Assembly (NCBI GenBank): GCA_018333995.1
Contig: JAGXSG010000027.1
Coordinates: forward strand, 1 to 39,192
Length of the DNA stretch: 39,192 bases
Source: Clostridiales bacterium
GTDB taxonomy: Bacteria > Actinomycetota > Coriobacteriia > Anaerosomatales > SLCP01
Direction: 5' to 3'
The position numbers and the translations under genes are program-made. Of this stretch, positions 1 to 39,192 are shown piece after piece. Position 1 is the first letter of the stretch; each line of letters begins with the position of its first letter. The notes under the pieces are model-generated. The model was not told where the DNA came from. It worked only from the letters and a program-made list of their open reading frames with translations, and did no database searches.

Positions 1-448
1 GAGCCATGCTGTCGCCGAGCGCCGCCCACCGGCCGTGGCCGATGTGCATCGGCCCGACAGGATTCGCCGAGACAAACTCGACTTGCACGCGGCGGCCCGC
101 CCCCTCGTCGATGCGCCCAAACGCGGAGCCCCGGGTGCGAGCCTCAACGAGCACGCGCTGCAGCGCGCTTGCGGAGAGGCGGATGTTGATGAAGCCGGGA
201 CCCGCAACCTCCACGGCGGCGACGTCAGGGTGATCAGCGACGCGCGCGGCGAGTACGGCGGCCAGCGCACGCGGGTTCATGCCAGCGCTCTTTGCCAAGA
301 CAAGCGCCACGTTGGTCGCCCAGTCGCCATGCGCCGGGTCGCGGGGTCTCTCAACGTGTATCTCTGGAAGCTCGGCAAGCGCGATCTCGCCCGCTTGTGC
401 GGCTGCGGCGAGCGCTTCATGGAAGAGGGCGGCGACAGTGTCTCTCAC
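1..448 (-). CDS. argS: Arginyl-tRNA synthetase, N-terminal part (cut by window edge)
   Basis: This cytoplasmic class I enzyme attaches arginine to tRNA-Arg. The 149 visible residues hold the N-terminal additional domain (about 1-115), which binds the tRNA D-loop side. They continue into the catalytic domain with the family signature VEFVSANPVGPMHIGHG; the HIGHG ATP-binding motif is at 135-139. I chose GTG at 448. A GAGGAG ribosome site lies about ten bases upstream, and no other start codon occurs before the upstream in-frame stop. The remaining 3' part lies outside the window. It is the last visible gene of a minus-strand series after the YggT protein, with a 60-base gap. Assignment is firm for this fragment. 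Confidence 0.95.
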   Translation of the reverse strand, partial: MRDTVAALFHEALAAAAQAGEIALAELPEIHVERPRDPAHGDWATNVALVLAKSAGMNPRALAAVLAARVADHPDVAAVEVAGPGFINIRLSASALQRVLVEARTRGSAFGRIDEGAGRRVQVEFVSANPVGPMHIGHGRWAALGDSMA

Positions 449-508
449 GGGGCGGGACTCCTCGGCATCTCCGAGCGAAACGGCAGGTCATTCAGGATAG
501 CGCGAGCG

Positions 509-907
509 CTAGCTCGGTGGCGTCGAGTCCTCGGCCCGCACCTCCTCGACGACCTCCGTGGTCGACGAACTCGCGATCCAGACGAACAGCCAACTCGCTC
601 CCCAGGCGACTACGGCGTACACAGCGATCGCCAGCAGTGAGTTCCATTCGACGATTGCCGCTTCCCCGAATGGTGTGGCGGGGAACACCGCCTCGAACGG
701 AGCCATGAGCGGCGCGGAGATGTTGTAGATGAACTCGACGAACGTGGCCGCGGGATTCGCGGCGAACAGCAAGAGTGCGAACCGGAACGCGAGCACGACG
801 ATAATCACGCTCATCACGGCGTAGACGAATCGGGAGATGACTCGCCCTGCCGAGGTGTTCCGCCTCCTGCGAACAACCTGCACCCGCTCGTCCGTTCGAG
901 TCGCCAT
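509..907 (-). CDS. YggT-family integral membrane protein
   Basis: A 132-residue membrane protein. It has a basic N-terminus (residues 1-24, including RRRR), a first membrane segment at about 25-49 and a second at about 88-113. The stretch around residues 49-72 (ANPAATFVEF, then LMAPFEAVF) is the recognisable YggT-type loop, with an Asn-Pro after helix 1 and a Pro-Phe pair before helix 2. YggT-family proteins are usually found near cell-division or envelope genes; their molecular role is poorly defined, some being linked to osmotic tolerance. The ATG at 907 follows AGGGGA at a good distance. The C-terminus is short, acidic and Ser/Thr-rich. Family call is likely; function is unknown. Confidence 0.75.
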   Translation of the reverse strand: MATRTDERVQVVRRRRNTSAGRVISRFVYAVMSVIIVVLAFRFALLLFAANPAATFVEFIYNISAPLMAPFEAVFPATPFGEAAIVEWNSLLAIAVYAVVAWGASWLFVWIASSSTTEVVEEVRAEDSTPPS

Positions 908-999
908 CGAAAGTCCCCTCTCGCGGTCTCAATATGCATGTCGCGGTCGCCTCTCGCACCGCCGGTCACAGGATACCGTAGTGCGGCCGCTCGCGACGG

Positions 1000-1035
1000 G
1001 TCTTACGGATTCTCGCGAGCCACTTCGCGTAAGAC
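1000..1035 (-). terminator. Hairpin between rlmH and the YggT gene
   Basis: An 8-base perfect inverted repeat, GTCTTACG at 1000-1007 and CGTAAGAC at 1028-1035, encloses a 20-base loop that itself contains CTCGCGAG. It lies 51 bases beyond the rlmH stop. No U-run follows, so a role as a terminator or processing site is only a suggestion. Confidence 0.3.
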
Positions 1036-1085
1036 GGATCGCATCGCTGCTTTTGCAGGTGTCCGCAACGGACGATCCACGGCCC

Positions 1086-1553
1086 TCACCGGTGGTACGG
1101 CTCGCCTCGCTGAATGCGGAACGCCCGGTAGAGCTGCTCGAGGAGCACGACGCGCGCGAGCTGGTGCGGAAGCGTCATCGGGCCGAGGGAGAAGCGCTCA
1201 TCAGCACGCGCGAGCACCTCGGGCGCGAGCCCTGCCGCGCCCCCGATCACGAACGCCACACTGCTGCGCCGCTCGTCTGCCAGCCGCGCCAGGTGGCGCG
1301 CGAACGCCTCCGATGAGCGCGCTTTGCCACCTATGTCGAGCGCGACCACCCACGTTGCGTCGGGCAGCGCGCGCAAAGCGTCCACACCCTCCTCAACGCG
1401 CGCTCGCCGCTCGTCTCGCGTGACATCACGATCCGCGACTTCAGCGACCTCCACCTGGGCGTACGGCCGCAACCGTTTAAGGTACTCGTCCGCGGCCTCG
1501 CGCCAATAGCGTTCCTTCAGGCGGCCGACCGCGACGAGAGTGATCTTTCTCAC
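1086..1553 (-). CDS. rlmH: 23S rRNA pseudouridine-1915 N3-methyltransferase RlmH
   Basis: RlmH is a small SPOUT-class methyltransferase. It uses S-adenosylmethionine to methylate N3 of pseudouridine 1915 in helix 69 of 23S rRNA on the assembled ribosome. The 155-residue length is the family norm. Seen here: N-terminal MRKITLVAVGRLK, the SAM-binding knot loop GGAAGL at about residues 103-108, SLGPMTLPHQLARVVLLEQ near the end, and the invariant C-terminus GEPYHR. The start is GTG at 1553 and overlaps the upstream protease gene by four bases (GTGA), so translation is probably coupled. No strong Shine-Dalgarno sequence is seen. Confident assignment. Confidence 0.96.
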   Translation of the reverse strand: MRKITLVAVGRLKERYWREAADEYLKRLRPYAQVEVAEVADRDVTRDERRARVEEGVDALRALPDATWVVALDIGGKARSSEAFARHLARLADERRSSVAFVIGGAAGLAPEVLARADERFSLGPMTLPHQLARVVLLEQLYRAFRIQRGEPYHR

Positions 1554-2815
1554 CTGCGGTCGCGGTCAGAACCGAGGGTTACTTCGATGTCGCGCTCGGT
1601 GTCGGCTCGAACGACCTTGAGCGCGAGCGTCTGCCCCACCTCAGAGGAGCGGATCACCGCGACCACTTCCTCGCCGCGGGTGATCTCGCGGCCGTCGATC
1701 TCAACGATGATGTCCCCCCGGCGAAGTCCGGCCTGGCCTGCCGGCGAACCGGGATCGACGAACTGCAAGAGTGCGCCCGCCTGGACCGGCAGATCGAACT
1801 GAGTCGCGAGCTGCCGGTCAACGGTGAGCGTCGTGATGCCCATGTAGGGATGCACGACGGTACCCGTCTCAATGATCTGATCGACCACGTTGCGCACGAA
1901 CTCGACGGGTATCGCAAACCCTATGCCGGCGGATTGCGGAGTGCCAACCGCTCCTGCCGGCGACTGGATGAGCGTGTTGATACCGATGAGCGCACCGCTC
2001 GCGTCAACAAGCGCGCCTCCCGAGTTGCCCGGGTTAATCGCGGCGTCTGTTTGGATGAGGTTCGTGTACCGCGCCGCGCCAGGCACGCTCTCGCCGTCCG
2101 GAGTCCGCTGGAGCGCCGACACGATGCCTGCCGTCACCGTCTTGTCGAGTCCAAAAGGGCTCCCCACAGCGATGACGAGCTGGCCTACGGACAGCTCGGC
2201 CGAAGAGCCAAACTCGATCACTGGGTGACCGGTGCCGGGCACCTTGAGGACCGCCAGATCCGTTGACGGATCAACTCCCACAACCGTGGCGTCGACGTCC
2301 TGCACCCCGATAGTCACGATCACGCGCTCCGCATTCGCAATCACGTGATAGTTGGTGACGATGTAGCCGTCCTCACGCACGATCACGCCTGATCCGTTGC
2401 CGACCTCGCGCTGGCGTATCCCTCCGCTAAACGGGTCGAACACCGTCTGCTGAACGGCCACATTGACGACCGAAGGCGTGACTTTCGACGCGACGGCGAC
2501 CGCGGCGTCGACACTGGCGCCCACCTCTATCGTGACATCGCTTGGCCGAGTGACCGGTTCGCTCGCGGGCGCGATCGGGCGGACCCCCGGCACGAGTCCC
2601 AGCGTCCACACCAGACCAGCCGCGACGAGCACACCGCCGACCACGGCGCCAAGCGACGCCGCGACAAACACCGCAGCGCCCGACCATCGTTTCGCGGCCG
2701 CCGGTTCATCACACGGCTCATCAAAATCACCCGTGTAGTCACAGACCGGCAGCGGTCCGTACACGGTTTTCGAAGTCGTGTCTGGCTGGGGAGTGCCGGG
2801 CCGCTCGTCGTTCAC
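1550..2815 (-). CDS. Membrane-anchored HtrA/DegP-type serine protease with PDZ domain
   Basis: A 421-residue trypsin-fold envelope protease of the S1C family. In order it has: an acidic cytoplasmic tail (1-43), one membrane anchor (about 46-78), a chymotrypsin-like domain (about 100-315) and one PDZ domain (about 330-415). The catalytic triad is visible as His157 (TNYHV), Asp186 (STDLAVL) and Ser265 (NPGNSGGAL). Such proteases degrade or refold damaged exported proteins, with the PDZ domain sensing exposed C-termini. A GTG at 2821 is possible but abuts the ribosome site; GTG at 2815 sits seven bases after GAGGT and is preferred. It overlaps rlmH by four bases, so the two form one transcript. 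Family call is firm; which HtrA paralogue it is cannot be said. Confidence 0.93.
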   Translation of the reverse strand: MNDERPGTPQPDTTSKTVYGPLPVCDYTGDFDEPCDEPAAAKRWSGAAVFVAASLGAVVGGVLVAAGLVWTLGLVPGVRPIAPASEPVTRPSDVTIEVGASVDAAVAVASKVTPSVVNVAVQQTVFDPFSGGIRQREVGNGSGVIVREDGYIVTNYHVIANAERVIVTIGVQDVDATVVGVDPSTDLAVLKVPGTGHPVIEFGSSAELSVGQLVIAVGSPFGLDKTVTAGIVSALQRTPDGESVPGAARYTNLIQTDAAINPGNSGGALVDASGALIGINTLIQSPAGAVGTPQSAGIGFAIPVEFVRNVVDQIIETGTVVHPYMGITTLTVDRQLATQFDLPVQAGALLQFVDPGSPAGQAGLRRGDIIVEIDGREITRGEEVVAVIRSSEVGQTLALKVVRADTERDIEVTLGSDRDRR

Positions 2816-2857
2816 AGGCACACCTCACCTGGTCAGCGCGTCTCTCAACATCACGTC

Positions 2858-2863
2858 AGTATA
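2858..2863 (-). promoter_or_regulatory. Candidate -10 element upstream of the HtrA-like gene
   Basis: TATACT on the minus strand lies 42 bases upstream of the protease start. No convincing -35 hexamer is visible 16-18 bases further up. A short GC-rich hairpin (CCCGG pairing with CCGGG) sits immediately upstream and may end the surface-protein transcript. Confidence 0.3.
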
Positions 2864-2915
2864 CCCCCGGGCGCCAAGCCGGGTGCGGCGTCACACGATA
2901 TCTCCATGCACCACG

Positions 2916-5666
2916 TTACCGCAGGACTGCAGTGAATGTGAGCGTGCTGCGATACTCTCCCGGCTCGTAGTCGTAGGGTACTGTCATCTGCAGATCGAAA
3001 ATGTAGGGATGACTCCACACGTGCGGCGTGCCGGTCGATGAACCGATCAGCACAGACGTACTCGAGAATGGCGCGAGCGAGCGAGACGTCCACCCGCGGA
3101 TCGCAAATGACAAGACACCGACAGACATAGCCGGTGTCGAAGAACCCGGGTGCAGCGCTACGAAATCCGTAGCCTGGCAACTCAGGTCGTAGGACAAACC
3201 ACCAACTCCACCCACGGTGACGGTTGTCGCCGAATCCCTCGAAACCACTTGCTCCGGCTCGAGCGGCCCCAGCTGGACGTCATTCTCGCTCACGGTGAGC
3301 CAGAATCCCGATATGGGGACTGTCACGGTAACGCTCGTGCTTAGCGCTGATTCGTTGTCGGCCGCATCCACCGCCGCGACCTGGTACGTGTACGTGCCGC
3401 CGGCAATCAGGCTTGTATCCGTGAATCGCAGAGCGCTCGTGGTCGACACGAGCGCTCCATCACGGTAGACGCGGTATCCAGAGACGCCGGAGCCGGAATC
3501 AAACGCTGCGGGCCACGCGACTTCCGCGCTGCTCGTAGTCATCACTGTCGCCGTCACCGGATCCGGCACGCTCGGAGCGATAGTGTCTACGCGGACCAGC
3601 ACGCTTCGCACCGGCTCTACGTGACCTGCCGCGTCCGCCGAGTGGAAACGGAGCTCGCTCACGCCTTCTGCCGACACGAGCACCGGTCCTGTGTAATTGG
3701 TCCACGGACCGCCCGCGAGCGAGTAGCGCGTGTACGCCACTTGACCGGCATCGGTGACGGTCAATGCCACCGTCACCGGCACTGCACTCCATCCCGCCGG
3801 GGCGTTGGACGTTGTCTGCGGATGAGTGGTATCGATCAGTAACGGCCCAAGGTGAACCGGAGCCGACCAGTTGCCCGCGTGGTCGACGGTACGCAACCCG
3901 AAGTGCCACGTCCCATCCGCAAGGCTTCTGGTAGCACTCGTTGAAAACGTGCTCGTTGCCGCCGTGACCGCGCCAGTAACGACGATATCATCCCAGTTTG
4001 CATGCTCGCTCGCGCTGTTGACGGAAGCCGAGAAGCGAATCCTCACGGTACCGCCTGCGGGCAGATCGAAAGTACGCCGTTGCCACGCCGCATTTGTGGT
4101 CGCGTTGCTAAGTTGCGTGTACGAAGCACCGCCGTTTGTGGAGACCTCGGCTCGCACGTAATCCGACGAGTTAGATCCGACGAGCCTATCCCAGAACGTG
4201 AGCGTCGCACGCGTGAGCCCGGTCAGGTTGTAATCCCTATAGAAGTCGATCGTTCGGCGCTGGCCGCTGTCCGCCCACACTTCCGCCGCAAAGCTTCCCT
4301 GCGTGCGGCCTGCCTGGTTTGTCACCCGTGCGTAGGTGGTGTTCGAGCGTATCCAATCGAGCGGCCATGTGGCGCCTGGGAACGTCTGCGAGTTGACTGT
4401 GACAGGAATCTCGACCGTTCCCGGCGTCTCGACCGCGGGATCGAGGAGCGTGTCCGGCGTCTCCGGAGCGCCTTGGCTCCATACGTAGGAGAATCCCCGC
4501 ACGCCAGAGCACACGTCGGTCGCTCCAGCCGAGTTGACCGTGGCAACGTTGACGCTCGTCCACACCCCCGTGCTGTGGGTAGGACTCGTCAGGGCCGGAT
4601 TGACTGGGGGCGCCGTATCTCGAACCGTGATCCGCTGGACGGCGGTGGTGACGGCGCCCCTGTCGTCGACGGCGCTCCATGTCACGTTGGTCACACCTAT
4701 CGGCAAGAGCCCGGGGGCGTTGTGTGTAAGACTCGCAATCGAACCATCAGGATCGACCGCGGTGACGTCACCCGACACGTCATAGCTGGCAAAGCCACCG
4801 CGGACGGTACCCTCTAGCACGCGGTCTGCCACAGTGACCTGCGGCGGAATGTTGGGACGCGTGCCGTTCCTGACCTCGAACACGTATCGGCCGAGCTGCC
4901 CGCCTGAGTTAAGCGAGTTCTGAATGAGCGAGGTCGAAGACGCGGACGTGTCGAGCAGAGCGCTGGTGCCGCTTGACGGCACGCCCGAACCAGGCAGCTC
5001 GAATCCGGTGCCCGAAAATCCCCATCCAGCGCGCGCCCGCACGGTCGATTCCGATGTGGCGATATCCCAGGCGACTTGATTGTAGTTGAACATGAAATCG
5101 AAGTTGCCTGGTCCAGTATCGGAACGATCGATGAGGACAAGTTGGAACGAGTTCGTGGGTGTCGACTGGTTGTTGTAGCGGGCGACCCCTACCCAGTTGA
5201 CGAAGAAGGCGTTGCGGCCGTTGACCTGGGGCACGCTCCCGGCTGTCGTGGAACTGTACGTCACCTGCGCCGCCGCGGTGTTGCGCGTGTCTACGTCGGC
5301 CCACAGCGGCGCCATGATATTTCTGTTCGTCGCTGCGAGGGTGGTACTCGGGTTCCAGGTGGTGAACCCTGACCCGAACGTGCAGTTGCCGTTCATGTTG
5401 ATGTAGATCTGGGTGTGGTTTGTCCCGTTCCAGTTCATGGCAAACGGGAGGTTCACGACGAGGTTGCTCGTGTCGTCTCCGCGAGGCACACTGTGCGCGT
5501 TGTGGCCGGGCGGGGTGAGGATCGCGGAGCCGTTGGCCACCTGCGGCGACACCGCAAGTAATACCGCTATCGCAAGAATCGTCGCGCGCACGACACGGCT
5601 TGCCGAGAAACCGGCGCGCCTGAACACGAACCCGCACAACGCTCCTTGAATCGTCGAGCGGGTCAC
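2916..5666 (-). CDS. Large secreted multi-domain surface protein (nidogen-like, HYR-like, FN3)
   Basis: A 916-residue exported protein of unknown ligand. The N-terminus has a basic region and a hydrophobic core (about 29-40), with probable signal cleavage near residue 45. Modules by eye: a nidogen-like domain (about 65-265; NMNGNCTFGSG, IMAPLWADVDT, FQLVLIDRSD); an HYR-like beta domain (275-350); a jelly-roll or MAM-like domain (430-565; LTFWDRLVG, then WDDIVVTG); a beta domain resembling OmpL47 repeats (610-695); a fibronectin type III domain (696-785); and a C-terminal beta domain (787-916). No LPXTG motif or C-terminal membrane anchor is seen, so attachment is unknown. The GTG start follows GGAGG by five bases. 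It is monocistronic between nuoN and the protease gene. An adhesive or matrix role is inference from domain type. Confidence 0.8.
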   Translation of the reverse strand: MTRSTIQGALCGFVFRRAGFSASRVVRATILAIAVLLAVSPQVANGSAILTPPGHNAHSVPRGDDTSNLVVNLPFAMNWNGTNHTQIYINMNGNCTFGSGFTTWNPSTTLAATNRNIMAPLWADVDTRNTAAAQVTYSSTTAGSVPQVNGRNAFFVNWVGVARYNNQSTPTNSFQLVLIDRSDTGPGNFDFMFNYNQVAWDIATSESTVRARAGWGFSGTGFELPGSGVPSSGTSALLDTSASSTSLIQNSLNSGGQLGRYVFEVRNGTRPNIPPQVTVADRVLEGTVRGGFASYDVSGDVTAVDPDGSIASLTHNAPGLLPIGVTNVTWSAVDDRGAVTTAVQRITVRDTAPPVNPALTSPTHSTGVWTSVNVATVNSAGATDVCSGVRGFSYVWSQGAPETPDTLLDPAVETPGTVEIPVTVNSQTFPGATWPLDWIRSNTTYARVTNQAGRTQGSFAAEVWADSGQRRTIDFYRDYNLTGLTRATLTFWDRLVGSNSSDYVRAEVSTNGGASYTQLSNATTNAAWQRRTFDLPAGGTVRIRFSASVNSASEHANWDDIVVTGAVTAATSTFSTSATRSLADGTWHFGLRTVDHAGNWSAPVHLGPLLIDTTHPQTTSNAPAGWSAVPVTVALTVTDAGQVAYTRYSLAGGPWTNYTGPVLVSAEGVSELRFHSADAAGHVEPVRSVLVRVDTIAPSVPDPVTATVMTTSSAEVAWPAAFDSGSGVSGYRVYRDGALVSTTSALRFTDTSLIAGGTYTYQVAAVDAADNESALSTSVTVTVPISGFWLTVSENDVQLGPLEPEQVVSRDSATTVTVGGVGGLSYDLSCQATDFVALHPGSSTPAMSVGVLSFAIRGWTSRSLAPFSSTSVLIGSSTGTPHVWSHPYIFDLQMTVPYDYEPGEYRSTLTFTAVLR

Positions 5667-5733
5667 TTCCGCCTCCGTCTGTCATCACAGCGCGAGAGGA
5701 AGATCCCTCAGGATCCTTCATCGCCCACAGCGA

Positions 5734-5741
5734 TTATCGGC
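5734..5741 (-). promoter_or_regulatory. Candidate sigma-28-like -10 (GCCGATAA) upstream of the surface protein
   Basis: The minus strand carries GCCGATAA, identical to the classic FliA (sigma-28) -10 element, 68 bases upstream of the GTG start. The expected TAAA-type -35 element is poorly matched (TCAGATGG at the right distance), so chance is possible. The rest of the 111-base gap holds a short GATCC/GGATC inverted repeat and the ribosome site. Confidence 0.3.
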
Positions 5742-5777
5742 CAAAACATCCGCCATCTGAAGCGGCGTACGGCCGTC

Positions 5778-7157
5778 CTACCCGATCCCAACACCGAGCG
5801 CCGCCAGCAGTGGAGACGCCGCGACACCCATCGCGACGGTAGCTACGAGCGCGAAAGCGAGCGCAAGCGACGACGCCGGCGCACGCTCAAGCGCGACCTT
5901 GTCGGCTGACATCTCACCGAAAAACATCTCCCGCACCACGCGGAAATAGTATCCGGCCGAGACGACACTCGCCAACACTCCGATGACCACAAGCCATGTG
6001 AGTCCGGCTGAAAGCGCGGATGCGAACAGTCCAAGCTTGCCGAAAAAACCCGCAAGAGGAGGGATGCCGATGAGTGACACGAGCCACACCACCATCGACC
6101 ACGCCGCGACCGGACGCCGCGTCCCGAGCTGCCCGAGGTCGGCGACAGCGCTGCCCTCCTCGGCGGCAATGAGCATGATCGCCATCGAGGGCACCGCGTA
6201 GGCGACCGAGTAGAACACGGCCGCACCGTAGCCGGCCGCCGTGTCCGGCGCGAGCGCCATGAATAGATAGCCTGTGTGCGCTACGCCGGAGTACGCCATG
6301 AGACGCCTGATATCCGGCTGCGGGAGTGCGGCCAGGTTGCCGAGCGCCATCGACGCGACCGCCACGACCGCAAGCACGATCGTAAGTCCGGCCACATCCC
6401 CCGCGATCTCGGCAAGAAGACGCGCCATCACCGCGATGCCAGCGATCTTGGGCACGGTCGAGACAAAGGCGACCGAAGCGGCGGACGCACCCGCATAAGC
6501 GTCAGGCGCCCAGTAGTGGAACGGCGCCGCTGACATCTTGGCGAACATGCCCACCAGTGTGAGCATGACCGCAAGCACGCCGAGCATCCCGGAGCCCTCA
6601 AGCGTGAGCTCGCTAAACGCGGTCGATCCCGAGATGCCGTAGAGAAACGACATCCCGTAGACCATGATGATGCTCGTGAGCATCGCGAGCAGGAAGTACT
6701 TGAGCGCGCCCTCGAGACCGGCGACGTCACGCCTGCGGTAACCCATGAGCACGTACGCGGGCATCGTCGAGAGCTCGAGAGCGATGTACATCACGATGAG
6801 ATCCTCGGCCATGGTGAGCAGCATGCCGCCGCCAGCCGCGAAGAGCGCGAGCGCGACCGCGTCCCGGCACCGCTCGCCAGGCATACCCCGGCCCGCCACC
6901 CACAGCGCCCAGACCGCAGTGAGCGCGGCGATGCCGGTGCGTGCGAAGCGCGCCATCGCGTCCGGTTCGATCTGCCCGAACACCATCGGGTCCGCCGTGC
7001 CTCCTGCACCGGCAAGCACCGCCGCTACCCCCGCGAACGCGGCTCCAGCGTACGCGGCTTTCCGGTCGCTCCTGAACAGCACATCACCGAAGAGAACGAC
7101 GAGCGCGCCAATGACTACGAGGACCTCGGGTGCGAGTATCCAGTACCCAGGCAGCAT
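5778..7157 (-). CDS. nuoN: NADH-quinone oxidoreductase-like subunit N (proton channel)
   Basis: NuoN is an antiporter-like membrane subunit of respiratory complex I and contributes one proton path. The 459-residue product is very hydrophobic, consistent with the family's 14 helices. Recognisable landmarks are FHYWAPDAYAGASAASVAFV with a nearby STVPKIAG (functional lysine region), RRLMAYSGVAHTGYLFM, and a Glu in the helix MYIALELSTMPAYVL. The ATG directly follows the nuoM TAG with no gap, and GGATGGGGG lies upstream as ribosome site. It is the last gene of the nuo operon. No U-tailed terminator is visible in the 111 bases after it. Assignment is firm from sequence and position. Confidence 0.95.
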   Translation of the reverse strand: MLPGYWILAPEVLVVIGALVVLFGDVLFRSDRKAAYAGAAFAGVAAVLAGAGGTADPMVFGQIEPDAMARFARTGIAALTAVWALWVAGRGMPGERCRDAVALALFAAGGGMLLTMAEDLIVMYIALELSTMPAYVLMGYRRRDVAGLEGALKYFLLAMLTSIIMVYGMSFLYGISGSTAFSELTLEGSGMLGVLAVMLTLVGMFAKMSAAPFHYWAPDAYAGASAASVAFVSTVPKIAGIAVMARLLAEIAGDVAGLTIVLAVVAVASMALGNLAALPQPDIRRLMAYSGVAHTGYLFMALAPDTAAGYGAAVFYSVAYAVPSMAIMLIAAEEGSAVADLGQLGTRRPVAAWSMVVWLVSLIGIPPLAGFFGKLGLFASALSAGLTWLVVIGVLASVVSAGYYFRVVREMFFGEMSADKVALERAPASSLALAFALVATVAMGVAASPLLAALGVGIG

Positions 7158-8624
7158 CTAACGCGCCCCCATCCCTGCGAGCATCGCGGTCACCGCGGGG
7201 TCGACGTAACGCAGAATGCTCGACCAGTACACACCCACGACCACCGTGAGAACGACAAGCGGGGTCAATATGCCGATCTCAAGCCGGTTAAGATCGGGGA
7301 TCTTTGCCACCGCTCCGCTCGACTCGCCGAGGACCACCCGCTGGACCATCCAGAGCATGTAGGCGGCGGCGAGCAGCACACCGATTGCAGCAGCGATAAC
7401 GTATCCCGGCCCGATAAGCTCAGAGCGCCACGCGCCAACCAGACTCAAGAACTCGCCGGGGAACCCAGCGAGGCCGGGCAGGCCGAGCGAGGCGAAGGAG
7501 GCAAATGCGAGCATGCCCGCCGCGACCGGCACCTGCTTGGAGAGCCCGGAGACATCGGCGATCATGCGTGTGTGGGTGCGCTCGTAGAGCATGCCCACCA
7601 ACAAGAAGAGCATGCCCGTTATCACCCCGTGCGCGAACATGATTACGACCGCGCCGTTGAGTCCCTCGTGTGTCCCGGCCGCGATACCGAGCATGACAAA
7701 ACCCATGTGGGACACGGACGAGTACGCCACAAGCTTCTTCATGTCGGTCTGCGCAAACGCCACCGCGGCACCGTAGATGATCGAGATGACGCCGAGAAGC
7801 GCGATGAACCACGCCCACGTCGCGGCCGCGTCCGGCAGTATGGGCAGCGAGATGCGAATGAAGCCGTACGTGCCCATCTTCAGGAGGATGCCCGCGAGCA
7901 AGACCGAACCAGCGGTAGGCGCCTCGACGTGCGCGTCAGGCAGCCACGTGTGGAACGGAAACACCGGCACCTTGACCGCGAAGCCAAGGAAGAACGCGGC
8001 GAACACCCACCACTGGAAGTCGGCTGGAAGCCCCGCTTGTGTGAGAGCGACCATGTCAAACGTCCCGCCTTGCGGGTGCAGGTAGAGCGCTAGGATCGCA
8101 ACGAGCATGAACACCGACCCAAACAGCGTGTAGAGGAAGAACTTGATCGCGGCGTACTCGCGCCTCGGCCCTCCCCAGATGCCAATGAGGAAGTACATCG
8201 GCACCAACACGAGCTCCCAAAAAACGTAGAAGAGTACGAAGTCGAACGCCACGAACACGCCGTTCATCCCTACCGCGAGCAACAGGATCATCGCGAAATA
8301 AAACGCGGGCCTGTGATCGACCTTCCAAGACGCGAGGATCGAAAGAACGACGAGAAGCGCAGAAAGCGCAAGCATAGGCAGTGAGATACCGTCGACTCCC
8401 AGGAAGTACTGTATGTCGGCTTGGGGTACCCACGAGTGCCTCTCGACGAACTGCATGCCGCCACCGGTGTCGTAGCGGGCGATGAGCACGCCCACAAGCG
8501 CTAGGTCGACAAGCGCGAACGCAAGAGCGACGACCCTCGGGAGGTGCGGCTTGTCTTTTGGCAGCAGCGCCGTGACCACCGCCCCGAGAAGCGGCACAAA
8601 CACGATGAGTGTGAGGAGTGGCAT
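7158..8624 (-). CDS. nuoM: NADH-quinone oxidoreductase-like subunit M (proton channel)
   Basis: NuoM is the second antiporter-like subunit of complex I. The 488 residues include the family-specific FWELVLVPMYFLIG (essential Glu), FHTWLPDAHVEAPTAGSVL with LLKMGTYGFIRI following (channel Lys), and DMKKLVAYSSVSHMGFV. Length and pattern are normal. The ATG at 8624 lies three bases after the nuoL stop, with AAAGGGG eight bases before it. It is followed directly by nuoN. In complex I it sits in the membrane arm between NuoN and NuoL. Confidence 0.97.
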   Translation of the reverse strand: MPLLTLIVFVPLLGAVVTALLPKDKPHLPRVVALAFALVDLALVGVLIARYDTGGGMQFVERHSWVPQADIQYFLGVDGISLPMLALSALLVVLSILASWKVDHRPAFYFAMILLLAVGMNGVFVAFDFVLFYVFWELVLVPMYFLIGIWGGPRREYAAIKFFLYTLFGSVFMLVAILALYLHPQGGTFDMVALTQAGLPADFQWWVFAAFFLGFAVKVPVFPFHTWLPDAHVEAPTAGSVLLAGILLKMGTYGFIRISLPILPDAAATWAWFIALLGVISIIYGAAVAFAQTDMKKLVAYSSVSHMGFVMLGIAAGTHEGLNGAVVIMFAHGVITGMLFLLVGMLYERTHTRMIADVSGLSKQVPVAAGMLAFASFASLGLPGLAGFPGEFLSLVGAWRSELIGPGYVIAAAIGVLLAAAYMLWMVQRVVLGESSGAVAKIPDLNRLEIGILTPLVVLTVVVGVYWSSILRYVDPAVTAMLAGMGAR

Positions 8625-8627
8625 CCC

Positions 8628-10535
8628 TTAGGCCCCTTTCACGACGATCCACACCATGAGGAGCACCACTGCTCCGAGGATGTAGCGCTGGTACGTCTGG
8701 ACTCGTCCCACCTGTATCGTGCGTGCAGCCGCTCCCAAAGTTCGCGCGAGCGCGGCCAGTCCGTTGACCGCGCCGTCGATGACGACGGTATCGAACCGGG
8801 CCGAGAGCGCCGCAGTCCCTCGCCACGCCGCCGCCGTCCCGTTGACGATGCCGTCGACGACCGTCGTGTCGAACCGGTACAGGTATCCGGTAAGACGCAT
8901 GTACGGTCTGATCAGGAAGTGCTCGTACGTAAGATCGAAGTAGAGCTTTTTGGCGAGCGCGTCGTAGGCGTATCCCGCCCGCTGCTTGTACGGACGCGTG
9001 TTGAGCACGACCGTCCTGCGGCCGTACGCCCAGTACCCGAGCGCAAGTCCGCCGAGTGCGACGGCTGTCGAACCGCTAGCGATGAGCGGGTCGGGCCAGT
9101 GCCCTTTGTGGCCAAGAAACTCCGAGAAGCCCGGTGCCGTAAAGCCCACGGTGGCTGTGATGAGCGCCAGCAGGACCATCGGGGCGATCATCTCGGCGTG
9201 GGCCTCTTTGAGGTGATCGTTCTGTTCAGGTCCGGTGAAGACCCGGAACCACAAGCGTGCAACATAAAACGCGGTCACAAACGCCGCAGCGAGCGCGAGG
9301 GCGAGGACGGTGTAGTGGCCGCCTTTGTACAGCGCGTAGAGGATCTCGTCTTTCGACCAGAATCCGGAGAAAGGGGCGACGCCCGCGAGCGCGAGAGCAC
9401 CAATCCCAAACGTCACCGAGGTCCATTTCATATTACGGACAAGCCCGCCCATCTCGCGAATGTCTTGCGTGTGCGCGGCGTGGATGATAACTCCCGCGCC
9501 AAGGAAAAGGAGCGACTTGAAAAATGCGTGCGTGACAAGGTGGAACATCCCAGCGATCGCGCCGCCCGCGCCGATGGCGACAAACATCAAACCGAGCTGC
9601 GAGATCGTCGAGTACGCGAGAACCTTCTTGATGTCGTGCTGGACCGCCGCGATGAGGCCGCCCACGAGCGCGGTGGTGACGCCGACGAGCATGGTCACGG
9701 TGAGCGCTACCCCGCTCGCCTCGAAGATCGGCAACGCGCGGGCCACGAGGTAGACACCTGCCGCCACCATCGTCGCGGCGTGGATCAGCGCGGACGCCGG
9801 AGTTGGACCTGCCATCGCGTCGGGTAGCCAGACGTGGAGGGGCACCTGCGCTGACTTGCCCATCGCGCCAAACAGCAACAGCAGCGCTACCGCCGTGGCG
9901 ACTCCCGGCGCCCACTCACCGACACCGGCGAAGACGGCGTCATACTCAAACGAGCCTACCGTGGCGTACATGAGCGCGAGCGCGATGGCGAACCCTACGT
10001 CGCCCACCCGGGTCGTCATGAACGCCTTCTGTGACGCCTTTCTCGGCGCCTCCTGTTCGTGCCAGAAACCGATGAGGAGGTACGAGCAGAGTCCCATGAC
10101 TTCCCACGCCATGTAGAGCATGAGGAAGTTGTCGGCAAGCACGAGCGCGAGCATCGCGGCGGTGAAGAGCGACAATACCGCGAAATACCAGCCCACGCGC
10201 TCGTCGCGGTGCATGTAGCCGAGTGAGTAGACCTGCACGCACGTCCCGACGACGGTAATGACGAGAAGCATGATCGCGGCTATCGGGTCGAGCAGGATGC
10301 CAAATCCCAGCTCTACGCCGCCCACCGACGCGATCGGCCACGAAGCGCGGTACGCCGCCTCGCCCTCCGTGCCACCGGGCCACACCGCGGCGAACGCGGC
10401 GAGTGACAGCGCGAGCGAGCCTGCGACGGCGGCCAGCCCGATCCACCGCGCCCGGTTGCGGGCCGCGCGCGAAAGCGGGGTAAGCACCGCGAACGCGAGT
10501 GCCGGGAGTAGGGGTATGAGCGCGACGTATGCCAC
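8628..10535 (-). CDS. nuoL: NADH-quinone oxidoreductase-like subunit L (distal proton channel)
   Basis: NuoL is the distal antiporter-like subunit of complex I, with a long amphipathic lateral helix. The product is 635 residues, the expected size. Landmarks are MYMAWEVMGLCSYLLIGFW, VPLHVWLPDAMAGPTPASALIHA, DIKKVLAYSTISQLGLM and a long C-terminal region ending in a hydrophobic segment (YILGAVVLLMVWIVVKGA). The start is GTG at 10535, about six bases after AAGGGG and three bases past the nuoK stop. The lateral helix region (about residues 510-600) is rich in Ala and Arg. Nothing suggests truncation. Confidence 0.97.
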   Translation of the reverse strand: MAYVALIPLLPALAFAVLTPLSRAARNRARWIGLAAVAGSLALSLAAFAAVWPGGTEGEAAYRASWPIASVGGVELGFGILLDPIAAIMLLVITVVGTCVQVYSLGYMHRDERVGWYFAVLSLFTAAMLALVLADNFLMLYMAWEVMGLCSYLLIGFWHEQEAPRKASQKAFMTTRVGDVGFAIALALMYATVGSFEYDAVFAGVGEWAPGVATAVALLLLFGAMGKSAQVPLHVWLPDAMAGPTPASALIHAATMVAAGVYLVARALPIFEASGVALTVTMLVGVTTALVGGLIAAVQHDIKKVLAYSTISQLGLMFVAIGAGGAIAGMFHLVTHAFFKSLLFLGAGVIIHAAHTQDIREMGGLVRNMKWTSVTFGIGALALAGVAPFSGFWSKDEILYALYKGGHYTVLALALAAAFVTAFYVARLWFRVFTGPEQNDHLKEAHAEMIAPMVLLALITATVGFTAPGFSEFLGHKGHWPDPLIASGSTAVALGGLALGYWAYGRRTVVLNTRPYKQRAGYAYDALAKKLYFDLTYEHFLIRPYMRLTGYLYRFDTTVVDGIVNGTAAAWRGTAALSARFDTVVIDGAVNGLAALARTLGAAARTIQVGRVQTYQRYILGAVVLLMVWIVVKGA

Positions 10536-10538
10536 CTG

Positions 10539-10850
10539 CTACCCCTTCAGTGTGTCCATGCGCGACAGCTCAATCGAGCGCGTCTGACGATAGATGGCGA
10601 GCACGAGCGCGAGGCCAAGGCCGATCTCGGCGGCCGAGACAACCATGATGAAGATGGTGAAAAACTGGCCGGTCATCTCTGTGGGCGTGACAAACCGCGA
10701 AAGCGCGATCAGGTTGAGACTCACCGCGACCGCCATAAGTTCGAGCGACATGAGCACCATGACAGCGCTCTTGCGCGCCACGGCCCCGTAGAGGCCAAGC
10801 GAGAAGAGCACGGCGGCAAGAGCCATGAACGCCGAGGGACCGACCTCCAT
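10539..10850 (-). CDS. nuoK: NADH-quinone oxidoreductase-like subunit K
   Basis: NuoK is a three-helix (MrpC-like) subunit near the base of the complex I membrane arm. The 103-residue product has three hydrophobic segments, with the conserved Glu in VLMSLELMAVAVSLNLIA and a second in VVSAAEIGLGLALVLAIYR. I chose ATG at 10850, two bases after the nuoJ stop. The GGAGGAGG just upstream, lying within the end of nuoJ, is an excellent ribosome site. A more distal start at 10877 would put that site inside the coding region. Confident. Confidence 0.95.
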   Translation of the reverse strand: MEVGPSAFMALAAVLFSLGLYGAVARKSAVMVLMSLELMAVAVSLNLIALSRFVTPTEMTGQFFTIFIMVVSAAEIGLGLALVLAIYRQTRSIELSRMDTLKG

Positions 10851-10852
10851 CG

Positions 10853-11350
10853 TCACTCCTCCTCCCTCGACCACCACACCGCCGCGATGATCGCGACGAG
10901 GAGCACCAGCGACGCAACCTCAAAGGGTAGCACCCAGCGCGTGAATAGAAGTACTCCGAGAGCAGCCGTGTCTGGCGCCACCTCGGGCATCTGTGCCACG
11001 CGATCTCCGTAGCGCGCGATCGCCAAGAAGAGCACGCCGCCAAACACGAACGCCATTAGCGCCCCGGCCACGGAGACCTCGACAGGACGGACCGCGTCTT
11101 CACGTCGGCGCAACGTGAGCATGATGACAAAGAGCATGAGGACCGACACGGCCCCGGCGTACACGAGCACCTGCACAACGGCCATGTACTCCGCCTGGAG
11201 CAGTAAGAACAGGCCGGCGACCGCGATCATCACCTCAAGCAGCCAGAACGCCGCATGGATGACGTTGCGGGTAGTGAGCATCCCAACGGCTCCGAGGATC
11301 GCGGCTCCCGCGAGGATAGCGAACGCGATCCCGTTGACGCTCTCACTCAT
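10853..11350 (-). CDS. nuoJ: NADH-quinone oxidoreductase-like subunit J
   Basis: NuoJ is a five-helix membrane subunit next to the quinone tunnel of complex I. The 165-residue protein shows the family stretch RNVIHAAFWLLEVMIAVAGLFLLLQ and AEYMAVVQVLVYAGAVSVLMLFVIM, which carries the pi-bulge helix. I chose ATG at 11350, six bases after GGAGG. A TTG two codons earlier lies too close to that site. It overlaps the end of nuoI by eight bases (ATGAGTGA). The cytoplasmic C-terminus is acidic (SREEE). Confidence 0.95.
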   Translation of the reverse strand: MSESVNGIAFAILAGAAILGAVGMLTTRNVIHAAFWLLEVMIAVAGLFLLLQAEYMAVVQVLVYAGAVSVLMLFVIMLTLRRREDAVRPVEVSVAGALMAFVFGGVLFLAIARYGDRVAQMPEVAPDTAALGVLLFTRWVLPFEVASLVLLVAIIAAVWWSREEE

Positions 11351-11825
11351 CGGCAACCTCCGTTTCTGACGGCGCGGGCTTCTCGGGCGCGGGCTTCTCG
11401 GCAGGCTTGACGCGCTTCACTGCTGCCGCATCCACGCCCACGAGCAGGTCAACGGTGAGCGCCTCTTTCGAGCACACCGCGAGCTCGTAGTCTTGGCCCA
11501 TCGCGATCGCGTCGAACGGACACGCCTCGACACACAGTCCGCACATCATGCACGCCCCGATCTCGTAAGAGAAGCGGCCGATGTGTTTCGTCTTGTCCTC
11601 ACGCGTGGTGACGTCGAGGCCGAGTATGTGGTCGGGACACGCGCGGACGCACGCCGTGCACGCGGTGCACTTAGGCGCTCCCGACGCGTCAAGGGTTGGA
11701 ACCACCGCCCAACGAGCTCGTTTTGGCAGCGTAAGCTTCTCGTAGGGGTACTTCACAGTGATCGGACCGCGCAACATGTTTCGCATCGTGATGATGAGAC
11801 CGCCGATGAGACCTGTGCCCCACAT
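11343..11825 (-). CDS. nuoI: NADH-quinone oxidoreductase-like subunit I (2x[4Fe-4S] ferredoxin)
   Basis: NuoI carries iron-sulfur clusters N6a and N6b, which relay electrons towards N2 and the quinone site. The 160-residue product has two ferredoxin motifs: Cys53, 56, 59 and 63 (CTACTACVRACP) and Cys92, 95, 98 and 102 (CMMCGLCVEACP). The ATG at 11825 overlaps the nuoH stop by one base (TGATG), with GGGGGGTG before it. The C-terminal tail, from about residue 137, is Lys/Pro/Glu-rich (repeated EKPAP) and probably disordered. Because NuoE, F and G are absent, this subunit may be the entry point for electrons from a soluble donor; that is inference. Confidence 0.95.
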   Translation of the reverse strand: MWGTGLIGGLIITMRNMLRGPITVKYPYEKLTLPKRARWAVVPTLDASGAPKCTACTACVRACPDHILGLDVTTREDKTKHIGRFSYEIGACMMCGLCVEACPFDAIAMGQDYELAVCSKEALTVDLLVGVDAAAVKRVKPAEKPAPEKPAPSETEVADE

Positions 11826-12835
11826 CAGCTCGCACCCCCCGGAGCGGCTAGTTTCAAGATGACGCCGGTCACTAGGATCCATACCAGCGATATGGGGATG
11901 AGCCACTTCCAGCCAAGCGTCATGAGCTGATCGATGCGTACGCGTGGGAACGTGCCACGAATCCACATGAACACAAATATCCCGAGATAGGTTTTGAGCA
12001 TGAAGATGACCGGAGCGATCGGCTCGAGTATGTGGTCCGGAACCCAAGGCAGCGTCCATCCGCCAAAAAACACCGTCACAGCGATCGCGGAGACGATGAA
12101 CTGGTTGGAAAACTCCGCCAAGAACAGCAAGCCAAACTTCATCGAGGAGTACTCAGTCGCAAAGCCGGCAACAAGCTCGGATTCCGCCTCCGACAGGTCA
12201 AACGGCGTCTGGTTGAGCTCGGCGAGCGCGGCGATCATGAAGATGACAAACGCGGGCAGCTGCGCGAAGACGAACCACTTGGGAATCACTCCAAACCACG
12301 TGCCGTCCTGGGCGCGGACGATCTCGGCCATGTCGAGAGAGCCGACGATCATCACGATGGGGATCACTGAGAGCAGTAACGGAACCTCATAGGCGATCTG
12401 CTGCGCGGCCGAGCGCATCGCGCCGATGAGCGACCACTTATTTGCCGAGCCCCACCCGGCCATGATGATGCCAAGCGCGACAAGGGAAAGCACCGCGAAC
12501 GTGAAGAGCAACCCTGTGTCGAGTTGAGTAATACGCAACTTCTCAGAGAACGGAATCGCTGCGTACGCCAGCAGCGAGGGAATGAACACCGCGGCCGGCG
12601 CGATCGCATACATCCAGCGGTCGACGCCGGTTGGCGTTATGTCCTCTTTGGACAGCAACTTCAACACATCCGCGGTCGTCTGAACGATCCCGCGCGGACC
12701 CACGTGGAGCGGACCATAACGAAGGTGAAGGTGGCCGAGAACCTTTCGCAGCATGTAGATGAGCACGACACCGTTCACGAGCATGAGCGCAACCGCCGCG
12801 AGCACCGGAAGCAAGACCGCGAGTACCGTGCTCAT
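11825..12835 (-). CDS. nuoH: NADH-quinone oxidoreductase-like subunit H (quinone tunnel)
   Basis: NuoH joins the membrane and peripheral arms of complex I and lines the quinone chamber. The 336 residues give eight or so hydrophobic helices. The signature NQTPFDLSEAESELVAGFATEYSSMKFG, shown here only in part, is the acid-rich cytoplasmic loop region near residues 205-235, and RYGPLHVGPRGIVQ is the N-terminal cytoplasmic loop. The ATG overlaps nuoD by four bases and the stop overlaps nuoI by one. Length and motifs are normal. Confidence 0.97.
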   Translation of the reverse strand: MSTVLAVLLPVLAAVALMLVNGVVLIYMLRKVLGHLHLRYGPLHVGPRGIVQTTADVLKLLSKEDITPTGVDRWMYAIAPAAVFIPSLLAYAAIPFSEKLRITQLDTGLLFTFAVLSLVALGIIMAGWGSANKWSLIGAMRSAAQQIAYEVPLLLSVIPIVMIVGSLDMAEIVRAQDGTWFGVIPKWFVFAQLPAFVIFMIAALAELNQTPFDLSEAESELVAGFATEYSSMKFGLLFLAEFSNQFIVSAIAVTVFFGGWTLPWVPDHILEPIAPVIFMLKTYLGIFVFMWIRGTFPRVRIDQLMTLGWKWLIPISLVWILVTGVILKLAAPGGAS

Positions 12836-14037
12836 CTGTCGATCTCCCCAAGCACGATGTCGAGCGACCCGATGAGCATGATCGCGTCAGCGAACAGGCA
12901 ACCCGGCAGTATCTCTTCGAGCACCTGGAGCGTGTAGAGCGATGGCGGGCGGTAGCGAAACCGCTGCGGGGTGTCGCTGCCATCTGAGACGAGGTGCACG
13001 CCAAGCTCGCCGCGAGGGGATTCAACGGCAACGTACGCCTCGCCAGCCGGAGGACGGAGCACCTTAGGAACCTTGGCCATGACGTCGCCCTCGGGCATAC
13101 CGTCAAGACACTGACGCATCATCCTAACCGACTGGCGCATTTCCTCCATGCGCACGGTGTAGCGGTCCCACGAATCTCCACTGACACCGATGGGTATCTC
13201 GAAATCGAGCTCTTCGTAGGCTGCGTAGGGACGGTCGCGCCGCACGTCAAACGGTACGGTGGACGCGCGCAGGTTGCCGCCGGTCAGCCCAAACGCCAGC
13301 GCGACATCCCGCTCGATCACGCCTATGCCGCGCACGCGCATCTGAAAGATCTCATTTCCGCCGAGCAAAGCGTCGTGCTCGTCGAGATAGCCGTCGATCG
13401 TGCGCAAAAACGCCCGTAGCGCAGCTTCAGCGCCGGTCGGAAGATCGGCCACGACGCCTCCTGGGCGGACGTAGTTAAACATCATCCGCTGACCCGTCAC
13501 GGCCTCGAGCACATCGACAAGCGCCTCGCGCTCGCGCATCGCGTAGAGGAACTGGCCCATAGCACCGCAATCGAGCCCAAACGTTCCGTACCAGACCATG
13601 TGGCTCGCGACTCGATTGACCTCCGACATCAGAGAGCGAAGCCACTGCGCCTTGGGCGGCGCTTCGACATCCATGAGCCGCTCGACCGCGAGCGCGACCG
13701 CGAGCTCGCCGTGGATGCCCGACATGTAGTCGCCGCGGTCCATGAGTGTGCCCAGCTGGTGGTAGCGGCGGTGCTCGCCGAGCTTTTCGATACCGCGATG
13801 GAGATAGCCGACCACCACTTCGGCGTTCACGATCTCCTCACCGTCGAGCTCGACGATGAGGCGGAGCACACCGTGAGTCGACGGATGCTGCGGTCCCACA
13901 TTGACCACGAGGTGCTCGGTCGCCAGATGACCCACGCCCGCGGGAATCCGCCGGATACCTGCGGGCTTCTCACCCGGGTCGAACGTGCCCTCGGCCAGCA
14001 TGCCGGCGCCATCGACGATCGAACGGGGATCGCTCAC
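12832..14037 (-). CDS. nuoD: NADH-quinone oxidoreductase-like subunit D (49 kDa)
   Basis: NuoD is the 49-kDa-type subunit, derived from hydrogenase large subunits. It forms the quinone-binding pocket together with NuoB. The 401-residue protein has VNVGPQHPSTHGVLRL (quinone loop with the conserved His), GYLHRGIEKLGEHRRYHQ and the family-typical C-terminus SLDIVLGEIDR. The hydrogenase-type Ni ligands are absent, as expected for NuoD. The GTG start overlaps nuoC by four bases (GTGA). It is a separate gene, not a NuoCD fusion. Confidence 0.97.
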   Translation of the reverse strand: MSDPRSIVDGAGMLAEGTFDPGEKPAGIRRIPAGVGHLATEHLVVNVGPQHPSTHGVLRLIVELDGEEIVNAEVVVGYLHRGIEKLGEHRRYHQLGTLMDRGDYMSGIHGELAVALAVERLMDVEAPPKAQWLRSLMSEVNRVASHMVWYGTFGLDCGAMGQFLYAMREREALVDVLEAVTGQRMMFNYVRPGGVVADLPTGAEAALRAFLRTIDGYLDEHDALLGGNEIFQMRVRGIGVIERDVALAFGLTGGNLRASTVPFDVRRDRPYAAYEELDFEIPIGVSGDSWDRYTVRMEEMRQSVRMMRQCLDGMPEGDVMAKVPKVLRPPAGEAYVAVESPRGELGVHLVSDGSDTPQRFRYRPPSLYTLQVLEEILPGCLFADAIMLIGSLDIVLGEIDR

Positions 14038-14489
14038 CGGTCACGCACCTCCTCAAGCGTCCGGATCGCGACCGACTTGAGGAGCAGCGGCTCGATTCCC
14101 TCTACGGTGAGCAGGCGCTTGGGGTTGGGGTGACCGGCCAGCGAAAGGCCGAAGAGCTCGGCCGTCTCCCGCTCGGGAAGCAGCAGGGCCGGGAAGATGT
14201 TCCACGCCGAGACGAGCTCGCCAGCGTAGGGCACGGTAGCGCGAACGTACACTTCCTCGTCGCGGGAGAGTGAGCGCAACAGATAGGTGAATTCAACGCC
14301 AGCTCCCGTGTCCGTTCCGAAGAAGTCCACGAGCATTGTGAAAGCGTGAGGGCTCTCCTTGAGCGCGTCGAGAGCGCGTGTCACCGACGCGACGGGGACG
14401 CGCGCGACTACCCCGATGCCCGAATGGGCGACCTCGGCTCCGTCAATGTCGGCAAGCGCCGACTTAACCACGGTCACGTCTGGCGGCAT
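14034..14489 (-). CDS. nuoC: NADH-quinone oxidoreductase-like subunit C (30 kDa)
   Basis: NuoC is the 30-kDa-type peripheral subunit that packs on NuoD and contains no cofactor. The 151-residue product carries the family signature as [19 protein letters not shown] (about residues 97-115), followed by [10 protein letters not shown] chose ATG at 14489, since GAGGAACGA lies directly upstream. This gives a 26-base overlap with the end of nuoB. An upstream opening of the frame to 14588 lies wholly inside nuoB and looks non-coding. Confident. Confidence 0.93.
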
Positions 14490-14967
14490 TTCGTTCCTCG
14501 GCGGATCTCTTGATTTTCTCCTGCAACTGGATGAACCCGTACTGCACCGATTCAGGCCGAGGCGGACACCCAGGAATGTACACGTCAACCGGCACTATCG
14601 TGTCCACGCCGAGCACGACGTTGGGGTACTCGCGGAACGGGCCGCCGGTACACGCACACGCGCCCATGGCGACGACCCACTTGGGTTCCGGCATCTGCTC
14701 ATAGAGGCGGCGGACCGTCTCGGCCATCTTGTGGTTGACGGTGCCCGCGACGATCATGACGTCGGCCTGACGCGGTGACGCGCGGAAGAACACGCCCATG
14801 CGGTCAAAGTCGAAGCGGGGACCGCTCGCGCTCATGAGGCCCTCGATCGCGCAGCACGCGATGCCATACGCCAGGTACCATAGTGAGTTGCGCCTGGCCC
14901 AGTCGAAAAGTTGCTCACTGCGGACGAAGGCGAAGGAGTGTTCGCCTGTGATGCTGTCTAACGCCAC
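14464..14967 (-). CDS. nuoB: NADH-quinone oxidoreductase-like subunit B (cluster N2)
   Basis: NuoB holds cluster N2, the last iron-sulfur cluster before quinone. The 167-residue protein shows the tandem cysteines Cys38-Cys39 (GIACCAIE), Cys104 (MGACACTGG) and Cys134 ([10 protein letters not shown]), the four N2 ligands. I chose GTG at 14967, preceded by GAGGGGG at seven bases; it overlaps the nuoA stop by ten bases. The frame is open upstream, but inside nuoA and without NuoB similarity. Confidence 0.95.
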
Positions 14968-15314
14968 TCGAGCGCCCCCTCTTTCCAGGCGTACGCGAGG
15001 CCGAGCAAGAGGATGCCGATGAACACCGCCATCTCCACGAGCACGAACACGTCCATGCGAGAGAAAACGACAGCCCACGGGTAGAGGAAAACCGTCTCTA
15101 TGTCGAAGACAACGAACAGAAGTGCATAGACGTAGTAGCTGATACGGAACTGTATCCACGGTGCGCCCACCGGGTCGACCCCGCACTCATAAATCCGTCC
15201 CTTTTCGGGTGAGGGCCTCTGGTGACTGAGCACGTTTGAAACATTCACCGCGAGCATCACGAAGATGGCGCCCACGAGAACGAACGTGCCTATGACGGCG
15301 TAGTCGTGCATCAT
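14958..15314 (-). CDS. nuoA: NADH-quinone oxidoreductase-like subunit A
   Basis: NuoA is a three-helix membrane subunit at the arm junction of complex I. The 118 residues have helices at about 7-28, 64-84 and 90-110. The cytoplasmic loop contains [15 protein letters not shown], with the conserved Cys that gates the quinone site, followed by [23 protein letters not shown]. It is the first gene of the nuo operon. Two adjacent ATG codons (15314 and 15311) could serve as start, with AGGCAGG upstream. The 290-base gap before it holds the operon's control region. Confidence 0.96.
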
Positions 15315-15429
15315 TGTGCTGGAACCTGCCTACCCCTCTTGATCGCGGCCGCCCGTACAGCCGGTGTCAGGATACGACAACGCCCCTCATATGCGAAACG
15401 CCGTATCAGGGCTCACAAAGTCCGGACAA

Positions 15430-15445
15430 TGTAACATACGTTACA
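15430..15445. promoter_or_regulatory. Perfect palindrome TGTAAC-N4-GTTACA between nuoA and the chemoreceptor gene
   Basis: Six-base arms repeat perfectly around a four-base spacer, 115 bases upstream of nuoA and 159 bases upstream of the divergent chemoreceptor gene. The symmetry and position suggest a transcription-factor operator. The half-sites loosely recall Rex or CRP/FNR-family sites (TGTGA-type) but match none exactly. A weak TTGTGA -35 candidate for nuo lies at 15413-15418, with only a poor -10. I see no gene in this 290-base gap. Confidence 0.5.
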
Positions 15446-15604
15446 ATCCTTCTCAAGACTTTCCCTTGACGCTATGTCGGGGTACGCTCGTCGCGCCGGA
15501 AGTGATACCAGTCACCGTATCGCTTTCGGCGCTCACGCCAGTCCTCCTGGCGGCCGATACTTACACAACGACGCATCGCGATCCCGACCGGCACGGAGGT
15601 CACT

Positions 15605-16819
15605 ATGTCGTGGAAGAGCACCTCTCTGTTCGTCCGTCTCACGCTATCGTTCCTTGTCGTCGCGATTGTGCCCGTAATCGCGGCGGGCGCCATCGGCTTG
15701 TGGTCGTTCACGAACTCGATGACCGCCGAGCCGTACGTCGCCGCAGAGCGCCTGTTCGTGACTCGCCTTGCGGCGACCCTCGCGCTCAGCTTCGCGTGCG
15801 CGCTCGCCGCTAGCGTCTTGATCGCCCGAGTGCTCTCCGCCCAGCTAGGAACCCTCGGCACCGCGGCGTCAGCGGTTGCCAACGGCGATCTGACCACCAC
15901 GGTACCCACCGTGATCACCCGGGAACTCATCGCCCTCGCGCGAGCGTTCGAGACAATGACAGAAGGTTTGCGCCGGATCGTCGGACGCGTACGGAGCACC
16001 GCCGAGCGCATGACCGATGTCTCCGGCGAGCTCGTCTCGGCGAGCCGGGTGCACGCCGGCGCCGCCGAGCGTCAGGCGTCAGCGGTAACCCAGACGACCG
16101 CGACTCTGGAAGAGATGGCTGCGTCGTATCGCTCGGTGGCATCCGCGGCTGGCGAAGTGATGCGCCAGGCCGAACACGCGCTCAACGCCGCGACTAACGG
16201 CCATGAGCTGCTCGAACGAAACCTCGAAAGCATCGAACGGCTCGCTGAGGGAACGGGCGTCACGCGTGAGTCCGCACTCGGGCTCGCCGGTGCCGCTAAC
16301 GACATCGGCGAAGTGCTCGCTTTAATCAACCAAGTTGCCGAGCAGACCAAGATCCTCGCGCTCAACGCGGCGATCGAAGCTGCGCGCGCCGGTGATGCGG
16401 GCAAGGGCTTCGCTGTCGTCGCCACTGAGATCCGCAAGCTCGCCGAGTCTGTATCGATCTCAACCTCGCGCATAGAGACCCTTGTCGCCTCGATCCAGAA
16501 AGCCAGCGGCGAGCTCGTGCGCTCAGCCGAGACGCAATCCGTCGAAGCCGAGGACACGGCGGTGAACACGCGTCGCTCGGAAGACGCCTTTAACGACATC
16601 GTGGGACAGATGGCCTCCACCGCGGCGGCGGCTCGGCAGATCGCGAGCGCGACATCGCAACAACGTACCGCCTCCGAACAGGTCGTGGCCGCGATGCGCG
16701 ATGTTTCGCAGGCCACGCACGATGGCGCGGCGGCGGCCCGTCAGGTCGAAGAAGCCGCCAGCCGTATCTCAAACGAGAGCCTCCAGCTCAGGCAGGCACT
16801 CGGCTCGTTCAAGTCGTAG
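15605..16819 (+). CDS. Methyl-accepting chemotaxis protein with minimal extracellular part
   Basis: This chemoreceptor signals to CheA/CheW. The 404 residues comprise membrane helix 1 (about 10-33), a short outside loop (34-53), membrane helix 2 (54-75), a HAMP linker (about 75-127) and the long coiled-coil signalling domain. The highly conserved hairpin tip is at about 239-283 ([20 protein letters not shown], then [15 protein letters not shown]). With only about 20 residues outside the membrane there is no classical ligand-binding domain. It may sense membrane state, cytoplasmic signals or a partner protein (inference). The ATG follows GGAGG by five bases. No che genes are in the window. It is convergent with tRNA-Thr. 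Confidence 0.93.
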
Positions 16820-16837
16820 TGATGTGTAAGAGTGTGG

Positions 16838-16910
16838 AGCCGACGAGGGGACTCGAACCCCTGACCTGCGCATTACGAGTGCGCTGCTCTACCAGCTGAG
16901 CTACGTCGGC
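16838..16910 (-). tRNA. tRNA-Thr (anticodon CGU)
   Basis: A 73-base cloverleaf reads on the minus strand. The acceptor stem is GCCGACG paired with CGTCGGC, the D arm contains AGCTCAGCTGGTAGAGC, and the five-base anticodon stem GCGCA/TGCGC has loop CTCGTAA, so the anticodon is CGT. The T arm is AGGGGTTCGAGTCCCCT. The discriminator base is T and CCA is not encoded. It decodes ACG threonine codons, common in this GC-rich genome. It begins ten bases after the ricT stop and could be co-transcribed with it. Confidence 0.97.
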
Positions 16911-16920
16911 CTCTTCGTTG

Positions 16921-18138
16921 TCACGACCCGGGCGAGCCGTCCGTTCCCGGCGGCCGTCTGCGCCGTCTGCGCCGCCCCGCGGATCTCAAATCGCCGTCCT
17001 TCTTCTCGCTTCCACCGTCACGGCTGACGCCGGGTGCCGCTTCTTCTGCAGCCGGGGCCGGACGCGCGCTGTCAGCCGTCCCTCCGCTACCGCCACGCCT
17101 GCGCCTGCTCCTGCGCGGACCCTCCTGCGCCTCGCGAGCCTTCTCTCCGCTGCGCTCTCGCCGCTGGCCGCCATCGGCGTTCTCGCGGTGTCCGCCACGT
17201 TCGCGGTCGTGCACGCGACCTGGTTCCTCGGCCACTCCCCGCTGTTGTGCGGCGGGCTGACCCATGCGGCCGAGCATGCCGTTCACACGAACGTCATCGA
17301 GGGCCTCGAGCGCCTCCCGGTCGACCTTGCACGGACACCCGCGCTCGCACTGCATCGACGCGAGTGGCACGGTGAGCGAACCGCCCTGGGCGAGCTGTAC
17401 ACGCACCGTCTCGCGCGGCGTGTTCAGCTCGGCCACCTTGCCCGCGCCGAGCGGTGTCTCCACGGGAGTCCCGCGTTTAGGCGCGCGTGACTTGAACTCC
17501 TTATACGCTTCAAACTCGTAGCGCAGACAGCACATGAGTCTGCCGCACAGTCCGCTAATTTTCAAGGGGTTGAGCGGCAAGTCCTGTTCTTTGGCCATGC
17601 GGACCGAGACCGGCTGAAACTCACCAGCGAATCGCGCGCAACACAGCTGCTGGCCGCAGTGGCCCAGACCTCCCACCATCCTCGCCTCATCGCGCACGCC
17701 CACTTGGCGCATGTCGACACGCGCGTGCATACGGGAAGCGAGCTCGCGCACGAGCGCGCGGAAGTCTACGCGCTCCTCGGCGGTGAAGTAGAAAACGACC
17801 TTCTCGCCGCCGAACAGGTGCTCAACCTCGATGGGCTTCATATCGATCTTGTGCTGACCGATAAGCTCACGAAACACCTTGAGTGCGGCGCGTTCCTTCT
17901 CGGCGAGCTCCGCGGCCCTCGCGAGATCGTCACCGGTGGCAACACGCACGACAGAGTGGAGCGGTGTTGGCAGCTGGCCGTCTGCTGCCTCATGCACGCC
18001 TTCTACGACCTGGCCAAGCTCAGTACCACGCTCGGTCTCGACCACGACCGAGTCTCCAACGCCGGGCTTAGCGCCGGTGGCGTCAAAAAGCGTCGCCTTG
18101 GACGCGAAGCGGAGTTTAACTCCCACTACCGTGGGCAC
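16921..18138 (-). CDS. ricT: PSP1-domain protein RicT/YaaT-like, with long Arg-rich tail
   Basis: RicT (YaaT) proteins carry the PSP1 domain. In Bacillus they act in the Fe-S-containing RicA-RicF-RicT complex, which promotes RNase Y-dependent mRNA processing. The conserved part spans about residues 1-260. Its cysteines are Cys161, 166 and 167 (GHCGQQLCCARF) and Cys198, 203 and 204 (GLCGRLMCCLRYE). A further CERGCPC follows at 264-270. The rest (about 290-405) is low-complexity, Arg/Glu/Gly-rich and probably disordered, with a seven-arginine run near the end. The GTG start lies seven bases after GGGAGG and overlaps holB by 13 bases. The holB-tmk neighbourhood is the usual one for this family. 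Confidence 0.92.
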   Translation of the reverse strand: MPTVVGVKLRFASKATLFDATGAKPGVGDSVVVETERGTELGQVVEGVHEAADGQLPTPLHSVVRVATGDDLARAAELAEKERAALKVFRELIGQHKIDMKPIEVEHLFGGEKVVFYFTAEERVDFRALVRELASRMHARVDMRQVGVRDEARMVGGLGHCGQQLCCARFAGEFQPVSVRMAKEQDLPLNPLKISGLCGRLMCCLRYEFEAYKEFKSRAPKRGTPVETPLGAGKVAELNTPRETVRVQLAQGGSLTVPLASMQCERGCPCKVDREALEALDDVRVNGMLGRMGQPAAQQRGVAEEPGRVHDRERGGHRENADGGQRRERSGEKAREAQEGPRRSRRRRGGSGGTADSARPAPAAEEAAPGVSRDGGSEKKDGDLRSAGRRRRRRRPPGTDGSPGS

Positions 18139-19253
18139 GTAAGGACCTCCCGAATGTCGAACAGCATGGCCTCGACGGCCAGCTGGGGGCTCACATTATA
18201 CGAGATTCTACGCCGAGCCACCTTGATCGCGGAAAGCGCGCGGACCGCGGCGGCCGGCGTCATGACAGCAGCGACCTCTTCCATCGCGTCAACTGCGTCC
18301 CAGTTGGCGACAAGGTCGCCGACATCCTGGGAGAGTACCAAGCAATCTCTCAGCCAACTCTCGGCGATGTTGAGCACTTCGGTTACACCCTCACGCTCTC
18401 GTGCGGTGAGTTGCCGCTTGTGACGCTCCGCGAGATCCTTCCCTGCAGAGCCGCCGACAAACTCGGTCCGCTCGCGCACCTCGACGGCGTGAAGCGCCTT
18501 GATCTCGTCGAGAGGCGCCTTGACCGCCGCAAGCAGGTCGCGCGCGGCTCGCAACGTATCATGCTCGTCGAACACGGGCAGATCCTTGAGTGTGGCGAGC
18601 ATGTGGTCCCGGGCGAGTCGGCGGGGCGGCGAGTTGAGGAACTCGCGCGCGCGGACGAGCACGCCACCGGTCGCGGCGAGCGCGGCGACGGCCTCCCGTT
18701 GCGAAGCGCCCGTCTTTTCGATGAGAAGCCCCACGGCTTCATCCGGCGCAATCCTGCGGAACCGCACCACCTGGCAGCGCGACGCGATCGTAGGCAACAC
18801 CGCCTCGTACGACGTCGCGAGCAACACGATGATCACGTGCGCGGGAGGTTCTTCCAGCGTCTTTAGGAACGCGTTCGCCGCCGCCTCGTTGAACGAATCG
18901 GCGGCCTCGATGATGTAGATCGTGCGTTCACCCTCCATAGGGGCGAGGTTGACGTCGTAGATGACCTCACGGATCTGATCCACGACGTAGGTGGCGGCGC
19001 CCAGCGGGACCACCTCTCGCACGTCGGCGTGCACTCCACGCTTGACGCGCCGGCACGCCTCACATCTTCCGCACCCGCGATCAGCACAGATGACAGCGCA
19101 CGCGAGTGAGCGTGCGGTGCTCTTCTTACCTGCGCCGGCCGGACCAACAAACAGGTACGCGTGTGAAACCGCCTCGCGCTCGACCGCGGCAGAAAGATAT
19201 CCCGCGACGCGCGACTGACCCACGAGATCGTCCCACACAGACCTCTCACTCAT
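18126..19253 (-). CDS. holB: DNA polymerase III clamp-loader subunit delta'
   Basis: This is an AAA+ clamp-loader component that helps load the sliding clamp at primed DNA. The 375-residue product begins MSERSVWDDLVGQ. It has a P-loop GPAGAGKKST (37-46), a four-cysteine zinc module (Cys56, 61, 64 and 67) and the SRC sensor/arginine-finger motif at 158-160. The preceding EEPPAHVIIVLLATS is typical of DnaX/HolB proteins. The intact P-loop is notable, since delta' in E. coli does not hydrolyse ATP. ATG at 19253 overlaps tmk by eight bases (ATGAGTGA). The frame is open far upstream, but inside tmk. It is translationally coupled to tmk and ricT. Confidence 0.93.
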   Translation of the reverse strand: MSERSVWDDLVGQSRVAGYLSAAVEREAVSHAYLFVGPAGAGKKSTARSLACAVICADRGCGRCEACRRVKRGVHADVREVVPLGAATYVVDQIREVIYDVNLAPMEGERTIYIIEAADSFNEAAANAFLKTLEEPPAHVIIVLLATSYEAVLPTIASRCQVVRFRRIAPDEAVGLLIEKTGASQREAVAALAATGGVLVRAREFLNSPPRRLARDHMLATLKDLPVFDEHDTLRAARDLLAAVKAPLDEIKALHAVEVRERTEFVGGSAGKDLAERHKRQLTAREREGVTEVLNIAESWLRDCLVLSQDVGDLVANWDAVDAMEEVAAVMTPAAAVRALSAIKVARRRISYNVSPQLAVEAMLFDIREVLTCPR

Positions 19254-19899
19254 GGACGCCCTCGTCGAGCACGGTCGCAAGAACCGGGATCCGGCTCGCC
19301 GCCTCGAGCACACGCTCGGCAACCTCTTCGCACGTCCCAGACGCGTCGACGACAACCACCCGCTCAGGCTCAGCACGCGCAATGGCGCTGAACCCTTCAT
19401 AGACACGGCGATGGAACTGCTCGTCTTCCGCTTCCAGGCGGTCGGGACCTTCCCCGGTAGCTCGACTGAGCGCGTCAACGCAGTCAAGATCGAGCAGGAT
19501 GGTGATGTCCGGCGTGATACCGGCGGTGGAAAACTCGTTGAGAGCGGCGACTTCGAGCAGCGGGATTCCTCGGCCATACCCCTGGTATGCGGTTGTCGAG
19601 TCGGTGAAGCGGTCACACACGACGACCAAGCCAGACGCGAGCGCCGGCGCGATGACATCGTGCACGAGCTGGGCCCGGCTCGCTTCGTAGAGCAAGAGCT
19701 CGGCCCGGCGGTCGAGACCACTTTGCCGCGGGTCAAGCAGTATCTCGCGGATCGCCTCACCGGCCTTAGTGGCCCCCGGCTCACGGAGCGTCTTGACGCT
19801 GAAACCAGCTTTGGTGAGCGTCTCGGCTAGCATCCGCGCTTGCGTGGACTTGCCGGTACCCTCGCACCCTTCGATGGTGATGAACACGCCCCGTACCAT
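19246..19899 (-). CDS. tmk: Thymidylate kinase
   Basis: This cytosolic kinase phosphorylates dTMP to dTDP in dTTP synthesis. The 217-residue protein has the P-loop EGCEGTGKST (10-19), the dTMP-binding DR motif DRFTDSTTAYQ (96-106) and REPG at 39-42. The lid region around residues 148-160 (EGPDRLEAEDEQF) lies before HRRVYEGF. The ATG at 19899 overlaps the fumB-like stop by one base (TGATG). An upstream extension would run through that gene and is rejected. tmk-holB-ricT is a widely conserved order in Gram-positive-type genomes. Confidence 0.96.
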   Translation of the reverse strand: MVRGVFITIEGCEGTGKSTQARMLAETLTKAGFSVKTLREPGATKAGEAIREILLDPRQSGLDRRAELLLYEASRAQLVHDVIAPALASGLVVVCDRFTDSTTAYQGYGRGIPLLEVAALNEFSTAGITPDITILLDLDCVDALSRATGEGPDRLEAEDEQFHRRVYEGFSAIARAEPERVVVVDASGTCEEVAERVLEAASRIPVLATVLDEGVHE

Positions 19900-20462
19900 C
19901 AGTCGTCCTCCTTGGTGCCCGCGGCCGGGATACCGGCATGAATGTCCGAGCCGAATACGTCGATCCCTACAAACGCCGGGAACCCTTCGAGTTCCAACCT
20001 CATAAGCGCTTCTGGCCCGAGCTCCGGATACGCGATCGTCTCCGCGGCTGTGACGTGCGTCGCCAGAAGCGCGGCAGCGCCCCCAACGGCGATGAAATAG
20101 ACCGCCCCGTGCTCTACGCACGCGTCGCGCACCGCCGCTGAGCGCGGCCCTTTTCCGATGCTCGCCGCGACACCCGCGGCGAGCAGTTCAGGCGTGTACG
20201 CATCCATGCGGGAAGCGGTTGTTGGCCCGACGGCACCAACGGGGCGCCCCGCCGCCGCAGGCGCGGGACCAGCGTAGAAGAGCACCTGACCGGAAAGCCC
20301 GAACGGCAGCGATACGCCGCGCCGGAGCTCGGCGACGAGACGCTCGTGCGTCGCGTCGCGAGCGGTATAGACAGGTCCCGAGAGCCGCACCGCGTCGCCC
20401 GCGCGAAGCCGACGTGAATCCCCAGGTGACAGTGGTAGCGTGATGTGAACCTCACCCACCAC
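19899..20462 (-). CDS. Class I fumarate hydratase, beta (C-terminal-domain) subunit
   Basis: This is the beta half of an oxygen-sensitive [4Fe-4S] fumarase or tartrate-dehydratase-type enzyme, which interconverts fumarate and malate with the alpha subunit at 21903-22748. In 187 residues it shows GDAVRLSGPVYTARDATHERL early, the substrate-binding GPTTASRMD, IGKG, and a C-terminal FGSDIHAG region. The start is GTG at 20462, six bases after GGAGGAGG; an ATG six bases upstream directly abuts that site. It overlaps the MFS gene by 11 bases and tmk by one. The two subunit genes are separated by a transporter gene, which is unusual. Fumarase is favoured over L-tartrate dehydratase because mdh is adjacent. 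Confidence 0.9.
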   Translation of the reverse strand: MVGEVHITLPLSPGDSRRLRAGDAVRLSGPVYTARDATHERLVAELRRGVSLPFGLSGQVLFYAGPAPAAAGRPVGAVGPTTASRMDAYTPELLAAGVAASIGKGPRSAAVRDACVEHGAVYFIAVGGAAALLATHVTAAETIAYPELGPEALMRLELEGFPAFVGIDVFGSDIHAGIPAAGTKEDD

Positions 20463-21906
20463 GCACATCCTCCTCCGGGCCGCGCCAATCGAGCGTCTTG
20501 AAAGCATACACCGCCGCGCCCAGCACGACGAACGACGCGGCCACGAGCACCGCTTGTTCGCCGGAGAACCACAGCGTGGTCCGAGTCTCAAGAGCGACCC
20601 TCTCGACACCCCTGACGGCTAGATCGCCGAGCGGAGCGACCACTATCATCGACAGCAGCAACGAGACGCGCACGACCGCCTCAAGCGCTGTGAACACGCG
20701 TCCACGGATGGCGTCCGCGACCGTGTTCACCACGTACGTGTTGCCCGCGACCGTCACAGTCGCAATGCACGCACCCGCAACGAGGGCGGCGAGCACCAAG
20801 ACAACGTATGCGTCGACAAGCCCGAAAGCCAGCATCGCTCCTCCAAACAGCGCCACTCCGCCGCTGAACAGCAACTGGAGGCGAACCCGGCCGGTGAACC
20901 GGGGCGCCATAAGCGCGCCGACGACCATGCCAAGCGCGAGAAACACAAGCAAGAACGTCTGCGGCACTGCAATGAGCGCATCGAGCCACTCGAACTCACC
21001 CGCAAGCGGGACGGGTTCGACCAGCATGCGCTGCACCCTCACGAGGCCGAGCGGTACTATCGCCCCGCCCCCGAGGATGGCAAGCGCGATCGTCACGAGG
21101 AGTCCGCGCAACTCTGAGTGCTCACGCAGGAAACGCAGCGAGTCGCGGACGTCGGCACCGAGCATCCGCACGTTCAGACGGGCTCGGGTTAGCTGGTCTG
21201 AGCCGCCACAGCGAATGCGGGTGATAAGCGCCGCCGAGACCAGAAACGTCAGACTGTTCACGAACACGCCGGCAAGCGGGCCGAGCAGAGCTGGTCCAAA
21301 CGGCCGCAACACCGTCTCGACGAACGGAAGCCCCGTCTCGAGAAGCACGCGCACGATCGCCTCGAAACCAGCGAGTATCGCGCCCGACGCCGTAAGTCCC
21401 ACGAGCATCGAAGCCTGCTGAGTCGTGTAGGCAAGCCCGTTGGCCGCCGCGACGTCCTCCTTAGCGACGAGACGCGGGATGAGCGCGTTGCGCGCCGGAT
21501 AGAAAAACAGTGAGGCGACCTCCATGAGGAACACGACGAGGTAGATGAACGCGAGGTTTTGCGTGAACAGCAATCCGAGCGTCAGAGCCGCACGCGCGAG
21601 GTCACACGCGATCATCAGGCGGCGCCGGTCAAAGCGGTCAACCAGTGCGCCGGTAACCGAGCTCAACAGGAGGGATGGGATGAGCTTGGCGATGAGGATT
21701 CCTGCCACCGCGAGCGGAGAGCCGCCGGAAAGCGAGGTGACGAGCGGCATGAGCAGACCGATAACGAGCCAGTCGCCCACGCCGCTCACGGCCTGCGCCG
21801 TCCACAGCCGGGCGAACGCCGGGGTCGTAGCGAGGCGGCGATACGCTCCCGCGGAAGGGTTGAGCAAGCCGGACGAGTGCCCGGCGGTCTCAGGGCACTG
21901 GGTCAT
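20452..21906 (-). CDS. Major facilitator superfamily permease (DHA3/EntS-like)
   Basis: A 484-residue polytopic membrane protein with about 12 hydrophobic segments and a larger central loop. The start (FARLWTAQAVSGVGDWLV) and the loop-2 motif GALVDRFDRRRLM are typical of the MFS_3/DHA3 group, which includes enterobactin and macrolide exporters. The substrate cannot be read from sequence. The ATG overlaps fumA by four bases (ATGA) and the stop overlaps the fumB-like start, so it is expressed with both fumarase subunits. That context would fit transport of a C4-dicarboxylate or related metabolite, but the family usually exports drugs or siderophores. The physiological role is therefore open. 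Confidence 0.85.
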   Translation of the reverse strand: MTQCPETAGHSSGLLNPSAGAYRRLATTPAFARLWTAQAVSGVGDWLVIGLLMPLVTSLSGGSPLAVAGILIAKLIPSLLLSSVTGALVDRFDRRRLMIACDLARAALTLGLLFTQNLAFIYLVVFLMEVASLFFYPARNALIPRLVAKEDVAAANGLAYTTQQASMLVGLTASGAILAGFEAIVRVLLETGLPFVETVLRPFGPALLGPLAGVFVNSLTFLVSAALITRIRCGGSDQLTRARLNVRMLGADVRDSLRFLREHSELRGLLVTIALAILGGGAIVPLGLVRVQRMLVEPVPLAGEFEWLDALIAVPQTFLLVFLALGMVVGALMAPRFTGRVRLQLLFSGGVALFGGAMLAFGLVDAYVVLVLAALVAGACIATVTVAGNTYVVNTVADAIRGRVFTALEAVVRVSLLLSMIVVAPLGDLAVRGVERVALETRTTLWFSGEQAVLVAASFVVLGAAVYAFKTLDWRGPEEDVRGG

Positions 21907-22748
21907 CTTGGCAATACCTCGACGGTCACCGAGCGCACCGCCGAGCAACCTACGTTCACCGCGACTGGCAACGCTGCGATGTGACACGGCGCGGTTACCA
22001 CGTGGACCGCGAGAGCGGTCGTGTCCCCGCCGAGACCCCCTGGACCAACCCCCGATGCGTTGATGCCCGCAAGCAACCGCGCCTCAAGCGCGGCGATGCG
22101 TTCGTCGGCGCTACACGTCCCCACCTCGCGCAGCAACGCGCGCTTGGCGAGCGTCCCCACCTTGTCAAAGGTCGACCCTACACCGACGCCCACTACCACC
22201 GGTGGACACGCCGAGGCGACCTTCGCCGCGACAGACTCGAGCACAAACGCGACGACGCCCTCCTCGCCTTCTGCGGGCGAAAGCATGGCAAGCGCCGAGG
22301 CGTTGTCGGACCCGCCGCCTTTGAGCATGACGTGCACGGTCGCGCCACAACCCGGACGCACCGTGATGTCAACAAACGCCGGCGTGTTGTCCCCGGTATT
22401 GGCACGGTCTAGCAGCGCATCACGCGCGAGGCTCGCGCGCAGCCGGGCCGAGGCATACGCCTCGGCGACCGCGGCGTCTATCGCCGCGGTCAGATCGCCG
22501 CACACACACTCCTCGGCGCCCACCTCGAGCCACACCCAGACGTACCCGGTGTCCTGGCACAGCGGGACCCCATCGTGTGCGGCGATCCCGGCGTTGGCCG
22601 CGAGCTGCTCGAGAGCCGCTCGCCCGCGGGGCGAGCGCTCGCGCGCGAGGGCCTCGCGGATGGCGGCCAAAACGTCGGTGCGCAACTCAGTCGCGATGCG
22701 CGGGATCGCGTTGCGAACCGTTGAAGCGATGTCCTCGGCGTGTATCAC
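21903..22748 (-). CDS. Class I fumarate hydratase, alpha (Fe-S) subunit
   Basis: This subunit binds the catalytic [4Fe-4S] cluster of class I fumarase. Of its 281 residues, Cys64 (VPLCQDTG), Cys181 (SACPPVVVGVGVG) and Cys268 (VNVGCSAVR) are spaced like the three cluster ligands of the family. KGGGSDN (143-149) and GPGGLGGDTTALAVHV (235-250) are further signatures. The GTG start overlaps mdh by four bases (GTGA) and the stop overlaps the MFS gene by four. Two-subunit class I fumarases are oxygen-labile and common in anaerobes. Distinguishing fumarase from tartrate dehydratase rests on the mdh context. Confidence 0.92.
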   Translation of the reverse strand: MIHAEDIASTVRNAIPRIATELRTDVLAAIREALARERSPRGRAALEQLAANAGIAAHDGVPLCQDTGYVWVWLEVGAEECVCGDLTAAIDAAVAEAYASARLRASLARDALLDRANTGDNTPAFVDITVRPGCGATVHVMLKGGGSDNASALAMLSPAEGEEGVVAFVLESVAAKVASACPPVVVGVGVGSTFDKVGTLAKRALLREVGTCSADERIAALEARLLAGINASGVGPGGLGGDTTALAVHVVTAPCHIAALPVAVNVGCSAVRSVTVEVLPR

Positions 22749-23686
22749 GGTGTCCGGTGGCTCTCCCAGCCGACGATCGCCTCGGCCACCGTCGCCGCGG
22801 ATGCGCGAAGCGAGACGGTCTCCGCTTCGGTGAGGTCGAGCTCGGGGATGCCAAGAACACCTCGCGCGCCAAGTGCGGCCGGGACCGACAGGTAAACCCC
22901 GTCGATTCCGTAGTGCCCCTCGAGCCGCACGCACGACGGCAGCACCGCACCGGTGTCACCGAGGATCGCCTCGAGCATCGCGGCGATCGACGCCGCCGGC
23001 GCGTAAAACGCGCTCCCCGTCTTGAGCAGCGCGACAACCTCAGCGCCTCCGCCAATGGTACGCGCGACGAGCGCGTCGACCTTCTCGGCAGGCAAGATCT
23101 CGGTGATCGGCGTGCCGTTTACGGTGGTAAGTCGCGGGAGCGGTACCATCGCCTCACCGTGAGCGCCCACAACGAGCGCCTCAATGCCGCCAACATCCGC
23201 GCCGGTCTCCTCGGCGATAGCGTACGCGAAACGCGCCGAATCGAGGACGCCACCCATCCCGAGGACACGCTCCGTAGGCAGACCGGACACGCGCCACGCG
23301 AGATCGACCATGACATCGAGCGGATTGGTGACGAGCACGTACACAGCGTCTGGAGACGCGTCGACAGCCCTCTCCATCACGGAGCGCACGATCGCGGCGT
23401 TCGCGGCGAGCAAGTCCTCCCGCGTCATCCCTGGCGTGCGCGGCAGCCCAGCGGTCACCACGACGACCTGAGAGCCAACGGTGTCCGCGTAGTCATTGGT
23501 CCCGGTCACCACCGGAGCGAAACGCTCGACTGAGCGCGAGTGCATCATGTCGAGCGCCTTGCCTTGCGGAAGACCTTCGGCGACGTCAATGAGCACGACA
23601 TCGCACAACCCCTTCTTCAGGAGCATGAAGGTGGTGGTGGCCCCCACCTGACCGGCTCCGACGACGGTCACCTTGGGACGAGACAT
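22745..23686 (-). CDS. mdh: Malate dehydrogenase (LDH-like type)
   Basis: This cytosolic enzyme interconverts malate and oxaloacetate with NAD(P). The 313-residue protein has the dinucleotide motif GAGQVGATT (10-18), with Asp34 ending the second strand (NAD preference). The specificity loop is LPRTPGMTRED, with Arg83 where lactate dehydrogenases have Gln. Catalytic residues include Arg89, Arg152 and His176 (GAHGEAMVPL). The ATG at 23686 follows AAAGGGGAAAG. It heads the overlapping chain mdh-fumA-MFS-fumB-tmk-holB-ricT. The 82 bases upstream hold no obvious strong promoter. Confidence 0.95.
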   Translation of the reverse strand: MSRPKVTVVGAGQVGATTTFMLLKKGLCDVVLIDVAEGLPQGKALDMMHSRSVERFAPVVTGTNDYADTVGSQVVVVTAGLPRTPGMTREDLLAANAAIVRSVMERAVDASPDAVYVLVTNPLDVMVDLAWRVSGLPTERVLGMGGVLDSARFAYAIAEETGADVGGIEALVVGAHGEAMVPLPRLTTVNGTPITEILPAEKVDALVARTIGGGAEVVALLKTGSAFYAPAASIAAMLEAILGDTGAVLPSCVRLEGHYGIDGVYLSVPAALGARGVLGIPELDLTEAETVSLRASAATVAEAIVGWESHRTP

Positions 23687-23768
23687 GAACGGCTTTCCCC
23701 TTTCGCGCGCGCAAACGGCGGCGTCTCCACGCATCATGACACGGTCAACTAACTGTGTTGCACGGATT

Positions 23769-24455
23769 CTACGACAGGTCCCAGGGATACTCCACGCTCG
23801 CCCGCCGCCCTTCGTGAACGGCGAGCCGCTGCGCCAACAGCGGCGGCAGCTCCGGAAGCGCCAGATCCTGTTCAGAAGCCTCCCACGCGCCCTCGACCTC
23901 GGCGTACAAGATCTCGTCTTCCGCTCCCGCGGACTCCGCGACAAGTTCGCCAAACAACACGATCGCACTCGTACCGCTCTGGCCGAGGTGCGCGGAGCTC
24001 CCCGTGCACTCCGCGAGCACGACAAGACCCGCAAGCGCGGGAGCGCACCGGAGCACGTACTCGATGATCGCCTCGGCCTGCAGCTCGGACTCGGCGCCAG
24101 GGCGCCATACGACGGCGTGCACGCCCGCCTCCCGGGCCATTCTTGCGGTGTCCGGGTTGAGGCACACATCCCCGGCCGCAAGCGAGGTAAGCCCAAGCGG
24201 CGTCACGGCAATGCGGTGCTCAGAGTTGTCCGCGTGTGTGAACGGCATTAGCAGCGCGGTTCCCCCGGCGCACTCCTGAACCGTCTGAAGCAAGTGTTTG
24301 CGCTCGTGCGGCGGCATCCCCGCGAGTACGGGAATCCGAGGGCACACGACCACAGCGGCGCCATGTGCGCACGCACTGCCTATCGACTCGGCGAGCGCTA
24401 CCGAGTCCAGCGCGACGTCGTCACGGCAACGGTGATGGATGACGGCGACGCGCAT
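23769..24455 (-). CDS. Nitrilase-fold protein lacking catalytic Glu and Cys
   Basis: A 228-residue protein that follows the carbon-nitrogen hydrolase fold along its length. It has an N-terminal strand MRVAVIHH, VVVCPRIPVLAG where active enzymes have PE, ARMAREAGVHAVV matching the post-nucleophile helix, and a C-terminal stretch GTSAIVLFGELVAE matching the region after the active site. By eye the catalytic Glu is Arg or Ile and the nucleophile Cys aligns with Gly, so hydrolase activity is unlikely. ATG at 24455 follows AGGGAG by seven bases. It lies between topA and mdh; the role is unknown. The family call is moderate because conservation is low. Confidence 0.6.
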   Translation of the reverse strand: MRVAVIHHRCRDDVALDSVALAESIGSACAHGAAVVVCPRIPVLAGMPPHERKHLLQTVQECAGGTALLMPFTHADNSEHRIAVTPLGLTSLAAGDVCLNPDTARMAREAGVHAVVWRPGAESELQAEAIIEYVLRCAPALAGLVVLAECTGSSAHLGQSGTSAIVLFGELVAESAGAEDEILYAEVEGAWEASEQDLALPELPPLLAQRLAVHEGRRASVEYPWDLS

Positions 24456-24513
24456 GGTGCGCTCCCTCTACAGCGGCGACACGCTTCTGAGAGGTCGATA
24501 CCCGTTCGCGACG

Positions 24514-26961
24514 CTACTTCGACGCGCCTCGCTTTGGCGCGCGTCCCTTGGCGGTCTTTTTCGCTGGTTTCTTGTCGCCACGGCGTGCGCCACGCGCTCC
24601 CGCTGCGGTCGCGCCACCGCGCGCCTCAGCGCGGGCAGGGCACTCGGGATCGACGCATATCTTCCACGGACCCTTGCGGGTGTTGACTATCACCTTGGGC
24701 GCGCCGCACGGCTCGCACGTCTCTCCGGTAGGCTCAATGTCGCCTGTTCGCGGGAGCGGGTAGGAGACTGGATGCTCCTTCGCGTCGTAGTTCACGCACC
24801 GGATGAAACGGCTTCCCGTGGCCGAGTAGCGCACCCGCAGATCCGCGCCGTCGAGCGGGCACTTCCCCACCACGATCTCGGGACCCTTCTTGGAGGGGCA
24901 CTCCGGCGCAAGACACAGATTCCAGGGCTGCTTACGGAATTGCACCACGCGCACCTGCGTGAAGCCGCACGTGGGACACGGCTCGTCGAGCGCGGCGTAG
25001 CGCGCGTTCTTAGGCAGCGGGTAGGTGACGTCGCACTCCGGATAGCCGGCGCACCCGACAAAGTAACCGCGACTCTTAGGTGAGTACTTGATCAGCAGAT
25101 CATCACCCGACTTAACGCACGCGCCCACCTTCGCGTCCTCATCGGCGGCGTCCTTCAGCTTCTCGCCCACCTCGGGCACCCGGCCCAGCAGTACCTCCAT
25201 CACCTCGGCGAGAATCTCGCGCGAGTGGGTCACGACGTCCGTGCGGCGTGCCGCGGCGCGCGCGATCTGGTCCATCTCGGCGTCGAGCTCAGCGGTCATC
25301 CCGGGCGAGGTGATCCGCTCCGCGTGCGCTTCAAGCGCGCTCACTACCGTGATGCCTTTGCACGTGGGAACGATGGGGTCCCCGGTCACATACTTGCGAT
25401 CGTAAAGCGTCTGGATGATATCGTGCCGCGTCGCCTTCGTGCCGAGCCCGAGCTTCTCCATCTCCTGGATCATCTTGCCTTGCGAGTAGCGGGCGCGCGG
25501 CTGCGTCTGCTTGGCCTCCATCTCCGCGCCAAGAAACGCGGGGGTGTCACCCTCCGCAAGCGGCGGCAGATGCTCTTCCTTCTTGAGGCCGTACGGGTAG
25601 ACCGTCCGGAAGCCCGCCTTTACCACGACGTCGCCGCGAGCCACGAACCTCTCTTGTGCGACATCGATCTCGACCTTGGTGCTCTCAAGGATCGCGCTCT
25701 CCGACAGTGTGGCCATGAAACGCCGAGCGACAAGATTGTAGAGCTTGAACTCCTCTGGCTTGAGCTTCTCGGGGTCAGCCGCGCCGGTCGGGTGGATCGG
25801 CGGGTGATCGGTGGTTTCCTTAGGACCGCGCGTGGGAGTGAGCGGGCCTCGCTTGAGGAGCGCCTGGACGTGCTCGTGATACGCCGCCACGCCGTCGAGC
25901 GTCTTGAGGAGCGAGGGCAGGTCGAGACTGGGCGGGTAGACGGTGTTATCAACGCGCGGGTATGAGATGAGACCGCTCATGTAGAGCGACTCGGCGATGC
26001 GCATCGTGCGAGAGGGAGCGAGCCCCTCGGCTGCTGCGGCGGCCTGTAGCGCGGTCGTGTTGAAGGGCGTGGGCGGCTTGACGGTGCGACGCGTCTTGGT
26101 GGCTGTGGCCACCGTGCCGGTCTTCGCGCCCTCGACCGCCTCCATCACACGCGCAGCCGCGTCTTCCGCCGGGAACCGCTCGGTTGAGTGCGTGGCGGCG
26201 AACTCCGTGCCCTCAGACTCAAAGCGCGCCCTCACCGTCCAGTAGTCCTCAGGCACGAACGCGTCACGCTCACGTTCCCGGTCGACGATGAGCTTCAGGG
26301 TAGGAGTCTGCACGCGGCCCGCCGAGAGCACATCGCCCCACGCGCGCTTCGCCGCCGCCGACGACGCGAGGGTGAGGTAGCGCGTGAGCACCGCACCCCA
26401 CACGAGGTCGATGTCTTGGCGTGTCGCTCCCGCGTCGGCGAGATCATCGGAAAGCTCGCCTTGCTCGGCGAACGCCCGCTCGATCTCGTCTTTGGTTATC
26501 GCCGAGAAGCGCACGCGCGACACCGGCACGACGGGCGCAACCGAGAGGATCACGTCGCGCGCATCAGCGCCGATAAGCTCACCTTCGCGGTCGTAGTCGG
26601 TCGCTATGACAACCGCGTCGGCCTTCTTCGCGAGATTCTTGAGCGACTGAATGATGCCCTTCTCGGCGCCCTCCTTGAGAACGGGCGCGTTGACGAGGGC
26701 GGGCAGTGAGTCGAGTCTCCACTTCTTGAGGTCGACCCCGTCACGCTCCGGCGGGAAATCGACTTTCATGATGTGACCTTTGAGCCCGATGCTGACCCAC
26801 TCTTCGCCGTCACGGCGGAAGCGGTAGACCGGCGTCGAGTAGACCTTCTCCGCGGTCGGCTTTCCCACAGCGAGGATCTCGGCTATGCGGCGCGCGGCGA
26901 TATTCTTCTCGGAGACGATGAGTCTCATTGACATCCTGTCGACGGCTTCGGGCGAGTCCAT
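24514..26961 (-). CDS. topA: DNA topoisomerase I, type IA, archaeal-like
   Basis: This enzyme relaxes negatively supercoiled DNA by single-strand passage. In 815 residues it has a TOPRIM domain (about 13-150, with DYDREGE at 122-128), SAGRVQTPTL at 213-222, catalytic Tyr334 in GLISYPRVDN, and several C-terminal Cys-rich zinc ribbons (from about 615). It ends in a Lys/Arg-rich tail. The TOPRIM start (RLIVSEKN), KETTDHPPIHPTG and TKATRHDIIQ read like archaeal TopA rather than the usual bacterial form (ISYMRTDS). The start is uncertain: ATG 26961 has GGAG at 11 bases, while ATG 26928 (just before RLIV) has AGGA at five bases and fits the family N-terminus better. Confidence 0.93.
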   Translation of the reverse strand: MDSPEAVDRMSMRLIVSEKNIAARRIAEILAVGKPTAEKVYSTPVYRFRRDGEEWVSIGLKGHIMKVDFPPERDGVDLKKWRLDSLPALVNAPVLKEGAEKGIIQSLKNLAKKADAVVIATDYDREGELIGADARDVILSVAPVVPVSRVRFSAITKDEIERAFAEQGELSDDLADAGATRQDIDLVWGAVLTRYLTLASSAAAKRAWGDVLSAGRVQTPTLKLIVDRERERDAFVPEDYWTVRARFESEGTEFAATHSTERFPAEDAAARVMEAVEGAKTGTVATATKTRRTVKPPTPFNTTALQAAAAAEGLAPSRTMRIAESLYMSGLISYPRVDNTVYPPSLDLPSLLKTLDGVAAYHEHVQALLKRGPLTPTRGPKETTDHPPIHPTGAADPEKLKPEEFKLYNLVARRFMATLSESAILESTKVEIDVAQERFVARGDVVVKAGFRTVYPYGLKKEEHLPPLAEGDTPAFLGAEMEAKQTQPRARYSQGKMIQEMEKLGLGTKATRHDIIQTLYDRKYVTGDPIVPTCKGITVVSALEAHAERITSPGMTAELDAEMDQIARAAARRTDVVTHSREILAEVMEVLLGRVPEVGEKLKDAADEDAKVGACVKSGDDLLIKYSPKSRGYFVGCAGYPECDVTYPLPKNARYAALDEPCPTCGFTQVRVVQFRKQPWNLCLAPECPSKKGPEIVVGKCPLDGADLRVRYSATGSRFIRCVNYDAKEHPVSYPLPRTGDIEPTGETCEPCGAPKVIVNTRKGPWKICVDPECPARAEARGGATAAGARGARRGDKKPAKKTAKGRAPKRGASK

Positions 26962-26998
26962 GCGAGTATATACTCCACGTCAACCCGTCCTTTACCTG

Positions 26999-27550
26999 CT
27001 ACAAGCCGATCTCATGCGCCCGCTCCCGCATCGCGTGCAACGCAATGCCGAGAAACTCGTCGCGCTCAATGCCGAGAGACTCGCACGTATCCATCTGATC
27101 GCGGCACGCGCCGCGTGCGAACGCCCGCTCGTTCCAGCGCTTCTTAAGAGAGCGCAGCTCAACGCCAGCAAGCGACTTGTCAGGCCGCACAAGCGCGGCG
27201 GCAACTATGAAGCCGGTGAGCGGGTCGGCGGCGTAGAGGGCGCGATCCATCCTGGTCTCGCACGGCACGTGACCCGCGTGCGCCAAGATGGCGTGGACGA
27301 CCTCGGCGTCCACTACTCCGGAAAGCTCGTCTGCGGCGATGCGCGCATGACGGGCGGGGTCCTCGGCCGTGTCGGCGTAGTCGAGGTCGTGCAAGAGCCC
27401 CGCGAGCCCCCACTTCGCGACGTCCTCATCGGACAAGCCGAAGTGACGGGCGATCGCCTCCATGATGATCTCGGCGGCGACACAGTGGTTGACGAGGTTC
27501 GCGTTGGGTACACGCTCGCGTACAAGAGCGAGTGCGGCGTCACGCTCCAC
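26999..27550 (-). CDS. HD-domain (HDIG-type) phosphohydrolase-like protein
   Basis: A 183-residue metal-dependent HD-superfamily protein of unknown substrate. Metal ligands by pattern are His22 (NLVNHCVAAE), His54-Asp55 (LLHDLDYAD), and further His residues in ARHARIA and HAILAHAGH. The GTG start follows GAGGT by seven bases and overlaps hypB by 11 bases, so it belongs to the tat-hyp transcript. Such single-domain proteins include nucleotide phosphohydrolases; no second domain is present to narrow the choice. Confidence 0.8.
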   Translation of the reverse strand: MERDAALALVRERVPNANLVNHCVAAEIIMEAIARHFGLSDEDVAKWGLAGLLHDLDYADTAEDPARHARIAADELSGVVDAEVVHAILAHAGHVPCETRMDRALYAADPLTGFIVAAALVRPDKSLAGVELRSLKKRWNERAFARGACRDQMDTCESLGIERDEFLGIALHAMRERAHEIGL

Positions 27551-28250
27551 TGGCTGACCTCGCTTCAGCGCCCGCCGAGCCGGACGCGACTCGCATCGCC
27601 CGTGCGCTCTCGATGCGCTCCGTAAGCCAGCGCGCCCACTCATCGACGCCCTCGCCTTTGGTCGCCGAGATCGGGAAGACCGGAGCCGACGCATTGATGC
27701 GGCTCACAACCTCGCGGAACTCGGACTCGTCGAAATCGAACACATGGAGCGTGTCGTACTTATTCAAGATGACGGCCTCCGCGCGAGCGAAGATGTTGGG
27801 ATACTTGTAGGGCTTATCGTGCCCCTCCGGCACCGAGAGGATCATGACTTTGGCATCTTCGCCAAGGTCGAACTCGGTCGGGCACACGAGATTGCCAACG
27901 TTTTCGATGATGAGCAGGTCGATTGCGGCGAGATCTAGTGTGTCTATCGCCCTGCGAATCATGTCGCTTTCGAGGTGACACGCTCCCCCTGTGTTGATCT
28001 GTACCGCAGGCACGCCGTGGGCCTTGATCTTGTCGGCGTCGACAGAACTTGCGATGTCGCCCTCGATCACCGCGATCCGATACCGGTCGCGCAACGCCGC
28101 GATCGTCGCAAGGATGGTCGACGTCTTGCCCGCACCTGGCGAGGCGAGCAAGTCGAGCACGAACACTCCCGCGGCGTCGAACCTCTCGCGATTCTCGGCG
28201 GCGAGACGCACGTTCTTGTCGAGGACCGGAGCGTTCACGTCGATCTTCAC
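27540..28250 (-). CDS. hypB: Hydrogenase/urease nickel-incorporation GTPase HypB
   Basis: HypB is a SIMIBI GTPase that, with HypA, delivers nickel to [NiFe]-hydrogenase precursors. The 236 residues carry the P-loop SPGAGKTS (37-44), the metal-binding Cys91-His92 in TGGACHLESDM, ENVGNLVCP and the guanine motif NKYD. The N-terminus lacks the extra CxxCGC and His-rich nickel-storage segments seen in some HypBs. GTG at 28250 follows GAGGAGG and overlaps hypA by four bases (GTGA). No hydrogenase structural genes or hypCDEF are in the window, so the client enzyme must be encoded elsewhere. Confidence 0.95.
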   Translation of the reverse strand: MKIDVNAPVLDKNVRLAAENRERFDAAGVFVLDLLASPGAGKTSTILATIAALRDRYRIAVIEGDIASSVDADKIKAHGVPAVQINTGGACHLESDMIRRAIDTLDLAAIDLLIIENVGNLVCPTEFDLGEDAKVMILSVPEGHDKPYKYPNIFARAEAVILNKYDTLHVFDFDESEFREVVSRINASAPVFPISATKGEGVDEWARWLTERIESARAMRVASGSAGAEARSASGA

Positions 28251-28612
28251 GGCTTGTCCTCCTCGCCGGGCAAAGCCACTTCGATGTGAGAAACTTCGAG
28301 CTCGCGTCCGTGGAGCATCTCGCAGATGAACCCTTCGCACTGCGGACACACGATGTCGAAGCGACCGTGCGAGAACTCCGCTGAACACTCGGCGCACCTT
28401 GAAACAGCCGCAACCCGCTCGATGACGAGCTGGGCGCCTTCGGCGAGCGTGCCAGGTGTGAGCGCCTCGAACGCGAACCGCATCGCCTCATCGACAATCT
28501 CGGTCAGGTCCCCCACCCGCACGTGGATCTCCCGGATGCTCAACGCCCCCTCGCGCCGGGCGGCGGCGGTCGACGCTTCGAGGATACCGCTCACGATGCC
28601 CATCTCGTGCAC
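28247..28612 (-). CDS. hypA: Hydrogenase nickel-incorporation protein HypA
   Basis: HypA is the nickel chaperone partner of HypB. The 121-residue product begins MHEMGI, where His2 and Glu3 are part of the nickel site. Its zinc knuckle uses Cys73 and Cys76 (CAEC) and Cys89 and Cys92 (CPQC). The normal length is about 115 residues; the tail here is acidic. The ATG starts five bases before the end of the intergenic space after tatC, with a short AGG ribosome site. It is coupled to hypB by a four-base overlap. Confidence 0.95.
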   Translation of the reverse strand: MHEMGIVSGILEASTAAARREGALSIREIHVRVGDLTEIVDEAMRFAFEALTPGTLAEGAQLVIERVAAVSRCAECSAEFSHGRFDIVCPQCEGFICEMLHGRELEVSHIEVALPGEEDKP

Positions 28613-28617
28613 GAGGC

Positions 28618-29370
28618 CTACCAGCCCTCGGCTTTGCGCTTCGCTATCCGTTTGGCGAGCGTGACCCGCGCGAGCGCCATGCTGAGCTCATAGAGACCCA
28701 CAAGTGCGCCAAACAGCGCGAGCATCGTGACCGGCGACCAATCTGGCGTCGCACCCGCCGAAACGACAATGAGGAGCGTGTAGACGACGCGCCAGTTCGC
28801 ACGCAGCTTGTGATAGGGCACGATGTTGAACAGCATGAGGTAGAAGACCACGACCGGCAGCTGAAACGCGAGTCCGAACCCGAGCAGAAGCAGTATCGCC
28901 CCCTGGAAGTACGTGCTCGCCTCCGGCATCTGCGTGACGCCCTCCCACGCCTGCCCGACGATCCACTCAAACGCAGTGCCCAAAATCACCTGGTGGGCGA
29001 AGTACACACCAGTAGCGAAAAGCGTGACCATCGCGAAGAAGGTTGGGAGGAGCCACCGGCGCTCATTGGGCTTGAGAGCTGGCAGGAAAAACGCCATGAC
29101 CTGCCAGATGATGATTGGACTGCCTATAACGAGAGTCGCGTAGAGGGCGACCTTGAAACGCAAGGTGAACGTCTCAAACGGGTTGAGCAAGATGAGCTGC
29201 TGGTCGCCGAAGATGTGGATGATCGGCGCCATCGTGAGGTTGTAGAAGAACGGTGCCGGAAAATACATCCCTACCGAACCGGCGAACACCACGATAGCGA
29301 TTATCGTGAGCCGGCGGCGCAGCTCGCGCAAGTGTTCCATCAGGGGCAGACGCTTCGGGTCGATCGGCAT
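28618..29370 (-). CDS. tatC: Sec-independent (Tat) translocase subunit TatC
   Basis: TatC is the six-helix receptor of the twin-arginine translocase, which exports folded proteins. The 250-residue protein starts with LMEHLRELRRRL (conserved cytoplasmic N-terminus) and has six hydrophobic helices; FETFTLRFKVALYA and PLMEH are family signatures. It lies 20 bases after tatA and five before hypA. The ribosome site before ATG 29370 is weak. Adjacency to hypA/hypB fits the Tat-dependent export of hydrogenase and other cofactor-bearing proteins (inference). Confidence 0.97.
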   Translation of the reverse strand: MPIDPKRLPLMEHLRELRRRLTIIAIVVFAGSVGMYFPAPFFYNLTMAPIIHIFGDQQLILLNPFETFTLRFKVALYATLVIGSPIIIWQVMAFFLPALKPNERRWLLPTFFAMVTLFATGVYFAHQVILGTAFEWIVGQAWEGVTQMPEASTYFQGAILLLLGFGLAFQLPVVVFYLMLFNIVPYHKLRANWRVVYTLLIVVSAGATPDWSPVTMLALFGALVGLYELSMALARVTLAKRIAKRKAEGW

Positions 29371-29390
29371 CGTCTGTGAGGGGTGCGCCG

Positions 29391-29774
29391 TCAGCGCGCC
29401 TCCTCGTCCTCCTTCCGATCTCCGTCCGGTGAGGATTCCTCTTCCTCGGCGGGGGCGTCGGGGGCGTCGGGGGCCGCGCGCTCGTCAGACCCAGGCACCC
29501 ACCCGCCCGCCTCCTCGGCGCTCGCGGGGTCCTCCTTCAGGCCCTCCTCGTCGTCACCCTCCTCGTCACCCTCAGGGCTCCACGCGGGGTCCTGCTTCTT
29601 CTCGGCGGTGAGCATCTCGGCCTTGATGATCGCTTCCATGTCGCTTTGCGCGCGCTTGAACTCACGCATGATCTGGCCGACCGTACGGCCAAAGCCAGGC
29701 AGTTTGTCCGGCCCGAAGATCAGGAGGACAAACACCACGATGACAAACAATTCAGTGCCGCTGATTCCGAACAC
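29391..29774 (-). CDS. tatA: Tat translocase subunit TatA/TatB-like, with long acidic tail
   Basis: TatA-type proteins form the protein-conducting element of the Tat system. The 127 residues contain one N-terminal membrane helix (about 7-21), the FGPDKLPGFGRTVG hinge and an amphipathic helix to about residue 58. A long, acidic, probably disordered tail follows, with APDAPDAP near residue 100. It could serve as TatA, TatB or both; no second copy lies nearby. The start is GTG at 29774. It precedes tatC by 20 bases and follows the STAS gene by 60. Confidence 0.93.
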   Translation of the reverse strand: MFGISGTELFVIVVFVLLIFGPDKLPGFGRTVGQIMREFKRAQSDMEAIIKAEMLTAEKKQDPAWSPEGDEEGDDEEGLKEDPASAEEAGGWVPGSDERAAPDAPDAPAEEEESSPDGDRKEDEEAR

Positions 29775-29834
29775 AGGCGATCGCTCCAGCAGGTCGGGTC
29801 AGTACGAATCACACGACTGTTGAGGGTACACCAC

Positions 29835-30170
29835 TCAGAACTGGCGCGCCTCTCCGGGCTCGGCGAAGATCGGGAAGACCTTGTCGAGTCCGGTGATACG
29901 GAAGATCTTGAGGATGTTGTCCCGGCTACACACGAGACGCACCGAGCCGCCATTTTCCTTGGCCCTGCGCAATGCCCCCACTAGCACCCCAAGACCCGAG
30001 CTGTCGATGAAACCCACGCCGTCGAAGTCTACGATAATGTCGGTGCACCCAGACTCGAGTTGCTCCACGAGCACGTCTTTGAGCCTGGGAGCGGTGTAGA
30101 CATCGACTTCACCGCCGAGCGTGATAGTGCATCCTGCGTCATGACGCTCGATACGGATGTCGAGTTCCAT
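29835..30170 (-). CDS. STAS-domain anti-sigma factor antagonist-like protein
   Basis: A single STAS domain of 111 residues of the SpoIIAA/RsbV type, which in relatives binds an anti-sigma kinase and is controlled by phosphorylation of a serine. The site is visible as FIDSSGLGVLVGAL (55-68; Ser57 or Ser58). I chose ATG at 30170, not the frame opening at 30206, because a TATAAT promoter element at 30215-30220 would leave almost no leader for the earlier start. A GAGGGAG lies twelve bases before the ATG. It may be the first gene of the tat-hyp transcript. The partner kinase is not in the window. Confidence 0.88.
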   Translation of the reverse strand: MELDIRIERHDAGCTITLGGEVDVYTAPRLKDVLVEQLESGCTDIIVDFDGVGFIDSSGLGVLVGALRRAKENGGSVRLVCSRDNILKIFRITGLDKVFPIFAEPGEARQF

Positions 30171-30214
30171 GCTGTGCGCACACTCCCTCGATGAGGTCTT
30201 GGTCACGTCGGTCG

Positions 30215-30220
30215 ATTATA
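30215..30220 (-). promoter_or_regulatory. TATAAT -10 element upstream of the minus-strand STAS gene
   Basis: A perfect TATAAT on the minus strand lies 45 bases before ATG 30170. The matching -35 region (TGGTCG at 17 bases) is weak. It argues for a short leader and for the downstream start of the STAS gene. The rest of the gap to 30362 is GC-rich with CCGG-rich inverted sequences and a GGTACCAT that could serve the plus-strand STAS gene. Confidence 0.5.
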
Positions 30221-30362
30221 GCGTTCGCCGTGTTCTACGACCACTACCCGGGGCGCGGACCGAAACGCGGCCGCCGGTCGAGGGGCCGGCCGGGTCAGGC
30301 CGGATACGCTCACCGTGATCGGGGGTACCATTGGAATGTGGCTGTCCGACGAAAGGACCGTG

Positions 30363-30719
30363 ATGTCTCTGCAGATCGACCTCGACCAGAATCCGAGTCA
30401 CTGGGTGCTCCGGTTGACCGGCGACCTTGACTACGGTGAGTGTGCCGCATTCCGGATGTACATCGACAGAGTACTGAAATCATCACCGCCGGCCACCGTG
30501 GTCGACCTCGCGGATCTCGAATACCTCGACAGTTCCGGGCTCGGATTACTGCTCAGTCTCTCCAAAGAATACGGGGCGTCTGGCGGCAGACTCGTGCTCG
30601 TGACCAACGAGACGGTGGACAACATCTTGTCGCTCACGCGATTGAACGGCATCTTCTCGACCGCATCGACGATGGAAGAAGCAATCGCGTCGATCGGGGG
30701 CGAGCACACGAGTGCGTAA
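30363..30719 (+). CDS. STAS-domain anti-sigma factor antagonist-like protein (second copy)
   Basis: A second single-domain STAS protein, 118 residues, divergent from the first. The phosphorylation-type motif is YLDSSGLGLLLSLSK (54-68). The two proteins share the fold but differ along most of their length, so this is not a recent duplication. ATG at 30363 follows AAAGGACC by about six bases. The gene stands alone and ends just before a 12-base-pair hairpin. A role in a partner-switching sigma-factor or phosphatase pathway is likely from the family; the partners are unknown. Confidence 0.88.
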   Translation: MSLQIDLDQNPSHWVLRLTGDLDYGECAAFRMYIDRVLKSSPPATVVDLADLEYLDSSGLGLLLSLSKEYGASGGRLVLVTNETVDNILSLTRLNGIFSTASTMEEAIASIGGEHTSA

Positions 30720-30724
30720 AGCCA

Positions 30725-30762
30725 CGTAAGGGGCGGCGTCATCACAGACCCCGCCCCTTACG
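30725..30762. terminator. 12-bp perfect hairpin between convergent genes
   Basis: CGTAAGGGGCGG (30725-30736) pairs perfectly with CCGCCCCTTACG (30751-30762) around a 14-base loop. It sits six bases after the plus-strand STAS stop and 42 bases beyond the TPR gene stop, so it may serve both directions. No long T-run follows on either side, so termination is likely but not of the classic U-tailed kind. Confidence 0.65.
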
Positions 30763-30803
30763 ATTGCCGTGTGCTTCCTGCTGCGGCTTGGTGTAGACGC
30801 GAA

Positions 30804-31466
30804 CTATGGCGTCACGGTCTCCGTGGCGCTCGAACCCTCAGCCTGAAGGTCTGCGATCCAGTTTCGCGCCGTGGTCGCGGTCTGCGCATCAGGCGCCATC
30901 TCCACGTGCCGCTGCAGAGCGGCGAGCGCGGCCGCCGAATCACCGATTGTCCGGTAGAAAATGCCGGCGTTGAAGTACGCGGGCGCAAAATCAGGGGACT
31001 CGGCCATGACCTGCTCGACCATGGCGATCGCGTCGTCAAGCCGCTCACCGTAGTAGTACGAGATCGCAAGGTCAGTCATCACACCGGGCTCACCCGGATC
31101 GACAGCAAGCGCCCGCTCATAGTGGGCGATCGCCGAGTGCCACATGGGCAGATCGTAACCGCCCACGTTGGTCTGACCCATCTCGGATCGTACCGCGAGC
31201 GCCCAATCGAAGTAGGTGTCACCCACGGCGACGAGCGCGGTATAACTCGTTGGCTCACTCGCGAGGACCGCGCTAAACGATGAGATCGTCGGCGCGTACT
31301 GGCTCGCGACGCGCGCTAGTACGTCTCCCGCCGCACTCTCGGCGGATTGCTGCGCGTTTCCACCGCCCGTGAAGATCACCGGAATCGCCGTAACGACGAA
31401 TGCGAGAATCACGATAATGATCGTCGCCTTGACCCACAGGGCGGACTGCTTCTTGTTGATGGCCAC
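30804..31466 (-). CDS. Membrane-anchored TPR-repeat protein
   Basis: A 220-residue protein with a basic N-terminus, one membrane helix (about 9-32) and an outward or inward helical repeat domain. TPR-like units are seen at about 112-140 (HYERALAVDPGEPG), 145-175 (AISYYYGERLDDAI) and 178-210 (YFNAGIFYRTIGDSAAALAA). TPR domains bind partner proteins; the partner is unknown. The frame opens at 31517, but that part lies within a stable hairpin, so I prefer GTG at 31466. AGGAAGG precedes it by 12 bases. It follows a small membrane-protein gene and may share its transcript. Confidence 0.8.
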   Translation of the reverse strand: MAINKKQSALWVKATIIIVILAFVVTAIPVIFTGGGNAQQSAESAAGDVLARVASQYAPTISSFSAVLASEPTSYTALVAVGDTYFDWALAVRSEMGQTNVGGYDLPMWHSAIAHYERALAVDPGEPGVMTDLAISYYYGERLDDAIAMVEQVMAESPDFAPAYFNAGIFYRTIGDSAAALAALQRHVEMAPDAQTATTARNWIADLQAEGSSATETVTP

Positions 31467-31498
31467 GTGTCCAGCCAACCTTCCTGTCAGGATACGAG

Positions 31499-31535
31499 CG
31501 TAGTCCCGGCCTACCATCCGCAGACCGGGACTACG
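31499..31535 (-). terminator. 11-bp perfect hairpin upstream of the TPR gene
   Basis: CGTAGTCCCGG and CCGGGACTACG form an 11-base-pair stem (31499-31509 with 31525-31535) with a 15-base loop. It starts 14 bases after the stop of the preceding gene. No U-run follows, so it could be a terminator, attenuator or mRNA-stabilising stem. It covers the upstream part of the TPR frame and helps exclude that start. Confidence 0.5.
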
Positions 31536-31549
31536 TTACCGCACGATCG

Positions 31550-31993
31550 CTACTGCGTGCCCTCTTCAGCCGGGACCTCGCCGCCTGGCGTCGGGGTCGC
31601 ATCGCCACCTGGCGTCGGGGTCGCATCGCCGCCGCCCGTCATGCTTTCGATATCCGGATGCCCGGGAGGCATGCCTCCCTCAAGCTGTTCGGGAGTGAGC
31701 GCGCCAGCGGCGGGAGTTCCCTGGGCCGGAACAGACACGGGTGCCGGGCCTGGCGAGCCGCCTGTGCCCATAGGCACGAGAATCCCGATGACAACGCCGA
31801 GCAACAGCGCGATAAGCGCGATCAGGCCAGCAACGGTCATTGTGACCGTCTGCTGCCCGGCGACAGCGGCCGCGGCAGGGGCGGTGACGGTTACTCGAGA
31901 ACCCTTCGCGGGCGCCTTTGCCTGCTGCCGCGCCTCACTGGGCTTCGCCTCTTCTGTTTCCTCGTCGTCGAAGAAGAAATCCTTATCGCTCAC
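31550..31993 (-). CDS. Small single-pass membrane protein with Pro/Thr-rich tail (unknown)
   Basis: I do not recognise this 147-residue protein. It has an acidic N-terminus (MSDKDFFFDDEETEE), a basic Ala-rich linker, one strong membrane helix (about 53-75) and a Pro/Gly-rich tail. The tail contains two copies of GGDATPTP encoded by a 24-base tandem repeat. The layout suggests an N-in membrane protein with a flexible outer tail. The GTG start follows AGGAGG by eight bases, and an extended -10 promoter lies 74 bases upstream. It may be co-transcribed with the TPR gene, subject to the hairpin between them. Confidence 0.75.
   Translation of the reverse strand: MSDKDFFFDDEETEEAKPSEARQQAKAPAKGSRVTVTAPAAAAVAGQQTVTMTVAGLIALIALLLGVVIGILVPMGTGGSPGPAPVSVPAQGTPAAGALTPEQLEGGMPPGHPDIESMTGGGDATPTPGGDATPTPGGEVPAEEGTQ
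31584..31631. repeat. 24-base tandem repeat, two copies
   Basis: Two adjacent 24-base copies, 31584-31607 and 31608-31631, differ only at the last base. They encode repeated Ala-Thr-Pro-Thr-Pro-Gly-Gly-Asp in the tail of the small membrane protein. Copy number may vary between strains by slippage. Confidence 0.85.
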
Positions 31994-32066
31994 GTGCGTT
32001 TCCTCCTACTCTGCGGAACCATCCGCTCACCACGCCCTGCCGGTCACTCAGCCAGAGCACCGCGCG

Positions 32067-32072
32067 ATTATA
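32067..32072 (-). promoter_or_regulatory. Extended -10 promoter (TGC-TATAAT)
   Basis: On the minus strand TGCTATAAT combines a perfect -10 hexamer with the extended TGN element, 74 bases before the GTG of the small membrane protein. No good -35 is needed for such promoters and none is seen. The remainder of the 203-base gap (31994-32196) contains a CGGGTACCCG palindrome near 32130 and no gene. Confidence 0.6.
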
Positions 32073-32196
32073 GCACGCACTCCCCACTAGACGCTCGCGC
32101 ACTGGGCCTGTCGGGGGGTCGAAAACACGTACCGGGTACCCGCGATCAGCAGCAACTCTTCCGCCATTCGATGAGCGGGACAACACATCACAAAAT

Positions 32197-32622
32197 CTAC
32201 AGACGGCGCTCTATCACCGCGCGGACCCTCGGCCGCCGGTCAGCCCGCTCGAATCGGGGCGACATCCGTGCCAGCACACTGAGCGCCGCAGCGCCCGCAG
32301 CGATGCCCGCTACCGCGCCAGCCACGTCCGGATCAACACCAACTAACCCGCCAGCCACCGCTCCCGCAGCGTAACCCGCGAGAAGACAGCCGGGAATGAG
32401 CAGGTAGACGAGCGCTCGCGCCGCTCGCACCGCGCCAAGCGGGATCTCGACCTCGACCTGGTCGCCCACTCGAGCGCCGCTGTCGTCCAGCACGCCTTCG
32501 AGCAGCCGCGCCCCGTGTGCGCTCCTCGCGCACGCGCCGCACGTCTTGCACGCGATAGACTCGGCGATCGCAACATCTACCGTGCCTTCGGATGCCGAGA
32601 CGACTACCCCGCGCTCTCGCAT
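32197..32622 (-). CDS. RseC/MucC-like membrane protein
   Basis: A 141-residue protein of the RseC/MucC type. It has a short N-terminal beta region, cysteines Cys25, Cys28 and Cys31 (CKTCGAC), and two membrane helices (about 70-90 and 97-117). Relatives act with Rnf-type complexes in reducing SoxR or modulate the sigma-E response; here neither partner is in the window, so the role is unknown. The ATG lies three bases after the amidohydrolase stop, indicating one transcript. A basic C-terminal tail remains in the cytoplasm. Confidence 0.75.
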   Translation of the reverse strand: MRERGVVVSASEGTVDVAIAESIACKTCGACARSAHGARLLEGVLDDSGARVGDQVEVEIPLGAVRAARALVYLLIPGCLLAGYAAGAVAGGLVGVDPDVAGAVAGIAAGAAALSVLARMSPRFERADRRPRVRAVIERRL

Positions 32623-32625
32623 CGC

Positions 32626-33975
32626 TTACGCCCTGAGAGCGATCCGCAGCTCCTCGGCGCGAGCCCAGATGCGATCGTAGTCGAGGAGCGTCCACGAGCC
32701 CGTCTGGTAGAGGATCTGACCAGCGACCATCGTCATGACGACGTTCTCCTGGTTGGCGGTGTGCACGAGTGTTGAGTACGGGTAGAGCGTGGGAATCTGG
32801 TGGCTTTGGGAGATGTTGACGGCGATGATGTCAGCTTGCTTACCAGGTTCGAGCGAGCCCACGCGGTCATCGATCCCGAGCGCCCTCGCCGCGTCAAGCG
32901 TGGCAAGCTTGATGAACTGACGCGCGATCAGATACGGCTCGAAGCCAAGCGCGGCGCGCTGGATGAGCAGGCCGATGCGCATCTCGTCGAACATGTCGAT
33001 AGTGTTGCTGGACGCCGGTGAGTCCGTGCCAAGGCCTACCTTCACCCCGCGGCGCAGAAACTCGCCGAGTGGAGCGGTTCCCATCGCGAGCTTGGCGTTA
33101 CACCGCGGACAAAACGCGACCCGCACGTCGTTTCCGGCGAGGATCTCAATGTCGGCCTCATCAACCTGCGTGCAGTGCACGCCGAGCATTCTCGGCGCGT
33201 CGAAGAGCCCCCACTGCGCGACGTAGCGTACCGGGCTCACGCCTGTCGGCAGCCAGCCGAGGTCAACACCCGTAAACGTTTCACGGTAGTCCACCGCGAG
33301 ACGGGAGCTGCCGTATTTCACGAAGTCGTACTCGTCTTTGGACCCAGCTAGGTGCATCGCGACCGGCAACCCCTCGGCTATCGCGAGCTCGGTGACCGCC
33401 TCGTAGACAGCCGGATGGCAGCTGTACGTGGCGTGCGGCGCGATGCCGATCTCGAGGCGCGACGGATCGGCGTACTCACGCCACTCGGCGATATCGGCTC
33501 TGGCCGCCTCGATGACAGACGGCACGCGGGCGCGATCCATCGTCGAGACCTCGCGGTACACGATCGCTCTCAAGCCAGCTGAAGCCGCAGCTCGCGCGGA
33601 GGCGCCCGACTCGGTGATGTCAGCGATGGTCGTGATGCCCGACTCGAGCGCCTCGGCGGCGCCGAGCAGGGCCGCGTCGTTCCAGTCCGCCGCGGTCAGC
33701 CGCTTCTCCTTGTCAAGCAGTTGGAGCTTCCACTGCGAGTACGGCAGATCATCGACAAGCCCGCGCATCGCCGAGTACTCGAGGTGCGTATGCATGTCGA
33801 CAAACCCGGGCATCAGGCACGCCAGCCCGAAGTCGCGGACCTCCTCATCCGGGTGCGCAGCGACAAGCTGCTTGAGCTCGCCGATCTCGACGATGGTGTC
33901 ACCGCTGACGAGCACGCCGCCATCGACGATGTGCGGAGCGGCCACCGGGAGCACGTAGCGTGCGGCAAGAATCAT
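32626..33975 (-). CDS. Amidohydrolase-family aminopurine-nucleoside deaminase (possible aminofutalosine deaminase)
   Basis: A 449-residue metal-dependent deaminase of the amidohydrolase superfamily (ATZ/TRZ-MtaD-like). Metal and catalytic residues follow the family: His62 and His64 (DMHTHLE), His208 (AMHLAGS), His267 (GVHCTQ) and Asp318 (GLGTDSP). Relatives deaminate S-adenosylhomocysteine, methylthioadenosine or 6-amino-6-deoxyfutalosine. Because the next gene upstream is a menaquinone-type methyltransferase, the futalosine-pathway role (MqnX-like) is attractive but unproven. ATG at 33975 follows AAGGA by seven bases. The usual CPxSN motif reads CPRCN here. It is transcribed with the RseC-like gene. 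Confidence 0.85.
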   Translation of the reverse strand: MILAARYVLPVAAPHIVDGGVLVSGDTIVEIGELKQLVAAHPDEEVRDFGLACLMPGFVDMHTHLEYSAMRGLVDDLPYSQWKLQLLDKEKRLTAADWNDAALLGAAEALESGITTIADITESGASARAAASAGLRAIVYREVSTMDRARVPSVIEAARADIAEWREYADPSRLEIGIAPHATYSCHPAVYEAVTELAIAEGLPVAMHLAGSKDEYDFVKYGSSRLAVDYRETFTGVDLGWLPTGVSPVRYVAQWGLFDAPRMLGVHCTQVDEADIEILAGNDVRVAFCPRCNAKLAMGTAPLGEFLRRGVKVGLGTDSPASSNTIDMFDEMRIGLLIQRAALGFEPYLIARQFIKLATLDAARALGIDDRVGSLEPGKQADIIAVNISQSHQIPTLYPYSTLVHTANQENVVMTMVAGQILYQTGSWTLLDYDRIWARAEELRIALRA

Positions 33976-34048
33976 CGTCGTCCTTCCGTCCTCGAATCTG
34001 CGTCTATGGTACCGCAGATGGACAGCCACTCGTCACGCGGTCGCAGAG

Positions 34049-34801
34049 CTACTTGACCGCCACGTGGATGGCGACAACACCGCCGGTGCGATCTTCCCAG
34101 CTGATCGCCGAGAAACCCGCCTTACGCAGCTCATTGGCGAGTGCACCCTGACTGGGAAACGCGCGAATGGACTCGTTGAGGTAGACAAACGACGCCCGGT
34201 CACCGGTGAGAAGACCGCCGATGGAGGGGATGACGAAGCGCAGGTAAGCGTAGTAGATCCAGCGCCAGGGCGGAAAGCCCGGCCGGGAGAACTCAAGGAT
34301 CACGTAGCGCCCGCCGGGCTTGAGAACTCGCAACACCTCGGCGAAGTTGGCCGAGCGATCAGGCAGGTTGCGCACACCAAAAGCGACGGTGACCACTTCA
34401 AACGAAGCGTCAGGGAAGGGTAGGTTCTGTGCGTCCGCCACCTGGAAGCTCACAGCGGTGCGTCCGCTGTGCCGGGTGCGCGCCTTCTTCTCGGCCACCT
34501 TGAGCATCTCAGGGACGAAGTCAGTGCCCACGACCTCGGCGGGCCTGCCAAAACGTGCGAGCGCGAGCGCAAGGTCACCTGTCCCGGAGCACAGATCGAG
34601 GACGCGGCTTGTGCGAGTCAGGCGTGCCGCCCTGACGGTGTCGCGTCGCCAGAGGCGATCGACACCTAAGCTCGAGACCGCATTAAACGCATCGTAGCGG
34701 TGCGCGATAAGTGCGAAGATGCCGCGTACTCGCTCCGCTGTCGGCTCGCCCGCCGCGGGCGCGTCGGCCACGGGGGCGGGGTCGTTTCCTGGGTCGGGCA
34801 T
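34049..34801 (-). CDS. menG: Demethylmenaquinone/ubiquinone C-methyltransferase, UbiE/MenG type
   Basis: This SAM-dependent methyltransferase performs the last step of menaquinone synthesis, methylating demethylmenaquinone. In 250 residues it shows the SAM motif VLDLCSGTGDLALAL (67-81), NLPFPDASFEVVTVAFGVRNL (given here in part, about 126-146) and VLRVLKPGGRYVILEFSRP. The first 20 residues are Pro/Ala-rich and not conserved. ATG at 34801 follows GGAGG and overlaps the radical SAM stop by one base (TGATG). An upstream frame extension lies inside that gene. UbiE acts on either quinone; menaquinone is inferred from the organism type. Confidence 0.94.
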   Translation of the reverse strand: MPDPGNDPAPVADAPAAGEPTAERVRGIFALIAHRYDAFNAVSSLGVDRLWRRDTVRAARLTRTSRVLDLCSGTGDLALALARFGRPAEVVGTDFVPEMLKVAEKKARTRHSGRTAVSFQVADAQNLPFPDASFEVVTVAFGVRNLPDRSANFAEVLRVLKPGGRYVILEFSRPGFPPWRWIYYAYLRFVIPSIGGLLTGDRASFVYLNESIRAFPSQGALANELRKAGFSAISWEDRTGGVVAIHVAVK

Positions 34802-36591
34802 CAGGCCTCCGAGGTTGTCTCGCACGCGCTCCTGGTCGCGGACGGGATGCGCCGGGACCGGAATAGGGTAGCGAGATTCTCGGTGAGCCACAACAGCAAA
34901 ACGTAGTACACGTTGCGGATGCTCACGTAACGGGGCCAGTTGAGCTCACTCTTCTCGCACACGGTTGACTCCGAGAGGCGGTCGAGATCGTGCTTCAAAG
35001 CGGCGAGCTCCTTTTCGCGGGCGCTTGCTTCCGGCATCGCTCGAATTGCGTCCACGCGCGCCATAGCCGCTCGCGCGGCAACGATGCGCTCCTCGGTGCG
35101 CGCGGCGACCTCGGGTTCGATAATGCCGATACGACCCTTAAGGCGGTTGAGCGCGGATCCCGCGTCGTAGGTGGCCTCAACCATTTCATCGGCGCTCATC
35201 GCGTCGCTCTCGTAGTTCATGATGTGTTTCCATGACGGCTCAATGAGCAGCTGTCGATGCTCCTCCAGTGTTGTGGCGCGCAAGGTGTACCCGTACCTCT
35301 CGGGGTCGTCGAAGACCATCGACCCGGGGTCAAGGAACGGCGCCATCGGCGATGTGAACGCGAGCAGACGGGGATCGTTGTCAACCTTGGCGTAGAGCGA
35401 CTCGATGTAGGCGGCGGTCTCGCGAACGGAATCGGCCGTCTGTGTGGGAATCCCGCTCATGAAGTACAGGTCGAACCGTGAGCACCCGTTGCGCAGCGCC
35501 GCGGCGATCGACTCCTCTACGTGCTCCATCGTGTAGTGGTGCTTGCCGAATGCGGCGCGAACCGCATCGTCGTGACTCTCGACGCTGATCTCGACGCTGT
35601 AGTCGCGCAGGTGCTCGTTCAAGAACCGGTAGAAGTCCTCGGCGGGGGGCTTGAAAAATTCAAAGCCGATGGGGTTGCGCAGGTCGATCTTTCCAAGACC
35701 GCGGATGAACGCGGCCGTGTAGTCGCGTCCCGCCTGCAGGAAATCGTTCAAGACGAAGATTGGTCCTGGGATGTACTTCTGGATGTGCTCGATGTCGCGC
35801 ACGAGCAGCTCGGGATCTCTGAATGCGACCTTGCGGCGTCCGAAGTGCTCGCGAAACGCATACGCGCTCCCGCCGCACGTCACGCAGTTGTGGGTGCACC
35901 CGCGACACGTGAGCGACGCGCATACCGGGTACTGGAGCCAGTCCTTGAACGGCACGAAACCCATCATGTCGCGATAGCGGATCACCGCGCGCATGTTAAA
36001 CGAGTAATCAAGGGAGATGTCATTCATGTCATCCGGCACCCATTCGAGCGGATTGACTACCAAAGAGCCGTCCCGCGTCGTGTAGGTGAGGTTGGGGATG
36101 TCGTCGACTTTGCCCTTGCCCTTGAGCGCGTAGAGAAGCCGCGTCATCGGCTCTTCCGTGGAGTCCCCGCGTACCACGTAGTCGACACACTCATAACTCG
36201 CGAGCTCCTCGTGGAAGTACGTCGAGGACAGACCGCCAAAGATGACCGGCGTGCCGGGATGGTACTTCTTAACGATGCGCGCGATCTCGATCGATCCGTG
36301 TGCGTGCGGCAGCCAGTGCAAATCGATCCCAAATGCGACCGGGTTCATCTCGCGGATCGCACGCTCGACATCGAAGTCTGGACGGTTGAGCATGAGTACG
36401 GCGAGGTTGACTATCCGCACCTGCAGACCGTAGCGCTCCATGTACTCGGCCATCGTGGTGAAACCGAGCGGATACATCTCGAATACGGGGGTGGAGGGAA
36501 CCATATCCGACACGGGGCCAAACATGATTGATCGTTCGCGAAAGTCGTAGACGCTCGGGGCGTGCAGCAGCACAAGGTCGACTCGCGACAT
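34801..36591 (-). CDS. B12-binding-type radical SAM protein
   Basis: A 596-residue protein with an N-terminal cobalamin-binding-like domain (about 1-150) and a radical SAM domain (about 220-430). Cys232, Cys236 and Cys239 (CTHNCVTC) bind the [4Fe-4S] cluster that cleaves SAM. The B12 motif is not canonical: the usual DxHxxG reads DLHWLP (90-95). A helical, Arg/Glu-rich C-terminal part follows, with an amphipathic segment near 565-585. The substrate is unknown; it may belong to the Ta0216-type subgroup of B12/radical SAM proteins (recalled resemblance, not tested). It overlaps menG by one base, which hints at quinone or lipid modification, but this is only context. Confidence 0.85.
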   Translation of the reverse strand: MSRVDLVLLHAPSVYDFRERSIMFGPVSDMVPSTPVFEMYPLGFTTMAEYMERYGLQVRIVNLAVLMLNRPDFDVERAIREMNPVAFGIDLHWLPHAHGSIEIARIVKKYHPGTPVIFGGLSSTYFHEELASYECVDYVVRGDSTEEPMTRLLYALKGKGKVDDIPNLTYTTRDGSLVVNPLEWVPDDMNDISLDYSFNMRAVIRYRDMMGFVPFKDWLQYPVCASLTCRGCTHNCVTCGGSAYAFREHFGRRKVAFRDPELLVRDIEHIQKYIPGPIFVLNDFLQAGRDYTAAFIRGLGKIDLRNPIGFEFFKPPAEDFYRFLNEHLRDYSVEISVESHDDAVRAAFGKHHYTMEHVEESIAAALRNGCSRFDLYFMSGIPTQTADSVRETAAYIESLYAKVDNDPRLLAFTSPMAPFLDPGSMVFDDPERYGYTLRATTLEEHRQLLIEPSWKHIMNYESDAMSADEMVEATYDAGSALNRLKGRIGIIEPEVAARTEERIVAARAAMARVDAIRAMPEASAREKELAALKHDLDRLSESTVCEKSELNWPRYVSIRNVYYVLLLWLTENLATLFRSRRIPSATRSACETTSEA

Positions 36592-36675
36592 GAAAAGCCA
36601 GGCCTCTCTTCAGATGACGGCTCTCCGAAACAGCGCCACCGGCATGGCGTGTTGAGCCGCGGACGAACAGCCGCG

Positions 36676-36681
36676 AGTATA
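36676..36681 (-). promoter_or_regulatory. Extended -10 promoter upstream of the radical SAM gene
   Basis: The minus strand reads TGTTATACT, an extended -10 (TGT then TATACT), 84 bases before the ATG at 36591. The -35 zone overlaps the terminator hairpin of the upstream cytochrome gene and is not recognisable. It probably drives the radical SAM-menG-amidohydrolase-rseC transcript. Confidence 0.5.
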
Positions 36682-36698
36682 ACACGGCCACCCGATAA

Positions 36699-36730
36699 GG
36701 AGAGCCGCCCTGTCGCCAGAGCGGCCCTCC
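36699..36730 (-). terminator. Strong hairpin terminator after the cytochrome gene
   Basis: On the minus strand a 14-base-pair stem, with two G-U pairs, closes a GCGA tetraloop (36713-36716) and is followed by UUAUC. The arms are 36717-36730 and 36699-36712. It lies 50 bases after the cytochrome stop and just before the radical SAM promoter, separating the two units. Confidence 0.75.
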
Positions 36731-36780
36731 GTCCCCCATCGTGTACGAGACACTCAGAGGATCCCTACGTCAGGTGAGCC

Positions 36781-38919
36781 TTACGGCAGACCCTTGAGGA
36801 GTAGTTCCCAACCGGTCACATTCCAAGTCTCCGTGCCGAGCGGGTCGCCCGAAGTAAAGTCGGCGTAGTAATCGGGGTTATCGCCGTTCCAGAAGGTAGC
36901 GTCACCGTGGCAGTCGATGCACACCGAGTCGAGGCTGTGCGTGACCTGCCCGGCGATGTTCGCGTACTTCCAGCTGTCGCCGAAGTATCCGGCCCCAAAC
37001 GAGGCCTCGACGCTAGCTGTTGTCAGGCGCGTCTCTCCGGGGCCGATCGCGGTGCCGTCGAAGTCAACGCCCCATAGCTCGTCTTTGAGCATGTTCACTC
37101 CGAGCGTACGGTGAGGATAGCTGAATCCGCCGTCGATGCACTGAGCACCGACATTCGCGACGGCGTTGGTGCGGACTGAAGGAACTCCCAGGTAGCTCGT
37201 GCGACCCTCATACTGCAGATCGTTGGGATCCGCATACACACCGTTTGTGGCCGACGCGTACGCGCCCTTGCCAAAGTGAATCCAGTTCTCCCCATCCGGG
37301 TCGTGACAGGTGTAGCAGCCCGAAGCGCCGGTGTGGCAGTTGGCGCAGTGGGGACCGAAGTTGTTTTCATCGCCCGGGTTCAGGTACTGCTGCCGAGCAC
37401 AACCACGGCTGTTCGAATCGTGGCTGAAGGCCGTCATGTAGTCGCCAACCTCAGGCACGTACACTTTGGCGGGCTGGGTCGACAAACCCGCGGTACCATC
37501 ATGGCATGACGTGCAGAACTCGTTCTGCATCGCAACGCCTCTAGGTGCCCACGGGAACGCGAGCGGGAAACGCTCGTTGCTATCCGTCGAGAAGAACGGA
37601 CCCCAGCTGGCCGCCGGACCGAGTGGCCAATCCCAATCGATCGCCTGCTTCTTGCCGTTGACAGCGTTGGCTTCTTGCCATTCGCCACCAACCTTGCCGA
37701 CAACCTTGGTATCGCCAAACGGCTGGCCCGTCATCGGATTGACAGCCGAGAAGTCGTCACCCGTGTCCGGGTTCTTCAGCAGGAGGAAGCGGCCCTCGGG
37801 AAAGAGCGGCTTGACCCATACCTCGACCTCAGGCGGTGCCGTTGGACCATAAGCGCCACCGGCCAGTTGCTGATAGTTGCCCATGTTCCAGAACTTGGTG
37901 TTGATGTTGCCTGCCTGAAGATCGATCCCCCAGTAGATGTACCAGTTCTGCATGAGATTGGTCAGCGTTGGCGGGAAGAGCCCCATGAGCGCACCCATCT
38001 CGGACGGCGTGACGGCGTAGTAGCCATCAGCGCTCACCGGAAGCGCAGTCATGGGGTCGCCGTCGTCCAGACCCATCCACCAACCCTGGATCGCGCTCAT
38101 ATCCGGGGCCTTGGGTGCACCGGCAGCCGCCCACGCACCCATGAAAGGAGTGACATCCAGCGGGTCAGGAGCGTTCGCGATGTGCGTCGCTTCAGTGCTG
38201 CTCCAAACCGGAGGACCCATCTTGGTGAGGTCTTCCGGAATGACCATGTGGGCGCCACCCGAACCCATGGGGAACTTGACCTTGAACATCTCTTGCAGAC
38301 GCAAGATCTGCGTCGTCATGAAGTCAGCACCGTACATGGTGTTGATCATGCCATCACCCGCGGGACGCGACGGGCTCCCAAACGCCTCGAGCACGCGAGC
38401 GGAGTTGCCGTGCGGGGTGTGGCAGCTAAAGCATGCCAGACCCGCGGCATCCGTAAACGCGGGCTCGATATCAGCCGGAGCACTACCGCTGTAGCCGAGC
38501 GTGTGGCCCGTGCCAAGGTAGTTGTCGGCGCTCGCTATGACGCCATCAGCGTCGTAGGCGTTGTCCATCTGGATGTTGATGGACGATCCGCCGCCGCCCG
38601 CGTGACAGAACGTACAAGCGTTCTCGCGGTCGTTGGCGCGAAGCAGCATATAGCTACCGAGCGCGTAGTGGGTCGAGTGGCAGTCCTGACACTTGTTCGT
38701 TGTCGTCGTGTAACCACCATGAGGACCCGCGAACGACTGCACCTGGTCGGTGCCCTGAACGCTGCGGACATAGATGCCGGCGTTATCCCCGTACCCCGGC
38801 AGATCACTTTCGGTCGTGTAGTTCCAGCCTCCATCGTTGTAGCCCTCGGCAAACGCGGGGACCGCCGCGATGGCAAGCACAGCGGCCGTGAGCACGGCCA
38901 ACATGAGTGCTCTCTTCAC
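36781..38919 (-). CDS. Secreted seven-haem c-type cytochrome
   Basis: An exported multihaem cytochrome of 712 residues. A classical signal peptide (1-24, KRALMLAVLTA core, PAFA cleavage site) is followed by seven CxxCH sites: residues 77-81, 102-106, 163-167, 469-473, 525-529, 535-539 and 667-671. The first three and the last four are separated by about 300 haem-free residues rich in aromatic residues, Gly and Pro. No membrane anchor, LPXTG or S-layer motif is seen. I chose GTG at 38919, eight bases after GGGAGG. An ATG at 38961 with its own GGGAGG would add 14 residues before the signal peptide. It probably transfers electrons outside the membrane; donor and acceptor are unknown. It stands as its own unit. 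Confidence 0.92.
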   Translation of the reverse strand: MKRALMLAVLTAAVLAIAAVPAFAEGYNDGGWNYTTESDLPGYGDNAGIYVRSVQGTDQVQSFAGPHGGYTTTTNKCQDCHSTHYALGSYMLLRANDRENACTFCHAGGGGSSINIQMDNAYDADGVIASADNYLGTGHTLGYSGSAPADIEPAFTDAAGLACFSCHTPHGNSARVLEAFGSPSRPAGDGMINTMYGADFMTTQILRLQEMFKVKFPMGSGGAHMVIPEDLTKMGPPVWSSTEATHIANAPDPLDVTPFMGAWAAAGAPKAPDMSAIQGWWMGLDDGDPMTALPVSADGYYAVTPSEMGALMGLFPPTLTNLMQNWYIYWGIDLQAGNINTKFWNMGNYQQLAGGAYGPTAPPEVEVWVKPLFPEGRFLLLKNPDTGDDFSAVNPMTGQPFGDTKVVGKVGGEWQEANAVNGKKQAIDWDWPLGPAASWGPFFSTDSNERFPLAFPWAPRGVAMQNEFCTSCHDGTAGLSTQPAKVYVPEVGDYMTAFSHDSNSRGCARQQYLNPGDENNFGPHCANCHTGASGCYTCHDPDGENWIHFGKGAYASATNGVYADPNDLQYEGRTSYLGVPSVRTNAVANVGAQCIDGGFSYPHRTLGVNMLKDELWGVDFDGTAIGPGETRLTTASVEASFGAGYFGDSWKYANIAGQVTHSLDSVCIDCHGDATFWNGDNPDYYADFTSGDPLGTETWNVTGWELLLKGLP

Positions 38920-39054
38920 AGTACGTACCTCCCTATTGTAGATCGTGCGAATGTTCGTCATTTCACATACACCTCCCTTCCTGACGAGAGTGTCTCGATC
39001 AGGGGCGTGTGACCGCCCGAGAACGACCTTTGGTGAGTACCCCGCAAATACCAC

Positions 39055-39068
39055 TACCCCCATGGGTA
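39055..39068. promoter_or_regulatory. Operator A, TACCC-N4-GGGTA
   Basis: A palindrome with five-base arms lies 136 bases upstream of the cytochrome GTG. If the candidate promoter at 39078-39107 is right, it would sit just after the transcription start. It is part of a degenerate 24-base direct repeat (39047-39070) shared with operator B. Confidence 0.6.
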
Positions 39069-39077
39069 CTCTAAGAG

Positions 39078-39107
39078 AGAATACTCCTACCCATTGGGGT
39101 ACCACAA
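39078..39107 (-). promoter_or_regulatory. Candidate promoter of the cytochrome gene
   Basis: On the minus strand TTGTGG (39102-39107) and TATTCT (39078-39083) are separated by 18 bases. Each hexamer matches the sigma-70 consensus at about four positions, so support is moderate at best. Operator B fills the spacer, an arrangement expected for repression. Confidence 0.4.
39088..39101. promoter_or_regulatory. Operator B, TACCC-N4-GGGTA
   Basis: A second palindrome with the same arms as operator A, displaced by exactly 33 bases (about three helical turns) and embedded in the matching 24-base repeat 39080-39103. The G-tract palindrome resembles the kind of operator bound by the CsoR/CstR/RcnR metal- or persulfide-sensing repressors, an inference from general pattern. 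Confidence 0.6.
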
Positions 39108-39172
39108 GAACGTTCGGGAAATTAATCACGATGAATCGGCGAACGGCGTGAACCAACCTGAAAGCAAGGAGG

Positions 39173-39192
39173 CCGCCTCTGTTCAGAGACGG
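39173..39192. terminator. Hairpin at the window edge
   Basis: CCGCCTCTG and CAGAGACGG are near-perfect complements (one G-U type pair) with a very short loop, ending at the last base. It may be the terminator of a neighbouring gene outside the window; the sequence is cut, so this is tentative. Confidence 0.3.

Follow-up and report, generated by a model that had tools for sequence, protein, structure and literature searches.

Paired TACCC-N4-GGGTA palindromes before a multihaem cytochrome gene as a probable tandem operator of a CstR-like repressor

Introduction

The closest precedent for the locus described here is CsoR of Streptomyces coelicolor, which represses from two ATACC-N6-GGTAT sites in one promoter (at -48 and -9) and leaves the DNA when sulfane sulfur modifies its Cys37 (PMC7533328). 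Two-cysteine repressors of the DUF156 family include CstR of Staphylococcus aureus and YrkD of Bacillus licheniformis, which act on genes for sulfur carriers, rhodanese and sulfide oxidation (PMC9918477). The copper-responsive CsoR of Streptomyces lividans has the operators AATACCCCTGGTGGGTATA and GTACCCCCTAGGGGTAT, and two CsoR tetramers occupy one such palindrome (PMC3902906). In Thermus thermophilus, TTHA1953 is a CsoR-family regulator of sulfur oxidation with scattered targets that include c-type cytochromes and thioredoxin; its description indicates that motif and signal can differ among members of the family (PMC10318464).

Here we describe a pair of palindromes in a 39,192-nucleotide stretch of DNA (the window), located before a heptahaem cytochrome gene. 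With the S. coelicolor system, as reported, the locus and its counterparts in relatives share the form of the palindrome, the pairing of sites, a site in the csoR promoter as expected for autoregulation, a rhodanese target and two cysteines in the regulator. The spacing of the sites differs (33 bp here, about 39 bp in S. coelicolor), and whereas the S. coelicolor targets described are genes for sulfane-sulfur removal (pdo/rhodanese promoters), those predicted here also include a multihaem cytochrome and a chemoreceptor/selenoprotein locus (PMC7533328). The regulator found here is of the two-cysteine DUF156 type, in common with CstR and YrkD. CstR targets are often near the regulator gene, while those predicted here are also scattered over the genome, as for TTHA1953, and again include cytochrome and thioredoxin genes; however, the TTHA1953 consensus, TACNNTACNNNNGTANNGTA, is without G-tracts, unlike the window sites, and its cytochromes are c-552-related and, from the account given, apparently not multihaem (PMC10318464). 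The kind of repressor is known, but a multihaem cytochrome as target, a regulon scattered over genomes throughout an order and an overlap with selenoproteins appear, among the papers listed, to be new. For a multihaem cytochrome as CsoR target, a literature search, judged from the listed matches, gave no earlier report.

Results

Paired palindromes in the cytochrome promoter region

The features before the cytochrome gene are as follows.

36781 to 38919, minus strand: gene of a heptahaem c-type cytochrome of the Cys type, with seven CXXCH motifs; translation from GTG at 38919 or possibly from an in-frame ATG at 38961
39047 to 39070 and 39080 to 39103 (span 39047 to 39103): 24-base direct repeats, 17 of 24 positions identical
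39055 to 39068: putative operator 2, TACCCATGGGGGTA on the minus strand; exact pattern match, just downstream of the candidate transcription start
39078 to 39083, minus strand: candidate -10 hexamer TATTCT, four of six consensus bases, presumed, with a spacer of 18
39088 to 39101: putative operator 1, TACCCCAATGGGTA on the minus strand; exact pattern match, promoter-distal on that strand, between the candidate -35 and -10
39102 to 39107, minus strand: candidate -35 hexamer TTGTGG, weak, three of six consensus bases

An earlier, sequence-only reading of the window had pointed to this pair. A pattern scan showed its coordinates and counts to be right: two TACCC-N4-GGGTA palindromes with perfect five-base arms lie 33 bp apart before the multihaem cytochrome gene. 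An ungapped comparison likewise bore out the 24-base repeats, the pair starting at 39047 and 39080 being equal best among the ungapped 24-mer pairs within 38926-39190. The same reading had put the sites exactly three helical turns apart; the 33-bp spacing holds, but it corresponds to 3.1 turns at 10.5 bp per turn. Its placement of one site between the -35 and -10 and of the other past the start fits the candidate hexamers, although these are weak (seven of 12 consensus bases in total for 39107-39078, minus strand), and a stricter sigma-70 scan upstream of the cytochrome gene called no promoter.

When the 39-kb window was scanned for TACCC-N(3-5)-GGGTA with at most one mismatch, the pair gave the only matches. 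Under a second-order Markov model of the window, 0.011 such palindromes are expected in 39 kb, and the chance of two within 40 bp is about 1e-7. The inverted TAC...GTA ends around C/G tracts agree with the CsoR/RcnR (DUF156) operators given in PMC3902906, and one of the S. lividans copper CsoR operators shown there also has a GTACCC end, as does the window pair. The window sites are flanked as GTACCC...GGGTAG, without the outer A/T seen at the other five sites in the same genome. Judged from these missing bases, the pair may have a lower affinity, and its members may be weaker single sites that gain from pairing.

The window closes with 634 bases (38559-39192) that recur without a difference at the end of another contig of the assembly, C8, and C8 and the window contig (C27) probably adjoin. 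Because their ends share these 634 bp, the pair is counted twice in genome searches. The next gene upstream, on C8, encodes a second cytochrome of the same family.

Sites across the genome

Genome-wide, the exact N4 pattern gave seven raw matches, five of them distinct, versus one for the reversed control. Allowing spacers of N3-N5 gave nine raw matches versus two for the control, which represent seven distinct sites in 1.95 Mb: the two N4 sites of the window and the five listed here.

csoR promoter: exact site ATACCCCCAGGGGGTAT, the sole N5 site in the genome
Thioredoxin/CbiX-like intergene: exact site, 1.1 kb from csoR
HybA-like ferredoxin-cytochrome b unit: exact site
Chemoreceptor/selenoprotein intergene: exact site
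Second multihaem cytochrome, C3:61114: exact N3 site

Further copies of the operator, for which the sequence-only reading had suggested a search, thus exist, among them one in csoR's own promoter (TACCCCCAGGGGGTA). In this genome, thioredoxin is the sole predicted sulfurtransferase or thiol target: no rhodanese gene lies at a site, and CcdA has no N4 site even at two mismatches.

Looser patterns were not enriched. The N4 pattern with at most one mismatch gave 38 matches versus 32 for the control, and one-mismatch sites were therefore rejected as extra regulon members; the loose published consensus was rejected as a genome-wide predictor, since TACC-N6-GGTA gave 27 matches versus 36. The background rate of the one-mismatch matches is what would be seen if the palindromes had arisen by chance in GC-rich DNA. 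Against this stand the low probability of the window pair, its being the only match there at up to one mismatch, and the regulon and orthologue evidence below, and we rejected a chance origin as extremely improbable.

A single CsoR-family regulator with two conserved cysteines

A DUF156 gene, which had also been proposed as something to look for, was found by profile search: one PF02583 gene in the genome scored above cut-off (C28:56386-56619, 89.4 bits), and a second match, on C12, scored 21.8 bits, under the cut-off of 22.8. The genome thus combines a cognate DUF156 gene with a site in that gene's own promoter. The regulator aligns with the solved CsoR structures PDB 7mq1 and 7mq3, deposited as csoR, which we take to be CstR proteins. 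Cys41 and Cys70 (own-protein numbering) were kept in all 38 aligned rows, from 33 genes, with Ser or Ala at position 66 between them. Cu(I)-sensing CsoR proteins have a Cys-His-Cys triad in which the His is a copper ligand. In the regulator, Ser or Ala takes the place of this His, and membership of the copper CsoR group was rejected on that ground; the His is present in S. lividans CsoR. Two conserved cysteines without a His at the copper position are as in the CstR-like subgroup. Matches to NCBIfam models numbered three (RicR, FrmR and RcnR), all far below the cut-offs, and the RcnR type was rejected as the sites do not have the TACT-G6-N-AGTA form given for it in PMC3902906. From its sequence, the regulator thus appears to be of the CstR-like dithiol type, and the sensing of reactive sulfur is likelier than that of copper or nickel because the two cysteines are kept and the copper-ligand His is absent.

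Among relatives, G009 (its contig C27:19356-19880; L139:1333-1905), G021 (C4) and G017 (C10) have double CsoR-family proteins, with two adjacent PF02583 matches in one open frame; the G009 protein was included in the alignment.

Linkage of sites to csoR in the order

A PF02583 gene above cut-off is present in 64 of 69 genomes of the order. Among the 30 csoR loci compared, out of the 64 genomes with the gene, 29 (own included) carry an exact N5 match 69-83 nt upstream of csoR; the one without an exact site is L119, from G015. Of 18 genomes with both csoR and a full N4 list (G005 and G023, with full lists and no csoR, being left out), 14 have an exact N4 site no more than 1.5 kb from csoR, versus 0.16 expected, in each case 569-1110 bp 3' of the gene. 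A second N4 site lies about 7.3-7.4 kb away on the other side of csoR in nine of the 18, and four (G012, G013, G026 and G039) have no N4 site within 1.5 kb.

The number of sites is less telling. The N4 pattern gave 321 sites versus 121 for the reversed control in 60 relatives, but in eight of the 60 the control equalled or exceeded the sites, and N3-N5 counts ranged from a clear excess in G009 (19 versus five) to ten versus eight in G034; site counts alone therefore prove little. Five genomes without csoR had 19 sites versus 12 for the control, a smaller excess, the difference being non-significant (P = 0.15). That csoR-less genomes keep such sites, and that looser patterns are not enriched, would be consistent with some other regulator favouring TACCC/GGGTA ends, its linkage to csoR being incidental. 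Such a regulator is very unlikely, however, as it would hardly explain the exact sites before 29 of 30 csoR genes or the N4 sites 3' of 14 of 18, and the form of the sites matches published CsoR operators.

Exact N4 pairs 5-34 bp apart are rare (four of 69 genomes versus none for the control). In three other genomes (L052, L053 and L054), a gene resembling, by eye, the FAD-linked oxidase of L177 has beside it an exact pair spaced 34-35 bp.

Genes at the sites in relatives

The genes at N4 sites were tabulated for 13 genomes, with gene starts extrapolated from tblastn. Names are from Pfam, apart from HybA-like (NCBIfam) and chemoreceptor (by eye). All listed N4 sites were covered for G000, G001, G003, G004, G009, G024 and G038, and part of them for G034 (eight of nine), G012 (two of nine), G013 (two of four), G023 (three of four), G025 (one of six) and G026 (one of two). 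Distances are from the site centre.

Chemoreceptor: ten of 13 genomes, 31-87 nt
Small ferredoxin: nine of 13 genomes, site at the presumed start
Rhodanese: eight of 13 genomes, 37-110 nt
CbiX-like gene: eight of 13 genomes, 68-165 nt
csoR-side thioredoxin: seven of 13 genomes (thioredoxin seven to eight), 47-94 nt
CcdA/DsbD: six of 13 genomes, 42-72 nt
HybA-like gene: three of 13 genomes, 65-85 nt

Much of the predicted regulon is a sulfur and thiol set, and the sulfurtransferase and thiol genes at the sites (rhodanese and thioredoxin) are as in the CstR-like subgroup. The sequence-only reading had left the signal as copper, nickel or sulfur species; sulfur fits best, given the Cys/Cys arrangement without His and the sites of relatives at rhodanese, thioredoxin and CcdA. 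The same repressor might instead answer to a metal (copper, zinc or nickel), which would tie the cytochrome to metal stress. The form of the operator is shared with the copper-sensing CsoR of S. lividans, as described in PMC3902906, and a CDF transporter gene diverges from csoR, the N5 site lying in the gap that separates the two. In relatives, CcdA has as its neighbour an HMA gene whose CopZ matches are under the cut-off, and in the own genome both genes are some 7 kb away from csoR. We nevertheless consider a metal signal unlikely: the triad His is replaced in every aligned row, the RicR, FrmR and RcnR models all fall below cut-off, and the sites stand before rhodanese, thioredoxin and CcdA but directly before HMA in none of the 13 genomes.

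Operator-like sites at cytochrome orthologues

Only two Cys-type orthologues of the window's cytochrome were found in relatives, in G034 and G009. The G034 gene has two one-mismatch sites 43 bp apart and the G009 gene has one exact site with an N3 spacer. These sites lie 164-257 nt upstream of their genes, and the own-genome operators 149-182 nt upstream. The sequence-only reading had expected the repeats to recur in orthologous promoters, and both other Cys-type genes indeed have operator-like sites. The footprint is not identical to the window pair, since the G034 sites carry one mismatch each and the G009 spacer is N3. Operator-like sites (at most one mismatch, within 400 nt) were present at all three Cys-type cytochromes versus one of 14 other family members (Fisher P = 0.006, kinship ignored). 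Twelve of these 14 have an in-frame TGA, and those of G023 and G054 end at contig ends, so that their type is unreadable; four gene starts among the compared genes were estimated.

The DUF156 gene, the extra copies, the own-promoter site (29 of 30 loci) and the orthologue repeats therefore give good support to the earlier assignment of the pair to the CsoR/CstR/RcnR-family operators.

A short palindrome, GAACGTTC, at 39108-39115 and at L085:7071-7078, is common to the own and G034 Cys-type cytochrome promoters, and its position relative to the operators differs between the two.

Proposed mechanism

Taken together, we think it probable that the two palindromes serve the one above-cut-off CsoR-family repressor of the genome, of CstR-like dithiol type, as a tandem operator; on thiol modification this repressor would release the cytochrome gene. 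The geometry is like that in S. coelicolor and suggests repression by covering of promoter and start, with release upon modification of the cysteines. We infer that the reduced repressor would bind the palindrome inside the promoter as well as that at the presumed start of the transcript, and that the two bound sites, on nearly the same face of the DNA, would block transcription of the cytochrome gene. Sulfane sulfur (persulfide or polysulfide) is the most likely agent to modify Cys41/Cys70, upon which the repressor would leave the DNA. The cytochrome would then be made, along with thioredoxin, the HybA-like ferredoxin/cytochrome b unit, the products of the chemoreceptor/selenoprotein locus and the second multihaem cytochrome.

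This amounts to a testable order-wide CsoR-family regulon in a little-cultivated actinobacterial group, and to the prediction that a thiol sensor controls multihaem cytochromes, that is electron transfer, together with sulfur-handling genes. Cultivated Coriobacteriia of the order Anaerosomatales are described as respiring sulfur and thiosulfate or Fe(III) (PMC9686372), and in such respirers it would be reasonable for a sulfur signal to be linked to which electron carrier is used.

Cysteine-type and TGA-type cytochromes

The window protein contains the motif HDSNSRGCAR, with Cys507 at the position where paralogues show an in-frame TGA. Two paralogues, L018:10765-13011 (on C8, directly upstream of the window's gene) and approximately L085:4852-6711, each have one such TGA (HDANTRH-U-AR), as do 12 family genes in all. 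A tRNA-Sec was found in the own genome (74.1 bits), and the TGA paralogue is likely a selenocysteine multihaem cytochrome. It gave no match at E 0.01 to the NCBIfam selenocysteine cytochrome model ExtKL (NF040886), which is named in PMC13188914.

The Cys-type gene and a TGA paralogue stand in tandem in both the own genome and G034, and the dithiol repressor might silence the Cys-type cytochrome such that sulfane-sulfur or selenium status decides between the Cys and selenocysteine versions. We regard such an isozyme switch as quite unlikely. In its simple form, as a selenium switch, it is disfavoured and kept only as a low-probability reading, for a conserved selenoprotein belongs to the predicted regulon and sites also occur at TPR genes upstream of TGA-type genes; the promoter site of the TPR gene is exact in G034 and has one mismatch in the own genome and G036 (three of 15 TPR genes). 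A literature search on the regulation of Sec/Cys isozymes gave, among the matches listed, mostly unrelated work.

The presumed selenoprotein of the regulon is a small conserved protein with the motif U-GPSWSPEE[IV]T (L020:5975-6316 and further loci; 15 genes at 16 loci, L004 and L020 holding the same gene). All 16 copies seen have the TGA, and in 11 of the 13 tabulated genomes the gene lies next to an operator site. Two copies gave no NCBIfam match at E 0.01, one truncated piece was weakly similar to DUF1462, and the protein possibly represents an uncurated selenoprotein family.

Finally, a repeat of the form TTAGTGAA-N5-TAACGAA, with variants, was seen at L090:3661 (-), L098:3514 (-), L087:45 (+) and L018:10577 (+). 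At three of these places a TGA-type cytochrome gene follows some 200 nt further on; in L087 the repeat is far upstream. It is perhaps the site of another regulator.
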